Positions 1 to 64,000 of a DNA stretch of 64,000 nt are shown here, piece by piece. Source of the DNA: Bacterioplanoides sp. SCSIO 12839 (GTDB taxonomy: Bacteria; Pseudomonadota; Gammaproteobacteria; Pseudomonadales; Oceanobacteraceae); assembly GCF_024397975.1 (NCBI RefSeq), contig NZ_CP073745.1, forward strand, positions 2,506,501 through 2,570,500. The letters are read 5' to 3'. The position numbers and the translations under genes were made by a program. The number at the start of each line of letters is the position of its first letter. The first letter of the stretch is position 1. The notes under the pieces were generated by a model that saw only the letters and a program-made list of their open reading frames with translations, had not been told where the DNA came from and ran no database searches.

Positions 1-1263
<1,263 letters not shown>

Positions 1264-1279
<16 letters not shown>

Positions 1280-1779
1280 GGAATTCTCGAAAAACTATGT
1301 GGCTGTATCCAGACTTCGGTGCCTGGTTCAATCAGATCAAACAGCTCAATCACATCCTCGTTGCGCATCCGGATACAGCCGTGTGACAACGCTTGCCCCA
1401 TAGGCTCAGAGTCCGGTGTGCCGTGTATATAAATATAACGCCGCATGGTATCGACATTACCCATGCGATTACGACCGACTTCCAGACCTTGCAACCACAG
1501 AATACGGCTGAGAATCCAATCACGCCCGGGCTCAGCTTTTGCCAGGCTATCAGAATAAATTTCGCCAGTTGGACGACGGCCAATGAACACCGCATTTTCA
1601 GGTTGGCCGGCACCAATTTTGGCGGCAATACGGTGCCACCCCTGTGGTGTTTTGCCTGAGCCAGATAGCTCACCAATACCATTAATGGCGGTGGAAACAG
1701 AATATAGATGGCAGATCCCTGCCGTGGAAATCCGTAATGCCTGATCAGCAATGGATATTTCGATCAGATTGTTGGTCAT
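1264..1779 (-). CDS. L,D-transpeptidase (YkuD domain) family protein
   Basis: A 171-residue protein that is essentially one YkuD catalytic domain. The motif HGTPDSEPMGQALSHGCIRM near residues 118-137 supplies the conserved His and the nucleophilic Cys of L,D-transpeptidases, which form 3-3 peptidoglycan cross-links or attach lipoproteins. No signal peptide or membrane segment is visible at the N-terminus (MTNNLIEISIADQALRIS), unusual for an enzyme expected in the periplasm; a cytoplasmic role in muropeptide processing is possible. Its 3' end overlaps nagZ, which ties it to cell-wall recycling. The ATG at 1779 has only a weak ribosome site. Confidence 0.85.
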
Positions 1780-1926
1780 GAACTCAGCTACAGCTCTGAT
1801 ATTACTAAAGCAGGAAGCTTATCAAAGCTGCCGATGGTTCGGTACTGCTGAGTGTTTTCATAAAACGCGCGACTGACGCCGATGCCTGAAACAAGCTATG
1901 CCTGAAACAAACTGCATCCAAACAAC

Positions 1927-2574
1927 TTATGCCTGGAAGCCAGCCCCCAGGAATGGAATTAATTTATTAAAGACACCACTGATATCGGCATCAATGCCAA
2001 ATTCATGCTCGGCCATTGCAATTAACGCATCGGCACCCGACAAGGTGAACACAGTGGCACCCAACATAAAATGGATACGCCAGAAGCGATCTTCGTTGCT
2101 TAATTGGGGGGACGCAGCAGTGACCAATACCATGTAACGATTAAATACGGTGCCATATTCTTGCTTGAGAAACTTACGCACGTGACCCTGCCCCTGATTG
2201 TACGCCAACCCGAGCAAACGCATAAAAATACCCAGACGATGACGGTGGTCGTCGTCCAGTTCGGTTTTATTTTCACTCTGCAGGGCGGTAGCCGGCAACA
2301 TCATCAGCACCGCATTGAGATCCGGTGTTTCTCCACCCAATTGCTGTTCAAACTGATCCAGCGTTTCTTCCAACTGTTGGCAGAAGGTATTCAGAAAGCG
2401 GGCAAAAACTGCCTGAATCAGCTCCTTCTTAGAGCCGAAATGATAGTTGACGGCCGCCAGGTTGACTCCGGCCTTGGTGGTGATATTGCGTAAGGAGGTC
2501 TCGGCAAATCCTTTTTCTGAAAACAGTTCCTCTGCAGCATTCAGAATGGCTTTGGCCGTCTCTTTGTTCGCCAT
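1927..2574 (-). CDS. psrA: TetR-family regulator, PsrA-like
   Basis: A 215-residue TetR repressor. The helix-turn-helix spans roughly residues 9-55 (AILNAAEELFSEKGFAETSL, then AAVNYHFGSKKELI), and the C-terminal ligand domain contains a GIFMRLLGLAY stretch like that of PsrA. PsrA binds long-chain acyl groups and controls beta-oxidation and rpoS in Pseudomonas, where the gene also lies between nagZ and lexA. The start has a good ribosome site (GAGGAG). Two palindromes of the PsrA type lie 36-61 bases upstream of the start, which fits autorepression. Just past the stop, the last coding bases recur as a short tandem duplication (about 1882-1910). Confidence 0.85.
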   Translation of the reverse strand: MANKETAKAILNAAEELFSEKGFAETSLRNITTKAGVNLAAVNYHFGSKKELIQAVFARFLNTFCQQLEETLDQFEQQLGGETPDLNAVLMMLPATALQSENKTELDDDHRHRLGIFMRLLGLAYNQGQGHVRKFLKQEYGTVFNRYMVLVTAASPQLSNEDRFWRIHFMLGATVFTLSGADALIAMAEHEFGIDADISGVFNKLIPFLGAGFQA

Positions 2575-2609
2575 AACGGCAAGCTCCTCAGCATTTAACG
2601 ATAGTTACA

Positions 2610-2635
2610 AAACAAGTGTTTCAAACATACGTTTA
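2610..2635. promoter_or_regulatory. Tandem PsrA-type operator
   Basis: Two abutting palindromes with AAAC/GTTT arms and 4-base spacers: AAACAAGTGTTT (2610-2621) and CAAACATACGTTTA (2622-2635). The known Pseudomonas PsrA consensus is a CAAAC...GTTTG palindrome. The position 36-61 bases before the psrA start suggests autoregulation. lexA lies on the other side but its promoter is more than 100 bases away. Confidence 0.65.
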
Positions 2636-2755
2636 AAACAGCTGAAAGGCAAGTACTGCCAACTACCATCAGTATTTCTCCGAATTAGCTGGCAGCTAAC
2701 ACACGAGGTCAACACCCAGCACACTCGACGGCCACTACAATTTTTTATACAGGGG

Positions 2756-2808
2756 TTTACACAGTATAAAATACTGTATACATTTACAGTCACTGTATGG
2801 ATTACCAG
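2756..2808 (+). promoter_or_regulatory. lexA promoter with two LexA boxes
   Basis: Two SOS boxes of the CTG-N10-CAG form lie in tandem: CTGTATACATTTACAG (2774-2789) and CTGTATGGATTACCAG (2793-2808), 19 bases centre to centre and ending 14 bases before the lexA ATG. A -35-like TTTACA (2756-2761) with a weak -10 (TACATT, 2779-2784) puts box 1 over the promoter and box 2 over the start region. This is the double-box arrangement expected for tight LexA autorepression, and it should also control sulA downstream. Confidence 0.85.
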
Positions 2809-2822
2809 TTTGGATAAATATC

Positions 2823-3422
2823 ATGATCAAGCTGACCGCGCGTCAACAACAGGTTCTCGATTGTATTAAAGCATCATTGGAAGAGACTGGCTTTCCGCCC
2901 ACTCGTGCCGAGATTGCTAACGAATTAGGATTCCGTTCTCCTAACGCAGCAGAAGAACATCTGAAAGCACTGGCACGCAAAGGCGCCATCGAGATGATGG
3001 CGGGTGCTTCACGTGGTATTCGCATTGTTGAAGCAAGCAACCCTGGGTTACCCATTGTTGGCCGTGTTGCTGCTGGCGAGCCAATCCTGGCCCAGGAGCA
3101 CATCGAAGATTATTGCGAAATTCCGCCAAGCTTCTTTAAACCTCAAGCGGATTATCTGCTTGAAGTTCATGGCGACTCGATGATGGAAATGGGCATTCTG
3201 GACGGTGATTATATTGCGGTGCATCGCATGGACACCGCACGTAATGGTGAGGTTGTGGTAGCACGAGTTGATAATGAAGTGACCGTTAAGCGTTATGAGA
3301 AAAAGCGCAACAAAGTCACTCTCTTCCCGGAAAACAAAGACTACAGCCCTATTGAGGTCGACCTGAAAGAAGCCGACTTCGCCATCGAAGGTTTGTATGT
3401 TGGTGTTCTGCGCCGCAACTAA
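2823..3422 (+). CDS. lexA: SOS repressor LexA
   Basis: A 199-residue repressor-protease of the SOS response. The N-terminal winged helix ([13 protein letters not shown], then [20 protein letters not shown]) binds SOS boxes. The self-cleavage site is Ala84-Gly85 in RVAAGEP, and the catalytic pair is Ser119 (HGDSMMEMG) and Lys156 (VTVKRYE), the same numbering as in Escherichia coli. RecA filaments trigger the cleavage. The ATG is preceded by a short GGAT ribosome site just after the second LexA box. sulA follows 49 bases downstream on the same strand, so the two form an SOS operon. Confidence 0.97.
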
Positions 3423-3471
3423 TTTTTAATCGTCAATTTTATTCATTGTTTTCAGCACTCAGGGTGAAGTT

Positions 3472-3915
3472 ATGCGTCAGTTAACTCTCGGAATGGAACC
3501 ACTTGGTATGGAACAAGGCGGTCTGACTCTCAGCAGTTCGGCCTTACGTCAGCCACGTGTGATCAGTGGTAGCCTGACAGAGATGATTTTAAGTGAAGGC
3601 AGCGCCATTCAACCGATGCACTTATTACCTTTGCTGGCCCAATGTTCGGCACAACAACGCTGGTTGATGTGGCTGAGCCCTGAAATGCCAATGAATAAAC
3701 ACTATCTTGATAGCCTCGGGCTACAGGACTCTCCGGTGATTCATCTGGATGTTTGCCAGGATACACAGGCAATTTTAGTTGAGAAGGCACTGGAAGCCGC
3801 CAACAGCCATCTGATTATTGAATGGCAGGGGAAGCTTGAAGAAACACAACGCCAGGACATTGAACAACGCGCCAACCTGTCAGGCAGCCACGTTATTCTG
3901 ATTCAACGCCGTTAA
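3472..3915 (+). CDS. sulA: SOS cell-division inhibitor SulA
   Basis: A 147-residue protein with the SulA fold pattern: a diverged N-terminus, then MILSEGSAIQPMHLLPLLAQ, RWLMWLSP and a C-terminal LSGSHVILIQRR strand. SulA binds FtsZ and delays septum formation while DNA is repaired. Sequence similarity in this family is low, so the call leans on its position directly behind lexA, as in Pseudomonas. No separate LexA box was seen in the 49-base gap, so it is probably induced from the lexA promoter. A strong hairpin terminator follows. Confidence 0.85.
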   Translation: MRQLTLGMEPLGMEQGGLTLSSSALRQPRVISGSLTEMILSEGSAIQPMHLLPLLAQCSAQQRWLMWLSPEMPMNKHYLDSLGLQDSPVIHLDVCQDTQAILVEKALEAANSHLIIEWQGKLEETQRQDIEQRANLSGSHVILIQRR

Positions 3916-3941
3916 TACAGAAACCCGATAACAAACCAACA

Positions 3942-3994
3942 AAAAAGGCCTTGTGGGTCTATTCACGAAAGAATGACGCTCACAAGGCCTTTTT
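3942..3994. terminator. Bidirectional terminator between sulA and the converging gene
   Basis: The arms AAAAAGGCCTTGTG (3942-3955) and CACAAGGCCTTTTT (3981-3994) are perfect complements around a 25-base loop. An A run on one side and a T run on the other let it work in both directions, serving sulA and the small minus-strand gene that converges on it. Confidence 0.8.
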
Positions 3995-4011
3995 ATTAAT
4001 CAGATAAACAA

Positions 4012-4263
4012 TTAGTGCAGCTGATTATGATATTCCGGCTGAGCAAAATCATCGCGCTCAACTTCCATACCGGATAACTCACCCACTTTGCGGACGCCCG
4101 CCTCAATCATTACACGTGCGATATCCATATGATGAGCCTGCAAACTCGCTTTGGCATCATCAGAAAAATGAATACTGACCAGTGCATCGCCTTCTTGCTC
4201 GTCTGCACGACGCAACGCAATGTCACCGTTTGATAACTCTACAATTTCAAAAAAGCGTGCCAT
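4012..4263 (-). CDS. Small conserved protein of unknown function (PA3009-like position)
   Basis: An 83-residue cytoplasmic protein (MARFFEIVELSNGDIALRRA at the N-terminus). I chose the ATG at 4263 because AGAGGCGG lies 5 bases upstream; the reading frame extends further 5' without a ribosome site. It is acidic, with an SIHFSDDAKASLQAHHMDIA segment, and has no membrane helix or recognised catalytic motif. Its place beside sulA matches the small hypothetical gene that follows sulA in Pseudomonas. Function unknown. Confidence 0.75.
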   Translation of the reverse strand: MARFFEIVELSNGDIALRRADEQEGDALVSIHFSDDAKASLQAHHMDIARVMIEAGVRKVGELSGMEVERDDFAQPEYHNQLH

Positions 4264-4422
4264 AACCGCCTCTCGTTTTCGGGCGCGAGAGTGTAACACA
4301 GCAGTCATCTAATAGGAGGGAAATTCACAAGAAAATCTACGTTTTTAACGTGTCACTGATGACTCAAAACAGCACTGAAAAATACGCTTCAATGCCTGTT
4401 AAAACCATAGTTTTTCAGTGGT

Positions 4423-4902
4423 TTAACTTTCCTGACGATTTTCTCTTTGCAGATCAATCAGTTGCGATAATTGATGATGCCATTGCCCGATATTGGTGGT
4501 ATGCGATGACGTACTGGCGTCAACCAGATTAATCATTCCGGGTTGTGAGACGCGGCTGATCTGAGGTTCAAGTGCATCGGCACGTCCAATCGCATCACAG
4601 GCCGTCAACATGGCACGAAGCCATGAAAAGCTGTCGTTTTCGAGATGCTCAAACTCTCGCATTTCGCCGGTAATCAAAGGTGTCTGCGATAACAGATCGG
4701 CCAGTGAAGAGAATGGCTGTCTGAAAGTCGCCAACTCAGCTAACTCATGCAGGTAAGAAAGGTAAGCATCTCTTAACAGGTACAAAGCACTGTCCTGCAG
4801 TGCTTGTTGCAGCACGGCAGGTTCAGTTGTATCAGCAGCTTGCTGCATAAGCAGCTGACTCTGATACAGCTTATGATTGGTAAAGCTTAACCAGCTTGCC
4901 AT
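4423..4902 (-). CDS. DUF6586-like protein of unknown function
   Basis: A 159-residue, mostly helical soluble protein. The N-terminus (MASWLSFTNHKLYQSQLLMQ) and the SALYLLRDAYLSYLHELAEL helix resemble the uncharacterised family found next to the sulA region in Pseudomonas (PA3010, which I recall as DUF6586). The C-terminus carries NIGQWHHQLSQLIDLQRENR, probably a coiled helix. No catalytic motif or export signal. The downstream gap to the previous small gene is about 160 bases and shows nothing else. The family name is from memory and needs a profile search. Confidence 0.65.
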   Translation of the reverse strand: MASWLSFTNHKLYQSQLLMQQAADTTEPAVLQQALQDSALYLLRDAYLSYLHELAELATFRQPFSSLADLLSQTPLITGEMREFEHLENDSFSWLRAMLTACDAIGRADALEPQISRVSQPGMINLVDASTSSHTTNIGQWHHQLSQLIDLQRENRQES

Positions 4903-4922
4903 AAGGTATTTGCTTCCCGAAA

Positions 4923-5492
4923 TCAGAAATCCAGGCGCAAACCAACATGTGCGCCGTCACCTAATTCAAAACGATCACTCACGTCTTCAATTTTAATACC
5001 GGTGTAACGGTAACCCACATAAACACGAGCAGTAGGAATCAGGCTGTATTGCAGGCGCAGGTCTGCGTCAAAAATATTATCGGCATCTGAAAAAGAAATC
5101 ACCGGAGGTGCATAATAACCGTAGCCAGCAACACTCACTTCAGGAACACCCGGCAGGCGATAACGGAAGAAACCACCCAGGCCAACACCACCGCCGCTTA
5201 CGTCCGCATCGTCATCGGATGAAAAACCGTATAATTTACCACCAACACCGATGTATAAATCCGGATCTTCATTACGAACATCCACCACGTGCAGACCCAC
5301 AGAACCAATATTGCCGTCATCGGTGTGATGCAGGAAATCAGCGCTGACATGCAGGCCAGAACCCACTTTGGTTGCATCATACGCAACACGAACCATTTCG
5401 TTGGCAATACTCAGGTCCAGAGAACCGCCAGCATTAACGGTTGCTGAAGTTGCTACTAAAGAAGCCAGAGCCAGTTTTTTAAGCTGAGACAT
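4923..5492 (-). CDS. YfaZ-like outer-membrane beta-barrel protein
   Basis: A 189-residue exported protein. The start at 5492 gives a clean signal peptide (MSQLKKLALASLVATSATVNA) behind GGGGAA. The mature part has alternating beta strands rich in Gly, Tyr and Asp (LYIGVGGKLYGFSSDDDADV, RVYVGYRYTGIKIEDV) and ends in a C-terminal Phe (LRLDF), the usual signal for barrel assembly. The pattern matches the YfaZ family, whose role is not known. It stands alone: a gap with the htpG terminator lies upstream and no operon partner is evident. Confidence 0.8.
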   Translation of the reverse strand: MSQLKKLALASLVATSATVNAGGSLDLSIANEMVRVAYDATKVGSGLHVSADFLHHTDDGNIGSVGLHVVDVRNEDPDLYIGVGGKLYGFSSDDDADVSGGGVGLGGFFRYRLPGVPEVSVAGYGYYAPPVISFSDADNIFDADLRLQYSLIPTARVYVGYRYTGIKIEDVSDRFELGDGAHVGLRLDF

Positions 5493-5651
5493 ACTATTCC
5501 CCAAAATTCCGCAGCAGGGCCATGACACTGCTAACCATTATTATTGGCCGCATCATAACAGTGCTGCCACTCAGACGAAACTGTGAGTCACAGGCAAAAT
5601 TAAAAGAAAAGTAAAACAAACTATTCCAGTCTTTGCTTCCTGCGCCACAAA

Positions 5652-5688
5652 AAAATGCCCCGCTCCTGAAACAGGAGCGGGGCATTTT
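5652..5688 (-). terminator. htpG terminator
   Basis: The 17-base arms AAAATGCCCCGCTCCTG (5652-5668) and CAGGAGCGGGGCATTTT (5672-5688) are perfectly complementary around a 3-base loop, and a T run follows on the minus strand. It sits 16 bases past the htpG stop and separates htpG from the porin gene. Confidence 0.92.
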
Positions 5689-5704
5689 CTTAATCACTGA
5701 TCGA

Positions 5705-7606
5705 TTATTTCATCAGATCCAACAGCAGTTTATTCAGCTTAGTAACGTAGTCACCTGGCTGCTTCAGCTGACTGCCTTCCGCCAACTGTGCCTGAGCATG
5801 AATAATTTGCGTCAGCTCGTTAAAGCGATCTTCATCCTGCTCGGCATCTAAACGCTCGATTAATGGGTGGGTTGGATTCACTTCCAGCGCCACTTCCGCT
5901 TCTGGCATTTGCTGGCCAGCCGCTTCCATCATACGGCGCATGTGACCGCCCATATCGTATTGACCCACCACCAGACAGGCTGGAGAATCGGTCAGACGAG
6001 ACGTCACACGTACTTCTTTAACCTCACCCTCCAGAGCCTTTTGCAGACGTTCAACCAGATCTTTATGGCTCTCTTCCAGTTCTTTTTGCTGGGTCTTTTC
6101 AGACTCGTCCGCCAGCTCATCCAGATCCAGCTCACCTTTGGTCACGTCCTGGAATACTTTGCCGTCAAAGTCCGTCAGATGGCTCACCATCCACTCATCC
6201 ACACGATCAGTTAACAGCAATACTTCAACACCTTTGTTTTTGAAGTATTCCAGATGTGGGCTGGTCGATGCCGCCGCGTGGTTATCGCCAGTAATGAAAT
6301 AAATCTTCTTCTGGCCTTCACGCATACGCGCAACATAATCTTCCAGGCCAACCGTTTGTGCGTCACCGTCGCTTTGTGTTGTAGCAAAACGGAACAGCTT
6401 GGCGATTTTTTCTTTGTTAGCAAAATCTTCCGCCGGGCCTTCTTTTAAAACTTCACCAAACTGACTCCAGAATTCCTGATACTGTTCCGGCTCTTTTTTC
6501 GCCATTTTAGTCAGGGTATCCAGCACACGTTTCACCAGCGCACTGCGCATGGAGTCCACTTGTTTGTCCTGCTGAAGAATTTCACGCGAAACGTTCAGTG
6601 ACAGATCGTTGGAATCTAAAACACCTTTGACAAAACGCAGGTACATCGGCAGGAATTGCTCGGCATCGTCCATGATAAACACACGCTGAACGTATAATTT
6701 CAGGCCACGTGTCGCTTCACGGTTCCACATATCGAACGGTGCTTTTGCCGGAATATACAACAGGCTGGTGTAATCCAGCTTGCCTTCAACACGGTTGTGC
6801 ATCCAGGTAAGTGGTTCGTTCCAGTCGTGAGAAATGTGCTTGTAGAATTCTTTGTAGTCTTCGTCTTTCAGGTCTGACTTAGACACAGTCCACAGTGCTT
6901 TGGCTTCGTTAACCGCTTCAGGAACCTGCTTGTTCTCACCGTCTTCATCTTCAGACGTTACTTCTTGCGGCAGGAACACCGGTACCGCGATGTGATCTGA
7001 ATATTTTTTAATCAGAGAACGTAGACGGAAGTTATCGGCAAACTCTTCTTCTCCATCTTTCAGATGCAGGGTGATACGAGTACCACGCTCGGCTTTATCA
7101 ATGTTCTCTAAGGTGAAGTCACCCTCGCCTGCAGATTCCCAACGCGTACCTGAATCTGCCGCGTCGCCTGCTCGACGGGTCTCAACCGTCACTTTGTCAG
7201 CCACAATAAAGGCAGAGTAGAAACCCACACCAAACTGACCGATCAATTGCGAATCTTTCGCCTGATCACCACTTAACTGACTCAGGAACTCAGCCGTACC
7301 GGATTTAGCAATGGTACCCAGGTGGTTCACTACGTCATCACGGTTCATGCCGATGCCGTTATCGTCAATGGTGACGGTTTTTGCTTCAGCATCAAAATCA
7401 ATATGAACAGCCAGCTCGCTGTTGCCTTCGTATAAACCGTCATTTTGCAGCGCTTCAAAACGCAACTTGTCACACGCATCGGAAGCGTTCGACACCAGCT
7501 CGCGCAGGAAGATTTCTTTGTTGGAGTACAAAGAGTGAATCATCAGGTGTAATAACTGCTTTACTTCGGTTTTAAAGCCCAGTGTCTCTTTACTGGCTGC
7601 GGTCAT
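5705..7606 (-). CDS. htpG: Chaperone protein HtpG (Hsp90)
   Basis: A 633-residue Hsp90 homologue, an ATP-driven cytoplasmic dimer that helps client proteins fold under heat stress. The GHKL ATPase domain shows [20 protein letters not shown] with the ATP-binding Asn and Glu, the [11 protein letters not shown] loop and [11 protein letters not shown]. The middle domain carries [11 protein letters not shown]; the C-terminal dimerisation part ends [11 protein letters not shown] chose the ATG at 7606, 5 codons inside the longest frame, because GGAGAA precedes it and the protein then begins [11 protein letters not shown] as in relatives. A sigma-32 promoter lies about 90 bases upstream. Confidence 0.97.
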
Positions 7607-7691
7607 GCTTTTCTCCTTCAATCGCTAAATCATTCAGTCGACGCGGCTTTTTAACCTGCGCCTTCTATCTGAACATCGTGTATGGATTCCT

Positions 7692-7719
7692 ATCTGGGGG
7701 CCAGGCAGAAGATTTCAAG
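7692..7719 (-). promoter_or_regulatory. Sigma-32 heat-shock promoter of htpG
   Basis: On the minus strand CTTGAAA (-35, 7719 to 7713) is followed after 13 bases by CCCCAGAT (-10, 7699 to 7692), very close to the RpoH consensus CTTGAAA-N11-16-CCCCATNT. Transcription would begin about 75-80 bases before the htpG ATG. Confidence 0.85.
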
Positions 7720-7789
7720 AGAAAAAATGACAAAGCTTGTGCAGACCGCCCACAGCGGGTTACCACAGTGGGAGTCAGATACAATAAGA

Positions 7790-9136
7790 TCAACTGATGG
7801 AAACAAACATCACAGCCACAATGGCCACAGGACAAATAAAGCGGACATACCAGGGCCAGATTTTCCAGAACCAGCCGTCGGCAATCTCTGGATTACCCTG
7901 CTGTAATTCTTTGAGCAGCTCATTTCGGTGCCAGACCCACCCCACCACAACAGCCCAGATAATTCCTAACAATGGCTGCATATAAACGGTCGATATATCA
8001 ATCACCAAGCCGAACAGCGCGCCAAAGTTCAGGCAGATAACCACACTCGCCACAGCGATGAGCAAACCAATCAACCAGGATGATGCTTGACGTGACATGC
8101 CCAGCTCATCCTGCGCACAGGCGACCGGGACTTCAAGAATGGATATTGAAGACGTCAGCGCCGCAATCACCATCAATACAAAGAAAACCACCGCAATCAC
8201 AGGGCCGGATGACCCCATGGTATGAAACATAGATGGCAACACCTGAAACACCAGATCTCCCGAACTGATTAATTCACCCGCCGCATTAAAAATTTCCACG
8301 CCGTTGTGTTTTGCTACAAACATCGCCGGAATAATCAATAACCCAGCTGCAAAAGCCACAGACGTATCAATAATGGCAACCTGCGTCGCGACCTTTGGCA
8401 AATTAATGTCTTTTTTCAGATAGGAGCCATACACCATCATTGAGCCCACCCCCAATGACAATGAGAAAAAGGCTTGCCCCATGGCATCAACAATCAGACG
8501 CCCATTTAGGTGAGAGAAGTCCGGAACCAGATATACCCGCAATCCATCCATCGCACCTTCCTGCATCAGAATGTAAATGATCATACCGGCAAACAATACA
8601 AACAGAATCGGCATCAGACGTGTGGACCACTTTTCAATTCCGTCAGCAACACCTTTACTGACGACCCAAATTGTCATCAGAGAAAACAGCAGTGTCATGA
8701 TCACATTGCGCGGTTGTGAAAACTCAGTCAGCCAGGCGGCCAGCCCGTCAGCACCAACAGCCGTGGCTAATGGCTCTGCGGCAAAAGCAACCAGCCAACC
8801 GGCCACAATAGAATAAAAACTCAGAATTAACGAAGCGGCCAACAGGGCCAAAGCACCAAACACAATTGGCGCAAAACGATTATTGCGCCAAACCCGGCGT
8901 AATGATGTAACCGGGTTACCCTGGCCATAACGTCCAATGGTCAGCTCGGCAACCAACATCGGAAAAGCCAATACAAAAACCATCGCCAGGTACATCAGAA
9001 TAAAGGCAGCGCCGCCATTTTCGGCGACCTTAGTTGGAAATCCCCAAACATTACCCAAGCCAACAGCAGAACCTGCTGCTGCCATAATAAATCCGATTCG
9101 TGACGAAAAATGTCCGCGCGATGCTTCTGTCGTCAT
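7790..9136 (-). CDS. Sodium-dependent transporter, NSS/SNF family
   Basis: A 448-residue inner-membrane protein with about 11-12 hydrophobic helices. The N-terminus has the family signature GFIMAAAGSAVGLGNVWGFP, which in LeuT-type carriers forms the unwound first helix with the sodium and amino-acid sites. The DTSVAFAAGLLIIPAMF and VPVACAQDELGMSRQ regions also match bacterial NSS proteins. Members import amino acids or related solutes with sodium; the substrate cannot be read from sequence. It is transcribed toward htpG but ends before the htpG promoter, and rarD lies upstream on the same strand with a 56-base gap. Confidence 0.92.
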   Translation of the reverse strand: MTTEASRGHFSSRIGFIMAAAGSAVGLGNVWGFPTKVAENGGAAFILMYLAMVFVLAFPMLVAELTIGRYGQGNPVTSLRRVWRNNRFAPIVFGALALLAASLILSFYSIVAGWLVAFAAEPLATAVGADGLAAWLTEFSQPRNVIMTLLFSLMTIWVVSKGVADGIEKWSTRLMPILFVLFAGMIIYILMQEGAMDGLRVYLVPDFSHLNGRLIVDAMGQAFFSLSLGVGSMMVYGSYLKKDINLPKVATQVAIIDTSVAFAAGLLIIPAMFVAKHNGVEIFNAAGELISSGDLVFQVLPSMFHTMGSSGPVIAVVFFVLMVIAALTSSISILEVPVACAQDELGMSRQASSWLIGLLIAVASVVICLNFGALFGLVIDISTVYMQPLLGIIWAVVVGWVWHRNELLKELQQGNPEIADGWFWKIWPWYVRFICPVAIVAVMFVSIS

Positions 9137-9192
9137 AGTTACTACTCTGTCAGGTTGATAAAAAAGGCTGCAGGCAAACCACAGTCAGGGGA

Positions 9193-10077
9193 TCAGTGCG
9201 TTGCTTTTCTGAGTTGGCGCTTTTGCTTCAGGCTATGCAATACAATCAGCAATAACGCCGCCCAAATAAATGCAAAGGTCGTCACTTTTACCGGAGTTAA
9301 TTGCTCACCAAAAACACCAACAGCAAGCAACAAAGCAATGGTCGGTGCCAGATATTGAATAAAGCCCAGCGTGATTAATGGCAGGTGTCGGGCGGCAATC
9401 GCAAACCAGATTAACGGTGCAGTGGTAACAATACCGGCCAGGAATAATTTACCAAATTCGACTTCATTCACCAGCACAGCACCACCGCCAATCCAGATTA
9501 AATACCCCAGAGCCAATGGCGTGACCAACGCGGTCTCAAACCATAAACCGGTGTACGCGTCAGTCGGAACTAATTTGCGCAACAGCCCATAAAAGCCAAA
9601 TGAAAATGCCAGCACCAGGCTGACCCAGGGCAACTCCCCCACTGCAATTACCTGAATGGATACACCCGTTGCAGCCAGCAACAAGGCGATTGTCTGTACT
9701 GAAGTCAGGCGTTCATGCAAGAAAATCATGCCAAGAAAAATCGACACCAGCGGATTAATGTAATACCCCATGCTTGCTTCCAGCACGCGGTTTTCATTAA
9801 CCGCCCAAATAAAGGTTAACCAGTTAGCGGCAATTAATAAGGCACTACCACACATCGCTAGCAGCTGACGGCGGCTTTTAAGAATGGACTTAATGCCAGT
9901 GGCTTTGTAGCTGAACCACAATAAAACCGACATCAGCACAAACGACCACACCACCCGATTGGTTAATACTTCCAGCGGTGCAATATGAGAAACCCACTTA
10001 AAATACAGAGGCGACAGCCCCCACCAACCGAAGGCTAAGACGGCGAACAGAGCACCGCGATGAGTATCTGTTGTCAT
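9193..10077 (-). CDS. rarD: RarD-type EamA transporter
   Basis: A 294-residue protein with ten hydrophobic helices arranged as two EamA halves. The N-terminal GALFAVLAFGWWGLSPLYFK and the EVLTNRVVWSFV segment are typical of RarD, a predicted permease linked to chloramphenicol sensitivity in some bacteria, with no firmly known substrate. The central NENRVLEASMGYYINPLVSI is the best-conserved family stretch. The ribosome site is weak. The gap upstream, up to the thiDE stop at 10177, contains no clear terminator. Confidence 0.88.
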   Translation of the reverse strand: MTTDTHRGALFAVLAFGWWGLSPLYFKWVSHIAPLEVLTNRVVWSFVLMSVLLWFSYKATGIKSILKSRRQLLAMCGSALLIAANWLTFIWAVNENRVLEASMGYYINPLVSIFLGMIFLHERLTSVQTIALLLAATGVSIQVIAVGELPWVSLVLAFSFGFYGLLRKLVPTDAYTGLWFETALVTPLALGYLIWIGGGAVLVNEVEFGKLFLAGIVTTAPLIWFAIAARHLPLITLGFIQYLAPTIALLLAVGVFGEQLTPVKVTTFAFIWAALLLIVLHSLKQKRQLRKATH

Positions 10078-10176
10078 AAGGTCAGAATTCGCAAAAAGCG
10101 GAGGCTAGCGAATTTCTGACCATTAAGCCAGTTATCTCAACATCAATGACCTGTCTTTTGATATAAATAGGTATTT

Positions 10177-11721
10177 CTACGGATAAACGCCACGTAGTTT
10201 CAGGTGGCGCTGTGGCAATTTATTATCAACCATTAAATCGGTGACAATAGCCGCTGATGGCATACCGCAATCTTTGATATTGGCAATATTTTCTGTGGTG
10301 ATACCACCGATGCAAGTCACCGGAAATTCCTGACTAATGCGAGCGCACCAGTTGCTCAGATTGGTGTAACCCAGAGGTGGATACTTGAGCTTTTTTGATA
10401 ACGGCGGATGCACCGGACCAAATGCAATGTAGGAAGGTTTAAAGGCACGCGCGCGGGCAATTTCCCACTCGGTATGAGTGCTCACCCCCAGTGCCAACCC
10501 GGCTTCAGAAATGGCACTGAGATTCGCCTCAAGCATATCTTCCTGGCCCAGGTGCACACCATAAGCACCCAACTCAACCGCCATAGGCCAGTCGTCGTTA
10601 ATATACAACGGAATATTCTGCTGCTTGCATCGCTCAATCGCCGTCTGCATATCTCGTTGATAACTGCCTTCACCATATTGCTGTTCGTACAGTGCTGGCG
10701 ACTTCACTCGCCACTGCAGTGTATCCACACCCAGCTCCAGCAAGGAGTCCAGCCAATCCAGATTATCCACCAAACCGTAAAGTCCTAATGCCTGCTCAAC
10801 ACGAGGAAAAGTAAATTCGGTGGCATCACTCAAAGGAACAATCACTGGCCACTGTGCAGCAGGCAGATTACCCAAACCATTGCGATCAACAGCTGTGGCC
10901 CACGCATTACAATAACCGGACGGTGTTTCAGACGCTTGCTGAATAACCTGACTCATGGTTGCAGAAGCCAACAGCAACGCATCATAAATACGTTCACCAT
11001 TGGCCAGATAAGCCGCAATGGCAGAAGCAAAATGGCAGCCGCTGCCGTGTACCTTTTTATCAATCCGTGGTTGCTGAATCATAAAGTTGGTAAGTACTGA
11101 CTGTTCAGGCTCACTCTGTGATTCAACACGACGAATATTCGGGCCTGCAAAGCAGATGCTTTCAACCACTGATTTATCCGTGTTTGAATCGCCACCACTG
11201 ATCACCACATAAGCAATACCTGCTTGTTGCAAGGCTTCTCCTGCTTCCTGAGCCGTTGCACAGCCAGTCAGTTGTAATGCTTCCTGTTCGTTGGGGGTGA
11301 TCACATCCACGAATAAAAACAACGGTTTTAATTGAGCAAGCTCTCCGGTTTCTAAACCACCTTGTGAAGCGGATAACACCGGGTCCCAGACAACCCAACC
11401 CTGAGGGCATTCGGTTTTATACGCCGCTAATTTTTCAATTAACCAGGTAATAAAGATTTCATTTTTGGGAAACCAGCCAATTTTAATGGCTTGTGGCCAG
11501 CCGTCTTTTTTTAACGATTGCCACTGCGATTCGAAAAACTCGACAGAAATGGTTTCAACCGCATCCACACCAAAACTGCTTTGTGCGGTTAACGCTGAAA
11601 CCAGTGTTCCACATTCGACATTTAACGCATGCGCCATTTTTAAATCGGCTTGCAGGCCAGCACCAGAGCAGGAATCAGATGCACTGATTGCCCAGATTTT
11701 TTTACGGTTGGTTTCTTTCAT
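10177..11721 (-). CDS. thiDE: Bifunctional hydroxymethylpyrimidine (phosphate) kinase / thiamine-phosphate synthase ThiDE
   Basis: A 514-residue fusion. Residues 1 to about 280 are the ThiD kinase (ASDSCSGAGLQADLKM, then VWDPVLSASQGG, VITPNEQEALQLTG and the catalytic KVHGSGCHFASAIAAY). Residues about 310 to 514 are ThiE, which joins HMP-PP with thiazole phosphate (YGLVDN, LQWRVKSP, YINDDWPMAVELGAYGVHLG, GVSTHTEWEIA, AFGPVHPP). I start at the ATG at 11721, which gives the usual ThiD N-terminus; the frame runs 28 codons further 5' but there it reads through a structured repeat. It is the last gene of the thi operon, separated from thiG by that repeat. Confidence 0.94.
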   Translation of the reverse strand: MKETNRKKIWAISASDSCSGAGLQADLKMAHALNVECGTLVSALTAQSSFGVDAVETISVEFFESQWQSLKKDGWPQAIKIGWFPKNEIFITWLIEKLAAYKTECPQGWVVWDPVLSASQGGLETGELAQLKPLFLFVDVITPNEQEALQLTGCATAQEAGEALQQAGIAYVVISGGDSNTDKSVVESICFAGPNIRRVESQSEPEQSVLTNFMIQQPRIDKKVHGSGCHFASAIAAYLANGERIYDALLLASATMSQVIQQASETPSGYCNAWATAVDRNGLGNLPAAQWPVIVPLSDATEFTFPRVEQALGLYGLVDNLDWLDSLLELGVDTLQWRVKSPALYEQQYGEGSYQRDMQTAIERCKQQNIPLYINDDWPMAVELGAYGVHLGQEDMLEANLSAISEAGLALGVSTHTEWEIARARAFKPSYIAFGPVHPPLSKKLKYPPLGYTNLSNWCARISQEFPVTCIGGITTENIANIKDCGMPSAAIVTDLMVDNKLPQRHLKLRGVYP

Positions 11722-11742
11722 AATCAATTCGATTAAAGCGTT

Positions 11743-11851
11743 AAATAAATACAGTGTTGTTTTTGAGAGCAGCGACAGGATGTCGCGTCCGCGCGGCAGG
11801 GCCATGGATGGCCCTTCGGCGCGGCGGCAAAAAATAACACTGTGTTTATTT
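11743..11851 (+). repeat. Structured inverted-repeat element, copy A
   Basis: A 109-base hairpin element filling the thiG-thiDE gap. The outer arms 11743-11764 and 11830-11851 pair over 22 positions, with two G-U pairs if read as plus-strand RNA. Inside is a 66-base G+C-rich core (11768-11833) with two hairpins: GCGACA-GGA-TGTCGC (11772-11786), and a larger one closed by CGCGCC-type arms with the tip GGGCCATGGATGGCCC. The same core, 62 of 66 bases identical and in opposite orientation, occurs at 50423-50488 inside an unrelated outer stem. No coding capacity is credible. Confidence 0.85.
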
Positions 11852-11877
11852 TTCGCTGCATAATTCTAAAAAAATTA

Positions 11878-12684
11878 TTAATTCTGATGCCAAAATGGCA
11901 TACCGAGTGTGGGGGTTGAAGCACTGGCGGCCTGACGCTCCTGCATCATGCCTGCTGAATAAGCCATTCGCCCAGCATTCACAGCCTCATAAAACGCCCG
12001 TGCCATTAATACCGGGTCATGCGCTTTAGCAACCGCAGTATTTAACAACACCGCATCAAACCCTAACTCCATGGCATCCATCGCCTGAGAAGGTTTGCCC
12101 AAGCCTGCATCAATGATGAGTACCGCATCGGATAAACGCTCACGCAAGGTGGTGAGTTGATGACGATTTAATAAACCTTTACCCGTACCAATGGGGGCGC
12201 CCCAGGGCATCACCGCCGGACAACCCACGGCAAGTAATTCTTTGCACAGCACTAAATCATCGGTGCAATAAGGCAGCACCTTAAAACCTTGCTGAATCAG
12301 GGTTTCAGCGGCTTTCACCAATTGAGTGGTGTGCGGCTGAAGCGTGTAGTCATCACCGATGACTTCTAATTTAATCCAATCGGTTTTGAATAATTCACGC
12401 GCCATATTGGATAATAAAACCGCTTCATCGGCGGTATGACAACCGGCGGTATTAGGCAGAATTTTACAGCCACTTTGCTCGACAAATTCCTGCACGTATT
12501 GCCAGTGGCCATTATCCGCAACCTGCTGCGCGGTCTGTCGCCGCAACGACAAGGTAACAAACCCTGGCTTTCCGGCTTGAAGGCTATCGCGCATGACTTC
12601 TGGCGATGGATACATGGAAGTACCCAACCAAAGGCGGCCATTAATTTCCTCGCCAGCGATGTTTATTGTATTTTCAGTCGTCAT
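11878..12684 (-). CDS. thiG: Thiazole synthase ThiG
   Basis: A 268-residue TIM-barrel enzyme that builds the thiazole ring of thiamine from deoxyxylulose phosphate, ThiS thiocarboxylate and dehydroglycine. It shows RLWLGTSMYPSPEVM at the front, KLEVIGDDYTLQPHTTQLV with the catalytic Lys, AVMPWGAPIGTGKGL and LIIDAGLGKPSQAMDAMELG. The start is 2 bases after the thiS stop. The C-terminal extension (SASTPTLGMPFWHQN) is a little longer than in some relatives. ThiO upstream would supply the glycine-derived imine. Confidence 0.96.
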   Translation of the reverse strand: MTTENTINIAGEEINGRLWLGTSMYPSPEVMRDSLQAGKPGFVTLSLRRQTAQQVADNGHWQYVQEFVEQSGCKILPNTAGCHTADEAVLLSNMARELFKTDWIKLEVIGDDYTLQPHTTQLVKAAETLIQQGFKVLPYCTDDLVLCKELLAVGCPAVMPWGAPIGTGKGLLNRHQLTTLRERLSDAVLIIDAGLGKPSQAMDAMELGFDAVLLNTAVAKAHDPVLMARAFYEAVNAGRMAYSAGMMQERQAASASTPTLGMPFWHQN

Positions 12685-12686
12685 AT

Positions 12687-12914
12687 TTAACCGCCAGTGA
12701 TTGCACCCAAAATATCCAGCTGATCATCCGCTTTTAATTCCGTTTGAGCGAATAAAGAAGCTGAAACTATCGACTGATTGAGTGCTACAACAATATTACC
12801 TTTTGGCTCTCCGTCATCGCTAAAATAACCCAGCTGAATCAATAATTGTTGCAGGGTTTTAATATTGCTGAATGACTGTGTAGCCCCATTAATTGCCAAT
12901 GTTAACTCTGCCAT
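12687..12914 (-). CDS. thiS: Sulfur carrier protein ThiS
   Basis: A 75-residue ubiquitin-fold protein ending ILGAITGG; the terminal Gly-Gly is adenylated and then thiocarboxylated to deliver sulfur to ThiG. The body (ELTLAINGATQSF, then NIVVALNQSIV) fits the family, and the length is within the usual range of about 65-75. It lies between thiO, whose stop abuts its start, and thiG, 2 bases downstream. No thiF is seen in this operon, so its activating enzyme must be encoded elsewhere or be MoeB-like. Confidence 0.95.
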   Translation of the reverse strand: MAELTLAINGATQSFSNIKTLQQLLIQLGYFSDDGEPKGNIVVALNQSIVSASLFAQTELKADDQLDILGAITGG

Positions 12915-14081
12915 TTATGCCATCTCCTCAACAGCGACATCAGCCTCAGCATTGAGCAGGCCTTTTAATCCAAGAGACAGCTGATATTCGCGAGTCAGCT
13001 GCTGTTCAAACTGCTGCAAAAATGCCGGAGCCAATAAATAGCCATGACGGAATAAACCATTTAATCGATACAGCTTCGCTGCAGTGCGAACCACTTTCGG
13101 TTTATGATCCGGAAATGCCGGGCGTAAATTCACATCCGTTTCGATAATACGAGCTTCCGCCAACGCCGGGCTTAAACAATACAAGGCACTTAACATTTCT
13201 AATTGCGAGCGCACACTGACCGGCGATTTATCTTCCGATTCAATCTCGGTAGCACCCAGAATATAACGAAATGCTCCCTGCTCGGTTTGCCCTTTCGGCA
13301 CCAGGTATAAGTGATAACGTGGGTGTAATAAACGCACCGGGCGCGTGATATTTACCTCAGGTGTTTCGATCCAACACACCTCGCCACGAACGCCTCGTAA
13401 CGTTTGTGCATCACCTGCCAGCGCTGTTTTGGAACCGACGCCACGACAATCAAACACCAATGTATCGTCAGAGAAAGCCTGCAATTCCGCATCCGACACA
13501 TCGGTATTAAAACGAAATTGCACCCCCAGTTGTTGCGCCTGCTGGTGCAATAAAGGCAACAAGGAACGGTTATCCAGATGCATTTCCTGAGGCAAGAAAA
13601 AGCCGTGCTGAAATTCCGGGTTAATTCCGGGTTCTAGTTGCTGAATTTGCTGGCGACTAACAGCTGTTGCAGTTTTATCTCCCAACAAATCAAACGAAGC
13701 CATTTCCTGTTCAAACTGACGTAACTCAGACTGATCTGCCTGATGAGCCACCACCAGTGAACCATCCTGTCCAAACGCAATGCTTTCTCCACTATCCTGA
13801 CCCAGTTGGGCCAATAAAGCTGGCCATAGGCTTAGGCTTTGCTTGCCCAGCTCAAACATGTCAGCGTCACAAACATTGCGTTCAGCGTAGGGGGCTACCA
13901 TGGCCGCCGCCGTATTCGCAGCACTTTGTAATTGATCCGGTGCCGATTTTTCCAGCACCGTAATATCAGCAGCCCTTTCAGGCTGCTGACGTGCCAGACG
14001 CCAGGCTAATAAGCTGCCCAACAATCCGGCACCCACAATCACAACAGGAGCCACAACTGATTGAGGTTTTGTGTGTGTCAT
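12915..14081 (-). CDS. thiO: FAD-dependent glycine oxidase ThiO
   Basis: A 388-residue flavoenzyme of the D-amino-acid oxidase family. It oxidises glycine to the imine used in thiazole formation, in place of the radical enzyme ThiH. The N-terminal Rossmann motif VVIVGAGLLGSLLAWRLA binds FAD; FDCRGVGSKTALAG and LRGVRGEVCWIET lie in the middle and LYRLNGLFRHGYLLAPAF near the C-terminus. Its stop is directly joined to the thiS start and thiC ends 8 bases upstream. Oxygen-dependent ThiO fits an aerobic organism. Confidence 0.93.
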   Translation of the reverse strand: MTHTKPQSVVAPVVIVGAGLLGSLLAWRLARQQPERAADITVLEKSAPDQLQSAANTAAAMVAPYAERNVCDADMFELGKQSLSLWPALLAQLGQDSGESIAFGQDGSLVVAHQADQSELRQFEQEMASFDLLGDKTATAVSRQQIQQLEPGINPEFQHGFFLPQEMHLDNRSLLPLLHQQAQQLGVQFRFNTDVSDAELQAFSDDTLVFDCRGVGSKTALAGDAQTLRGVRGEVCWIETPEVNITRPVRLLHPRYHLYLVPKGQTEQGAFRYILGATEIESEDKSPVSVRSQLEMLSALYCLSPALAEARIIETDVNLRPAFPDHKPKVVRTAAKLYRLNGLFRHGYLLAPAFLQQFEQQLTREYQLSLGLKGLLNAEADVAVEEMA

Positions 14082-14089
14082 ACAGCCTC

Positions 14090-16021
<1,932 letters not shown>

Positions 16022-16081
16022 TTATTCAGGCCATCTCTGGGAGATGTGCTAATCACAGAAAACAATCAGTCAGGCAGCGGG

Positions 16082-16143
16082 AAGGAAGAAAAAGGAACAA
16101 GTTGTCGTTTCAATAAGGTCAGAACAACCATGTGATAACGACA
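16082..16143 (-). terminator. Possible riboswitch-controlled attenuator hairpin
   Basis: On the minus strand TGTCGTT (16143 to 16137) can pair with AACGACA (16109 to 16103), and a pyrimidine-rich run with five consecutive T follows. It lies between the riboswitch and thiC and could be the expression platform. The stem is only 7 pairs with a loop of 27 bases, so this is weak; control at the level of translation is the alternative. Confidence 0.25.
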
Positions 16144-16196
16144 GCAAGTCTTGATGACATCAACAGCTTCAGAAAAATAAACTGCAAACGGCTTTT

Positions 16197-16287
16197 CTGT
16201 TTCCTACGCTGGCTCTAACCAGATCAGGTTCAACGGGATCCGCTTATGCGATCTCAGCTCCTCATTGCAGATGGAGCACCCCGACAG
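16197..16287 (-). ncRNA. TPP riboswitch (THI element)
   Basis: Read on the minus strand the leader contains GTCGGGGTGCTC, then CTGAGATCGCATAAGCGGAT, CCGTTGAACCTGATCTGG and TTAGAGCCAGCGTAGGAAAC, the near-invariant segments of the thiamine-pyrophosphate aptamer in the right order. It controls thiC and the genes behind it. The rest of the 351-base space between thiC and the DUF2147 gene holds only the leader and the DUF2147 3' flank. Confidence 0.96.
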
Positions 16288-16360
16288 AATCACCACGATA
16301 ATAAGGCGGCTTGCAAACTTATACAAGCCGCGACTTATGTAAAAGAGATAGCCTTAGGTA

Positions 16361-16909
16361 TTACAGGTTTTCACCCTGATCTGCGACAGCATCAGCCGCC
16401 AGCACTTCTTCAACCTCGGTGCCTTCAACCTGTGTGCCTTCAACCTGAGCTTCTGGCTCTGCGGTTACAGCAGGTGCTTCATAGCGCTGCCACTCCTGAC
16501 TGCGACCGATCCAGGATACGCCAACGTAACCACGCACTTCGATGGTTTGGCCATCTTCGGCAACTTTCAGTTTGGACTTATAGATGGAGCCGGTTTTTGG
16601 GTCCAGAATGCGACCACTTTCCCATTCGCCTTCGGCTTCCTTTTCCAGTCCCCACATGAACGTCAGGCCTTCAATCGGCTTATTGTGAAACTCATCCGGG
16701 CATTCTTCACAGCTTTTGCCCTTATCGTCTTCGCGCAGTAACTCAACAATCGTGCCCTGCAATTCGCCATTTTCAGCAATTTTAATTTCAACAACCGATG
16801 CTTTAGAGCCATCTTCATCGTCGATGGTTACCCAGCGGCCTTCCGCTGTATCTGCCTGTGCAGCCAATGAAAACAAACCAGCAATGGCCGTAGTGAGAAG
16901 TTTTTTCAT
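16361..16909 (-). CDS. Exported DUF2147-like protein
   Basis: A 182-residue protein with a signal peptide (MKKLLTTAIAGLFSLAAQAD) followed by a small beta-rich domain of the DUF2147 type: EGRWVTIDDEDG, NGELQGTIVELL, GLTFMWGLEKEAEGEWE, GRILDPKTGSIYKSKLKV and EVRGYVGVSWIGRSQEWQRY. The family is periplasmic and uncharacterised. Two cysteines (CEEC) sit in the first third. The last 35 residues are an acidic low-complexity tail containing a short repeat (VEGTQVEGTEVEE). It is transcribed away from the thi leader and no partner gene is evident. Confidence 0.82.
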   Translation of the reverse strand: MKKLLTTAIAGLFSLAAQADTAEGRWVTIDDEDGSKASVVEIKIAENGELQGTIVELLREDDKGKSCEECPDEFHNKPIEGLTFMWGLEKEAEGEWESGRILDPKTGSIYKSKLKVAEDGQTIEVRGYVGVSWIGRSQEWQRYEAPAVTAEPEAQVEGTQVEGTEVEEVLAADAVADQGENL

Positions 16910-17172
16910 GTGAACCTCAAGGAAAAAGTGTTTTTTATTATATTAGGGCCTGATTGGCCTGACCACTTTAAATCCCCGCCGGCTAATTGCAAGTTCAGCG
17001 TGTTCTTTTTAGCCGCTTATCCCCTCATTACGACCGTTCATAGCAGAAATCGATTTTTTTCTACCGAGACAGGAACTTTTTTCGCCCCACTAATTCCTAT
17101 GCATCACCTGTACAACATGTATAAGAAAAATATTCCCGCATGGCAGGTATTTCTTAATTAAAGGAGGTTTTT

Positions 17173-18543
17173 ATGAAAATTCAGCAACTTGCCCGAGAAG
17201 CGACCCGCTTAGCGATGCTGGTTCCGGTGATGTCTTTGACATTGGTTGGCTGTGGCAGCGATGACGATGATGACGATCCGGCTTACGTGCGTGTATTGCA
17301 TGCATCACCGGATGCTCCGGCAGTCGACGTGCTGGTGAATGGCAGCGCCGCCCTGACCGGCGTCAGCTACCAGCAAGGTTCTGGCTATCTGCGTCTTGAA
17401 GAAGGCAATAACACCGTTGCCCTGCGGGTTAGCGGCACTGAGACCATTGCCCTTGAGCAAACACTGACACTGTCGGCCAATGGTTATTATTCAGTGATTG
17501 CACAAAATGACGTTGCCAACATTGAATTCGAAGTACTGGACGACACCATACGTCGTGGCAACGACAGCAATGATGTGACCGTTGTGCATGCCTCTCCAGA
17601 TGCCGGTTCGGTTGATGTATACGTAACGGCCAATGGCGCCGATCTGGGTGACGCCACTTTGCCAGGTGTGCCGTTTGATGCCAATGCGACACTGCCTAAC
17701 ATCGCCGATAGTGACTATCAGGTTCGTATCACCGGCGCTGGCAGCTCTGAGGTGGTATACAACTCTGGCAGTCTGACGGTAAACACCGATGTCACAGCCG
17801 TTGCCGTTAACAGCAACAAAGGTGCGTCACCGGTATCCTTACTGATCTGGGCTGAAGCAGAGTCACCGGTGACCCCGGTACTGGATAACACAGCCGAGGT
17901 TCGTATTGTCCACGCGGTTGATTCGGTCAGTGTCGATGTCTTTGCCGGTGGTGCGGAACTGTTGGGTGATTTTAATTACCTCGACACCACCGTGACCCAA
18001 GCCAATCCAAGTGGTTATGTGAAGGTCGCTGCTGGTGCATTACCCGTTGCCATTGCCCCGGCAAACCAGGGTATTGAAAATGCACTGGCTAACCTGAGTG
18101 GCACACTGACACTGGAGCGTGGTGAATCTTATACCGTGATTGCCGCCGGTGACCTGGCCGCAGTAGCTGATGCCGAATTGATTACTCTGGTAGATAAACG
18201 CGAAAACACATCAACCGAAAACGGGGACGTACGCCTGGTACATGCCTCATCGGCTGATGCAGCCGATCCGGTTGATATCTTTGTTTACGCCCAGGGCAGC
18301 ACTCAACCGGCAACACCAACCTTTGCCGATGTTGTACTTGGACAGGCCAGACCAGACAAGACCGGGGGCTACACCGCGTTGCCAGCAGGCACTTACACTG
18401 TGGATATTGCGGCCGATGGCACCACTGCGGCAGCCGTACCGGGTACCAATGCAGTGCCGGTTGCTGCCGGTGCTATCAACACTGCCATTGCGGTAGGTAA
18501 TGGTTCTGGTCTGTCTGCGATCTTACTCAATGATAAGCGCTGA
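17173..18543 (+). CDS. DUF4397 repeat lipoprotein
   Basis: A 456-residue predicted lipoprotein. The signal sequence ends in the lipobox LTLVGC, followed by an Asp-rich linker (GSDDDDDDP). The rest is four copies of a beta-sandwich repeat beginning near residues 37, 134, 242 and 352, each opening with a V-R-V/L-V-H-A-S type strand (VRVLHASPDAPAVDVLVNG, VTVVHASPDAGSVDVYV, VRIVHAVDSVSVDVF, VRLVHASSADAADPVDIFV). This is the DUF4397 pattern seen in surface or periplasmic proteins of unknown role. A strong ribosome site (AGGAGG) precedes the ATG and a terminator follows, so it is a single-gene unit. Confidence 0.88.
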   Translation: MKIQQLAREATRLAMLVPVMSLTLVGCGSDDDDDDPAYVRVLHASPDAPAVDVLVNGSAALTGVSYQQGSGYLRLEEGNNTVALRVSGTETIALEQTLTLSANGYYSVIAQNDVANIEFEVLDDTIRRGNDSNDVTVVHASPDAGSVDVYVTANGADLGDATLPGVPFDANATLPNIADSDYQVRITGAGSSEVVYNSGSLTVNTDVTAVAVNSNKGASPVSLLIWAEAESPVTPVLDNTAEVRIVHAVDSVSVDVFAGGAELLGDFNYLDTTVTQANPSGYVKVAAGALPVAIAPANQGIENALANLSGTLTLERGESYTVIAAGDLAAVADAELITLVDKRENTSTENGDVRLVHASSADAADPVDIFVYAQGSTQPATPTFADVVLGQARPDKTGGYTALPAGTYTVDIAADGTTAAAVPGTNAVPVAAGAINTAIAVGNGSGLSAILLNDKR

Positions 18544-18563
18544 TTGTTAACCAGCCGTGTATA

Positions 18564-18597
18564 AAAAAACCGCCTTCTTTTCAGAGGGCGGTTTTTT
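18564..18597. terminator. Terminator between the DUF4397 gene and phnX
   Basis: AAAAAACCGCC and GGCGGTTTTTT pair around a short loop 20 bases past the plus-strand stop. The A and T tracts on either side let it serve phnX, which converges on it, as well. Confidence 0.88.
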
Positions 18598-18617
18598 ATT
18601 GGTAGCAAGCAATAAAA

Positions 18618-19445
18618 TTATGGCTTATCACCTGCTGCCAGGCGGGCAGAAATTTCATCAATCACAGCGGGTAAGTCAGCCACACTATCAATCACATAAT
18701 GTGCACCCGCATCGTACAAACGTTGTTCCGCTTCGATACGACGCTGCTGCTGCTCGTCTTCTGACAGTGCTTGCCAATCAGCCAGTTCCAGGCCCACTTC
18801 ATTGCCACTGATGCTCACGCCCACCGTCCACATACCGGCACGCAAACCTTCTTCAATTCCCGGAATGGTATCGTCAACCTTCACACAACCCTGTACATGG
18901 TCAGCACGCAGTTCCATGGCCACCGTTAACGCCATATCGGCGTATGGACGACCGCGCACCACTTGTGTGGCACACACACAAGAAGCGGGTTCGTACCCCT
19001 GCTCTTTCGCCGCCGCAACCGCAGGCTCCATCATGCCCGGGCCATAACCGGTATTACTGCCAATTTTAATTCCTTGCGAAACCAGTTCATCGTAAGCGGA
19101 CTTCCAACCTGGAATTAACTGGCTGCGGTCACTGACAATGCGCGTTTGAATAGGTTGAAAATCCTGATACAAACGATCAATTTCAGCTTCTGTTGGTGCA
19201 CTGCCTTTGACATCCAACCAAGCCTGCGCAATGCGTGGGTTGGCCAGCATACGACAAATATGTACGCGTTTTTCGGTACCCATCGGTTCACGTGCTTCAT
19301 CCTGAGAGACTTCAATGCCTTCGGCTTTAAACAATTCCATAAAGGCATAAACCGGTGCCAGAGAACCAAAATCAATGGTGGTTCCGGCCCAATCCAGAAT
19401 TACGGCCTCAACCGGGCCAGCAAAATAACGGTGTGACTTAAGCAT
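18618..19445 (-). CDS. phnX: Phosphonoacetaldehyde hydrolase PhnX
   Basis: A 275-residue HAD-superfamily enzyme that cleaves the C-P bond of phosphonoacetaldehyde to acetaldehyde and phosphate. The nucleophile is Asp18 in AVILDWAGTTID. Lys59 in EPMGTEKRVH corresponds to the Schiff-base lysine unique to phosphonatase. VKVDDTIPGIEEGLRAGMW holds the C-terminal acidic motif that binds magnesium. The gene overlaps the upstream HD-domain gene by 8 bases and forms phnW-HD-phnX with it. It uses the product of PhnW, so the operon degrades 2-aminoethylphosphonate. Confidence 0.96.
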   Translation of the reverse strand: MLKSHRYFAGPVEAVILDWAGTTIDFGSLAPVYAFMELFKAEGIEVSQDEAREPMGTEKRVHICRMLANPRIAQAWLDVKGSAPTEAEIDRLYQDFQPIQTRIVSDRSQLIPGWKSAYDELVSQGIKIGSNTGYGPGMMEPAVAAAKEQGYEPASCVCATQVVRGRPYADMALTVAMELRADHVQGCVKVDDTIPGIEEGLRAGMWTVGVSISGNEVGLELADWQALSEDEQQQRRIEAEQRLYDAGAHYVIDSVADLPAVIDEISARLAAGDKP

Positions 19446-20031
19446 GTTGCAGTCTCTCCTTCACAACACGGGTGTGTTGAATTAAACGTTCGTGATAATG
19501 AGATAAATCGGGTACAGCAAGATCGGTTTTTTTGCCGCACTCATCGTATTTGCGGATGCGTAATGCATCACTGAACCAGGGCGAGCTTTCAAACGCCCGG
19601 CAAGTGCTGTCGTCCATTTCGCCACCCTGCAGCATGAGGCTGTCAATGGAGGCCTGCGACAGCGTGTCGCGGTAACGTTTATCGGTAGAAAATAAATAAC
19701 GTTTGGCAGCAACATGCAGGCGAATTGGTTTAATGACTTCGTCATCAAAATATTCCGCCAGAAATTGCGCGCCAATTTTTTCGTGATAACCGTTTTCTCC
19801 GGTTTCTTCCGGATGTTTACCGCTTTCTTCCCAGGTCAGGAGATGGCCGATATCGTGTAATAACGCAGCGATTACCAGATAATCGGGTGCATTATCTTGT
19901 TCCGCATACCAGGCACACTGCAGCGCATGCTGCAACTGAGACACCTCCTCTCCCAGTGCCATGTGCCCAAAGGTCAAAAACGGATTCAGTACTTCATCCA
20001 CTTTTTTGCGTGCTAATGTGCGTAAACGCAT
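19438..20031 (-). CDS. PhnZ-like HD-domain protein of phosphonate operons
   Basis: A 197-residue HD-domain protein. The motifs GEEVSQLQHALQCA (Glu28, His35), AALLHDIGH (His59-Asp60), YHEKIGAQFLAEYF, LHVAAKRYLF and LRIRKYDECGKKTD match PhnZ, the di-iron oxygenase that cleaves (R)-2-amino-1-hydroxyethylphosphonate to glycine and phosphate. PhnZ Tyr24 aligns with Ala25 here, although the iron ligands look intact. No PhnY hydroxylase is present to make the known PhnZ substrate; the enzyme may act on environmental hydroxylated AEP. The ATG at 20031 has AGGAAA upstream; a GTG lies one codon earlier. It overlaps phnX and starts 26 bases from phnW. Confidence 0.85.
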   Translation of the reverse strand: MRLRTLARKKVDEVLNPFLTFGHMALGEEVSQLQHALQCAWYAEQDNAPDYLVIAALLHDIGHLLTWEESGKHPEETGENGYHEKIGAQFLAEYFDDEVIKPIRLHVAAKRYLFSTDKRYRDTLSQASIDSLMLQGGEMDDSTCRAFESSPWFSDALRIRKYDECGKKTDLAVPDLSHYHERLIQHTRVVKERLQHA

Positions 20032-20056
20032 CACACTTTCCTTTGTTTCAGATCAG

Positions 20057-21160
20057 TTATTGCCAGAAGATATTGGCTTCAATAGCGCTGATCAGTGTTT
20101 CCATATCCACCGGATACACTTCACCGATATGACCAATGCGGAAGCATGGGGTATCGGTTACCTTGCCGGGATAAATCACAAAACCGGCTTCTTTTAAGCG
20201 GTCGTATAATTGTTTGAAATCAAAACGGTCGGATTGCGGGTACTTAAACGTGGTAATAAATGGCGATTGTTTTTCATCTTCCACCACACATTCAAAGCCC
20301 AGCTTTTTCATGCCTGCAACCAGTGTCTGATGGTTATTGCTGTAACGTTCGGCACGCTTACCAATACCACCTTCCTGATCCAGTTCTTTCATTGCTTGCT
20401 GAAAGGCACGCACAACGTGTGTGGGCGACGTAAAACGCCATTTTCCGTTACCGCTTTCCATCGCCTGCCACTGATCATAAAGATCCAGGCTTAATGAACG
20501 TGCATTGCCCTGGCATTGCTCTAGCACCGAGGTTTTTACGATCACAAATCCCATACCTGGCACACCCTGAATGCACTTATTGGCGCTGCTGATTAAACAA
20601 TCGATATTCAGGCCTGCCACATCGATGTCGATACCGCCAAACGAACTCATGGCATCCACAATCAGCGTTTTACCCGCCGCTTTTACTACCTCAGCGTAAT
20701 GCTCAACCGGGTTCAGAATGCCGGAAGTGGTTTCGCAATGAACCGTAGCCACGTGTGTAATAGCCGAGTCTTCAGCCAGCTTAGTACGCAACGCTTCAGC
20801 GCTTACCCACTCGCTTTCAGAGGCCGTTAACGTGGCGGTTTCGATATTGAGGTATTCGGCAATCTGAGCAATACGCTGGCCGTAAGCGCCATTGATTAAT
20901 ACCAATAACTTGCCATTTTCTTTGGGCAGCAAAGTACCAATCGCACTCTCCACCGCAAACGTACCACTGCCCTGCATCAACACACTGGTGTACTGATCGG
21001 CTGCGCAATGTGCCAGCTCAACCAACTGTTGGCGAATTGGCTGCACCACCCCCAGATTGTAATCATCATCCCAGGTGCACCAGTCGCGCAGCATGGTCTC
21101 TTTAACGGAATCACTGGTGCTCAGTGGGCCCGGTGTTAACAGCAAGTATGGGTTGCTCAT
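20057..21160 (-). CDS. phnW: 2-Aminoethylphosphonate:pyruvate transaminase PhnW
   Basis: A 367-residue PLP-dependent class V aminotransferase that converts 2-aminoethylphosphonate and pyruvate to phosphonoacetaldehyde and alanine. It shows [20 protein letters not shown] at the N-terminus, the phosphate-cradle [22 protein letters not shown], and the PLP lysine Lys195 in [12 protein letters not shown]. It is the first gene of the phn operon. A perfect palindrome TGGTCTAGACCA lies 53 bases before the start and is probably the operator for the GntR regulator encoded at 24837-25574. Confidence 0.97.
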
Positions 21161-21212
21161 GGTTCAATCTCTTTAAGTATGACAACCAGTCCTGACGCCT
21201 GAGGCTTAGCCT

Positions 21213-21224
21213 TGGTCTAGACCA
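21213..21224. promoter_or_regulatory. PhnF-type operator before phnW
   Basis: TGGTCTAGACCA is a perfect 12-base palindrome, 53 bases from the phnW ATG. It matches the GntR/HutC half-site pattern and differs by one base from TGGTATAGACCA, which I recall as the mycobacterial PhnF box. Related copies occur at 28283 and 31168. Confidence 0.75.
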
Positions 21225-21658
21225 GATTAACTAGACGCAAATATAAGCGAGGCCGTAGTGAACGGCAATGACGGTTCGATGAAGTTTTTGTTACATCAGG
21301 GCAGAAATTTCTGACAGCCAACTTTATGGATGCATAACCAGCACAATCGGCAGGCCGGACATATTCAGGTCTGCTCCAACATAACAAATAGTCACTTTTT
21401 CCTATTTGCACTGGCCTGTGGTGAAAGTCTGTAGCAGAATAAAAATCTTGTTATATCAATGGTAACCCTCGACAATCCCAAGGGCCTCATGATCAGCTGG
21501 TTCTAGGGATAATGCACGCTTATACGGATGAGAAGATCAGTCTCATGGAAGTTTTTATTGAAAATTCAATCGGCTATAGGAATTTTCTAAGTTCGTGCGA
21601 TCTGTGAAAATGCGTATACTCACAATTAAGATGTTATAGCTAAATAAGAAAGGAAGTC
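21225..21658. other. Gene-free stretch at the edge of an A+T-rich islet
   Basis: There is no credible coding frame, tRNA or hairpin terminator in these 434 bases beyond the phnW operator just before them. Composition shifts from balanced to A+T-rich from about 21.5 kb, running into the two unrecognised genes that follow. The promoter for the gene at 21659 probably lies near its right end. Confidence 0.5.
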
Positions 21659-22201
21659 ATGCGATATATATTCGGTTTATTTTTGATCGTGTTTTTTAAA
21701 AATGTCTTTGCAGTACCACTGTATGTGGAACATAGCATCAAAAATCTCAGTTCAAACGATGATAAAATTAAAAGGAAAGCAGCGTTTAGTCTTTCTAGTT
21801 ATTTTACTGACAATGGCTCAGGATCGTCAGATCCAAAAATAATTGATGATAATATAAACTTATTTTATCTGGCACTCAAAGATCCAATAACAGCCGGATC
21901 CATCACGGACATATTTGGTGCCAGATACATTAACCTAGGAAATGGCAACTATTACCTATACTTAGATAAAGCGAAGCCAGAAATAAAGGATAGAGCATTA
22001 CCAATTATCTTAAAGAATTTAAACTCTAAAAGTAGGTGGTTGGCAGAAAAATCTGCAGGTGCGCTAATTAATGTATGGCATTGTCAGTATGAGAAAGTAA
22101 TTAGAACGCGTGCAAACAATGGCAGACAGGCTGGGGAAAGTAAGTTTGCCTTTAAATATGTGTTAAAAACTTTAGATAAAACGTGTACATCAAAACCATA
22201 A
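21659..22201 (+). CDS. Exported protein of unknown function
   Basis: A 180-residue protein I do not recognise. The N-terminus (MRYIFGLFLIVFFKNVFA) is a likely signal peptide with a cut after VFA. The mature part looks helical and has repeated short motifs (DDKIKRKAAFSLSSYF, SRWLAEKSAGALINVW) that could be HEAT-like helices. Two Cys lie near the C-terminus (WHCQYEK, DKTCTSKP) and could form a disulfide. The ribosome site AAAGGAAG is good. Base composition and codon use are much richer in A+T than the neighbours, suggesting recent transfer. Confidence 0.6.
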   Translation: MRYIFGLFLIVFFKNVFAVPLYVEHSIKNLSSNDDKIKRKAAFSLSSYFTDNGSGSSDPKIIDDNINLFYLALKDPITAGSITDIFGARYINLGNGNYYLYLDKAKPEIKDRALPIILKNLNSKSRWLAEKSAGALINVWHCQYEKVIRTRANNGRQAGESKFAFKYVLKTLDKTCTSKP

Positions 22202-22260
22202 CAAGCCAATGCTCACGACGAGTACGTAATTAAAACGTTATGCGAAAGAGCTAATTACTA

Positions 22261-23130
22261 ATGCATAGCTTTCCAGATATCATTGGTGCCAAATTAGATA
22301 GCCTCCATGAAGCCAGTAAGAATAAAATGACAGAAAAAATGGAAAAATTGTCGCTCAGAACACTTGGAGCAGCAGGAATCATGATTTTCCTGCCACTATT
22401 CTTGTTTACGTTCACTGATCCATACCTTGTGGAACGAGCAGGCCAGTCGTTCATCAGCTGGAAATTAAAAGAAGGGGTTAACGAGAAAATAGATTCTTTT
22501 AATTTACCTGAACCTACAAAATTAGAATCACTTTTCGGAACAAAAGTAAAAGAGCTTAGAAGCCAAACCGAAAAAGAGCTTGAAAAGGTTAAAAGGCGAT
22601 TAAAAGCAGATGCTCCCGGCATATTAGCGGAACAAATTTCAAGACTCCGAAACCTTGACTGTGACTGTCGAAATAAGTGGGAAAAATCAATCAGGTCATC
22701 GATGGAATCAAAACTTCTATCTCTTGAAGTAGCTAAGTCTGCATTAATAAACTTCAGTCATATCAAATACATGGAAATTGTTCACAAGTTAACCAGAGAC
22801 GTTCGTATTTTCCTGGGAACCAATGCGGCTGTATTTTTACTTTTATTGCTCGCTTCTTTTGTTCAGCCCAGAGCAATGAAGCATCTTTTTCTGCCCAGCT
22901 TCCTACTGCTAACCTCTACAGTGATTTGCTCTTACTTCTATATATTCGAACAAAACTGGTTATACACCATAATCTATAACGACTATACCGGTATCGCCTA
23001 CATCGGATACCTCAGTATCGTCTTCGCAATTCTCTGTGACATTCTGTTTAATAGAGCGAGGGTTACCACAGAAGTGATCAATGGATGTTTACAAGCAATC
23101 GGACATGCTGCGAACCTGACTCCTTGCTGA
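22261..23130 (+). CDS. Membrane protein of unknown function
   Basis: A 289-residue protein I do not recognise. There is one hydrophobic helix near residues 35-55 (TLGAAGIMIFLPLFLFTF), then a long charged coiled-coil-like stretch (about 60-160, including VKELRSQTEKELEKVKRRLK) with a Cys pair (DCDC), then about four hydrophobic helices (FLGTNAAVFLLLLLASF, FLPSFLLLTSTVICSYFYIF, IAYIGYLSIVFAILCDILF). The large loop probably faces the periplasm or forms an oligomer stalk. It is A+T-rich like the preceding gene and on the same strand 59 bases later. The ribosome site is weak. Confidence 0.6.
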   Translation: MHSFPDIIGAKLDSLHEASKNKMTEKMEKLSLRTLGAAGIMIFLPLFLFTFTDPYLVERAGQSFISWKLKEGVNEKIDSFNLPEPTKLESLFGTKVKELRSQTEKELEKVKRRLKADAPGILAEQISRLRNLDCDCRNKWEKSIRSSMESKLLSLEVAKSALINFSHIKYMEIVHKLTRDVRIFLGTNAAVFLLLLLASFVQPRAMKHLFLPSFLLLTSTVICSYFYIFEQNWLYTIIYNDYTGIAYIGYLSIVFAILCDILFNRARVTTEVINGCLQAIGHAANLTPC

Positions 23131-23219
23131 ATACCCGAACTTACCCCCTCCCTGAATATTTAGATAACAAAACGCTCAACACATCAATAGTCAGGAAAGC
23201 ACAAAAACAAGGCACAACC

Positions 23220-23603
23220 ATGATCATCATCTACGGCATTTAAGAACAGCTGAATCCGATTAAGGCCCACATGTCAGACGTCATTCATCAATGTATGATG
23301 GATGTACTGGGCATGCCAGAAGGCAAACGCGCTCACCGCTTTGTGCCGCTCAACAAAGATGACTATTACTACCCTGAAGACCGAACCGACCAATACACCG
23401 TATTGGAAATCAATATGATGGAAGGCCGGGAAGTTAATACAAAAAAAGCGCTGATTAGTGCGTTATTTAAGCAGTTTGAAGAGCAACTGAGCATCTCCCC
23501 TATTGATCTGGAAATCACCATCAAAGAGCAACCGGCTCACTGCTGGGGCTTCCGGGGCATCACCGGCGATGAGGCTAAATTAAATTACAAGGTCGATGTC
23601 TGA
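23220..23603 (+). pseudogene. Tautomerase-family gene with an in-frame stop
   Basis: From the ATG at 23220 the frame reads MIIIYGI, stop (TAA, 23241-23243), then continues in frame EQLNPIKAHMSDVIHQCMMD and on to residue VDV. Family members normally read MP-x-x-x-x-YGIKEQLNPIK, so one changed codon accounts for the stop, and the catalytic Pro1 is also replaced (Met-Ile). Downstream an internal ATG at 23271 could yield a 110-residue fragment (GKRAHRFVPLNKDDYYYPED, then PAHCWGFRGITGDEAKLNY) that lacks the N-terminal catalytic strand. I read it as a decayed 4-oxalocrotonate-tautomerase-like gene; a sequencing error at one base would restore the frame but not Pro1. Confidence 0.75.
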
Positions 23604-23704
23604 TACCCGGGTTTCCAAACAAGTTGAGCCAGTTTTACTTAAGCGAAACCCTCACCTTACTGCTATTATCATGGTGTAAAATCAACCATCAAAGCGATAC
23701 CTGA

Positions 23705-24049
23705 ATGACTCCTCTGCAACTGGCAAAACACTACTTTGACCTTTCAAACGACAGTAATTTTGATGAAATTACTCCGATGTTCACCGACAGTTCTACCTTT
23801 TACTCTGGCAAACATGACCTGTTTCTGGGAGTTACAGAAATTATGTCGATGCAACGTGCGCATCACGGCTCTTATCAAGCGTTACACTGGCATATCACTC
23901 AGGTTGCCGAGATTAAACCAGGCATCATTCGGTTTGATTTTGACTTTAAGGGTAAAACTAACGCAGGGGATGAGGTTGAGTATTCAGGAATTGAGCATAT
24001 CGTGATTCATCAGGGGAAAATTCAACACATCCAGATTCGGTTGGTATAA
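23705..24049 (+). CDS. SnoaL-like / NTF2-fold protein
   Basis: A 114-residue protein of the NTF2-like superfamily: an N-terminal helix (LQLAKHYFDLSNDSNFDEIT), then MFTDSSTFYSG, MQRAHHGSYQALHWHITQV and alternating beta strands ending HIVIHQGKIQHIQIRLV. Members act as small isomerases, hydratases or ligand-binding proteins; nothing identifies a substrate. There is no export signal. It is a single gene between the broken tautomerase and a terminator. The ribosome site before the ATG is weak (GATACCTGA). Confidence 0.7.
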   Translation: MTPLQLAKHYFDLSNDSNFDEITPMFTDSSTFYSGKHDLFLGVTEIMSMQRAHHGSYQALHWHITQVAEIKPGIIRFDFDFKGKTNAGDEVEYSGIEHIVIHQGKIQHIQIRLV

Positions 24050-24068
24050 AACCGGGTCAGACTGACAT

Positions 24069-24096
24069 AAAAAAGGGAGCAATCGCTCCCTTTTTT
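24069..24096. terminator. Terminator between the SnoaL-like and YceI genes
   Basis: AAAAAAGGGAGC (24069-24080) and GCTCCCTTTTTT (24085-24096) are perfect complements with a 4-base loop. It lies 19 bases past the plus-strand stop and 24 bases past the converging gene's stop, so it works for both. Confidence 0.92.
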
Positions 24097-24120
24097 ATGG
24101 ATAACCGAAGTAAACACTAA

Positions 24121-24693
24121 CTATTTTTTCAACACCAGAGAGATGTTAACCGGTACGGTGTCAGAAATGTCGATACCACCCACAGTTGCGGCTAACTGAG
24201 TCAGGTTCTCTGCCGGAATACCAAATGCACTGGCGCTGATAATCACCGGGCGAGCACTTGAAACCGCAACAATATCACCCGATTTCACCACATTCAGGTT
24301 CATATCCACCGTTTGGGTATTACCCATAATGGTTAATGCGACGGGTAATGTGATCTGTTTAACCACTGAATCGGCTTTTAACAAATCGGCCGGAATGTTG
24401 GATTTAACGTCGATAGTGGGAAAGGCTGCTGAGTTAAAAAACAGCTGGTTTAGGCGATCATCACGAATAGAAACGCCCGTACTGATCTTATTCAGTGGCA
24501 CACTGGCGCTAAGCTCACCGGATTCACTGACTTGACCTGAAACCTGGCTGACAGACGCCGGTTCAACAACGTATTGTTTCTTAATGGTCGCAAAGTTAAC
24601 CGTCGATACCGCTTCATCAATCGTATAACCGCCCTGTGCGTATGATTGATAGGATGCCGCTAACAGCAGCATGGCGCCTATGGCTTTTTTCAT
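24121..24693 (-). CDS. YceI-family periplasmic protein
   Basis: A 190-residue exported protein with a YceI-type lipocalin-like domain, a family that binds polyisoprenoid lipids. I chose the ATG at 24693, behind AAGAGGAAAT, because it gives a proper signal peptide (MKKAIGAMLLLAASYQSYA); the frame is open for 17 more codons. The domain shows STVNFATIKKQYVVE, NKISTGVSIRDDRLNQLFFN, FPTIDVKSNIP and ITLPVALTIMGNTQTVDMNL. A conserved ISASAFGIPAENL segment lies near the end. No operon partner. Confidence 0.85.
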   Translation of the reverse strand: MKKAIGAMLLLAASYQSYAQGGYTIDEAVSTVNFATIKKQYVVEPASVSQVSGQVSESGELSASVPLNKISTGVSIRDDRLNQLFFNSAAFPTIDVKSNIPADLLKADSVVKQITLPVALTIMGNTQTVDMNLNVVKSGDIVAVSSARPVIISASAFGIPAENLTQLAATVGGIDISDTVPVNISLVLKK

Positions 24694-24836
24694 TGTTATT
24701 TCCTCTTCAGCAATCAATATTGGCTGGCCATTGTGGGTGATCATCAGGCCAGGCTCTAATCAGGATTATTGATAGTACTGATCGCTGAAAGCTATCAGGC
24801 AGGGCTAAATTACGACAAAACCACTAATCAATCATT

Positions 24837-25574
24837 TCAGCTGATGCAAAAAGCGCGCAATTCAATCGCGCTGTGCACCCAGAATTCCTGGTCATATTCT
24901 ACCGGTACCCTGTCACCTTCGTAACGAATCCGCTCTACCCCAAGACACGGGGCACCATTAATGTGAGACAAGGATTCAGCAACCTGATCATAAACAGCCG
25001 ATACGCGAATGCGGTTATCTTCGTAAGTAATCGCTACGTTATAGTCGTCTTGCATCAGCGTCGTTAATGAGGCTTCCAGGTCCTTTTTTTCAATGCCCGG
25101 GAAACGAGCCGCAGACAAATAAATAATTTCGTATAACACCGGGCGGTCGTCCAGGCTACGCAGCCGCACCAGCTCAACCAGCTTCTCATTATCCTTAACC
25201 TGCAGAACCTCTCGGGCTTTCGCTGGCCCTTTGATACACCGCTTACTAACCAGCTCAGTGTTGGGTTCTTTGTTTTGCTGCTCGGCCAACATATAAAAAT
25301 TAACCCGCGATGATGGGTCATATTCCAGTCGTGATGGCGTGACAAACCAGCCCCGGCGGTTTGAACGATAAATAAGTCCTTCCGATTCCAGCTTTGATAA
25401 CGCATCCCGAACCGTAATCCGGGTGCTGTTAAATTGTTCGACCAGTTCGCGCTCAGATGGCAGGCGGTCATTGATGCCCAACTTACCTGAGCGTATCTGA
25501 CTGGATAAATGGTCTCGTATTTCTAAGCTGGCTGATTGCATGGTTTGTTTTCCAAACGCCCTGGCATTATTCAT
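24837..25574 (-). CDS. GntR/HutC-family regulator with UTRA domain, probable phosphonate regulator
   Basis: A 245-residue transcription factor. The winged helix lies at residues 17-80 (LSSQIRSGKLGINDRLPSER, then RITVRDALSKLESEGLIYRS) and a UTRA ligand domain follows (ELVRLRSLDDRPVLYEIIYL, PCLGVERIRYEGDRVPVEYD). It resembles PhnF-type regulators. The gene is third in a unit with a carrier and a FAD oxidase, and three 12-base palindromes suited to this family stand before phnW, that oxidase gene and the TonB receptor gene, so it probably represses all of them until a phosphonate binds. Confidence 0.88.
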   Translation of the reverse strand: MNNARAFGKQTMQSASLEIRDHLSSQIRSGKLGINDRLPSERELVEQFNSTRITVRDALSKLESEGLIYRSNRRGWFVTPSRLEYDPSSRVNFYMLAEQQNKEPNTELVSKRCIKGPAKAREVLQVKDNEKLVELVRLRSLDDRPVLYEIIYLSAARFPGIEKKDLEASLTTLMQDDYNVAITYEDNRIRVSAVYDQVAESLSHINGAPCLGVERIRYEGDRVPVEYDQEFWVHSAIELRAFCIS

Positions 25575-25616
25575 CTTGGGTGGATTCTACTCTGCTCTAT
25601 GATTTGAAAGAAGGCG

Positions 25617-26987
25617 CTATGATTTAAAAGAAGGGGTCAGTGACGCGGTGGCATCGTCATTTCCGCCCTGCTGAGGCTCCGCTGAAGCAGTATTTCCTCG
25701 TTTGGCATCAATAAAAAAGCGCCAGCGAAAATACACCCAGGCAATAAACGTCAGGCTGCCGCCAACAGTGGCTGTGACGTAAATAGCGTTAATAAAAAAG
25801 GTTAGCCAGCTGAGATCCGGTGAATAGAAGTTCTTCACCAACATCAGACCGACGCTACCGACATAGCCCGCACTGTCTGCCAGGTAAATTAGGAAACCGG
25901 CATTTGCCACACCACCAGCAATCGCGACAAAGCGATCAAATAAAAAGCAGTTAAACGGTATGTAAGATAAATACAATCCGCTACCTAATAAAACCATCCA
26001 GACTTTGCTATCTAATCCTGCGTATTGATAGGCCCAGGTCGATCCACCGAGAATGACACAGCCCAAAATAATGGCAATATGGTTTGCGGTAAACGCTTTG
26101 AAGTTATCACGAATAAACATCAACAGCGCCAATGCAACCAGCACCATGCCCGCAATACGCACGCCGGCATAAGTAAAAATTTCGGGCGTGTTGCCATAGC
26201 CCAAGGCCATCCAGATTTCCGACGAAAAATTATCACGGAAGTCGCGTAATGCGGTGAATAATAAAAAGGCCAGAATCAGTGACAATAACCCAAACCAGTA
26301 TTTTGAAAATAAGTTCCAGCGGTCGGCTGCGGTCATTGGCTGGCGTTTCTGACGTGCCGCTTCATCCGCAGCATTTGGCTCAGGTAATAACGATAATGCG
26401 TAAACCGAGATAAACAGTAACGGCGTGAAAATCAGGCCGGTCAGAACCGGCATCCAGAATTCGGGCACATCCAGATAAACAATCAGTGATTTTCCCACCG
26501 AGCGCACCATACCTGAGGCCACGACAAACGAAGCACTTAAGCCAGCGCCCAGCAGTTCACTGGTACGCCGCCCTTCCAGATAACTGAACACCAGTCCCCA
26601 GATCATCCCCAGAGGAAGCCCGTTTAAGAACATCGCCAGAGGTTTCCACTGCAATGGCAATACCGCAAATAATAATAAAGCCAGTTCAGCAAACATAATC
26701 AGTGCCAGAATCGCGATGGCACGGCGGTTATGCAGCATCGACGACACGACTTTAATGCCAATAAACTTAGAGCACAGGTAACCAATCACCTGAGATAAAA
26801 TCAGCATGACTTTGAAATCAATGCCAAACCAGTCGCTGTATTCATAGTGTCCGACCACAAACGGTTTACGGAAGGCATACATTGAAAAGTAGGTTAAAAA
26901 GGCGGCACTGATGGCAAATACCACAAACCAGAAAGTGGGTGCTCGTTCTAACCAGTGATGAATTTTTGATTGAATTTTCTGATGCAT
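25617..26987 (-). CDS. DUF5690-like MFS-type membrane carrier
   Basis: A 456-residue protein with about 12 hydrophobic helices. The opening stretch (FLTYFSMYAFRKPFVVGHYE, with the Y-x-x-RKP motif also seen in organophosphate:phosphate antiporters such as GlpT and UhpT) and the SYLEGRRTSELLGAGLSASF loop point to the major facilitator fold and the DUF5690 family. It lies between a FAD oxidase and a GntR regulator in a phosphonate region, so import of an aminophosphonate or of a related phospho-compound is a reasonable inference. No phosphonate ABC transporter is present in the window. The start is 21 bases after the oxidase stop. Confidence 0.75.
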   Translation of the reverse strand: MHQKIQSKIHHWLERAPTFWFVVFAISAAFLTYFSMYAFRKPFVVGHYEYSDWFGIDFKVMLILSQVIGYLCSKFIGIKVVSSMLHNRRAIAILALIMFAELALLLFAVLPLQWKPLAMFLNGLPLGMIWGLVFSYLEGRRTSELLGAGLSASFVVASGMVRSVGKSLIVYLDVPEFWMPVLTGLIFTPLLFISVYALSLLPEPNAADEAARQKRQPMTAADRWNLFSKYWFGLLSLILAFLLFTALRDFRDNFSSEIWMALGYGNTPEIFTYAGVRIAGMVLVALALLMFIRDNFKAFTANHIAIILGCVILGGSTWAYQYAGLDSKVWMVLLGSGLYLSYIPFNCFLFDRFVAIAGGVANAGFLIYLADSAGYVGSVGLMLVKNFYSPDLSWLTFFINAIYVTATVGGSLTFIAWVYFRWRFFIDAKRGNTASAEPQQGGNDDATASLTPSFKS

Positions 26988-27008
26988 AACATTTTACCCT
27001 TAAGGCAC

Positions 27009-28238
27009 TTAACCTGTTTTTTTCTGGCTACGTGCCAGGGCACATTGCTGTTGAAACTCGTCACTGAAAACATCCGGCGCCGCTGCCCCCTGGCCAAAAC
27101 GACCCAGACCATAAGGAGCGATATCCAGCCGCTCAGTTGATGTATCATCGAGGATGCTGGCAGCCATGGCTTTGCCGATTCCGCCACTCCAGGCGATACC
27201 CGCTCCCGAGCATCCGGCAACCACATTGAGGTTTTTCCAGCCCTGAGGTTTGCCTAACAAAGGCTTACCATCCGGGGTATAACTGGACACTCCGGCGATG
27301 TAATGACTCAACTGTGCCTGCTCTAACAAAGGACAACGCTCGATTAATGCCTGCCAGTTTTCTTCCAGTGCAGCCCAGCCTTGTGGGTCTTCTGGAAAAC
27401 CCAGTGCATGAATATCATCAGGCAGCTGCTCAGCATTGGTGTAACACCCCAGACTGTCTCTGACACCAAACAACAAAGCGCCATTTTCACTGCGGAAATA
27501 AAAACCGTTTGCCTGATCAATCAGCATGGGCATATCACGCGTAATCTGATCCTGGGGGTTGGTAATCCAGTAATGACTTCTTACCGTCGCCATGGGTAAC
27601 GAAACCCCATATTGCCTGGCGAACGATTTTCCCCATGGCCCCGCCGCGAGAATGACATCATCACATTTGAATGTTTCGTCATTACTACGAACCGCGCATA
27701 TTGTTCCATTTTCTGCTTGCAATGCTGTGACACGGGTATTGGCTAACAACCGGGCACCGCTGTTTTTGGCTTGTTGCATATACACAACGGCCAATAAATA
27801 CGGATCAATAAAACCGTCGTCGTCATATTCCAGCGCCGTTGCATTGGCTTTCAGATTCAGCCATGGAAATTGTGCCTGGATGCTTTCATCATTGTGAAAG
27901 CCAGCAGTTGTTCCCTGCGACAGAGCAATTTCCTGATAGCGGTTTAAGGTATCTGTCGCGCACCCATCGTCCACCAGATGCCAGCAACCGCTACGCTGCA
28001 TTAATGATTCATTGCGTTCACGCTCGAAGCGTTTGATGATGTCGTGTGTTTCTGCAACAAAATGGCTGGCGTTGAGATCAGCACGGGCACGGGTCAGCAA
28101 TGCTGCTGCTTGCGATGTGGTTCCTGCTGCAAACTCGCCGGCTTCCAGCACAGTCACCTGAGCCTGACCACTGCGCTGCAAATAATAAGCGCAGGATAAA
28201 CCCAGTATTCCACCACCAATAATAATGACGTGTTTCAT
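27009..28238 (-). CDS. FAD-dependent amine/amino-acid oxidase (DAO family)
   Basis: A 409-residue flavoenzyme. The N-terminal dinucleotide fold is clear (HVIIIGGGILGLSCAYYLQR), with FAAGTTSQAAALL next and the C-terminal FAD contact NLNVVAGCSGAGIAWSGGIG. The family oxidises glycine, sarcosine or other secondary amines. FAD oxidases of this class occur in phosphonate gene clusters, where some act on N-methylated 2-aminoethylphosphonate; this gene heads a unit with the carrier and regulator and has an operator-like palindrome 45 bases upstream. I infer that it turns a modified aminophosphonate into a PhnW or PhnZ substrate. Confidence 0.82.
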   Translation of the reverse strand: MKHVIIIGGGILGLSCAYYLQRSGQAQVTVLEAGEFAAGTTSQAAALLTRARADLNASHFVAETHDIIKRFERERNESLMQRSGCWHLVDDGCATDTLNRYQEIALSQGTTAGFHNDESIQAQFPWLNLKANATALEYDDDGFIDPYLLAVVYMQQAKNSGARLLANTRVTALQAENGTICAVRSNDETFKCDDVILAAGPWGKSFARQYGVSLPMATVRSHYWITNPQDQITRDMPMLIDQANGFYFRSENGALLFGVRDSLGCYTNAEQLPDDIHALGFPEDPQGWAALEENWQALIERCPLLEQAQLSHYIAGVSSYTPDGKPLLGKPQGWKNLNVVAGCSGAGIAWSGGIGKAMAASILDDTSTERLDIAPYGLGRFGQGAAAPDVFSDEFQQQCALARSQKKTG

Positions 28239-28282
28239 TTGATTCTTGTTTCGGCTGTCTGTTCGATGTTGTATTTTTAATC

Positions 28283-28294
28283 TGGTCTAGTCCA
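28283..28294. promoter_or_regulatory. PhnF-type operator before the FAD oxidase gene
   Basis: TGGTCTAGTCCA, one base from the perfect palindrome before phnW and sharing the flank AATCTGGTCTAG with it. It lies 45 bases before the oxidase ATG. Confidence 0.7.
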
Positions 28295-28373
28295 ATAAAA
28301 CCAAAATTAAATGACAGTCCGATGACAAATATGTTCATCGGGTTATCACATCAAATGACTGCCTGAAACCATA

Positions 28374-28406
28374 AAAAAGCCGCTGCAAAATCACTTTTGC
28401 AACGGC
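28374..28406 (-). terminator. Terminator of the TonB receptor gene
   Basis: On the minus strand GCCGTTGCAAAA and TTTTGCAGCGGC form a stem with one mismatch, followed by TTTTTT. It lies about 55 bases past the receptor stop and ahead of the FAD oxidase promoter. Confidence 0.82.
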
Positions 28407-28460
28407 AATCTGGAGAGTTATTAATTACCCTGGCTCCTTTAAAAAGGCGCCAGGCAATGA

Positions 28461-31097
28461 TCAGAAGAAGCTGTATTTAACACCGGCACTCATACGGTAA
28501 CCGTAGTATTCCGTTTGAGTTGGGCGGTTTTTATTACCCAGGTAATATTTCAGAGGTTCGTTAGTGATGTTATTGGCATCAAAGTAGAACATCAGGTCGT
28601 CACTGTGGGTATAAGATGCACTGAAATCAACACTGGTATTGCCGCCATAAATTTCGTCAAAGTCGCTGCTTGAACCGTGTTCAAGAATGTAATCACCCTT
28701 GTGGTTAACGGCTAAACGAACGGCGAATTTATTGTCATCATAAAATACCGAAGCATTGTACAACTCATCAGCCTGACGGGTGATCGGAGCTTTACGACCA
28801 TCAGGCAGTTCCATCACAGAACGCATACGGGTGTAGTTTGCCTGCACACCGAAGTTGTATAAATCATCCAGCAGGAAGTCCAGGCGTCGGCTCAGAGCAA
28901 ACTCAACACCACCCAACCAGGCAGTATCACCGTTTTCTTCACGTACTGTTTTGACGCTCTGACCACGGAATTCACCGGTGCCACGCTCACGGAAAATCGG
29001 ATCAGTGATGTGCTTATAGAAAGCGCCCGCAGAAACGATGCCAACGTTACCGAAGTATTGTTCAAACATCACATCCAGGTTATCGGAATAGGTTGGGTCC
29101 AGATCCGGATTACCACTCTGCAGAGTGCCATCGGCTTCACTGTAGCTGCCGCCCGGAGTCAACGCGCCGAAGTCAGGACGAGCAAAGCTGCGGGTCAGGG
29201 CAAAACGCAGATTCTGTTCTTCAGCCAATGCATGAGTCACATGCAAAGACGGCAATACAGAGGTGTATTTTTTGTTTTCTTTACGCGGTGTCGTGACACC
29301 ATCCACACTTAAATAACCGTCAACCTGAGTGTCGGTTTGTTCGATACGCAGACCACCCACCATTTTGGTTTCATCATTCAGGTGGTAGGTTGCCATGCCG
29401 TAAGCGGCCATGTGAGTTTCTTCAACATCGAAGTTACGACTCAGAGCACCACCGTTTTCAACCGTTGCCGATTCACCGTTATCCAGTTCGAACTTGTCGC
29501 GGTTATCGGTCCAGAAGTCTTCAACATCCGACATACTGGCGACCTGACTGAAATCCTGATCGTACTTAGCATTAATATCGTTCAGGAAGTCGCTGCGACC
29601 CGGCTGATTTCTGAGATTAAAATCAGACAGCAGTACATCCGCTTCACCCGCTTTTAAGGTGTAGAACTCATCCGAGAAACGCGCGATACGTTCTTTCTGA
29701 CGGTATTTCATCCCGGTTTTTAATTGCAGGTCATAACTCATGTCGTGCGTAAAATCGAGCTGTGCCACAATTTTATCTTTTTCACGCACATCTACTTTAT
29801 ACAGCTCGATGTCCGCCAGTTTCATTTGTGACGGATCCATTTGGAAACCATCCTGCAAATGAGTCGATGGTCTTGTTGGTGAACTGCTGCCACCATCAAT
29901 AAAGTTATTGGAGCGACCTTCGCCATCTTCGTCGTACTGAAGACCGTCGAACACCACATCTTTTTGTGTGAACTTCGCAACAAAGTAGCTGTTATCACTG
30001 CTGTTTGGCACATCGCCGTAGTAGAAGTGATTATCGTAGGTCGCTAATTTCCAATCCAGTTTGCTGTCAGTGCCAACAAAGTGCTCACCACCAATTTCAT
30101 TGGCCGTCAGTTCCGTGGTCAGAATATTGTGGATGTGCTGCAGTTCAACACGGCCACCGTCAATGCTGCCATCCGGGTTTTGTGTCTGCTTGTCGAAACG
30201 GTAGCGGTGTTTGTAGTGCGTTTCGTCATCGATCAGCGTGCCATACAAGGTACGGGCATAAATGGAGTCGCCGTTATCGAAGTTATATTCAACGGCACCG
30301 TTTAAACCACGGGTATCGCGCTCACCGGTGTAGTCTCGCAGTTCCAGGCGGTAAATACTGCCATCATCGTTACGGCGAGGCTCAAAGTTATCCGTTGCCC
30401 AGTGACGGAAGTTGGTCGTGGCATTGATGATATAACCAAACTTACCGTCTTCACTGCGATCACCCGCCATGATATTCAGGTTGTAACCAGCTTCGCCGGC
30501 TTTATCGCTGTAATTGGTGCCCACCGTCACGTCCAGCAACGTATCTTCCGGAGCCATACGGGTAATAAAGTTAACGTTACCGCCAATCGCGTCACCTTCC
30601 ATATCCGGTGTCAGCGCTTTACTGACTTCAATACTCTGGATCATTTCGGTTGGGAAAAAATCGAATGCCGTGGCACGAGAAGTGGTTTCTTCTTCTGCCG
30701 TTGGAATACGGTCACCATTCATTGAGGCTGAGCTCCACTGAGCCGGTAAACCACGAACGGCTACAAAGCGGCCTTCCCCCTGGTCGCGCTCAATCGATAC
30801 ACCCGGCAGACGCTGTACCGCTTCTGCTGCATTACGGTCTGGCAGTTTGCCAATACCATCTGCAGAAATAACGTTAAGAATACGATCAGAATTACGCTGA
30901 GTATCCAGTGCTTTGGCCTGACCTTCGAAAATCACACCAACGGCAACCACTTCTTCAATCGTTTCATCTGAGCTTAAAACGCTGCTCTGGTCATTGATGT
31001 TCTGTTCTGCATCGGTCTCAGCCAGTGCAGACAATGTGATCCCTGAAAATGCGCCGGCCACTGCGACCGATAACATGTGCTTTGCAAACTTATTCAT
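28461..31097 (-). CDS. TonB-dependent outer-membrane receptor
   Basis: An 878-residue receptor. It has a signal peptide (SVAVAGAFSGITLSALA), a TonB-box-like IEEVVAVGV near residue 47, and a plug domain (LPDRNAAEAVQRLPGVSIER, RFVAVRGLPAQWSSASMNGD, MEGDAIGGNVNFITR). The 22-strand barrel follows and ends in Phe (AGVKYSFF). The layout matches the TonB-Xanth-Caul subgroup, whose known ligands are carbohydrates and other organics rather than siderophores. A PhnF-type palindrome 70 bases before the start ties it to the phosphonate genes, so its ligand may be a phosphonate or a phosphonate-bearing glycan or lipid. No TonB-ExbBD genes are nearby. Confidence 0.93.
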   Translation of the reverse strand: MNKFAKHMLSVAVAGAFSGITLSALAETDAEQNINDQSSVLSSDETIEEVVAVGVIFEGQAKALDTQRNSDRILNVISADGIGKLPDRNAAEAVQRLPGVSIERDQGEGRFVAVRGLPAQWSSASMNGDRIPTAEEETTSRATAFDFFPTEMIQSIEVSKALTPDMEGDAIGGNVNFITRMAPEDTLLDVTVGTNYSDKAGEAGYNLNIMAGDRSEDGKFGYIINATTNFRHWATDNFEPRRNDDGSIYRLELRDYTGERDTRGLNGAVEYNFDNGDSIYARTLYGTLIDDETHYKHRYRFDKQTQNPDGSIDGGRVELQHIHNILTTELTANEIGGEHFVGTDSKLDWKLATYDNHFYYGDVPNSSDNSYFVAKFTQKDVVFDGLQYDEDGEGRSNNFIDGGSSSPTRPSTHLQDGFQMDPSQMKLADIELYKVDVREKDKIVAQLDFTHDMSYDLQLKTGMKYRQKERIARFSDEFYTLKAGEADVLLSDFNLRNQPGRSDFLNDINAKYDQDFSQVASMSDVEDFWTDNRDKFELDNGESATVENGGALSRNFDVEETHMAAYGMATYHLNDETKMVGGLRIEQTDTQVDGYLSVDGVTTPRKENKKYTSVLPSLHVTHALAEEQNLRFALTRSFARPDFGALTPGGSYSEADGTLQSGNPDLDPTYSDNLDVMFEQYFGNVGIVSAGAFYKHITDPIFRERGTGEFRGQSVKTVREENGDTAWLGGVEFALSRRLDFLLDDLYNFGVQANYTRMRSVMELPDGRKAPITRQADELYNASVFYDDNKFAVRLAVNHKGDYILEHGSSSDFDEIYGGNTSVDFSASYTHSDDLMFYFDANNITNEPLKYYLGNKNRPTQTEYYGYRMSAGVKYSFF

Positions 31098-31167
31098 AAT
31101 TCCCCCGAGATTTTGAAAAAGTCATATCGAAAAATCGACTTACTCATACACTCAATCAATAAAATAC

Positions 31168-31179
31168 TGGTATAGACCA
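31168..31179. promoter_or_regulatory. PhnF-type operator before the TonB receptor gene
   Basis: TGGTATAGACCA, identical to the PhnF box as I remember it, 70 bases before the receptor start. The rest of the 376-base gap up to the BASS carrier gene holds an AAGGTC-type motif (31369-31384) and otherwise nothing I can identify. Confidence 0.72.
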
Positions 31180-31368
31180 GAAACAGAAAGGAGATTAAAA
31201 GTTAATTGTGACGGCGATGTGACGAAGGCGTACAGGAAAGCAAATAGTTCAATCCACTAAGGAACCTACAAGCTATTTACCAGCACTTTTAATGAATAAG
31301 AACTGACAAAAAGCCCATGAAAAGCAAAATTAGATAGAATTAGGCAACAGTATTGTTAGACTAAGAGA

Positions 31369-31384
31369 TACGACCTTTGTAGTA
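31369..31384 (-). promoter_or_regulatory. AAGGTC-type motif before the BASS carrier gene
   Basis: Read on the minus strand this is TACTACAAAGGTCGTA, closely similar to TTACTACCAAGGTCTATC at 32539-32556 before the DUF4212/SSS genes. It probably binds a shared activator. I recall an activator motif of this sort for the CrbS/CrbR acetate system, but the match is from memory. Confidence 0.4.
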
Positions 31385-31473
31385 GTATAAGCCTTGATGT
31401 TGCCAGAATGCCGCCAAAACTCCGTGCTGCAACTCGAATGGCATATAAACCTAACCAAGAGATAATAAAAACA

Positions 31474-32337
31474 ATGGAATCACTCATTTTTACTGCCCTG
31501 CTCATGGTGCAGTTTACAATCATGTTTTCGTTGGGCATCGGCCTTGAAGTGGCAGATTTCAAACGGGTTGCAGAACGACGTTTTGTATTTTTTGTAGCGG
31601 TAGCATGCCAGGTAATCCTGCTGCCACTGGTGGCCTTTGGCAGTGCACATTTATTCGGCTTAGCACCGGTATTAGCCGCGGGAGTAATGTTGCTGAGTTT
31701 CTGCCCGGGTGGTGTTACCAGTAATATTATTTCTAAATTATCACGCGCGGATGTCGCTTTATCGGTATCCTTAACAGCGGTGGTCAGCATTTTATCTTTT
31801 ATTACCATTCCTCCCCTGACGGCCATTTCCATCGAATATTTCATGGGCGCTGAAGCACCTGATTTTTCTTTCCTGCGATTGGCAGTGATCACCTTTTTAA
31901 TCACAACAACACCGGTGATGCTGGGCGTATTTATCCGCCATCACAAACCAGCCCTGGTTAAAAAGATTGAAACGCCATTAGAGCGCACCGCCATTGCGTT
32001 GTGGGTCATTATCGTTTTCCTGGCAATCGCCAAATCCTGGAATATTCTGGTCGAGAATTTTGTTGAAATGGGCACTTCCATGATGCTACTGCCGTTTGTG
32101 ATGCTGATGATTGGTTTGGTGATTGGTGTATTGCTGAAGCTGACCCGCAAAGAAAGCAAAACCATTTCCATCGAAACCGGTATCCAGAACTCTCCGATGG
32201 CGATTACACTGGCCGCAGCCATCAGTGGCTCAGAGCTGGGCATTACTGAGTTAGCGCTGCCTGCGGCACTGTATTCCATTACGATGTACCTGGTGGTAAT
32301 CCCATTTATCTTTGTCTACCGCAAGTGGCAGGACTAG
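31474..32337 (+). CDS. BASS-family (bile acid:sodium symporter-like) transporter
   Basis: A 287-residue inner-membrane carrier with about nine to ten helices. The family signature LLSFCPGGVTSNIISKLSRA (conserved Pro-Gly-Gly crossover near residues 69-88) and the second crossover ETGIQNSPMAITLAAAISGS identify the BASS fold; members import organic anions such as keto acids or pantoate with sodium. The frame opens earlier, at 31408, but the hydrophobic first helix starts at MESLIFTALLMVQFT, so I prefer the ATG at 31474; 31441 is possible. It is monocistronic, with a hairpin after it. Confidence 0.85.
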   Translation: MESLIFTALLMVQFTIMFSLGIGLEVADFKRVAERRFVFFVAVACQVILLPLVAFGSAHLFGLAPVLAAGVMLLSFCPGGVTSNIISKLSRADVALSVSLTAVVSILSFITIPPLTAISIEYFMGAEAPDFSFLRLAVITFLITTTPVMLGVFIRHHKPALVKKIETPLERTAIALWVIIVFLAIAKSWNILVENFVEMGTSMMLLPFVMLMIGLVIGVLLKLTRKESKTISIETGIQNSPMAITLAAAISGSELGITELALPAALYSITMYLVVIPFIFVYRKWQD

Positions 32338-32351
32338 ATTCCCGTCATTTA

Positions 32352-32390
32352 ATTCAGGCCAGCCTAATACAGCTGGTCTGAATACTCCTT
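32352..32390 (+). terminator. Likely terminator of the BASS carrier gene
   Basis: ATTCAGGCCAGC (32352-32363) and GCTGGTCTGAAT (32372-32383) pair over 12 positions with one G-U, followed by a T-rich run (CTCCTTTTGTTTTCC). It lies 15 bases after the stop. Confidence 0.65.
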
Positions 32391-32437
32391 TTGTTTTCCT
32401 ATCTTAAAAAATTCTCTTTGGTATCGACCAGCCTGGC

Positions 32438-32556
32438 TAATACCAAGGTCTTCCTGTGTCATAAAGTAACACCCAAGAAAACACCTAAGCCCTTGTTTTA
32501 TATTAATTTTTTAAAATACAGGTAACACTGAAAAATCGTTACTACCAAGGTCTATC
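32438..32556 (+). promoter_or_regulatory. Paired AAGGTC-type motifs before the sodium:solute symporter genes
   Basis: TAATACCAAGGTCTTC (32438-32453) and TTACTACCAAGGTCTATC (32539-32556) share the ten-base word TACCAAGGTC at 102-base spacing. They lie 181 and 79 bases before the DUF4212 gene (measured from those shared words to its ATG, about 175 and 75). A third, inverted copy stands before the BASS gene. The spacing suggests two sites for one activator. Just upstream (32420-32444) is a separate imperfect palindrome. Confidence 0.45.
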
Positions 32557-32618
32557 TTCTTAAGCTGTGCCATCTCCCCTAGGTTGGAAGTGCATCTAAT
32601 AAAAACTAGGAGGGGGTT

Positions 32619-32882
32619 ATGGCTTTTAAGTCAGACGACGATAAACAAGCCTATTGGCGCAGAAATATCAGCTTAATGATGAAACTACTTGTCTTATGGG
32701 CAGTGGTGTCTTACGGCTTCGGTATTCTGCTTCGTGACGTACTCGACGCAATTCCGGTCGGTGGCGTTGGTTTAGGTTTCTGGTTCGCACAGCAGGGTTC
32801 CATTTATGTGTTCCTGTTCATTGTGTTCTTTTACGCCAAAAAAATGCGTGAGCTCGATCGCGAGTTTGGCGTAGACGACTAA
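32619..32882 (+). CDS. DUF4212 small subunit of a sodium:solute symporter
   Basis: An 87-residue protein with two hydrophobic helices (LLVLWAVVSYGFGILL and GSIYVFLFIVFFYAKKM) and the family tail RELDREFGVDD. The FWFAQQGSIYVF stretch is typical of DUF4212, the small partner of VC_2705-type symporters. It has an exceptional ribosome site (AGGAGG, 6 bases before the ATG). The large subunit starts 15 bases later. The two are thought to act together in import of acetate or another short carboxylate. Confidence 0.9.
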   Translation: MAFKSDDDKQAYWRRNISLMMKLLVLWAVVSYGFGILLRDVLDAIPVGGVGLGFWFAQQGSIYVFLFIVFFYAKKMRELDREFGVDD

Positions 32883-32897
32883 TACGAGGAGCTACTT

Positions 32898-34673
32898 ATG
32901 GATCTGACAACGTTAACCTATTTAGTAGTGGGTGCGACTTTCGCACTCTATATGGGCATCGCGATTTGGGCGCGTGCCGGAACGACAGGTGAATTCTACG
33001 CTGCTGGCGGCGGTGTTCACCCAATCGCTAACGGTATGGCGACTGGTGCGGACTGGATGTCTGCCGCTTCTTTCATCGGCATGGCCGGTCTGATTGCATT
33101 TAAAGGCTACGACGCTTCTATCTTCCTGATGGGCTGGACCGGTGGTTATGTACTGCTGGCTCTGTGTCTGGCGCCTTACCTGCGTAAGTTCGGCAAGTTC
33201 ACAGTGCCTGACTTTATTGGTGATCGTTATTACTCCAAAACGGCTCGTATCGTTGCGGTAGTCTGTCTGATCGTTGCCTCTCTGACGTACGTTATTGGTC
33301 AGATGAAAGGTATCGGTGTGGCATTCTCCCGCTTCCTCGACGTTGATTACGCTACCGGCCTGTATTCAGGTATGGGGATCGTATTCTTCTACGCGGTTCT
33401 GGGTGGTATGAAAGGTGTTACTTATACTCAGATCGCTCAATACTGTGTTCTGATTTTTGCTTACACCGTTCCTGCAGTATTTATCTCACTGAACCTGACG
33501 GGCAACCCACTGCCACAACTGGGCTTACTGAGTGATACCGCTGACGGCACACCACTGCTGCTGAAACTGGACCAAACTCTGGTTGACTTAGGCTTTGCTG
33601 AATACACCGCGCAAAAAGGCGGCACTTTCAACATGCTGATGTACACACTGTCTCTGATGATGGGTATGGCAGGTCTGCCACACGTGATTATTCGTTTCTT
33701 CACCGTACCAAAAGTATCGGATGCACGTACCTCTGCAGGTTGGGCACTGCTGTTCATCGCGATCCTGTACACCACTGCACCTGCGGTTGGTTCCATGGCT
33801 CGTCTGAACCTGACCAACACCATTCAGACAGGTCCTGTGGGTTCTGAAGAAGGTAACCTGGTGTACGCTGAACGTCCTGATTGGTTCAAAAACTGGGAGA
33901 CTACTGGTCTGCTGAAATTTGAAGACAAGAATGGCGACGGTCGTATCCAGTACTACGATGATAAGAACCCTGAGTTTGCTGCCAAAGCTGAAGAGTTTGG
34001 CTGGAAAGGCAACGAAATGGTGAAAGTAGACCGCGACATCATGGTTCTGGCGAACCCTGAAATTGCGAATCTGCCAAACTGGGTTATTGCCCTGGTTGCC
34101 GCCGGTGGTCTCGCAGCCGCACTGTCGACAGCCGCAGGCTTACTGTTAGCAATCTCTTCTGCGATCTCACATGACCTGCTGAAGAGCACCTTTATGCCGC
34201 AGATCAACGAGAAGCAGGAACTGATGGCTGCACGTATCGCCATGGCGGGTGCAATCCTGGTTGCAGGCTGGCTCGGACTCAATCCACCGGGCTTCGCGGC
34301 TCAAGTAGTGGCATTGGCATTCGGCTTAGCGGCTTCCTCGATCTTCCCAGTACTGATGATGGGTATCTTCAGCACTAAGGTGAACAACACCGGTGCAGTA
34401 AGCGGTATGCTGGTTGGTCTGACGGCGACTCTGGTATACATCTTTACCTACAAAGGCTGGTTCTTCGTAGCAGGCACGAACATGCTGCCAAATACTCCGG
34501 ACAACTGGTTCCTGGGTATTGCTCCGGAAGCCTTTGGTGCGGTTGGCGCTCTGCTGAACTTCGCCACGGCCTTCATTGTTTCGAACATGACGGCTCCAGT
34601 GCCAGAAGATGTTCGCCACATGATCGAAGACATTCGTGTACCAAAAGGTGCTGGTGCAGCTCAGGATCACTAA
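32898..34673 (+). CDS. Sodium:solute symporter, VC_2705-type (acetate-like)
   Basis: A 591-residue SSS-family carrier with about 13 helices. ATGADWMSAASFIGMAGLI near residue 50 and VIGQMKGIGVAFSRFLDV are family landmarks, and PHVIIRFFTVPKVSDARTS resembles the ActP region. A soluble insert of about 75 residues between helices (residues about 310-385, including FEDKNGDGRIQYYDDKNPEF, an EF-hand-like Asp-rich loop) is characteristic of this subfamily. It probably imports acetate or another small organic acid with sodium. A perfect terminator follows. Confidence 0.9.
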   Translation: MDLTTLTYLVVGATFALYMGIAIWARAGTTGEFYAAGGGVHPIANGMATGADWMSAASFIGMAGLIAFKGYDASIFLMGWTGGYVLLALCLAPYLRKFGKFTVPDFIGDRYYSKTARIVAVVCLIVASLTYVIGQMKGIGVAFSRFLDVDYATGLYSGMGIVFFYAVLGGMKGVTYTQIAQYCVLIFAYTVPAVFISLNLTGNPLPQLGLLSDTADGTPLLLKLDQTLVDLGFAEYTAQKGGTFNMLMYTLSLMMGMAGLPHVIIRFFTVPKVSDARTSAGWALLFIAILYTTAPAVGSMARLNLTNTIQTGPVGSEEGNLVYAERPDWFKNWETTGLLKFEDKNGDGRIQYYDDKNPEFAAKAEEFGWKGNEMVKVDRDIMVLANPEIANLPNWVIALVAAGGLAAALSTAAGLLLAISSAISHDLLKSTFMPQINEKQELMAARIAMAGAILVAGWLGLNPPGFAAQVVALAFGLAASSIFPVLMMGIFSTKVNNTGAVSGMLVGLTATLVYIFTYKGWFFVAGTNMLPNTPDNWFLGIAPEAFGAVGALLNFATAFIVSNMTAPVPEDVRHMIEDIRVPKGAGAAQDH

Positions 34674-34706
34674 GGTAACCCCTTAATATCCAAACTGCGA
34701 AAGCAC

Positions 34707-34742
34707 AAAAAAGGCCCGCTTCAATTGAAGCGGGCCTTTTTT
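34707..34742. terminator. Terminator between the symporter and pldA
   Basis: A continuous 36-base palindrome with the arms AAAAAAGGCCCGCTTCAA and its exact complement, flanked by A and T tracts, so it can serve both converging genes. Confidence 0.95.
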
Positions 34743-34761
34743 ATTGTCAGCAATAATCAGT

Positions 34762-35766
34762 TTATAACCAGTCGGATAACTGAATACCTAAACCAAAGCG
34801 TTCCTGATAACGGTTGTAATCAATCAGGCTTTCACCGTAGCCGTTAAAATAATGCACATAACCGCGTAAACGTTTTGACACCGGGAAGCTCCACTCCAGC
34901 TGTAATGCACCACGATTTTCATCAAAGTTAAAATTATTACGTGCCGTTGTGGTCAGATGGTGATTCCCCATAACGTGGGTATAAGCAATTTCGCCCGGCC
35001 CCATGTAATCATCAATATCCGGGTTATCGTTGTCACGCGGGTCAAATGGATCAGCGTCATCGGTTTCCGGAATACGCCACCAAACACGATAATGCCATAA
35101 ACCATGTTCAGTAATATTGGTGGCATAACCAATCACCCGGTTCCAGCTACGCGACAAGGTTGCCGTCTGGCCATTCGACTGATGATTCAGTGAGATTCCA
35201 ACCAGATCCAGCCAGGACAAATGTTTTGGCTGCCAATTCAACATCAGCTCGGGCTCGTGGTTGGTTTCCCGGAAAGGAGCTGAAATATCTTTGTTGTAAG
35301 CCTGCCAGAATGAGCGGTTGGTGTAACCAAATTCCAGCGAGCTGTATTTGCCTAACAAACCTTCAGCCAGAATATATTTCACACTGATCTGAAACACGGC
35401 TTCAACATGGTCGAACTCTGTATTGCTGCCATCAAATTCACCATCACTGAGACCTTCCAGCAACCGGTCCCATTCTTCATCACTGGGCTTGGTCTGATAC
35501 GTCAGTGGCATCACATAGTTCGGACGGTGAGGCAATAAAACAAAGCGGTTATTGGCTGCTGCCCGCTCAGTCTGAAATTTTTCCACCAGGCTCGGTAAAT
35601 TTTCACGGATATCCGCCGGTATTTCTTCCGGATCAACCAATTCAATTTCACGAGTGGTTTTTTTCAGTTCAGAATCTTCAAAGCGGGGGTCAACGTCCAG
35701 CTCTTCCGATAAGGAGATATGTGCCAGCAATAAGCTGCTGCACAATAATAAAAAGCGCATGATCAT
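34762..35766 (-). CDS. pldA: Outer-membrane phospholipase A1 (OMPLA)
   Basis: A 334-residue outer-membrane enzyme that hydrolyses phospholipids misplaced in the outer leaflet. The active site is SLNHQSNGQTATLSRSWNR, with the catalytic His and Ser of the NHxSNG motif near residues 196-198, plus the conserved SRSWNR that contributes the Asn. The later insert DNDNPDIDDYMGPGE also matches PldA and includes calcium-binding candidates. A signal peptide (LLLCSSLLLAHISLS) starts it. Compared with the 289-residue Escherichia coli enzyme, it has about 60 extra N-terminal residues, rich in acidic and Lys/Arg residues. Single gene. Confidence 0.93.
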   Translation of the reverse strand: MIMRFLLLCSSLLLAHISLSEELDVDPRFEDSELKKTTREIELVDPEEIPADIRENLPSLVEKFQTERAAANNRFVLLPHRPNYVMPLTYQTKPSDEEWDRLLEGLSDGEFDGSNTEFDHVEAVFQISVKYILAEGLLGKYSSLEFGYTNRSFWQAYNKDISAPFRETNHEPELMLNWQPKHLSWLDLVGISLNHQSNGQTATLSRSWNRVIGYATNITEHGLWHYRVWWRIPETDDADPFDPRDNDNPDIDDYMGPGEIAYTHVMGNHHLTTTARNNFNFDENRGALQLEWSFPVSKRLRGYVHYFNGYGESLIDYNRYQERFGLGIQLSDWL

Positions 35767-35843
35767 TCCCTTTATTGTGTTAGACGGCGGAATAATAGAG
35801 AGGCCAGCAACAATCTGCCAGCCGGAATGATCTTTTTTTAAAA

Positions 35844-36293
35844 TTATACGGCGAGAATATCGGCTTCAATATAGGGTGTACGAGCGTTCTGATATTCATT
35901 TTTGCAATGCGGGCAAATACGAATGTCATTGCTGAGAACCCGGTTGTGTAAATGGATCAGTCGCTGATCCTGCTCCCAGCAATAAGAACAATAGGGTTGG
36001 CCATATGGGCGGTTATCCAGCGTGCGATAATAACCATCACCACGACGTTTAACATTGCCTTTATACGCTAACGCTTCCGCAAGCCGGGTCAGCTCTTTGT
36101 CTTTTTCATCAATGCTTTCCTGCAGCAACGTTAATTCCATTTTGGCGACGGAGACATAACCGGATAAATCCGTCAGATGCTTTTTCATCTCTAAGCGTTC
36201 GAGCATAAAATTGGCATCACGGATTTCTTTGGTAATTTCTCCGGCACCGTTCAGGCTGCGTAATACGGCGCTGACTTTCCCATACCCCGGCAT
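35844..36293 (-). CDS. Coiled-coil / zinc-ribbon protein of unknown function
   Basis: A 149-residue soluble protein. The first 95 residues are helical and probably coiled (IRDANFMLERLEMKKHLTDL, MELTLLQESIDEKDKELTRL). The C-terminal part carries two Cys pairs, PYCSYCWEQ and RICPHCKNE, which together look like a zinc ribbon, preceded by a GDGYYRTLDNRPYGQ loop. I start at 36293 because CGGAG precedes that ATG; the frame is open 11 codons further. It resembles small zinc-ribbon proteins seen on mobile elements, but I cannot name a family. Its neighbours (pldA, fpr) give no hint. Confidence 0.65.
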   Translation of the reverse strand: MPGYGKVSAVLRSLNGAGEITKEIRDANFMLERLEMKKHLTDLSGYVSVAKMELTLLQESIDEKDKELTRLAEALAYKGNVKRRGDGYYRTLDNRPYGQPYCSYCWEQDQRLIHLHNRVLSNDIRICPHCKNEYQNARTPYIEADILAV

Positions 36294-36404
36294 AACATAC
36301 TCCGACAAAAAAATGGCTATTTTCAATTATTGCTCTGTTAGAGCAGGTTTGATGCCAGTTTTTTGAACCTAATAAGCCTGGGGGTGATGCAAGGACAACC
36401 GTGT

Positions 36405-37178
36405 TTATTTCTCGACAAAAGCACGTTCGATGACGTAATGGCCTGCCTTACCTGCTCTGGCTTCTTTAAAGCCAAGCTCATCCAGCATGGTCGTCAGCTC
36501 ATCCAACATCGCCGGGCTGCCACATAACATAAAACGGTCATGCTCTGGATCGAGATCTGCCAGACCGATATCTGCCGTCAGTTTACCGGTGCGAATCAAA
36601 TCCGTCAGGCGGCCGGTATTACGGTACTGCTCACGGGTAACGGTGGGGTAATAAATCAGCTTTTCACGTACTACGTCGCCAAAATATTCATTATTCGGTA
36701 ATTCGTTTTCGATGCGATCCTGATACGCCAGTTCAGACACATAACGTACACCATGAGTCAGCACTACGTTGTCGTACTGCTCATAAACATCCAGGTCTTT
36801 AATGATGCTCATGAAGGGAGCCAGACCGGTACCGGTTGATAACAAATACAGGTTTTTACCCGGTAATAAACTGTCGGTAATTAAGGTACCCACCGGTTTG
36901 GTTCCCACCAGGATTTCATCACCTACGGCCAGTTTTTGCAGTTGTGAGGTCAGCGGGCCGTCCTGCACTTTAATCGAAAAAAACTCCATCTCTTCTTCAT
37001 AGTTGGCACTGGCAATACTGTACGCCCGCAACAACGGCTTATCTTCAACTTCAAGACCAATCATGGTGAAGTGGCCGTTCTTAAAACGCAGCCCCTGATT
37101 GCGGGTCGTGGTAAAGCTGAACAAGGTGTCATTCCAGTGGTGCACACTGGTAACGGTTTCGCGAATCAGGTTGCTCAT
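36405..37178 (-). CDS. fpr: Ferredoxin/flavodoxin-NADP+ reductase Fpr
   Basis: A 257-residue flavoenzyme that moves electrons between NADPH and ferredoxin or flavodoxin. The FAD motif is LRAYSIAS with KNGHFTMIGLEVEDKPLL before it; the NADP-binding part has LLSTGTGLAPFMSIIKD and FMLCGSPAMLDELTTML; the C-terminus is YVIERAFVEK. The length matches the bacterial subclass I enzyme of Pseudomonas. It is divergent from a LysR-type regulator of the FinR kind, with a 10-base inverted repeat in the shared promoter region, so oxidative-stress induction is likely. Confidence 0.95.
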   Translation of the reverse strand: MSNLIRETVTSVHHWNDTLFSFTTTRNQGLRFKNGHFTMIGLEVEDKPLLRAYSIASANYEEEMEFFSIKVQDGPLTSQLQKLAVGDEILVGTKPVGTLITDSLLPGKNLYLLSTGTGLAPFMSIIKDLDVYEQYDNVVLTHGVRYVSELAYQDRIENELPNNEYFGDVVREKLIYYPTVTREQYRNTGRLTDLIRTGKLTADIGLADLDPEHDRFMLCGSPAMLDELTTMLDELGFKEARAGKAGHYVIERAFVEK

Positions 37179-37232
37179 GGCAAGCTCCGGTCAGTAATCA
37201 TTGAATAGATCCAGAGTATCCGGGGTCGCAAT

Positions 37233-37278
37233 TTCGGTAAAACAAGTTATTCTTAATACCGTTATTGATTTTACCGAA
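37233..37278. promoter_or_regulatory. Inverted repeat between fpr and its LysR regulator
   Basis: TTCGGTAAAA (37233-37242) and TTTTACCGAA (37269-37278) are perfect inverted repeats with 26 bases between them, in a 112-base divergent promoter region. The spacing places one arm near each promoter. This suits a LysR-type dimer-of-dimers site. The right arm ends 12 bases before the regulator's ATG. Confidence 0.6.
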
Positions 37279-37290
37279 TTAGGATAACCC

Positions 37291-38184
37291 ATGCGTTATA
37301 GTCTGCGCCAGCTGGAAGTGTTTCTGGCCATTGCTCACCATGAGAATCTGACACGAGCAGCGGATGAATTGTCCATGTCTCAAAGTGCTGCCAGCAGCTC
37401 ACTGAAAGATTTTGAGTCCCAGTTTGATATCCAGTTATTCGATCGCATTGGCAAGCGCCTGAAACTGAATGAACAAGGGCGGCAGATACGCAGCAAAGCT
37501 GAGTCGTTGCTGGCACAAGCCAAAGAGTTTGAACAGTCATTGATGCAGCACGCTGAGGCTGGTCCACTGACCGTCGGTGCCACTCTTTCTATTGGTAATT
37601 ATCTGGCCGTTGGCCTGATGGCTGAATATATGGAACAGCACCCTGGCTCACGGGTCCAACTGGAAGTCGACAATACCGCTCATATCGCCCAGCAAGTGCT
37701 TAATTACCAGCTGGATATTGGTTTAATTGAGGGCGAACTGAATCATCCGGATCTTGAAGTCATCCCCTGGCGGGAAGATGAACTGGCGGTGTTTTGCCAC
37801 CCACAACACCCACTGGCAATGAAACAAGCATCACAACAGCCCATTACTGACAATGACCTGTGCGCAGCTCAATGGATTTTACGCGAACCCGGCTCAGGCA
37901 CCCGCCAAGCCTTTGACCGGGCAATGCACGGCTTATTACCAAGATTAACCATTGAGTTGGAATTGCAACACACCGAAGCTATCAAGCGCGCGGTTCAGGC
38001 TCAGTTAGGCATTGGTTGTTTGTCGCTGATCACACTGGAAGATGCCTTTCAGCGTGGCAGCCTGGTTCATATTCAGTTACCCAAGCGGGATTTTTCACGT
38101 ACCTTGTATCTGATTATTCATAAACAGAAGTATCGCAGTGCCGGACTGACCGCCTGGTTGTCTCTCTGTCAGAATAGTCAATAA
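37291..38184 (+). CDS. finR: LysR-family regulator, FinR-like
   Basis: A 297-residue LysR regulator. The helix-turn-helix is at residues 1-60 (MRYSLRQLEVFLAIAHHENL, AADELSMSQSAASSSLKDFE). The effector domain shows TVGATLSIGNYLAVGLMAEY and AQWILREPGSGTRQAFDRAM. In Pseudomonas putida the regulator divergent from fpr is FinR, needed for fpr induction by superoxide or sulfite stress; the same arrangement here supports the name. Sequence features beyond the LysR fold do not prove it. Confidence 0.82.
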   Translation: MRYSLRQLEVFLAIAHHENLTRAADELSMSQSAASSSLKDFESQFDIQLFDRIGKRLKLNEQGRQIRSKAESLLAQAKEFEQSLMQHAEAGPLTVGATLSIGNYLAVGLMAEYMEQHPGSRVQLEVDNTAHIAQQVLNYQLDIGLIEGELNHPDLEVIPWREDELAVFCHPQHPLAMKQASQQPITDNDLCAAQWILREPGSGTRQAFDRAMHGLLPRLTIELELQHTEAIKRAVQAQLGIGCLSLITLEDAFQRGSLVHIQLPKRDFSRTLYLIIHKQKYRSAGLTAWLSLCQNSQ

Positions 38185-38272
38185 CTTTTGTCGCCTCAGA
38201 ACATACCCTGAACCTAAAGGATTGCTAGAATACCCGTGTAAAAAATATGGTTGGTCGCAGCAGGGATAAATT

Positions 38273-39082
38273 ATGACAACCTTCAATCGCTCCTCCACGG
38301 TTAAGCAGTACATCGCTGCTCTTATCCTGTTTATCTTTACCGGTTTTATTGAAATATCGGCGCAGCAGAATACAACTTCTCCGATTGCCATTCGTGTTGG
38401 CCTTTATCCCTATACGCCTTTCACTGAATTTGATGATCAGGGGAATGCACAAGGCATGGTGTCAGAGCTCATCAGCATCCTGAATGACACGCAAACAGAG
38501 TTTGTTTTTATTCCTACGCCGGTATCCCCCAAACGCCGTTACGAGTTTTATAAAATGCATCAGGTGGATGCTTTTTTTTACGAAAGCTTGTTATGGGGCT
38601 GGTCGGATATCGATATTCTCAGCAGCATTCCTTACCAGCAAAGTGGCGAACGTTATATTGCCCTGGCACAAGCAGATCGTGACCAACGGTTTTTTAACGA
38701 TCTGAGCCAACACCACATCGTTGGCGTATTGGGATACCACTATGGCTTTGCCGGTTTTAATTCGGACGAAGCATTTTTACGACGGAATTTTCAGATCACG
38801 CTGACCTGGGATGAAAGTAATATGTTGGAATTACTGGAACAAGAAAACGGGGATATTGCCATTATCAATGAAACGCATTGGGTGCAGTTACAAAAACAAC
38901 AGCCGAAATTTACAGCAAAATTTCTGATCTCTGATCAGTATGACCAGCAATACACCCAAAGTATTCTGATGCGGCCATCACTGATGTCACAACAGCAGCT
39001 GGATAGCCTGATTAAAAACGTACAGGCTCAGCCTGCTTATCAACAACTGCAACAGCGTTATGGGGTTTCATCAGACCAATAA
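38273..39082 (+). CDS. Periplasmic substrate-binding-like protein
   Basis: A 269-residue exported protein of the bacterial extracellular solute-binding family 3 type. A signal or anchor helix lies at residues 13-31 (YIAALILFIFTGFIEISAQ). The fold then starts IRVGLYPYTPFTEFDDQGNA and continues with MVSELISILND. There is no permease or ATPase gene nearby, so it may serve as a sensor protein rather than for transport; this group is common in Pseudomonas and marine relatives. The last 25 bases overlap the converging CWC gene. Confidence 0.8.
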   Translation: MTTFNRSSTVKQYIAALILFIFTGFIEISAQQNTTSPIAIRVGLYPYTPFTEFDDQGNAQGMVSELISILNDTQTEFVFIPTPVSPKRRYEFYKMHQVDAFFYESLLWGWSDIDILSSIPYQQSGERYIALAQADRDQRFFNDLSQHHIVGVLGYHYGFAGFNSDEAFLRRNFQITLTWDESNMLELLEQENGDIAIINETHWVQLQKQQPKFTAKFLISDQYDQQYTQSILMRPSLMSQQQLDSLIKNVQAQPAYQQLQQRYGVSSDQ

Positions 39083-39309
39083 CGTTGCAAACACGCCTGG
39101 CAAATACAGTTTTTACCACGATAACGTTCAGGAACCTGCTCCAGTAATTCTTCTGGAATACGCTCATCAAGGTTCATACACCAGCAATCTTTTGGATTCT
39201 GGTAACCCGGTAAGGTCATGCTGCATTGATTTTTTTGACCACACAACGGGCATCCATCCGGGGCAATATTCGAACGTGTACCAGCCAGTTTATGAAAAAG
39301 CTCCATCAT
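39058..39309 (-). CDS. Cysteine-rich CWC-family protein
   Basis: An 83-residue protein with eight Cys in the pattern CPLC, QCSM, CWCM and CICQAC. The central DCWCMNLDERIPEELLEQVP matches the Cys-rich CWC family, small probable metal-binding proteins of unknown role. The C-terminus is CLQRYWSDETP. The 3' end overlaps the binding-protein gene by 25 bases in the opposite direction. Confidence 0.8.
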   Translation of the reverse strand: MMELFHKLAGTRSNIAPDGCPLCGQKNQCSMTLPGYQNPKDCWCMNLDERIPEELLEQVPERYRGKNCICQACLQRYWSDETP

Positions 39310-39442
39310 AACGGGGCAACCTGTTTCTCAACCTTTTCAAAGTGTAACCAATTGTTGAATCGGCTTTCACTGTTTTCATTAGCACCTATGCTGAAAGAAC
39401 TCAGCACAGATAAGCCTGCATTCAGGTTCTAAGGAAAATATC

Positions 39443-39775
39443 ATGAAATCCAGCGAATTATTAAAACATTGGGAAAAGAATTTTGGTGATGAACTGACGG
39501 ATAATGATTATGGCATTCCGTTAAAAGTCAAAGATGCTGCCAGAATTGAAGCATTATGCGATATGTTTCCATCATCAACCCGCGAGCATATTTTACGCGA
39601 TTTAATCAGCGCTGCGTTGAATGAACTCGCCAGTGACTTTCCTTATAAAGCCGGAGATAAAATTGTCGCTCAGGACGAAGAAGGGTATCCGATTTATGAA
39701 GATGTCGGATTAACGCCACAGTTTTTGGCCTTAACCCGAAAACATCTGAATGCCATGCAAAAAGATAAGCACTAG
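39443..39775 (+). CDS. Small conserved protein of unknown function, upstream of the mazG end
   Basis: A 110-residue soluble protein (SELLKHWEKNFGDELTDNDY, KVKDAARIEALCDMFPSSTR, LRDLISAALNELASDFPY). It looks like a small helical protein with a GDKIVAQDEEGYPIYEDVG beta segment. Proteins of this type are sometimes labelled pilus tip component in Pseudomonas, but I see nothing to support that role. The ribosome site AAGGAAA is good. It converges on mazG with 17 bases between them and no clear terminator. Confidence 0.7.
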   Translation: MKSSELLKHWEKNFGDELTDNDYGIPLKVKDAARIEALCDMFPSSTREHILRDLISAALNELASDFPYKAGDKIVAQDEEGYPIYEDVGLTPQFLALTRKHLNAMQKDKH

Positions 39776-39792
39776 GGCACCTATAAATAACA

Positions 39793-40629
39793 CTAGGCGT
39801 TTTTTTCCTGACGCTTAGCAACTTGCCAGGCGGCTTCCATACTTTCCGGAGTCGCTTGTTGCCAACCGCCCTGCTGCTCAACCTGTTGCTCTACCGCCTT
39901 AAAGCGAGAGGTAAACCTCTGATTGGTACCACGCAAGGCAACTTCTGGGTCAATACCGCTATGACGCGCTAAATTGGTCACGGCAAACAATAAGTCACCA
40001 ATCTCAGATTCCAGTGCAGTTTGGTCACCAGAAGCAATTTCTGCTTCCACTTCGGCCAGCTCTTCATGAATTTTTGCCACAACACCCGACATATCCGGCC
40101 AATCAAAACCCACTTTAGCGGCTTTCTTTTGCAGTTTTACTCCTCGGGTTAAGGCGGGCAAGGTAACAGGCACATCAGCCAGCAAGCCGGTTTCGATCGC
40201 TTCCGGGCGGCCTTGTCCAGCTTTCAGACGCCGCTCTTCGGCTTTAATCGCATCCCAGTTGGCATTCACCTGCGCTTCTTCAGGTTTAATGCTGGCATCC
40301 CGTTCGGCACTGAGTTCACCGCCCGGAAAGACATGGGGATGACGACGAACCAGTTTAGCCACCAGTTTGTCGATGACGGAGTTAACCGAAAATAATTCAC
40401 GCTCGCTGGCAATCTGGCCATAAAAAATAACCTGGAATAACAGGTCACCGAGCTCTTCCTCCAAATGTGGCCAGTCCTGACGCTCAATAGCGTCCGCCAC
40501 TTCATACGCCTCTTCCAGTGTATGAGGCAGAATATCCGCGAAGTCTTGTCGTAAATCCCATGGGCAACCGGTTTGTGGATTGCGCAGGCGCTGCATACAA
40601 TACAGCAGGTCCTGTAAGTCAAACGTCAT
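39793..40629 (-). CDS. mazG: Nucleoside triphosphate pyrophosphohydrolase MazG
   Basis: A 278-residue cytoplasmic enzyme with two MazG domains. It hydrolyses non-canonical and ordinary NTPs and lowers ppGpp when it acts with relA. The first domain shows QRLRNPQTGCPWDLRQDFAD and HLEEELGDLLFQVIFYG with the EExxE/ExxD metal site; the second has EIHEELAEVEAEIASG-like and ESEIGDLLFAVTNLARHSG. Its ATG overlaps the relA stop in ATGA, so it is translated from the same message. Confidence 0.95.
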   Translation of the reverse strand: MTFDLQDLLYCMQRLRNPQTGCPWDLRQDFADILPHTLEEAYEVADAIERQDWPHLEEELGDLLFQVIFYGQIASERELFSVNSVIDKLVAKLVRRHPHVFPGGELSAERDASIKPEEAQVNANWDAIKAEERRLKAGQGRPEAIETGLLADVPVTLPALTRGVKLQKKAAKVGFDWPDMSGVVAKIHEELAEVEAEIASGDQTALESEIGDLLFAVTNLARHSGIDPEVALRGTNQRFTSRFKAVEQQVEQQGGWQQATPESMEAAWQVAKRQEKNA

Positions 40630-42887
40630 TCGTGCCCTCCCCGAACCCGGCGAGCCGAAATCACGTTCGGTAACTGAACAATTTTATTCATCAGACGTGA
40701 CAAGCCTTCCAGGCTTTCCACTTCCACCGTCAGCTGCATTGCAGCTGTGTTTTCGCCGGTATTGGTGCGTGTGTTGACCGCCAGCACATTGACCTTTTCA
40801 TTGGCCAGCAAGCTACTGACATCACGCAATAAGCCGGTACGGTCATACGCCTGAATGGTCATATCAACCGGATAATTCTGAGTTGGACGCGAGCCCCAGG
40901 TAACCTGCAACACCCGTTGAGGCTCAGTAATCTCCAGGTGCATCAGGTTTTCGCAGTCACTGCGGTGCACGTTCACACCACGGCCAAGGGTGACATAACC
41001 CCGGATATCATCTCCCGGAACCGGCTGACAACAATTCGCCAGATTGGTCATCAGATTGCCAACCCCTTCGATAAAGATATCGTCAGCGCTGGCTTGTTTG
41101 TCACTGCTTTCCGGTTTACGCAACAGCGGCAGCTCTTGCTGATCCATTCGCTGGGAATTGTTATCCGCCTGTTGCAACACCGCATGCACTATTTGCCCGG
41201 TGCGCAAGTCACCGGCCCCCACCGCGGCGAACATATCGTCAACGGATTTCACGTTCATTTTTTCGGCGATGTCATGCAACGGCTGATCCGCCAGATCCAG
41301 ACGATCCAGTTCGCGTAACACTAACTGACGGCCTTCATCAATATTCTGATCTTTAGCCTGCAGCTTAAACCAATGAGCGACTTTGGCTCGCGCCCGGCTG
41401 GAATGAATATAGCCAGCTTCTGGATACAGCCAATCACGGCTGGGGTGCGCATTTGGGTTGGTCAGAATTTCCACCTGCTCACCCGTTTGCAACAGGTACG
41501 TCAGCGGAACAATGCGACCATTGACCTTTGCACCCCGGCATTTATTACCCACTTCGGTATGCACCCGATAGGCGAAGTCGATCGGCGTTGCTTTCGGTGG
41601 CAGATCAACCACATGGCCATCCGGCGTAAAGATATAAATCCGGTCCGGGCTGATATCAGTACGCAGTTCACCGATTAACTCTGGTAAATCCCCCAGTTCT
41701 TCATGCCACTCCAGTACCTGACGTAACCAGGCGATTTTCTGCTCATAACCCTGGTCTTTGGCGTTCAGGTCGGTGCCTTTGTATAACCAGTGGGCACAAA
41801 CACCTAATTCAGCGTCTTCATGCATCTGGTGAGTACGAATCTGAACCTCAAGGATTTTACCTTCTGGGCCAATCACAGCGGTATGCAGCGAGCGATAGCC
41901 GTTCTCTTTCGGATTTGCGATGTAGTCATCAAATTCGTGAGGGATGTGACGCCATAACGAGTGAATAATGCCCAAGGTGGCATAACAGTCTTTGATTTCT
42001 GGCACCAGAATCCTGACCGCTCGAATGTCGTAAATCTGAGAGAAATCGAGGTTTTTACGACTCATTTTACGCCAGATGCTGTAGATGTGTTTGGCACGGC
42101 CATAGACATCACATTTAATGCCAGCGAGTAATAACTCATCACGCATGCGTTGCACCACATTTTCAATGTAGCTCTGACGCGTCAGGCGTTTTTCATCCAG
42201 CAAGCGGGCAATTTTTTTGTAGGACTCTGGCTGAAGATAACGGAATGAAAGGTCTTCCAGCTCCCACTTCAGATGACCAATACCCAGGCGATGGGCCAGC
42301 GGGGCATAAATATTAAACACTTCGTCAGCGACTTTACGGCGTTTGTCATCCGGTGCATCTTTCACCGCACGAATCGCCGACGTCCGCTCTGCCAGTTTGA
42401 TCAGCGCGACACGCACATCATCAATCATCGCTACCAGCATTTTGCGCATGTTTTCGACCTGCGCTTCGCGCTGGCCCAGCACGGTTTCATCTTTGGATGC
42501 ATCGTTCTGGATAGCACTGATAGCGGCCATGCGCAGCACGCCTTCGATTAACTTAGCGACCGGCTCACCAAAATCTTTCGCTACCCGGGTCAGCGGCATG
42601 CGTCCTTCACGCACCGCACGATACAACACCGCGGCAACAATGGAGTCGGTATCCAGCCTCAGATCCAACAGAATCTGAGCCATTTCAATGCCCATCTGCA
42701 CACTGTCGATGGACCAATAAGTTCGGTTGGCGATGGCTTCATCGGATAATTCTTTAGCCGCCAGCAGCGCCCGACGTAGGGTCTCAGGGTCATTCACATC
42801 CTGGGATTGCTGGGTGCACTCCATCCAACGATCCACATCCAGTGAACCATCATGGAGCAACGGGTGGTCGTCTCTGACCTTAACCAT
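40626..42887 (-). CDS. relA: GTP pyrophosphokinase RelA
   Basis: A 753-residue ribosome-associated (p)ppGpp synthetase. The N-terminal hydrolase-like domain has lost the HD pair (AAVLYRAVREGRMPLTRVAK), as in true RelA. The synthetase domain has AKHIYSIWRKM and DDYIANPKENGYRSLHTAV. A TGS domain follows (IYIFTPDGHVVDLPPKATPI), then the Cys motif region LANCCQPVPGDDIRGYVTLG and a C-terminal ACT domain. It is followed by mazG with a 4-base overlap and preceded by rlmD 4 bases upstream. The order rlmD-relA-mazG is the same as in Pseudomonas. Confidence 0.97.
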   Translation of the reverse strand: MVKVRDDHPLLHDGSLDVDRWMECTQQSQDVNDPETLRRALLAAKELSDEAIANRTYWSIDSVQMGIEMAQILLDLRLDTDSIVAAVLYRAVREGRMPLTRVAKDFGEPVAKLIEGVLRMAAISAIQNDASKDETVLGQREAQVENMRKMLVAMIDDVRVALIKLAERTSAIRAVKDAPDDKRRKVADEVFNIYAPLAHRLGIGHLKWELEDLSFRYLQPESYKKIARLLDEKRLTRQSYIENVVQRMRDELLLAGIKCDVYGRAKHIYSIWRKMSRKNLDFSQIYDIRAVRILVPEIKDCYATLGIIHSLWRHIPHEFDDYIANPKENGYRSLHTAVIGPEGKILEVQIRTHQMHEDAELGVCAHWLYKGTDLNAKDQGYEQKIAWLRQVLEWHEELGDLPELIGELRTDISPDRIYIFTPDGHVVDLPPKATPIDFAYRVHTEVGNKCRGAKVNGRIVPLTYLLQTGEQVEILTNPNAHPSRDWLYPEAGYIHSSRARAKVAHWFKLQAKDQNIDEGRQLVLRELDRLDLADQPLHDIAEKMNVKSVDDMFAAVGAGDLRTGQIVHAVLQQADNNSQRMDQQELPLLRKPESSDKQASADDIFIEGVGNLMTNLANCCQPVPGDDIRGYVTLGRGVNVHRSDCENLMHLEITEPQRVLQVTWGSRPTQNYPVDMTIQAYDRTGLLRDVSSLLANEKVNVLAVNTRTNTGENTAAMQLTVEVESLEGLSRLMNKIVQLPNVISARRVRGGHE

Positions 42888-42891
42888 GCTT

Positions 42892-44331
42892 TTAACTCTC
42901 GCTTATCTTCTTTTTATTGCGCATCTTGACTGAGTCAGATGGGTAGCGCAGTAACACCATGGTTTCAACATGATGCGTCTGAGGAAACATATCCATAATA
43001 CCTGCCTTAACAATGCGATAACCGGCAGCCGTCAACTGTGCCAGGTCACGTGCCAGCGTTGCCACATCACACGAGACATACACCACTCTGGGCACCGGAC
43101 GTCGAATCAGTTCGGCACAAACCTCGGCAGCACCAGCCCGTGGCGGATCTAACAACACCGCATCCGGTTGCGGCAATCCCACAAGACATTCCGGCTGCGA
43201 TAAATCCGCTTTTGTGCCTAGCAAAGGCAAGGCCAGTTTTTCCGACTGGCGTTTCAGGCTGCTGACCATTGAGTCCTGCACTTCAACGGCTGTTACATGT
43301 TGGCTGCATTTCGCCAGGGGCATGCTGAAATTACCGTGACCAGCAAATAAATCCCAAATGGTTTCATCACTCTGGGGCTGTAGCCAGGCTAATGCCTGGT
43401 CCACCATACGGCCATTCACCTCGGCATTGACCTGAATGAAGTCATCCAGCACCATCGTTAATTCCAGGTTCTGTACCCGATGAAACAATGTCTCCGGTGC
43501 TGATGGTGGATACAAACAGTCATAGCCACGATCTCCTTTCAGCCATAACTGTAATGGCTTTCCCTGGCCTGAGAAGGTTTCGATAAAGTCACACAGCTTC
43601 TGACGGTCATCGCCGCTGAGCGGTTTCAGTTCACGTAACACCAACGCCAATGCATTATCAGCAGCAACCACTTCAATCTGACTGATGCGATCCCGGCCCG
43701 ACAACGCACCAATACAATCTCGCCATGCTTGCCAGTTCAGCACCGGGTGATCAACCAACACCGGACAGTGATCAATATCGGAAATATGACTGGAAGCCGC
43801 TTCCCGGAAACCAATAAAGTTACGCTCATCGGCTTTACTGAAACGGACACCAAGACGGGCTTTGCGGCGATAGTGCCAGGGATCTGCGGTAATGGGCTCA
43901 GCCCACTGCTCAACATCAATGTGCTGACGCTGAAATTCACGCTCTACCCGCGCTTGTTTGGCCTTGACCTGAGCGTCATAACTCAGGTGCTGCATGTCAC
44001 AGCCGCCACAGCGATGATAATGAGCACAACCAGAATCAGTGCGATCAGGGGAGGCCTCAACGACATTGCGCAACCGCGTGTACCAGATTTTTTTGCGACG
44101 GCCATCCAATTGCACGTCAACGGTTTCGCCTGCCAAAGCACCCGGCACAAAGTACACATCACGGCCTCGACGAGCCACGCCTTGCCCTTCTGAGTTAAGA
44201 CTGTCAATTTCCAGCGTCAGCTGTTGCTCAACCATGTCTGGTCTTGCAGCCGGAGCCTGACGATGACCTGGATGGCGATGACCTGAACGACCAGAGCTTT
44301 TGCCTGATCTGCGTTGGCGTGGATGTGACAC
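42892..44331 (-). CDS. rlmD: 23S rRNA (uracil-1939-C5)-methyltransferase RlmD
   Basis: A 479-residue SAM-dependent methyltransferase that modifies U1939 of 23S rRNA. A TRAM domain (residues about 33-92) is followed by the 4Fe-4S cluster Cys set in CAHYHRCGGCDMQHLSY. The SAM site is TIWDLFAGHGNFSMPLA, and the catalytic motifs are LLDPPRAGAAE and VYVSCDVATLARDL. The first 30 residues are an unusually basic tail (RQRRSGKSSGRSGHRHPGHR) probably binding RNA. The start is GTG; an internal ATG at 44235 would remove that tail. Confidence 0.94.
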   Translation of the reverse strand: MSHPRQRRSGKSSGRSGHRHPGHRQAPAARPDMVEQQLTLEIDSLNSEGQGVARRGRDVYFVPGALAGETVDVQLDGRRKKIWYTRLRNVVEASPDRTDSGCAHYHRCGGCDMQHLSYDAQVKAKQARVEREFQRQHIDVEQWAEPITADPWHYRRKARLGVRFSKADERNFIGFREAASSHISDIDHCPVLVDHPVLNWQAWRDCIGALSGRDRISQIEVVAADNALALVLRELKPLSGDDRQKLCDFIETFSGQGKPLQLWLKGDRGYDCLYPPSAPETLFHRVQNLELTMVLDDFIQVNAEVNGRMVDQALAWLQPQSDETIWDLFAGHGNFSMPLAKCSQHVTAVEVQDSMVSSLKRQSEKLALPLLGTKADLSQPECLVGLPQPDAVLLDPPRAGAAEVCAELIRRPVPRVVYVSCDVATLARDLAQLTAAGYRIVKAGIMDMFPQTHHVETMVLLRYPSDSVKMRNKKKISES

Positions 44332-44407
44332 CCGGACTCCTGAACTGATGTAACTAACGGATTTGCCGCAATAATGGGGGTTATTACGGCATTTTCAAGG
44401 AAACAGA

Positions 44408-45346
44408 TCAGTTATCTGATGTTTGTGTGTCAAAAGATGAGGGAGCAAAAACACCCGATGATAAATAACGATCACCACGATCACAGATGATGGCCACAAT
44501 CGTGGCATTCTCAACCGATTCAGCCAATCGCAGAGCGCCAGCGACAGAACCGCCCGAGGACACACCACAGAATATGCCTTCTTCACGCGCCAAACGGCGC
44601 ATGGTGTCTTCCGCTTCTTGCTGACCAATATCCATCACCCGATCCACCCGCTGACGATCAAAAATTGTGGGCAGGTATTCTTCCGGCCAGCGACGAATGC
44701 CGGGAATGGCAGCACCATCGGCGGGTTGCAGACCCACAATCTCAATATCCGCGTTTTGTTCTTTCAGGTAACGGGAAGTCCCCATAATCGTGCCCGTAGT
44801 CCCCATTGAGCTGACAAAGTGGGTTATTTCTCCCTGGGTTTGTTGCCAGATCTCAGGGCCAGTGCCGACATAATGCGCCTGAGGGTTATCCATATTGCCA
44901 AACTGATTCAGCACAATCCCTTTTCCGTCGTTCTGCATCGCCAGCGCCAGATCCCGAGCGCCTTCCATGCCTTCTTCTTTAGACACCAGAATCAGCTCTG
45001 CACCGTAAGCTTCCATGGCCCAACGGCGTTCCATGGTGGCATTGTCCGGCATGATCAGAATCATGCGGTAGCCCATAATCGCTGCCGCCATCGCCAGAGC
45101 AATACCGGTATTACCGCTGGTCGCTTCAATCAGAGTATCACCAGGCTGGATATCACCCCGCTGCTGGGCCTGCTGAATCATGGATAACGCCGGGCGATCT
45201 TTCACCGAACCCGCTGGGTTATTCCCTTCCAGTTTCAGTAACACCGTATTGTTGTTGCCTGCTGGCGCAATTCGCTGCAGCCGAACCAACGGGGTGTTGC
45301 CAACACAATCAGCAATGGTGGGGTAGACGACGGTTGAAGCACTCAC
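44408..45346 (-). CDS. cysM: Cysteine synthase B (O-acetylserine sulfhydrylase) CysM
   Basis: A 312-residue PLP enzyme that makes cysteine or S-sulfocysteine from O-acetylserine. The PLP lysine is Lys49 in PAGSVKDRPALS, followed by IEATSGNTGIALAMAAAIMG, FVSSMGTTGTIMGTSRYL and GIFCGVSSGGSVAGAL. The RRWPEEYLP segment near the C-terminus is typical of the B isozyme. It begins with GTG behind GAGAG. It is divergent from the BarA/GacS kinase gene, as cysM and gacS are in Pseudomonas. Confidence 0.95.
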   Translation of the reverse strand: MSASTVVYPTIADCVGNTPLVRLQRIAPAGNNNTVLLKLEGNNPAGSVKDRPALSMIQQAQQRGDIQPGDTLIEATSGNTGIALAMAAAIMGYRMILIMPDNATMERRWAMEAYGAELILVSKEEGMEGARDLALAMQNDGKGIVLNQFGNMDNPQAHYVGTGPEIWQQTQGEITHFVSSMGTTGTIMGTSRYLKEQNADIEIVGLQPADGAAIPGIRRWPEEYLPTIFDRQRVDRVMDIGQQEAEDTMRRLAREEGIFCGVSSGGSVAGALRLAESVENATIVAIICDRGDRYLSSGVFAPSSFDTQTSDN

Positions 45347-45533
45347 GCAAAACTCTCACTGTTATTGTCTTATAACTAAAGACAGGCAGTTTACTGCTTT
45401 GTTTCATTGAAAGGTAATAACCAAACGGCATTTCTTTATACAGTTTCTGGATGACACTCGTACTTCACATCCTTTACCCTATCGGTCTTGCTGATTTCTT
45501 TTCACCATCGCCAAACAGGGAATTCCCAAGCGC

Positions 45534-48395
45534 ATGAAACATTGGAAAATCCAGTCCCGGATTCTGTTGATGGCTTTGTTGCCGGGCATCATTGTGTCAC
45601 TCACTCTTGGGCTGTTCTTTATTCATGACCGCAATCAGGATTTGGATGACCTGCTCGATCGCCGTGCGATGGCGATGGCCAAACAGCTGGCACCAACCTG
45701 CGAATACGGTGTGATTACGGGTAACCGCGGCATTCTTCAGAATATTGCCAACAACATGCTGGAAGAACGCGATGTTCGTTCTGTCAGTATTTATAATCAG
45801 GACGTCGATATCCTGGCACATTCTGGCCCGAAAATGATGACGGAGCGTATTGGCTCTGCAGAATTACAACACAACCAGCTACAGTTATTGCGCACCCCTG
45901 GGTCTGTGCGGGTACGTGCCCCAATCTTTGCAGAAAACCTGAACATCACAGAACAACTGTCTGAGCAGTTTTATGCTCAGCAAGCGCAACAGCTTCAGTT
46001 ATTGGGCTGGGCTGAAGTTGAGCTGTCGACCACCAATACTCAATTGCAACAATATCAGCACCTGGCCAACTCATTATTAATTATTTTATTGGTGCTGATT
46101 GTCTGCTCATTGCTGGCGTTTCGCATCAGCAAACAACTGTCCCGACCAATCAACACACTGGCCGCAGGTGTTGGACGGTTAGCCGAAGGTCATTATGACC
46201 ACCGCATTCAGGTAGAGCCGGGGTCCGAATTTGAGCAAATGGCAAGCGGTGTTAATTCACTGGCCAGCGCGGTGGAATACGCCGAAAGAGATCATCAACA
46301 AAACATTGAACAGACAATGCAGGACTTCCAGGAAACATTGGACGAAATGGAAGTACGCAACAGTGAATTACAGCTTGGCCGCAAACAGGCGATGGAAGCC
46401 AGCCAGATGAAGTCGCAGTTTCTCGCCAATGTCAGCCATGAAATCCGCACACCACTCAATGGCATCATTGGTTTCACTGACTTATTGGCACGAACACAAG
46501 TGAATGCTTTACAGGCAGACTATCTCGGCACCATCCATAATGCTTCACAAGATTTGTTGAATATCATTAATGACATTCTCGATTTATCAAAAATCGATGC
46601 CGACAAACTGATCATGGATCACAGTGCATTTAACCTGCGCGATACGCTGGATCAGGTGCTCACCGTATTAGCGCCTCAGGCCTATCACAAACAGCTCGAC
46701 CTCTATCATCAGATTGCTTCGGATGTTCCACTGCAGGTCGTGGGTGATCCGTTACGCCTGAAACAAATTATCACTAACCTGGTGAACAACGCGGTTAAAT
46801 TCACCAATCATGGCAGCGTAAAAGTCTCGGTGTCACTCATCAATCGCTCAGCCAAACGTGCCAGCCTGCAGTTTGAAGTCCGTGACACCGGTATTGGCCT
46901 CAGCCAGGAGCAGGTCAGCCGGATTTTTAATGCATTTTCCCAGGCGGACACCAGTACCACACGGCAGTACGGCGGCACCGGTTTAGGTCTGATTATTTCC
47001 AAAGCACTGGTGCAGGCCATGCATGGTGATATTAAAGTGGAAAGCGCTCCGGGCCAGGGGGCAACCTTCACCTTTCACATTGATATCGACATTGACCAAG
47101 ATACCAAGGCGAACAACCAAAATGCTCCGTTACTGAATATTGCTGGTGCAGATACAACAGTGTTAAAACCCGCACAAATTGCAGTACTGGAGAGCAATGA
47201 CCTTAACCGCCAGATGATCTCCTCGCTACTGGATGATTGGCAGCTGGACTATCACCTGGCGGAAGATGAACAAGACCTGCTGAATCAGGTTGCTCAGGAA
47301 TCCGGGCTCAGTGCGGTAGTTATTTCCATTGATCGCACTCGCATTCATCAACCGCAGCTGAAACACTTTTTGCAGCAGCTGGCTGTCATCCACATTCCGG
47401 TCATCACACTGGTCAACAGTGTTAATCATGAACACCTGGAATGGCTGGCTGATTGTGGCGCTTGCGCGACCTTGTCACATCCGGTCAACGAACAAAAACT
47501 GGGAGACGCCCTGCGTAAACTACTGCTGCCAGATCAGTCAGACGAGCCTGAGAACGATAAACCGGCAAGCAATACACCACAACGGGAAGCCCCATGCGTA
47601 CTGGCCGTCGACGATAACGAAGCCAACCTCAAACTGGTCAGCGCCCTGTTGCAGGAACTGGGCGTGCAGGTTTGTTCAGCAACATCGGGCCAGGAAGCGA
47701 TTGATTGTGTTACCGACACTCATGTCGAGATGGTTTTGATGGATATTCAGATGCCCAATATGACCGGCCTGGAGGCCAGTCAGCATATCCGTACACTCCC
47801 CGGCAAGGCGCACTTACCGATTGTAGCGTTGACGGCTCATGCGTTAGCGGATGAAAAAGAAGTGCTGCTCAACAGTGGTATGGATGATTACCAGACCAAA
47901 CCGATCAGCCTGGAGCAACTGGCGGATTGTATTGAGCGCTGGACCGGCTACAAAGCGGATATACAAACCACAAAGAATACCGTCATCGACGATGCCCCAA
48001 CGGAAGTGACACCAGAGCAAGAGCTCGCCATATTTGATGCGACTGAAGGCCTGAAACACGCCAACTTTAATCTTGACCTGGCAAGCGACATGTTCTCAAT
48101 GTTGCTGAACTCACTCCAGCGTGATAGCGATGCCGCACTGGAAGCGTGGGAACTTGAGGGCTTCGACTTATTACTGGAAAAAGTGCATAAGATCCACGGC
48201 GCCTGTCGTTATTGTGGTGTGCCGCTGTTGCGCCAAACGGTGAATGACTTTGAAACGGAACTGAAAGCCGGTGGCAGACGACAATTACCTGAGCATATGC
48301 GTAACTTTATGGTTCAGGTTCAGGCACTGCAGCAGTGGGCTGAAGATCATAATTGGAAAGAGTTGCTACAGCAGGCCAGTGTCAGCCCCACTTAA
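45534..48395 (+). CDS. barA: Hybrid sensor histidine kinase BarA/GacS
   Basis: A 953-residue tripartite kinase. A first membrane helix (residues about 9-28) and a second near 178-196 frame a periplasmic sensor; then come a HAMP domain, HisKA with His302 (ANVSHEIRTPLNGIIGF), the ATPase (VNNAVKFT, RDTGIGLS, YGGTGLGLII), a degenerate receiver (about 545-660), a canonical receiver with Asp737 (MVLMDIQMPNMTG), and an HPt domain with His888 (VHKIHGACRYCGVP). With response regulator UvrY/GacA it drives the small RNAs that counter CsrA/RsmA. Position beside cysM matches gacS in Pseudomonas. Confidence 0.95.
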   Translation: MKHWKIQSRILLMALLPGIIVSLTLGLFFIHDRNQDLDDLLDRRAMAMAKQLAPTCEYGVITGNRGILQNIANNMLEERDVRSVSIYNQDVDILAHSGPKMMTERIGSAELQHNQLQLLRTPGSVRVRAPIFAENLNITEQLSEQFYAQQAQQLQLLGWAEVELSTTNTQLQQYQHLANSLLIILLVLIVCSLLAFRISKQLSRPINTLAAGVGRLAEGHYDHRIQVEPGSEFEQMASGVNSLASAVEYAERDHQQNIEQTMQDFQETLDEMEVRNSELQLGRKQAMEASQMKSQFLANVSHEIRTPLNGIIGFTDLLARTQVNALQADYLGTIHNASQDLLNIINDILDLSKIDADKLIMDHSAFNLRDTLDQVLTVLAPQAYHKQLDLYHQIASDVPLQVVGDPLRLKQIITNLVNNAVKFTNHGSVKVSVSLINRSAKRASLQFEVRDTGIGLSQEQVSRIFNAFSQADTSTTRQYGGTGLGLIISKALVQAMHGDIKVESAPGQGATFTFHIDIDIDQDTKANNQNAPLLNIAGADTTVLKPAQIAVLESNDLNRQMISSLLDDWQLDYHLAEDEQDLLNQVAQESGLSAVVISIDRTRIHQPQLKHFLQQLAVIHIPVITLVNSVNHEHLEWLADCGACATLSHPVNEQKLGDALRKLLLPDQSDEPENDKPASNTPQREAPCVLAVDDNEANLKLVSALLQELGVQVCSATSGQEAIDCVTDTHVEMVLMDIQMPNMTGLEASQHIRTLPGKAHLPIVALTAHALADEKEVLLNSGMDDYQTKPISLEQLADCIERWTGYKADIQTTKNTVIDDAPTEVTPEQELAIFDATEGLKHANFNLDLASDMFSMLLNSLQRDSDAALEAWELEGFDLLLEKVHKIHGACRYCGVPLLRQTVNDFETELKAGGRRQLPEHMRNFMVQVQALQQWAEDHNWKELLQQASVSPT

Positions 48396-48427
48396 CTCAG
48401 GTCCAGCTAATATCGAGTCTAGCTGGA

Positions 48428-48856
48428 TCAAGCCGATAGCACCGCAAACGCCTGAATCCAGTTCCCTTCATCCGACAGGCTGATCAATGCCTGTCGTCCT
48501 CCTAACTGCTGCATTTTTTCCAGCGCCGCGCCATATAAGTTAACCATGGGAGCACCTTGCGGGTCATTGAGAACTTCCAGCTGCTGAAAGCCAATACCTT
48601 TAGCAATGCCGGTCCCCAGGGATTTTGCCAGTGCTTCTTTGGCGGCATAACGTTTGGCCAAATAATTGATACTCTGGCCCCGCTGCTGCCAAACCTGTTG
48701 CTCGGCAGGTGTCAGAAAGCGTTTAACCAAACGCTCTCCGTGCCGTTGATAGGCTTTTTCGATCCGGGCAGAATCCAATAAATCGGTACCAATACCGACA
48801 ATTCCCGACACGCCAGAAAAAGCTTCAGGCAATGTAGTTTCAGAAACGACAGCCAT
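48428..48856 (-). CDS. acpS: Holo-acyl-carrier-protein synthase AcpS
   Basis: A 142-residue phosphopantetheinyl transferase that activates acyl carrier protein. It shows GIGTDLLDSARIEKAYQRHG with the magnesium-binding Asp, and YLAKRYAAKEALAKSLGTGI with the catalytic Glu/Lys. The N-terminal 18 residues are a short extension. It starts in an overlap with the pdxJ stop (TAATG), the standard pdxJ-acpS pair. A 7-base hairpin (48402-48427) lies between it and the converging kinase gene but has no T tract. Confidence 0.95.
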   Translation of the reverse strand: MAVVSETTLPEAFSGVSGIVGIGTDLLDSARIEKAYQRHGERLVKRFLTPAEQQVWQQRGQSINYLAKRYAAKEALAKSLGTGIAKGIGFQQLEVLNDPQGAPMVNLYGAALEKMQQLGGRQALISLSDEGNWIQAFAVLSA

Positions 48857-49608
48857 TAACGAACGCTGGCTTTCTCGATCAGCGCACGCATTTCACGAAC
48901 AGCATCTTTTAAACCAACAAACACAGCACGAGCAACAATGGCATGACCGATGTTTAATTCGTTCATACCCGGGATAGCGGCAATGGGTTCAACATTATGG
49001 TAATTCAGACCATGACCGGCATTAACAATCAACCCTTGCTCCTGAGCGTACGCTGCCGCTTGCTGAATGCGTTCCAACTCTTCTTGTTGCTCCACTTCTG
49101 AGCCCGCATCGGCATAAGCACCGGTATGCAACTCAATCACAGGTGCACCACAGCGAACAGTGGCATCAATCTGAGCATAATCCGGATCAATAAACAGAGA
49201 CACTTCACTATCAACAGCGGCCAGGCGCTCACAGGCAGATTTGATCGCTGCTTCGTTTCCGATCACATCCAGACCGCCTTCCGTGGTTAATTCTTCGCGC
49301 TTTTCGGGCACCAAACACACGGCTTCCGGACCCACTTCTTCCGCCAGTTCCAGCATCGCTTCTGTGACGGCCATTTCCAGATTCATCCGGGTCGACAGAG
49401 TTTCAGCCAGCACATAAACATCACGCGTCTGAATATGGCGGCGATCTTCGCGCGGGTGAATGGTGATACCATCAGCACCGGCCTCTTCAGCAACAAACGC
49501 TGCCTGCGCCGGATCAGGATAACGCGTACCACGCGCCTGACGCAGCGTTGCCACGTGGTCAATATTCACGCCTAACAAAACACGTTGTGGGTTTTTAACC
49601 TGAGACAT
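48856..49608 (-). CDS. pdxJ: Pyridoxine 5'-phosphate synthase PdxJ
   Basis: A 250-residue TIM-barrel enzyme for the last step of de novo vitamin B6 synthesis. Key stretches are [69 protein letters not shown] and [13 protein letters not shown] chose the ATG at 49608 with AAAAGGAT upstream; the frame is open 10 codons further. recO lies 69 bases upstream on the same strand and acpS overlaps at the other end. Confidence 0.96.
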
Positions 49609-49677
49609 TGCCGATCCTTTTTTCATTAATGAATTCACATGATTATGAGTATTAATATGAGCATTGCACAGTGTTGA

Positions 49678-50385
49678 TCACAATAACTGCGCCATAAATA
49701 ATTCGCGACTGACTAATGGCCGGTCAAAATGTTCTTCTAATGCCAGACGCAGCACCTGCTTGGCACATTGCCAGACACGAGCACTGGCCGGAACCTGAGT
49801 AAAATCGTTCAGCCAGTGATAAAATGCAAGAATATCCTGGCCGGAGAACTTCCCTTCACCGTGCCGATAAAATCCTTCCCGGGCGTTAAAAAAATAACGC
49901 TGCCCGGCATAAACCGGGCGCTGCTGATTGTCCTGTTGCCAGTCAACACCATACCCGAGTTGCTGCAACACCTGATGCTCAAAAATACGCAGCAGTGGCT
50001 CTGCCGATGTCGCATCGTCACTGGCGTTCTGTAAACCCTTTACTATTTGCTGATAGATACGAAACAATTCAGGCTGAGCATCCTGCCGGGTCAGTAGCCG
50101 TGACAGCAGTTCATTTAAATACAAGCCGCAGTAAAGATAATTACCCTGCAATGTAAATTGTTGAATCATTTCAGAAGCTTTGATGTTGGGCCATTCATCA
50201 CCCGATCGCCAGTCTGCCTGACAGAGCTGAAAAAGATCTGGAATATAAAGATTTGACTGGTGAGTTTTAGAATACTTGCGTTTTGGCGTTACCACCGATA
50301 AGCGGCCTTGTTCGGCAGAGAAAATATCCAACAAAAACTGATGTTCGCCAACCGGCTGGCGTTGCAATACAAACAGTTTGTTCAT
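49678..50385 (-). CDS. recO: DNA repair protein RecO
   Basis: A 235-residue recombination mediator that helps load RecA onto SSB-coated DNA. The N-terminal OB-fold (FVLQRQPVGEHQFLLDIFSA, LSVVTPKRKYSK) and the helical part (GLYLNELLSRLLTRQDAQPE, FEHQVLQQLGYGVDW) fit the family. The C-terminal zinc finger of many RecO proteins is absent, as is common in gammaproteobacteria. It lies in era-recO-pdxJ-acpS, but a 288-base gap holding two structured repeats separates it from era. Confidence 0.92.
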   Translation of the reverse strand: MNKLFVLQRQPVGEHQFLLDIFSAEQGRLSVVTPKRKYSKTHQSNLYIPDLFQLCQADWRSGDEWPNIKASEMIQQFTLQGNYLYCGLYLNELLSRLLTRQDAQPELFRIYQQIVKGLQNASDDATSAEPLLRIFEHQVLQQLGYGVDWQQDNQQRPVYAGQRYFFNAREGFYRHGEGKFSGQDILAFYHWLNDFTQVPASARVWQCAKQVLRLALEEHFDRPLVSRELFMAQLL

Positions 50386-50402
50386 CGGGCAATTAAACGC
50401 AA

Positions 50403-50514
50403 GTTAAGAACAATGGAAACTATTTTTGCCGCCGCGCCGAAGGGCCATCCCTGGCCCTGCCGCGCGGTCGCAACATCCTGTTGCTGCTTCAAAATAGTTT
50501 CCATTATTCTGAAC
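50403..50514 (-). repeat. Structured inverted-repeat element, copy B
   Basis: The same 66-base core as at 11768-11833, here at 50423-50488 and in the opposite orientation, enclosed by a different outer stem: arms 50403-50426 and 50491-50514, 24 positions with two mismatched or wobble pairs. The hairpin corresponding to GCGACA-GGA-TGTCGC has become GCAACA-TCC-TGTTGC when read on the plus strand, a compensatory change. It ends 18 bases from the recO start. No coding potential is credible. Confidence 0.85.
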
Positions 50515-50544
50515 ATAAAGCGTAATCCGCCGTGAATATTCACA

Positions 50545-50672
50545 CTATTGTTAACTGAAAGTTCAGGTGTATTTGCTGAAAGGGTTGATAACAGGACGTT
50601 ATCAGTTAGCGTACAGGGACGTATTTACAGCGCCCTGGAAGCAAATACTCCTGAGTTTTTAGTTAACAATAA
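50545..50672 (+). repeat. Structured inverted-repeat element, type C
   Basis: A 128-base element next to copy B. Its arms 50545-50577 and 50640-50672 pair at 28 of 33 positions, plus three G-U pairs on the plus strand. Inside are TGATAAC-AGGAC-GTTATCA (50586-50604), whose ACAGGACGT tip matches the ACAGGATGT tip of the other two elements, and CAGGG (50614-50618) with CCCTG (50633-50637). Its right arm ends one base before the era stop codon. A perfect 12-base palindrome GTGAATATTCAC lies in the spacer to copy B (50532-50543). Confidence 0.8.
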
Positions 50673-50673
50673 G

Positions 50674-51579
50674 CTATTGATCGTCATACCCCAGACTGCG
50701 AAGCGCCCGCTCATCATCCGACCAGTTAGATTTCACCTTCACCCACATATTCAGCATCACTTTGCAGTCAAACATTTGTTCCATGTCTTTACGCGCTTCG
50801 ATACCAATTTGTTTGATGCGATAACCTTTATCACCAATCACAATACGCTTCTGAGAATCACGCTCCACCAAAATCAGAGCACTGATTTCCGCCATACGGC
50901 CATCATGGGTAAATTCTTCAATTTCTACCGTCATTTCATACGGCAGCTCATCGCCCAATTGGCGCATAATTTTTTCACGCACCAGCTCCGCCGCTAAAAA
51001 GCGTGAACTGCGATCAGTAATCTGATCTTCCGGATAAAAATGCTGACTCTCTGGCAGATAGCTCTCAATCAAGCTTTCTAAACGCTCAACGTTATGACCA
51101 GTTTTAGCTGAAATCGGCACAATCTGATCAAAGTTATGACGACCACTTAATTCCTGCAAGTACGGCAGCAGCTCGTCTTTTTCTTTGACGAAATCCACTT
51201 TATTCACCACCAATACCGCCGGTGCACGTTGCTGCTTAATAGCCTGCAACACCATTTCATCTTCATCGGTCCAGCGCATGCGATCAATTAACATCACGAT
51301 CAGATCCACGTCTTTGACTGCCGTGGTCGCCGCTTTGTTCATATAACGGTTAATCGCTTTGTCGTGATTTTTATGAATCCCTGGCGTATCAACGTACACC
51401 ACCTGATTGCCATTCTCGGTTTTAATACCAAGAATCTGATGGCGGGTGGTTTGTGGCTTACGTGAAGTAATCGACAGCTTCTGCCCAAGAATGCGGTTTA
51501 GCAAAGTCGACTTGCCCACATTCGGTCGCCCAACAATGGCAACAAAACCGGTGCGGGTAATCAGATTTTCATCAGTCAT
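50674..51579 (-). CDS. era: GTPase Era
   Basis: A 301-residue GTPase that binds 16S rRNA and aids 30S assembly. The G motifs are [15 protein letters not shown] (G1), [10 protein letters not shown] (G3), NKVDFV (G4) and PISAKTG (G5), with the KH domain at the C-terminus ([36 protein letters not shown]). It overlaps rnc by 4 bases, the usual rnc-era pair. Its stop (TAG) abuts structured repeat C. Confidence 0.97.
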
Positions 51580-52265
51580 GCAGATTCCTCATCTGATTGA
51601 AGTTGTTTTAAGACAACCGCAGCAGCAGTCTGTTCAGCATTACGACGGCTGGAGCCTTCCGCTTCAACCGGTGCATCAATTTCAGGAATAAAACAGGTGA
51701 CAGTAAACACCTGCTCATTGGTTGGGCCATCCACCGACAGCACCTCGTATTTAGGCAAACGAGAGCCTGCGGCTTGCTGAATTTCCTGCAGCTGGGTTTT
51801 TGGGTCTTTAATAGGATCTTCCAGAGACAGATTATCCAGACGCGAAGCAAACCAGGCTAAAACCCGCTCACGAACCACATCAATGCCGGCATCCAGATAA
51901 ATCGCACCAATTAACGCTTCTACCGCATCTGCCAGAATGGAGTCACGTTTGTGACCGCCACTTTTTAATTCACCGGAACCTAATAATAAGAAGTCACCTA
52001 ACTCAAATTCTTTAGCGACTTCGGCCAGGGTTTTCCCTTTAACAATACGTGCACGCAAACGGCTGAGTTTGCCTTCTTTCGCTTCCGGGAAGCGTTGGTA
52101 TAAGTCTTCGGAAATAACCAGACTCAGAATGGAATCACCCAAAAATTCAAGGCGTTCATTATTCTGAACGCCTTTAGAGCGGTGAGTCAGAGCCAATTCA
52201 ACCAGGCTCTGATCAGTAAAGGTATGGCCCAAACGTTGGGACAATTTGAGAAATGGGTTATTCAC
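51576..52265 (-). CDS. rnc: Ribonuclease III
   Basis: A 229-residue double-strand-specific endoribonuclease. The signature [20 protein letters not shown] holds the catalytic acidic residues, with [17 protein letters not shown] later. The C-terminal dsRNA-binding domain is at about residues 155-225 ([38 protein letters not shown]). It overlaps both the DUF4845 gene upstream and era downstream by 4 bases, so translation is coupled along the operon. Confidence 0.97.
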
Positions 52266-52645
52266 TTAGTCAGTTCTTTTTGATGTTGAAAGCGGCCAAC
52301 CAATTCAATATTGGCAAAAAAGCCACCTCGTTGTTCATAAGTCAACGTCAGTGTCGACGAATCACGGCCACGCTTAACCACCAGGTCATCGAGTGAAATC
52401 GAAACACGATTGCGGGTCAGGCGCTCATTTAGTTCTTCACGAATCTTACGCACCGGCATTTTTTTGGTAATCACACCCGACTCTTCGACATTGGTCAGAA
52501 CCTGAGCCACAATTTTATCGTCAAAATACATAGGGACGACGGAAGTAGCGACGCGAATCAGCATCACAGCGACCAGAATCATCATCAACAATGGCAACAT
52601 CGACATGCCAGACTGCTTTTTGATCATGGTTAGTTGTTTGGTCAT
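52262..52645 (-). CDS. DUF4845 membrane protein
   Basis: A 127-residue protein with one N-terminal membrane helix (MSMLPLLMMILVAVMLIRVA) and a small periplasmic domain (VVPMYFDDKIVAQVLTNVEE, LTRNRVSISLDDLVVKRGRD). This is the DUF4845 protein that in Pseudomonas lies between lepB and rnc. Here it directly follows lepA, 34 bases on; lepB is missing. It overlaps rnc by 4 bases. Function unknown. An internal ATG at codon 7 is a possible alternative start. Confidence 0.88.
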   Translation of the reverse strand: MTKQLTMIKKQSGMSMLPLLMMILVAVMLIRVATSVVPMYFDDKIVAQVLTNVEESGVITKKMPVRKIREELNERLTRNRVSISLDDLVVKRGRDSSTLTLTYEQRGGFFANIELVGRFQHQKELTK

Positions 52646-52679
52646 GGTTATTACCTGTTTAACTCATTATTAATACACG

Positions 52680-54479
52680 TTAATCATCAACGCGTAATAC
52701 AGCCAGGAAAGCAGATTGTGGAATTTCAACATTACCAATCTGCTTCATACGCTTCTTACCTTCTTTCTGCTTCTGCAGCAGTTTCTTCTTACGACTCACG
52801 TCACCGCCATAACACTTAGCGGTTACGTTTTTACGCAGTGCTTTAACCGTAGTACGGGCAACCACCTGGTTACCAACCGCTGCCTGAATCGCCACATCAA
52901 ACATCTGGCGAGGAATCAGCTCTTTCATTTTTTCAGTCAACAAGGCGCCACGACGACGGATATTGTCGCGGTGCATAATCACCGCCAGTGCATCGACACG
53001 GTCACCATTCACCAGAACATCAAGACGTACCAGCGGTGCTTCCTGGAAGCGCAAGAAGTTGTAATCCAGCGACGCAAAACCACGGCTGGCAGACTTTAAG
53101 CGGTCGAAGAAGTCCATCACTACTTCGGCCATTGGAATTTCATAACGCAATGCCACCTGCGAACCCGTGTATTGCATATCAATCTGCACACCGCGCTTCT
53201 CAACACACAGGGAAATCACATTACCCAGGTAATCTTGTGGCACCAGAATATTACACTCGGCAATAGGCTCGAGCATTTCTTCAATAGTGCCAGCATCCGG
53301 CAGTTTCGATGGGTTATCCACCGAGATGGTTTCGCCCTTACGGTTTTCTACCTGATAAATTACCGTGGGGGCCGTGGTAATCAGATCCAGATCGTATTCA
53401 CGCTCCAGACGTTCCTGAATGATCTCCATGTGCAGCATACCCAGGAAACCACAACGGAAACCAAAGCCCAGTGCATCGGAATTTTCTGGCTCGTAGAACA
53501 AAGAAGCATCATTCAACGACAACTTTTCAAGCGCATCACGGAAAGATTCAAAATCATCAGAAGACACAGGGAACAAACCGGCATACACCTGAGGTTTTAC
53601 TTTCTGGAACCCAGGTAACTCTTCGGTGTCTGGTTGTTTGGCTCCAACAATGGTGTCACCCACGGGCGCGCCGTGAATGTCTTTAATACCAGCAACCAAG
53701 TAACCTACTTCACCACAACCTAACTGGCCGGTTTCATTGCGCTTCGGCGTGAAGATGCCCACGCCATCGACACCATGGTCTTTACCGGTCGATTTAATGC
53801 GGATCTTATCGCCTTTCTTGATCGAGCCGTTTTTCACCCGAATCAAGGACACAACACCGAGGTAAGGGTCAAACCAGGAATCAATAATCAGAGCCTGGAG
53901 TGGCGCATCCGGATCACCTTCTGGCGCTGGCACATTGGCCACCAGTTCTTCCAGTACGTCTTCGATATTCAGGCCACTTTTCGCTGAACAGCGCACGGCT
54001 TCAGTAGCATCAATACCAATAATGTCTTCGATTTCCTGCGCCACACGATCAGGGTCGGCCTGCGGCAGGTCCATTTTGTTCAGAACTGGCAGCACTTCCA
54101 GGCCCTGCTCAATAGCGGTATAGCAGTTAGCCACCGACTGGGCTTCAACCCCCTGAGCGGCATCCACAACCAACAACGCACCTTCACACGCTGACAACGA
54201 GCGCGACACTTCATAACTGAAGTCCACGTGCCCCGGAGTATCAATAAAGTTCAGCTGGTAGGTCTGGCCGTCACGGGCTTTATAGTCCAGCGTCACACTC
54301 TGGGCTTTAATGGTGATGCCACGCTCACGCTCAATATCCATGGAATCGAGCACTTGTTGCTGCATTTCACGGTCAGACAGGCCGCCACACACCTGAATAA
54401 AACGGTCCGACAGCGTCGATTTACCGTGGTCGATGTGGGCAATGATGGAAAAGTTACGAATGTGGTCCAGTTGGCTCAC
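52680..54479 (-). CDS. lepA: Elongation factor 4 (LepA)
   Basis: A 599-residue translational GTPase acting on stalled or initiating ribosomes. The G domain shows [36 protein letters not shown] and [11 protein letters not shown]. The LepA-specific C-terminal domain ends [20 protein letters not shown]. It begins with GTG. It stands between mucD, which has its own terminator upstream, and DUF4845-rnc-era downstream. Length and motifs are standard. Confidence 0.97.
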
Positions 54480-54618
54480 GAATAAGATCCGCTCAAGTAT
54501 TCAAATGGGCGGGAATTCTACTGGAAAGGCGGGCTAAAGGCTAACGGATTCAGATGGTTAGCGGAGCTGGCAGAGGGATTTGAGATCAGCCAGACAAAAA
54601 TATCAGGGTGATAAAATA

Positions 54619-54654
54619 AAAACCCCGCAACAGCATCAGCTGTTGCGGGGTTTT
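54619..54654 (-). terminator. mucD terminator
   Basis: AAAACCCCGCAACAGC (54619-54634) and GCTGTTGCGGGGTTTT (54639-54654) are perfect 16-base complements with a 4-base loop and flanking T and A tracts. It ends the algU-mucD transcript before lepA, so lepA must have its own promoter in the 54480-54618 gap. Confidence 0.94.
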
Positions 54655-54678
54655 CAATTCAACCGAGGAGAGTGGCCT

Positions 54679-56100
54679 CTAATCAGCAATTCTTAACGGA
54701 ATAAACATCGCCGCACCTCGACGTACGATGCGCATCGGCACACTGCGGTTTTTCGGTAATGACTTCACTACCTTATCGAAGTCTTCTACTGAGCGAATCG
54801 ACTCGCCATAAATCATGGTGATGACATCCCCGTTCACCAAACCAGCAAACGCCGCCGGGCCCTGATTCACTTCTTTGACGACAACTCCATCGCCCATTTT
54901 TTTGCGTTGCGCTTCGTTTAACTCGGCAACAACCACTCCAAGACGATTACTCTGGCTTTCTTTCGGGCCATTATTGCTGGCCAGCACCGCGCCATCTCCG
55001 TCGGGTAAGACGCCAATTTCAATGTACAACACTTTACGCTTACCGTTACGAACCACGTTCACTTTGGCTTTACTGCCCGGTTTTACGCGACCAACCTGAT
55101 GCGGCAAATCGGAAGACAGATAAATGTCATTGCCATTAAAGTGAGTGATGATATCGCCGTTTTCCAAACCACCAGCTTCGGCCGGACTGTCCGGCACCAC
55201 CTGAGCAACCAGCGCACCTGCAGCTTTGTCTAAGCCAAACGACTCGGCCAGTTCTTTATTCACTTCCTGAATCACCACACCCAACCAGCCACGGCTGACT
55301 TTGCCTTTTTCTTTCAGCTGCTCGGCGACGTTCATGGCGACATTCATCGGAATCGCAAAAGAAACCCCCATAAAACCACCCGAACGGGTATAAATCTGAG
55401 AGTTAATACCCACCACTTCGCCATCCAGATTAAACAGCGGGCCACCTGAGTTACCTGGGTTAATGGCCACATCGGTTTGAATAAAAGGTACGTAATTTTC
55501 GTTTGGCAGGCTGCGGCCTTTGGCAGACACAATCCCTGCCGTTACTGAGTAATCAAAACCAAAAGGGGAACCAATAGCGACTACCCATTCACCCACTTCC
55601 AGCTTGTCTGAATTACCTAACTCAACCGTTGGCAAATCATTGGCTTCTACCTTCAGCAGAGCCAAATCACTGCTTGGGTCCGCACCAATTAACTCAGCGG
55701 TTAATTCCCGTCGATCATTAAGGCGCACGATGATTTCATCGGCTTCCTGAATCACATGATTATTGGTTAACACATAACCATCTTCAGAAATAATAAAACC
55801 AGAACCTAACGACGACTTCTCTTGCTGACGACCACGAGGGCCATGGGGCGATTGTGGGTTACCGTATGGCATGGGTTGACCAAAGAAATGGCGGAAAATT
55901 TCCGGTACATCTTCCGGCAAACCATAACGACGCATGGTGCTGCGTTGATCAACATGTTGAATCGTCGAGATATTCACCACCGCGGGTGACGTTTCTTTCA
56001 CCAGATCACGAAAGTCAGGCAATGAAGCCTGCACACTGGCTGCAAATAGCGTTAAAACAGCAACAATTCCCATCGGAATTGAACGAAGCAGCTGCGACAT
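54679..56100 (-). CDS. mucD: Periplasmic serine endoprotease MucD (DegP-like)
   Basis: A 473-residue HtrA/DegP protease with a signal peptide (GIVAVLTLFAASVQASLP). The catalytic triad is visible as His in YVLTNNHVIQEADE, Asp in SSDLALLKVE and Ser in INPGNSGGPLFN. Two PDZ domains follow, near residues 270-360 and 390-465 (RGWLGVVIQEVNKELAESFG, ESQSNRLGVVVAELNE). It clears misfolded envelope proteins and restrains the AlgU response. The start has AGGGGAAAA. It ends the algU-mucA-mucB-rseC-mucD cluster, with a 142-base gap after rseC that may hold a second promoter. Confidence 0.96.
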   Translation of the reverse strand: MSQLLRSIPMGIVAVLTLFAASVQASLPDFRDLVKETSPAVVNISTIQHVDQRSTMRRYGLPEDVPEIFRHFFGQPMPYGNPQSPHGPRGRQQEKSSLGSGFIISEDGYVLTNNHVIQEADEIIVRLNDRRELTAELIGADPSSDLALLKVEANDLPTVELGNSDKLEVGEWVVAIGSPFGFDYSVTAGIVSAKGRSLPNENYVPFIQTDVAINPGNSGGPLFNLDGEVVGINSQIYTRSGGFMGVSFAIPMNVAMNVAEQLKEKGKVSRGWLGVVIQEVNKELAESFGLDKAAGALVAQVVPDSPAEAGGLENGDIITHFNGNDIYLSSDLPHQVGRVKPGSKAKVNVVRNGKRKVLYIEIGVLPDGDGAVLASNNGPKESQSNRLGVVVAELNEAQRKKMGDGVVVKEVNQGPAAFAGLVNGDVITMIYGESIRSVEDFDKVVKSLPKNRSVPMRIVRRGAAMFIPLRIAD

Positions 56101-56242
56101 AGATTTTCCCCTGCGTCACTTAAACCTTTAATTCATAAGGATTAAAGATGGCTCAGGGGTTGAGAATTGTCATGTATAAAAAAGTAAGATTGGGCAAGGG
56201 TTTAGCAACAATTTCAGCAAATGTCAGAAAGGCAAACGAGAA

Positions 56243-56683
56243 TCAGGGAACAGTAACCGCTGAAATATGACGACAACCATCTTTGAACTGAGGCTGCCAT
56301 TGGTCTTTTTTAAGCTCAGAAACCTTCCGCGCAATAACAAAACCAATCACCAACCCCAGCAATCCGGAAATAACCGCTCCCGGTTCTCCAGCCAATCCAT
56401 GTCCGATAACTGCCAGCAGTATCATGGCTAACAGCGGCAATCCGTACAGCACCAGCGCACTCAAAGCAAGACTGCCGTCCGGCAAGGTCAGCGTCGCCTG
56501 CTCACCTACCGAAAAATGTCGATCGGTGGGCACCCACAAACGCATTTTACGACCTAATTTACTCAGGGAATGTTGGCCACAACCACTTCGGGCATTGCAG
56601 GATGAACAGGCACTTTGCTGCATGGCTTCGACCCACACACCCTGATCACCAATTTCAACGATTTCAACGATTTCCTGACTCAT
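56243..56683 (-). CDS. rseC: RseC/MucC-family membrane regulator
   Basis: A 146-residue inner-membrane protein. The N-terminal cytoplasmic part has the family Cys set (SACSSCNARSGCGQHSLSKL) and two membrane helices follow (SALVLYGLPLLAMILLAVIG and GAVISGLLGLVIGFVIA). RseC modulates the sigma-E response and takes part in SoxR reduction. I take the ATG at 56683; a TTG lies 5 codons earlier. It is 28 bases after mucB, in the place of mucC. Confidence 0.9.
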   Translation of the reverse strand: MSQEIVEIVEIGDQGVWVEAMQQSACSSCNARSGCGQHSLSKLGRKMRLWVPTDRHFSVGEQATLTLPDGSLALSALVLYGLPLLAMILLAVIGHGLAGEPGAVISGLLGLVIGFVIARKVSELKKDQWQPQFKDGCRHISAVTVP

Positions 56684-56711
56684 CGGAACACCCAACAAAC
56701 TCTGAATAGGC

Positions 56712-57719
56712 TTACTGCGGCATCACTGACATCGCAATTTTTTCTACGGTCGGCAATGGTACTTCACCCACCACCGTGATGCGATACGTTCCGTTGTCTG
56801 TTTTCAGATATTTCACCACCGCACCGGTGACGCCCCATTGCTGACTCATCACCGGCATCGGCTCCTGTTCACCTGCATCATCAACAAAAACCGTAATAGC
56901 AGCCAAACCATCGGTATACATTAAGGTCGCTAATGCACCCTGAGTCGATTGTGAATCATTGCTCTGCCGTAACTGGCTGGCGGCTCCCATAAATCCACGG
57001 GGTAACCATCCCAGGTGCCAATTCTGGCGGGTCATTACCGCTTCTGTTTCATGTCCCGCCAGATGGGAAGCAACATGATGACCCGAGCTTTGTGGATCAA
57101 ACTGATCGGCACTCAGCGGTTCGCCAATGGAAATTTCGGCAAACTGGAAACGCTCTAAGACGTTACCTTGCTGATTTATCAGATCAGAGCGCAATAACAA
57201 ACCGCTTTCGCGATCAAGCCATAAACGGTAACCGTAGCGGTAGGTATCTCGCGGAGAAACAATGATTTGCTGAGTATCTCGCCCAGCAACCCGAACACCG
57301 GGTTCCAAGCTGAGGTGGTAATAAGCATCGATTGCTGAGGTCTGATTCACAAACCCCTGAGACAAGGGATTTTGTGTCAGGCGAACCACATGTTCACCCG
57401 GGTGAATGCAGGTCACGTCGTGACCTTTACGTACCACTTCTCGTGATTCACCCGTCAGATGATACAAACGCTCATATTCAACGCCGTCCATAACCCCGTG
57501 AGTAATGGAGAGTGTTTCCCAGTGCTGATTATCGCCATAAATCAGCACCCCCTGGTAATCCAACTCTTTAAAAGCGCGTGACATACGGTCCAGCCAAGCC
57601 CTGGCATCCGAAGAGCCTTGCACATCAGCACGGGCTGTCGAAGCGCTGGCCGTCGCAACTGTCAACATCAGCGACAGCGCTGTCAGCCACAGCATCGTGA
57701 TACAGGAAAACCGACGCAT
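56712..57719 (-). CDS. mucB: Sigma-E regulatory protein MucB/RseB
   Basis: A 335-residue periplasmic protein with a signal peptide (ITMLWLTALSLMLTVATASA). It shows the RseB lipoprotein-carrier-like N-domain (LDYQGVLIYGDNQHWETLSI, EYERLYHLTGESREVVRKG) and the C-domain (WLPRGFMGA, DGLAAITVFVDDAG). It binds the periplasmic part of MucA and protects it from cleavage until lipid or LPS signals release it. It follows mucA by 6 bases. Confidence 0.94.
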   Translation of the reverse strand: MRRFSCITMLWLTALSLMLTVATASASTARADVQGSSDARAWLDRMSRAFKELDYQGVLIYGDNQHWETLSITHGVMDGVEYERLYHLTGESREVVRKGHDVTCIHPGEHVVRLTQNPLSQGFVNQTSAIDAYYHLSLEPGVRVAGRDTQQIIVSPRDTYRYGYRLWLDRESGLLLRSDLINQQGNVLERFQFAEISIGEPLSADQFDPQSSGHHVASHLAGHETEAVMTRQNWHLGWLPRGFMGAASQLRQSNDSQSTQGALATLMYTDGLAAITVFVDDAGEQEPMPVMSQQWGVTGAVVKYLKTDNGTYRITVVGEVPLPTVEKIAMSVMPQ

Positions 57720-57725
57720 CGCGTA

Positions 57726-58403
57726 TTATTCCTGAATCTCTTCAGCAGACTGGTTATGTTGCTGCTCAGTCGATTGTCGCTGAGATGACTGCTGAAGTGA
57801 TTGCTCTGCTTCTGCTTGAGCACCATTTTCTTCAAAACTGGCAACACGGGCAAAAGGCATCATGCCGCGGCCAGTGTTCAGTGCTGCATTTTCGGTATGC
57901 TGCAGAACATATTCCTGCAGTTTGCGTTGTGCTTGCTCTAACTGCTCTGGCGTCATATCAGGAGCTGAAGCAACTTGCTGGTTTTCAACCACTGGCGCCT
58001 GAGCGTCAGCAACCAGTTCCTGCTGTTGGATATCACTGTTCAGACGAACGCCCAGTAATACCGCCAGGGTTACAGAAGCTGCGACAGCACCGGAAGCTAA
58101 CCAGTTAAAGCGTCGCGGGGTCACCGCCTGAGCGCTATGGCTTGTTTCTCCCTGACGTGCGGGTACTTCGTCCATCGGCTCACCTTCAATGGCTTGCATA
58201 ATGCCTTTGGATAAATCAACGCCTTCCAGTTGAGCCGGAGAAACAGATTCCTCTCGCATCAGTGAACCCATCAGCTGATAGCGTTTCCAGGTGTCTTTTA
58301 ATTCACTGTCTTTGTCCAACTCATTAAGCACACGACGTACTTCCAGCTCATCGGTTTCGCCATCCACCAGTGCGGATAAAGATTCTTTAATTCGATCGTT
58401 CAT
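57726..58403 (-). CDS. mucA: Anti-sigma factor MucA/RseA
   Basis: A 225-residue inner-membrane anti-sigma factor. The cytoplasmic AlgU-binding part (IKESLSALVDGETDELEVRR, KDSELKDTWKRYQLMGSLMR) is followed by one membrane helix (FNWLASGAVAASVTLAVLLG, near residues 99-118) and a periplasmic tail rich in Gln (SLQQSSQRQSTEQQHNQSAE). Proteolysis of the periplasmic part releases AlgU. It lies 83 bases after algU, as in the algU-mucA-mucB-mucC-mucD cluster of Pseudomonas. Confidence 0.94.
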   Translation of the reverse strand: MNDRIKESLSALVDGETDELEVRRVLNELDKDSELKDTWKRYQLMGSLMREESVSPAQLEGVDLSKGIMQAIEGEPMDEVPARQGETSHSAQAVTPRRFNWLASGAVAASVTLAVLLGVRLNSDIQQQELVADAQAPVVENQQVASAPDMTPEQLEQAQRKLQEYVLQHTENAALNTGRGMMPFARVASFEENGAQAEAEQSLQQSSQRQSTEQQHNQSAEEIQE

Positions 58404-58486
58404 ACTTACCTACCTGTTGTCAGCTGTTCAGTTGTGGCTGTTTTGCTGCCAATCGTTTTACTTGTATCTGTTATTAAAACCGTGGT

Positions 58487-59074
58487 TTATGCGGTCGCAC
58501 TCAGCAACGGTTGCATCTTTTTATCAATGGCTTCACGCGCCCGGAAAATACGCGAACGCACCGTACCAATCGGGCAATCCATCACCGCCGCAATCTCTTC
58601 GTAACTCATGCCTTCAATTTCACGTAAAGTCACGGCCATTTTCAGCTCTTCCGGCAAATTTTCGATGGCATCAAACACCACTTTTTGCAGCTGATCACGG
58701 TGTAATAAACCATCCGGAGTTTCGACATCTTTCATATGCGATTCATCCGCAAAAAACTCAGCATCATCCAGATCAACATCGTTGGTCGGGGTTTTACGCC
58801 CACGACTCACCAGGTGATTTTTGGCCGTGTTGACGGCAATCCGGTACATCCAGGTGTAAAAAGCACTTTCGCCCCGAAACCCGGGTAACGCCCGAAACGC
58901 TTTGATAAACGCTTCCTGAGTCACATCCTGAGCTTCGGCAAAATCACTGATGTAACGTCCCACCAAAGCCAGAATTTTGTGTTGATACTTCACCACCAGC
59001 AGGTCAAACGCCCGACGGTCGCCTTTCTGAACCCGTGCGACCAGTTGTCGGTCTGTTTGTTGTTGATCTGTCAT
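58487..59074 (-). CDS. algU: RNA polymerase sigma factor AlgU/RpoE
   Basis: A 195-residue ECF sigma factor for envelope stress. Region 2 is RRAFDLLVVKYQHKILALVG with the -10-reading FYTWMYRIAVNTAKNHLVSR. Region 4 is LPEELKMAVTLREIEGMSYE with AAVMDCPIGTVRSRIFRARE. I chose the ATG at 59074, which gives the usual length (AlgU is 193) and MTDQQQTDRQLVARVQ; the frame is open 18 codons earlier without a ribosome site. A sigma-E-type promoter lies about 100 bases upstream, so it controls itself. nadB is divergent. Confidence 0.96.
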   Translation of the reverse strand: MTDQQQTDRQLVARVQKGDRRAFDLLVVKYQHKILALVGRYISDFAEAQDVTQEAFIKAFRALPGFRGESAFYTWMYRIAVNTAKNHLVSRGRKTPTNDVDLDDAEFFADESHMKDVETPDGLLHRDQLQKVVFDAIENLPEELKMAVTLREIEGMSYEEIAAVMDCPIGTVRSRIFRAREAIDKKMQPLLSATA

Positions 59075-59172
59075 GCTGTTATCCGCTGTTTTTTGCTCTT
59101 GTTGCACAGCCAACGCTACACTTGCCACTGCTCTTCTCCTGTTCGTCAGCTGTTAACCCGACGCGATGACAG

Positions 59173-59202
59173 TAAGAGCATAAGTCGCATGTAAAAGTTC
59201 CC
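59173..59202 (-). promoter_or_regulatory. Sigma-E (AlgU) autoregulatory promoter
   Basis: On the minus strand GGGAACTT (59202 to 59195) is followed after 17 bases by TCTTA (59177 to 59173), near the AlgU/RpoE consensus GAACTT-N16-17-TCnnA. It lies about 100 bases before the algU start. Confidence 0.75.
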
Positions 59203-59314
59203 GATCATTTGTTTTGATTTACAATGACGGCTGTACAACCAGTATAGTGTCACCGGCGACAGTTGCGGTAATGCTGCGCTGAGCGTGTTTTTTCATTGGT
59301 AATAAGAATCTGAT

Positions 59315-60922
59315 ATGACCCAATCATTGTCATTCGACGTGGTCATCATTGGCAGCGGTGCTGCCGGTCTGACCCTGGCTTTATCCCTTCCAGAGCAAAT
59401 GAATATTGCTGTGATCAGCAAAGACCAGCTGGATGCCGGCTCTACCCGCTGGGCTCAGGGGGGCGTGGCGGCAGTACTGGACGCTGAAGACAGTGTCGAC
59501 GCACACGTAGAGGATACCTTGATTGCCGGGGCCGGCTTATGCCATGAACCCAGCGTGCGTTTTACCGTTGAAAATTCCACCGAAGCCATTCAGTGGCTGA
59601 TTGATATTGGTGTGCCCTTTACCCAGGATGACAGCAACCAGTTTCACCTGACCCGCGAAGGTGGACACAGCGCCCGACGTATCATTCATGCCGCCGATGC
59701 CACCGGCCATGCCATCTCCGATACGTTATTGAAACGCGCTCAGGAGAAACCTAATCTGCACCTGATGCACGATTACATCGCCATCGACCTGATCACCCGT
59801 GAAAAACTGGGGCTCGACGGTCAGGGTTGTATTGGCGCGTATTTCCTCAACAACCTGACCGGCGAAGTGGATGTGATCACCGCTCACGCAGTGGTATTGG
59901 CCACCGGAGGCGCCAGCAAAGCTTACTTGTATACCAGCAACCCCGACGGTGCATCGGGTGATGGTATCGCCATGGCCTTCCGTGCTGGTTGCCGGGTAGC
60001 CAACATGGAGTTCAACCAGTTTCATCCCACCTGCCTGTATCACCCTCAAGCCAAGTCTTTTCTGATTACTGAAGCGGTTCGTGGCGAAGGCGGACGTTTA
60101 TTGTTGCCCGATGGCCAACCCTTTATGCATCGTTTTGATGAACGTGAAGAGCTGGCTCCACGCGATATTGTTGCTCGTGCCATCGACCATGAGATGAAGC
60201 GCCTGGGTGCTGATTGTTTATTTTTGGATATCAGCCATAAACCGGCAGACTTTATCAAAGAACACTTTCCAACCATTTATGAGCGTTGTCTGCAGCTTGG
60301 CATCGACATTACCAAAGATCCGATTCCGGTGGTTCCGGCGGCGCATTACACCTGTGGCGGTGTCGTAACAGACACCTTTGGCCAAACCGATATTCCGGAT
60401 TTATACGCCGTTGGCGAAGTCGCTTCCACCGGTCTACATGGTGCCAACCGTTTGGCCAGTAACTCATTACTGGAGTGTCTGGTATTTGCCCGCTCAGCTG
60501 CGCAACATATTATTGACCATATCGATCTGAAGGCCGATGTGCCTGTTGCCCCCGCATGGGACTCCAGCCAGGTTACCGACTCTGACGAAGCCGTTGTGAT
60601 CTCGCACAATTGGGATGAATTGCGCCGTTTTATGTGGGATTACGTTGGTATTGTTCGCACGACTAAACGCCTGGTCCGTGCCAAACACCGGGTAAGAATG
60701 TTACGCCAGGAAATCCAGGAGTTTTATAGCAACTACCACATCAGTAATGACCTGCTGGAGTTACGGAATCTGGTGGATGTTGCGGATGTGATTATTCGTT
60801 CGGCGCTATTACGTAAAGAAAGCCGTGGCCTACACTATAGCCGCGACTACCCGCAACCATTACCCAGAGCGTTTGATACGGTGCTAACGCCGAAGTATTT
60901 AAAAGAGCTGGGAGAACTTTAA
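59315..60922 (+). CDS. nadB: L-aspartate oxidase NadB
   Basis: A 535-residue FAD enzyme that oxidises aspartate to iminoaspartate, the first step of NAD synthesis. It shows [16 protein letters not shown] (FAD), [71 protein letters not shown] and [20 protein letters not shown]. The length matches the family. It is divergent from algU, the same arrangement as in Pseudomonas and Escherichia coli. Confidence 0.97.
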
Positions 60923-60969
60923 CATCGCTTTAACAGCCAAACAGAGCGGTAACGGCGGCGTCATTGCCA

Positions 60970-61383
60970 TCAGATATCGCCGTAAAGCTCAGCACGAAAC
61001 TGCCGAAAAGCTTCATCACTGGCAAAACTGTCGGCCCTGAGAATCAACCGATCCCAGGGCCACACAGACCAGCACAACACCACACATTCCCGCCGCCGAA
61101 TGCTGCCATCACGCCAACGTACGTTGTAACGGTGGTCATTCATCTCCAACCACCAGCGTCTGGATAGTCCTTCAGAGACATAACCCACGGCAGAAATATT
61201 ACGCCGCCAGGTTTTAATAAGTACAAAAAGAATCACACCCGCTGCAACACTCAGCACACTGATTAACAGGCCAGAAATAGGGAATAAATACAGCGATATA
61301 ACGACAAAAAGCAACAAGGCTAACAGATCAAAGCCTTGTTGCTTTTGAGAAAAACGAAGCGACCACTCAGCGCTGGCGTGCAT
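60970..61383 (-). CDS. ygfX: YgfX (CptA)-like membrane protein
   Basis: A 137-residue protein with two membrane helices (LLALLLFVVISLYLFPISGL and SVLSVAAGVILFVLIKTW) and a cytoplasmic C-terminus (WWLEMNDHRYNVRWRDG, CWSVWPWDRLILRADSFASD). It fits the YgfX family, described as a toxin-like partner of SdhE/YgfY that affects MreB and FtsZ in Escherichia coli. I take the ATG at 61383; a TTG lies 7 codons earlier. Its 5' end overlaps sdhE by 17 bases, the standard sdhE-ygfX pair. Confidence 0.8.
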   Translation of the reverse strand: MHASAEWSLRFSQKQQGFDLLALLLFVVISLYLFPISGLLISVLSVAAGVILFVLIKTWRRNISAVGYVSEGLSRRWWLEMNDHRYNVRWRDGSIRRRECVVLCWSVWPWDRLILRADSFASDEAFRQFRAELYGDI

Positions 61384-61636
61384 GCTCCTGAACCATGGCA
61401 ACAATTTTGGCTAATTCAGGATCTTCCGGAATTTTATGTTCCATAAACCAGGTAAATAAATCCGGGTCTTCGCGGTCCAGCAGAGCCAGATAGCGATCTT
61501 TATCTTCCCGGCTTAAACCCGGGAAAGCTTCTTGCGCAAAAGGAACCAACAACACATCCAGCTCCAGCATGCCACGACGGCTGTGCCAGTGCGTACGTTT
61601 GTTTTCAATAGCTTCAGGACTGGTTTGATCGATCAC
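61367..61636 (-). CDS. sdhE: Succinate dehydrogenase flavinylation factor SdhE
   Basis: An 89-residue cytoplasmic protein that promotes covalent FAD attachment to SdhA. The hallmark RGMLELDVLL is present with the key Gly and Glu. The rest (YLALLDREDPDLFTWFMEHK, LAKIVAMVQEHARQR) fits too. It precedes ygfX with an overlap and is divergent from ygfZ, a grouping common in gammaproteobacteria. Confidence 0.93.
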   Translation of the reverse strand: MIDQTSPEAIENKRTHWHSRRGMLELDVLLVPFAQEAFPGLSREDKDRYLALLDREDPDLFTWFMEHKIPEDPELAKIVAMVQEHARQR

Positions 61637-61745
61637 AGGAAACTCCTCTCAGAATGTTCGTGATTATACCACAGTCTTTTTGGCGTTATCTCTTGTGAGC
61701 ATTTGTTTTAGAATGGCATTTTTATTTTATTGATGGTCAATATCA

Positions 61746-62735
61746 ATGACGCTGTTTTCTGCCGACCGTATTAATCATGCTGGTTTTTTTGAACCTGAAT
61801 CAACCGATACACACCCCTCCAGCGCGGGTAGCTTCAGTTGGCTGGCTCAGTTTGGTTTATTACGCATCACCGGGCCCGACAGCGAACGTTTCCTGCAAGG
61901 TCAATTAACCTGCGATGTGGTTAAGCTCTCGCAGCAACAATGGCTTTTGGGCGCCTGTTGCACCGCAAAAGGCCGCATGGTCGCTAATTTTATGATTGGC
62001 CGTGATGACCAAGGTTATTGGTTGCGTCTGCCGTTGTCTCAAGTCGACGCATTGGCGCAACATCTGAAAAAATACGCCGTTTTCTTTAAAGCCGAACTGC
62101 AGAATATGACGGATAGCCACAAGATCATTGGTTGCTTCGATCATTCAGAAACCGACTTACCCCAAACCCTGGCCTGGTCAGAAAGCGGCGCGCAGTTACA
62201 ACACCAGGACGGCCGCCAGGAATACTGGCTGACAAACGACGCCGCAGAGCAGCTGCTGACGGAACAACTTCAGGCGAGCCTGCCACTGATCAATAGTGAT
62301 TGTTGGGCATCCGCGGATATTCAACAGGGCATTATCTGGGTTACCGATGCCAGCCGTGAACACTGGATTCCTCAAAATATAAACTGGCAACACCTGGGCG
62401 GCATCAGCTTTAACAAAGGCTGCTATACCGGCCAGGAGATTGTGGCGCGGCTGCAATACCTCGGCAAAAGCAAAAAAGCGATATTCCTGTTAAACAGTGA
62501 ACACAGCGCTGCACCAGAGCTGCTGCAAAGTATCAAAAGCGGCGGTGGTGAAAGTAATAGTGGCAGTAGCCTTGGCGAACTGGCCAGCTGGCAGGGTAAC
62601 CTGGGCCTGGCACTGCTGAATGATCTTGATGACCTTGAATCCGTCACACTGCAGGATAAAGAAATCGGGCAATTTTCCGCCACCCTGAAAAAGCTTTCCT
62701 ATACTGAAGAGCAGGAAACTCATTCAGACGCCTGA
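61746..62735 (+). CDS. ygfZ: Folate-binding Fe-S assembly protein YgfZ
   Basis: A 329-residue protein of the GcvT-like fold that uses tetrahydrofolate in assembly or repair of some Fe-S clusters. The diagnostic KGCYTGQEIVARLQYLGKSK is near residues 225-245, including the functional Cys. The N-terminal DSERFLQGQLTCDVVKL and LGACCTAKGRMVANFMI also match. It is divergent from sdhE and 44 bases (to the stop-start midpoint about 50) from the first HDOD gene on the same strand. Confidence 0.93.
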   Translation: MTLFSADRINHAGFFEPESTDTHPSSAGSFSWLAQFGLLRITGPDSERFLQGQLTCDVVKLSQQQWLLGACCTAKGRMVANFMIGRDDQGYWLRLPLSQVDALAQHLKKYAVFFKAELQNMTDSHKIIGCFDHSETDLPQTLAWSESGAQLQHQDGRQEYWLTNDAAEQLLTEQLQASLPLINSDCWASADIQQGIIWVTDASREHWIPQNINWQHLGGISFNKGCYTGQEIVARLQYLGKSKKAIFLLNSEHSAAPELLQSIKSGGGESNSGSSLGELASWQGNLGLALLNDLDDLESVTLQDKEIGQFSATLKKLSYTEEQETHSDA

Positions 62736-62785
62736 TTACCGCCAGTTGGCATTCATCGGGCGTTGGCTTTTCAGAGACATTGCCC

Positions 62786-63628
62786 ATGAATACTGACCTG
62801 GCCAAACAGGTAAAAGATGACATCGTTGCACAGATCAAAAATGATGAACTGGTGCTGCCCACCCTGCCCGAAATTGCGTTAAAAGTTCGCGAAGTCGCAG
62901 AAAACCCCAACGCCACGATTGATGAATTATGTGATGTCATCAGTCGTGACCCGGCACTCAGCGCCCGTATTATTAAAGTCACCAACAGCCCGTTATTACG
63001 AACCAGCATGCCAGTCGACGACCTGGTCGCAGCAGTTTCACGACTGGGTATTGATTTCACCTCAAATCTGGCCATTGGCCTGGCCATGGAGCAAATGTTC
63101 CAGGCCACCAACGATATGATTGATCACCGGATGCGCCAATGCTGGTCACAAGCGATGGAAATTGCCTCCACCGCTCAGGTACTGGCGCGCCACTTCACCC
63201 GTCTGAAGCCAGATCAGGCGATGCTGGCCGGGCTGGTTCACCAGATTGGTATTCTGCCAATCCTGGCCTATGCCGAAAACAACGCCAGCTTGCTGGCTGA
63301 CAGCCTGTCACTGGATAAAGTCATCGAACGCCTTCACCCGGCACTCGGGGCCTATATTTTACGTAGCTGGGATTTTCCCGCTGAAATAATCGAAGTCGCT
63401 AAACACTACATCGATCAGAGCTATCAGGCCGACGAACCAACTTACACTGACCTGATTCAGGTAGCCACCTTCCAGAGTTATGCCGACAGCGACCATCCGC
63501 TGGCGAAGGTAGACCGCAGTCAGCTCGGTTCATTCAAGCGTTTAGGACTGGATAGCGATGAAGAAGTCACTCAGCTGGAAGCGCTGAGTGAGGAAGTAGG
63601 TGCTACACAATCGGCCATCAGTGGCTGA
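62786..63628 (+). CDS. HDOD-domain protein 1
   Basis: A 280-residue protein dominated by an HDOD domain (residues about 20-225): LPTLPEIALKVREVAENPNA, ISRDPALSARIIKVTNSPLL, AVSRLGIDFTSNLAIGLAME and AMLAGLVHQIGILPILAYAE, where HQIGIL replaces the HD metal pair, as is usual in HDOD proteins. These are signalling proteins of uncertain action. I take the ATG at 62786, since the codon two earlier is TTG. A paralogue follows 11 bases later. Confidence 0.88.
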   Translation: MNTDLAKQVKDDIVAQIKNDELVLPTLPEIALKVREVAENPNATIDELCDVISRDPALSARIIKVTNSPLLRTSMPVDDLVAAVSRLGIDFTSNLAIGLAMEQMFQATNDMIDHRMRQCWSQAMEIASTAQVLARHFTRLKPDQAMLAGLVHQIGILPILAYAENNASLLADSLSLDKVIERLHPALGAYILRSWDFPAEIIEVAKHYIDQSYQADEPTYTDLIQVATFQSYADSDHPLAKVDRSQLGSFKRLGLDSDEEVTQLEALSEEVGATQSAISG

Positions 63629-63639
63629 GTGAGTAAACG

Positions 63640-64000
63640 ATGATGCAACCAAATCAGCCAATAACGGACAGTCTTGTGGAACAAATTCTCCCTCTCATTG
63701 AAACGGGCAAGCTACCTTTGCCAACTTTGCCTTCCGTTGCTCAGGAAATTCTGCAAGCGAATAAGGGGGACAACCTCACCACCGAATCGCTGGGACACCT
63801 GATTGAGCAAGACCCGGCGATCACCGCTCACTTAATTAAAATTGCCAACAGCCCACTGGTCGGCTGCTCAACTGAAGTGACTGACCTGAAAACAGCCATT
63901 GGTTTATTTGGGGTCTTGTATTGCAGCCAGCTGGCAATCAGCCTGGCATTAAAGCAACTGTTCCGGGCACGTCACAGCGTGGTTGCTGAATTGATACAAA
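63640..64000 (+). CDS. HDOD-domain protein 2, 5' part only
   Basis: The first 120 codons of a second HDOD gene running off the right edge. It opens MMQPNQPITDSLVEQILPLI and shows LPTLPSVAQEILQANKGDNL, IEQDPAITAHLIKIANSPLV and AIGLFGVLYCSQLAISLALK, parallel to the first HDOD protein, so the pair arose by duplication. Two ATG codons are adjacent at 63640; either may start it. The gap to the first gene is 11 bases, so they are co-transcribed. Confidence 0.85.
   Translation, partial: MMQPNQPITDSLVEQILPLIETGKLPLPTLPSVAQEILQANKGDNLTTESLGHLIEQDPAITAHLIKIANSPLVGCSTEVTDLKTAIGLFGVLYCSQLAISLALKQLFRARHSVVAELIQ

Follow-up and report, generated by a model that had tools for sequence, protein, structure and literature searches.

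The 66-base core which occurs twice in the window (the whole stretch of 64,000 nucleotides analysed here) is of a kind already known, since both copies are TwoAYGGAY RNA, Rfam family RF01731, described in Weinberg 2010 (PMC2864571) and little studied. The 3.90-Mb genome has 82 sites of this type, which can be treated as natural replicates: they have kept two GGA loops, the pairing of a long outer stem and the length of this stem, while the sequence of the stem has been left free. These kept and free features fix the functional strand and make a CsrA hypothesis directly testable. With some reservation, the reading we favour is that the copies are dispersed RNA modules with two CsrA-binding sites each, probably acting as decoys. 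If so, the buffering of CsrA activity would not be left to a few sRNA genes only, and dozens of loci scattered over the genome would take part in it.

We will start with the copies in the window. The core in positions 11768–11833 is the reverse complement of 50423–50488 with exactly four differences. The initial annotation had given the same two copies and the same number of differences; it did not mention the opposite strand of the second copy. Two of the four differences compensate each other in one pair of hairpin 1, where CGA/TCG becomes CAA/TTG. The Rfam model (positions 1–168, cut-off 43 bits) gives 48.7 bits for copy 1 and 44.0 bits for copy 2. When the strand with the GGA loops is folded, both copies form a long outer stem enclosing two hairpins, with z values of −8.9 and −8.8; none of 200 shuffles is as good.

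In copy 1, on the plus strand, folding places the 5′ arm of the outer stem in 11737–11764; its sequence is private to the locus, except for an inner TTTTT which is family-wide. The conserved core follows in 11769–11828 (85.9 bits with model R1, described below), and the 3′ arm in 11830–11857, as found by folding and by pairing of the arms. The fold shows two hairpins in the core, in 11772–11786 with loop ACAGGATGT and in 11799–11814 with loop CATGGATG, each of them a predicted CsrA-type site. Copy 2 is on the minus strand, with its 5′ arm in 50491–50514, its core in 50428–50487 (83.8 bits with R1) and its 3′ arm in 50403–50426. Its arms of 24 nt are detected by folding and by an inverted-repeat finder with gapless seeds, which finds none in copy 1. 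Long stems of 22 and 24 positions had been annotated around the two cores; the one in copy 1 measures 28 positions by folding and arm pairing, 24 Watson-Crick and two G-U pairs being among them. Compared by eye, the arms of copy 1 and copy 2 are unrelated outside the inner TTTT/AAAA closure, in agreement with the initial annotation.

Copy 1 has a thiD/thiE-like fusion gene on one side and thiG on the other, and is antisense to both. Its 5′ arm is identical in a sister genome over positions 11743–11764; at this thiG-side site the stem is identical in both genomes, with a changed core and different flanks. Copy 2 is found between era-like and recO-like genes (order rnc-era-recO-pdxJ), in sense orientation to both. 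The T run of an intrinsic terminator is absent at copies 1 and 2. A third copy, on the plus strand in 50546–50671, was detected by structural search and has a fold z of −8.2. It is a diverged element with a short core: the two GGA hairpins are in 50583–50624 (fold) and the private arms of the long stem in 50546–50584 and 50633–50671 (inverted-repeat finder and fold). Neither the Rfam scan of the window nor R1 gives a match here; the core has diverged and the architecture is that of the standard copies.

In the whole genome the Rfam model has 38 matches at E ≤ 1, with 16 above the cut-off. Model R1 is specific for this genome, as it was built from 25 of its aligned cores. It gives 95 matches at E ≤ 1, from which 82 distinct sites with E < 0.01 were kept; the other 13 are opposite-strand overlaps and matches with E > 0.01, and two of these, 1330550 and 3831878, are possibly weak sites in their own right. 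A search with a structural model and a comparison with Rfam had been suggested in the initial annotation, which named as unfavourable outcomes a lack of further copies or an outer stem shared by all. Neither appears in this genome: the search leads to RF01731 and to 82 sites with unrelated stems. An independent sequence pattern, CAGGAYG-N15-45-CANGGAYG, is present in 70 places (none for the reversed control), and 61 of them fall on R1 sites. Some of the other nine are diverged elements, as those in 584231, 793144, 943111 and 1628480 fold to a similar architecture. The sister genome has 38 R1 matches at E ≤ 0.1, of which we have used 33 and dropped five.

RF01731 is also found at E ≤ 0.01 in 16 of 34 relatives, with 1 to at least 57 matches per genome among the best candidates scored (up to 58 in each). 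In a sample of the class, scored on up to the nine best candidates per genome, a match at E ≤ 0.001 is present in at least 17 of the 273 other genomes. There is no RF01731 match in 14 control genomes, nor any match of the strict core pattern in viral contigs.

The structure of the core is well conserved. Its alignment, for which 70 of 74 loci of the genome were supplied, reduces 82 matches to 79 distinct rows, including two cut-off rows and one opposite-strand row (in the pairing count, out of the GGA count). Paired cells reach 97.8%, against 76.5% when shuffled, and in 13 of the 15 core pairs there are changes on both sides, which is co-variation. Each core has two hairpins with loops of the form CA(N)GGAYG. 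Loop 2 is A(T/G/A)GGA(T/C), of the AYGGAY type; loop 1 is AGGA(T/C), one base shorter, so that it fits this type only loosely. Loop 2 has GGA in every one of the 77 rows with letters, and in loop 1 each of the three bases is present in 74–77 of 77 rows. As the model behind the alignment already had GGA loops, these counts are biased towards GGA. A structural search of the window with GGA loops recovers exactly the three copies, and the same search with seven other loop triplets gives none with an outer stem. In 2.0 Mb of the sister genome this search gives three elements with GGA and one with the control triplets.

Both full motifs are kept in 70 of the 82 sites, and in 10 of the 33 copies of the sister genome, where 15 have one motif and eight have none. 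It looks as if the family were decaying in the sister and maintained in our genome. Elsewhere one of the two loops often lacks GGA: CACGACG or CACGATG is read instead in four of seven folded copies of genome G059 and in three of nine of G303, both from other lineages.

Outside the core what is conserved is pairing, not sequence. We compared the two arms of each site with 600 mismatched pairs of arms: 75 of the 82 sites pair above the 99th percentile and 43 above the maximum. The length of the outer stem is 22–26 positions in 56 of these 75 sites. Their imperfect pairs, read on the GGA strand, are 95 G-U against 8 A-C (p 5e-20). In this count G-T and A-C are scored alike, and the nine innermost pairs are left out, as they form the family-wide closure TTTTTCA/TGAAAAA. 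Stems with a score below 9 are also left out (7 of 82 sites here, 5 of 33 in the sister genome), a choice which selects for good stems and is neutral between G-U and A-C. The sister genome has 43 G-U against 5 A-C. On the complementary strand this imbalance would be inverted; the strand on which pairing has been kept is therefore the GGA strand, and a twelvefold excess of G-U indicates that pairing has been kept as RNA. Single-stranded DNA as the paired form is not strictly contradicted by this bias; a G-T pair in DNA is less favourable and less tolerated than G-U in RNA. The excess is found in copies which are sense to both neighbouring genes (34 against 4; 19 against 1 in the sister) and in those antisense to both (40 against 2 in 31 copies; 10 against 4 in the sister).

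Nine sites shared by the two genomes allow a direct comparison of 216 stem positions: 162 are unchanged and 25 no longer pair when the register is held fixed; pairing has survived in the others, with a change on both sides in 14 and on one side in 15. Several of these shared sites have homologous arms, with part of the changes compensated. The excess of G-U and these compensated pairs bear out an early proposal, namely that selection acts on the stem rather than on its sequence.

Arms and cores have different histories. The similarity of arms over all pairs of copies (mean 13.7, maximum 24) is close to that of column-shuffled arms (13.3–13.5, maximum 21). For the cores we could compare 43 of the 75 sites, those with a length of 60 nt: among 903 pairs there are eight with no difference or only one, when 0.19 are expected from column shuffles. 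The arms of these near-identical pairs match in 17.0 of 41 positions, and those of the other classes in 15.6–16.3. Between copies 244839 and 2420050 the core does not differ at all. In the five best conserved pairs of sister sites the situation is opposite, as the cores differ in 4–9 positions and the arms keep 30–39 of 41; five other sister pairs, chosen by synteny of the flanks and presumed orthologous, keep 16–25 of 41. Drift alone was considered as the origin of private arms and rejected, as near-identical cores have unrelated arms and sister sites keep theirs. We also rejected arms copied from a donor elsewhere, from a search with one perfect pair of arms: a piece of 20 nt is found only at its own locus when up to three mismatches are allowed.

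Both flanks of 32 sites could be mapped on 2.0 Mb of the sister genome: 12 of the intervals are occupied, two contain remnants and 18 have no element. In two occupied intervals (584091 and 1628649) the sister element is elsewhere in the interval. In four others the core is at about the same place in opposite orientation; by eye the arms look homologous in 2035130, 2971071 and 2420050 (with an indel), and their homology is not clear in 1099482. A known effect of template switching in inverted repeats is that the arms become alike and the spacer between them is inverted; the spacers described have only a few bases (PMC8604942). Such switching is the likeliest cause of the inverted cores, and it would also randomise their orientation. 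Ordinary gene conversion could give identical cores but not inverted ones, and may be combined with template switching.

All 82 sites are intergenic. According to a simple ORF caller, 31 are sense to both neighbours, 31 antisense to both, 12 lie between convergent genes and eight between divergent genes. No replication-strand bias is apparent (41 against 41, relative to an origin and a terminus that are guesses based on the GC skew of partial data). In 75 sites the best promoter score has a mean of 5.29 upstream and 5.23 in the mirrored position (5.34 and 5.89 in other controls), and runs of five T are found in seven sites against 10 mirrored. The absence of promoter and T-run enrichment, together with 31 of 82 sites antisense to both neighbours, means that many copies may lack transcription of the GGA strand. 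It also favours modules carried on other transcripts over autonomous sRNA genes.

The link with CsrA is found in the loops. The published consensus for CsrA is RUACARGGAUGU, the repeat of CsrB is CAGGA(U/A/C)G and an ANGGAN hexaloop is also described (PMC7652899). The loops of the TwoAYGGAY core agree with all three. A connection with CsrA has been put forward before for this family, by authors whom we take to be Gardner and Eldai. Two matches to the CsrA motif in TwoAYGGAY are given in that article, where a CsrA-sequestering role is proposed as a prediction (PMC4333381). From the motifs, each element likely has two predicted CsrA sites. The initial annotation knew of no established function: this holds for experiments, as none on the family appears in the literature covered, but the family has a name in Rfam and a published CsrA prediction.

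Our genome has one csrA gene. It also has a CsrB-like RNA in 3499445–3499804, with an E value of 2.4e-7 which is under the Rfam cut-off; the same model matches five of 14 control genomes at E ≤ 1, one of them above the cut-off. It has 22 GGA in 360 nt and its loops include GACAGGATGT, ACATGGATG and CCATGGATG; the first two are identical to loops of the TwoAYGGAY copies. No match to RsmZ is found in the genome. A terminator-like hairpin in the CsrB-like RNA has a loop, ACAGGACGT, which is itself a CsrA motif.

On these grounds we suggest how the module could work. An RNA of about 110 nt would offer CsrA (RsmA) two adjacent hairpins with GGA loops, held together and capped by an outer stem of about 24 bp. 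CsrA would bind the copies, which would act as scattered decoys on read-through or pervasive transcripts. The long stem may protect the module or allow its excision; a stem of this length suits RNase III. Its sequence would be free because only pairing matters, and its pairs would change through G-U intermediates. Cores would be exchanged or inverted between stems, possibly by template switching, and the arms would stay in place. More tentatively, the 80–90 modules may form a genome-wide buffer of CsrA, the core being a cassette which is duplicated, exchanged and flipped among private paired sockets; these would stay in place, each drifting freely in sequence with selection on its pairing only. 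Several points count against this reading: decoys are not needed when a conventional CsrB-like RNA is present, and binding of CsrA may be weaker to very stable hairpins, as indicated in a review. The loss of one GGA in other lineages, the few sister copies with both full motifs, the weaker G-U bias in the sister copies antisense to both neighbours, the 25 broken stem pairs, the bias of the GGA counts and the lack of promoter enrichment also weigh against it. The origin of the two arms at a new locus is unexplained by the decoy model, and how a repeat spreads without ends of its own is the puzzle which this family poses.

It is useful to compare these elements with known systems. Like TwoAYGGAY in Rfam, they have a pair of hairpins with GGA loops on one shared stem; they differ by their 82 sites in one genome and by outer stems with only the inner closure in common. 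In three other genomes (20 stretches) the copies of the same genome appear by eye to be alike in the outer stem too. Private stems and dozens of copies per genome are not mentioned in the titles and main-text passages covered from the open literature on TwoAYGGAY and CsrA repeats. The sRNAs of the CsrB/RsmZ type have the same loop motif (CAGGAYG or ANGGAY); they carry many sites, whereas here there are two per module in dozens of dispersed copies, and an own promoter and terminator are not found. A T run after the stem, as in an intrinsic terminator with its GC-rich stem, is not enriched either. In ERIC, NEMIS and REP/BIME the stem sequences are family-wide. These are dispersed intergenic stem-loop repeats as well (PMC2267715), but our elements differ from them by an outer stem private to each locus and by the absence of RAYT in the genome: the Y1 transposase domain PF01797 has no match, while five of the 14 control genomes have one.

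The main rival of the decoy reading is a mobile single-strand DNA element, a non-autonomous hairpin similar to a MITE or a REPIN; its single-stranded DNA would be recognised by a transposase, and the GGA loops would be a feature for the enzyme, not CsrA sites. We consider it possible but rather unlikely. It agrees with the intergenic position and random orientation of the copies, with the excess of near-identical cores, with the shared flanks in other genera and with the loss of GGA in some lineages. Neighbouring R1 sites less than 400 bp apart also fit, as they have opposite orientation in nine of nine pairs, five in our genome and four in the sister; direct pairs have perhaps been lost through deletion. 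The same can be said of G003, a genome of another genus, where among the matches listed several contigs have copies of one orientation (plus for C27, C28 and C39; minus for C37 and C40), and C26, C32 and C51 have a mixture. On the other hand, the resident transposase of REP/REPIN-RAYT systems is absent in a search limited to Y1/RAYT, and there is no common terminal sequence as in a conventional MITE or inverted-repeat element, the arms being at background similarity and not accompanying the cores. The twelvefold excess of G-U is what RNA pairing predicts, the loops equal those of the resident CsrB-like RNA, and the even distribution on both replication strands does not favour mobile DNA either. 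No order of orientations along contigs as in G003 is seen in our genome.

A less probable origin is an insertion which copies about 16–25 nt of the target in inverted form beside the core, the resulting stem being kept later by selection on RNA. It would give near-identical cores with unrelated arms, and an arm of which a 20-nt stretch is unique in the genome when up to three mismatches are allowed. In 985644 one arm has a partial match in the unoccupied sister site, which fits such an inverted target duplication or equally a deletion in the sister. Against it, neither arm is found by eye in the sister at 2826464, and in 3079624 only a few outer bases are found.

It is very improbable that the cores were inserted into older palindromes, as had also been proposed at first, for instance into terminators: the long private stems and the three loci with opposite cores in homologous-looking arms would be expected from independent insertions, but unoccupied sister sites without a comparable palindrome speak against it. 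The 18 sites without a sister element correspond to 16 intervals, including two that overlap. The best Watson-Crick stem in these has a score of 5.0–12.0; for the elements of our genome the range is 5.0–25.0, and 14 of the 16 have at least 11.5, a comparison limited by intergenic divergence. Four of the empty intervals reach 10 or more: three have short terminator-like hairpins (span 24–32) and one a span of 70 nt. By eye these hairpins adjoin the element in our genome and do not enclose it. The stem length is also fairly uniform, and T runs are not enriched.

A small subfamily has a short core, with 15 nt between the two motifs, which is the lower limit of the search pattern, so that closer motifs would be missed. 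It includes the third copy of the window (50546–50671, plus strand) and elements in 584231, 1628480 and 3001592. Three of these four have a standard copy at a distance of about 200 bp or less, and long outer stems are seen in the folds of the window copy, 584231 and 1628480. The element in 1628480 has the same orientation as its neighbour in 1628649. The window also contains a TPP riboswitch on the minus strand, in positions 16184–16293 (78.4 bits).
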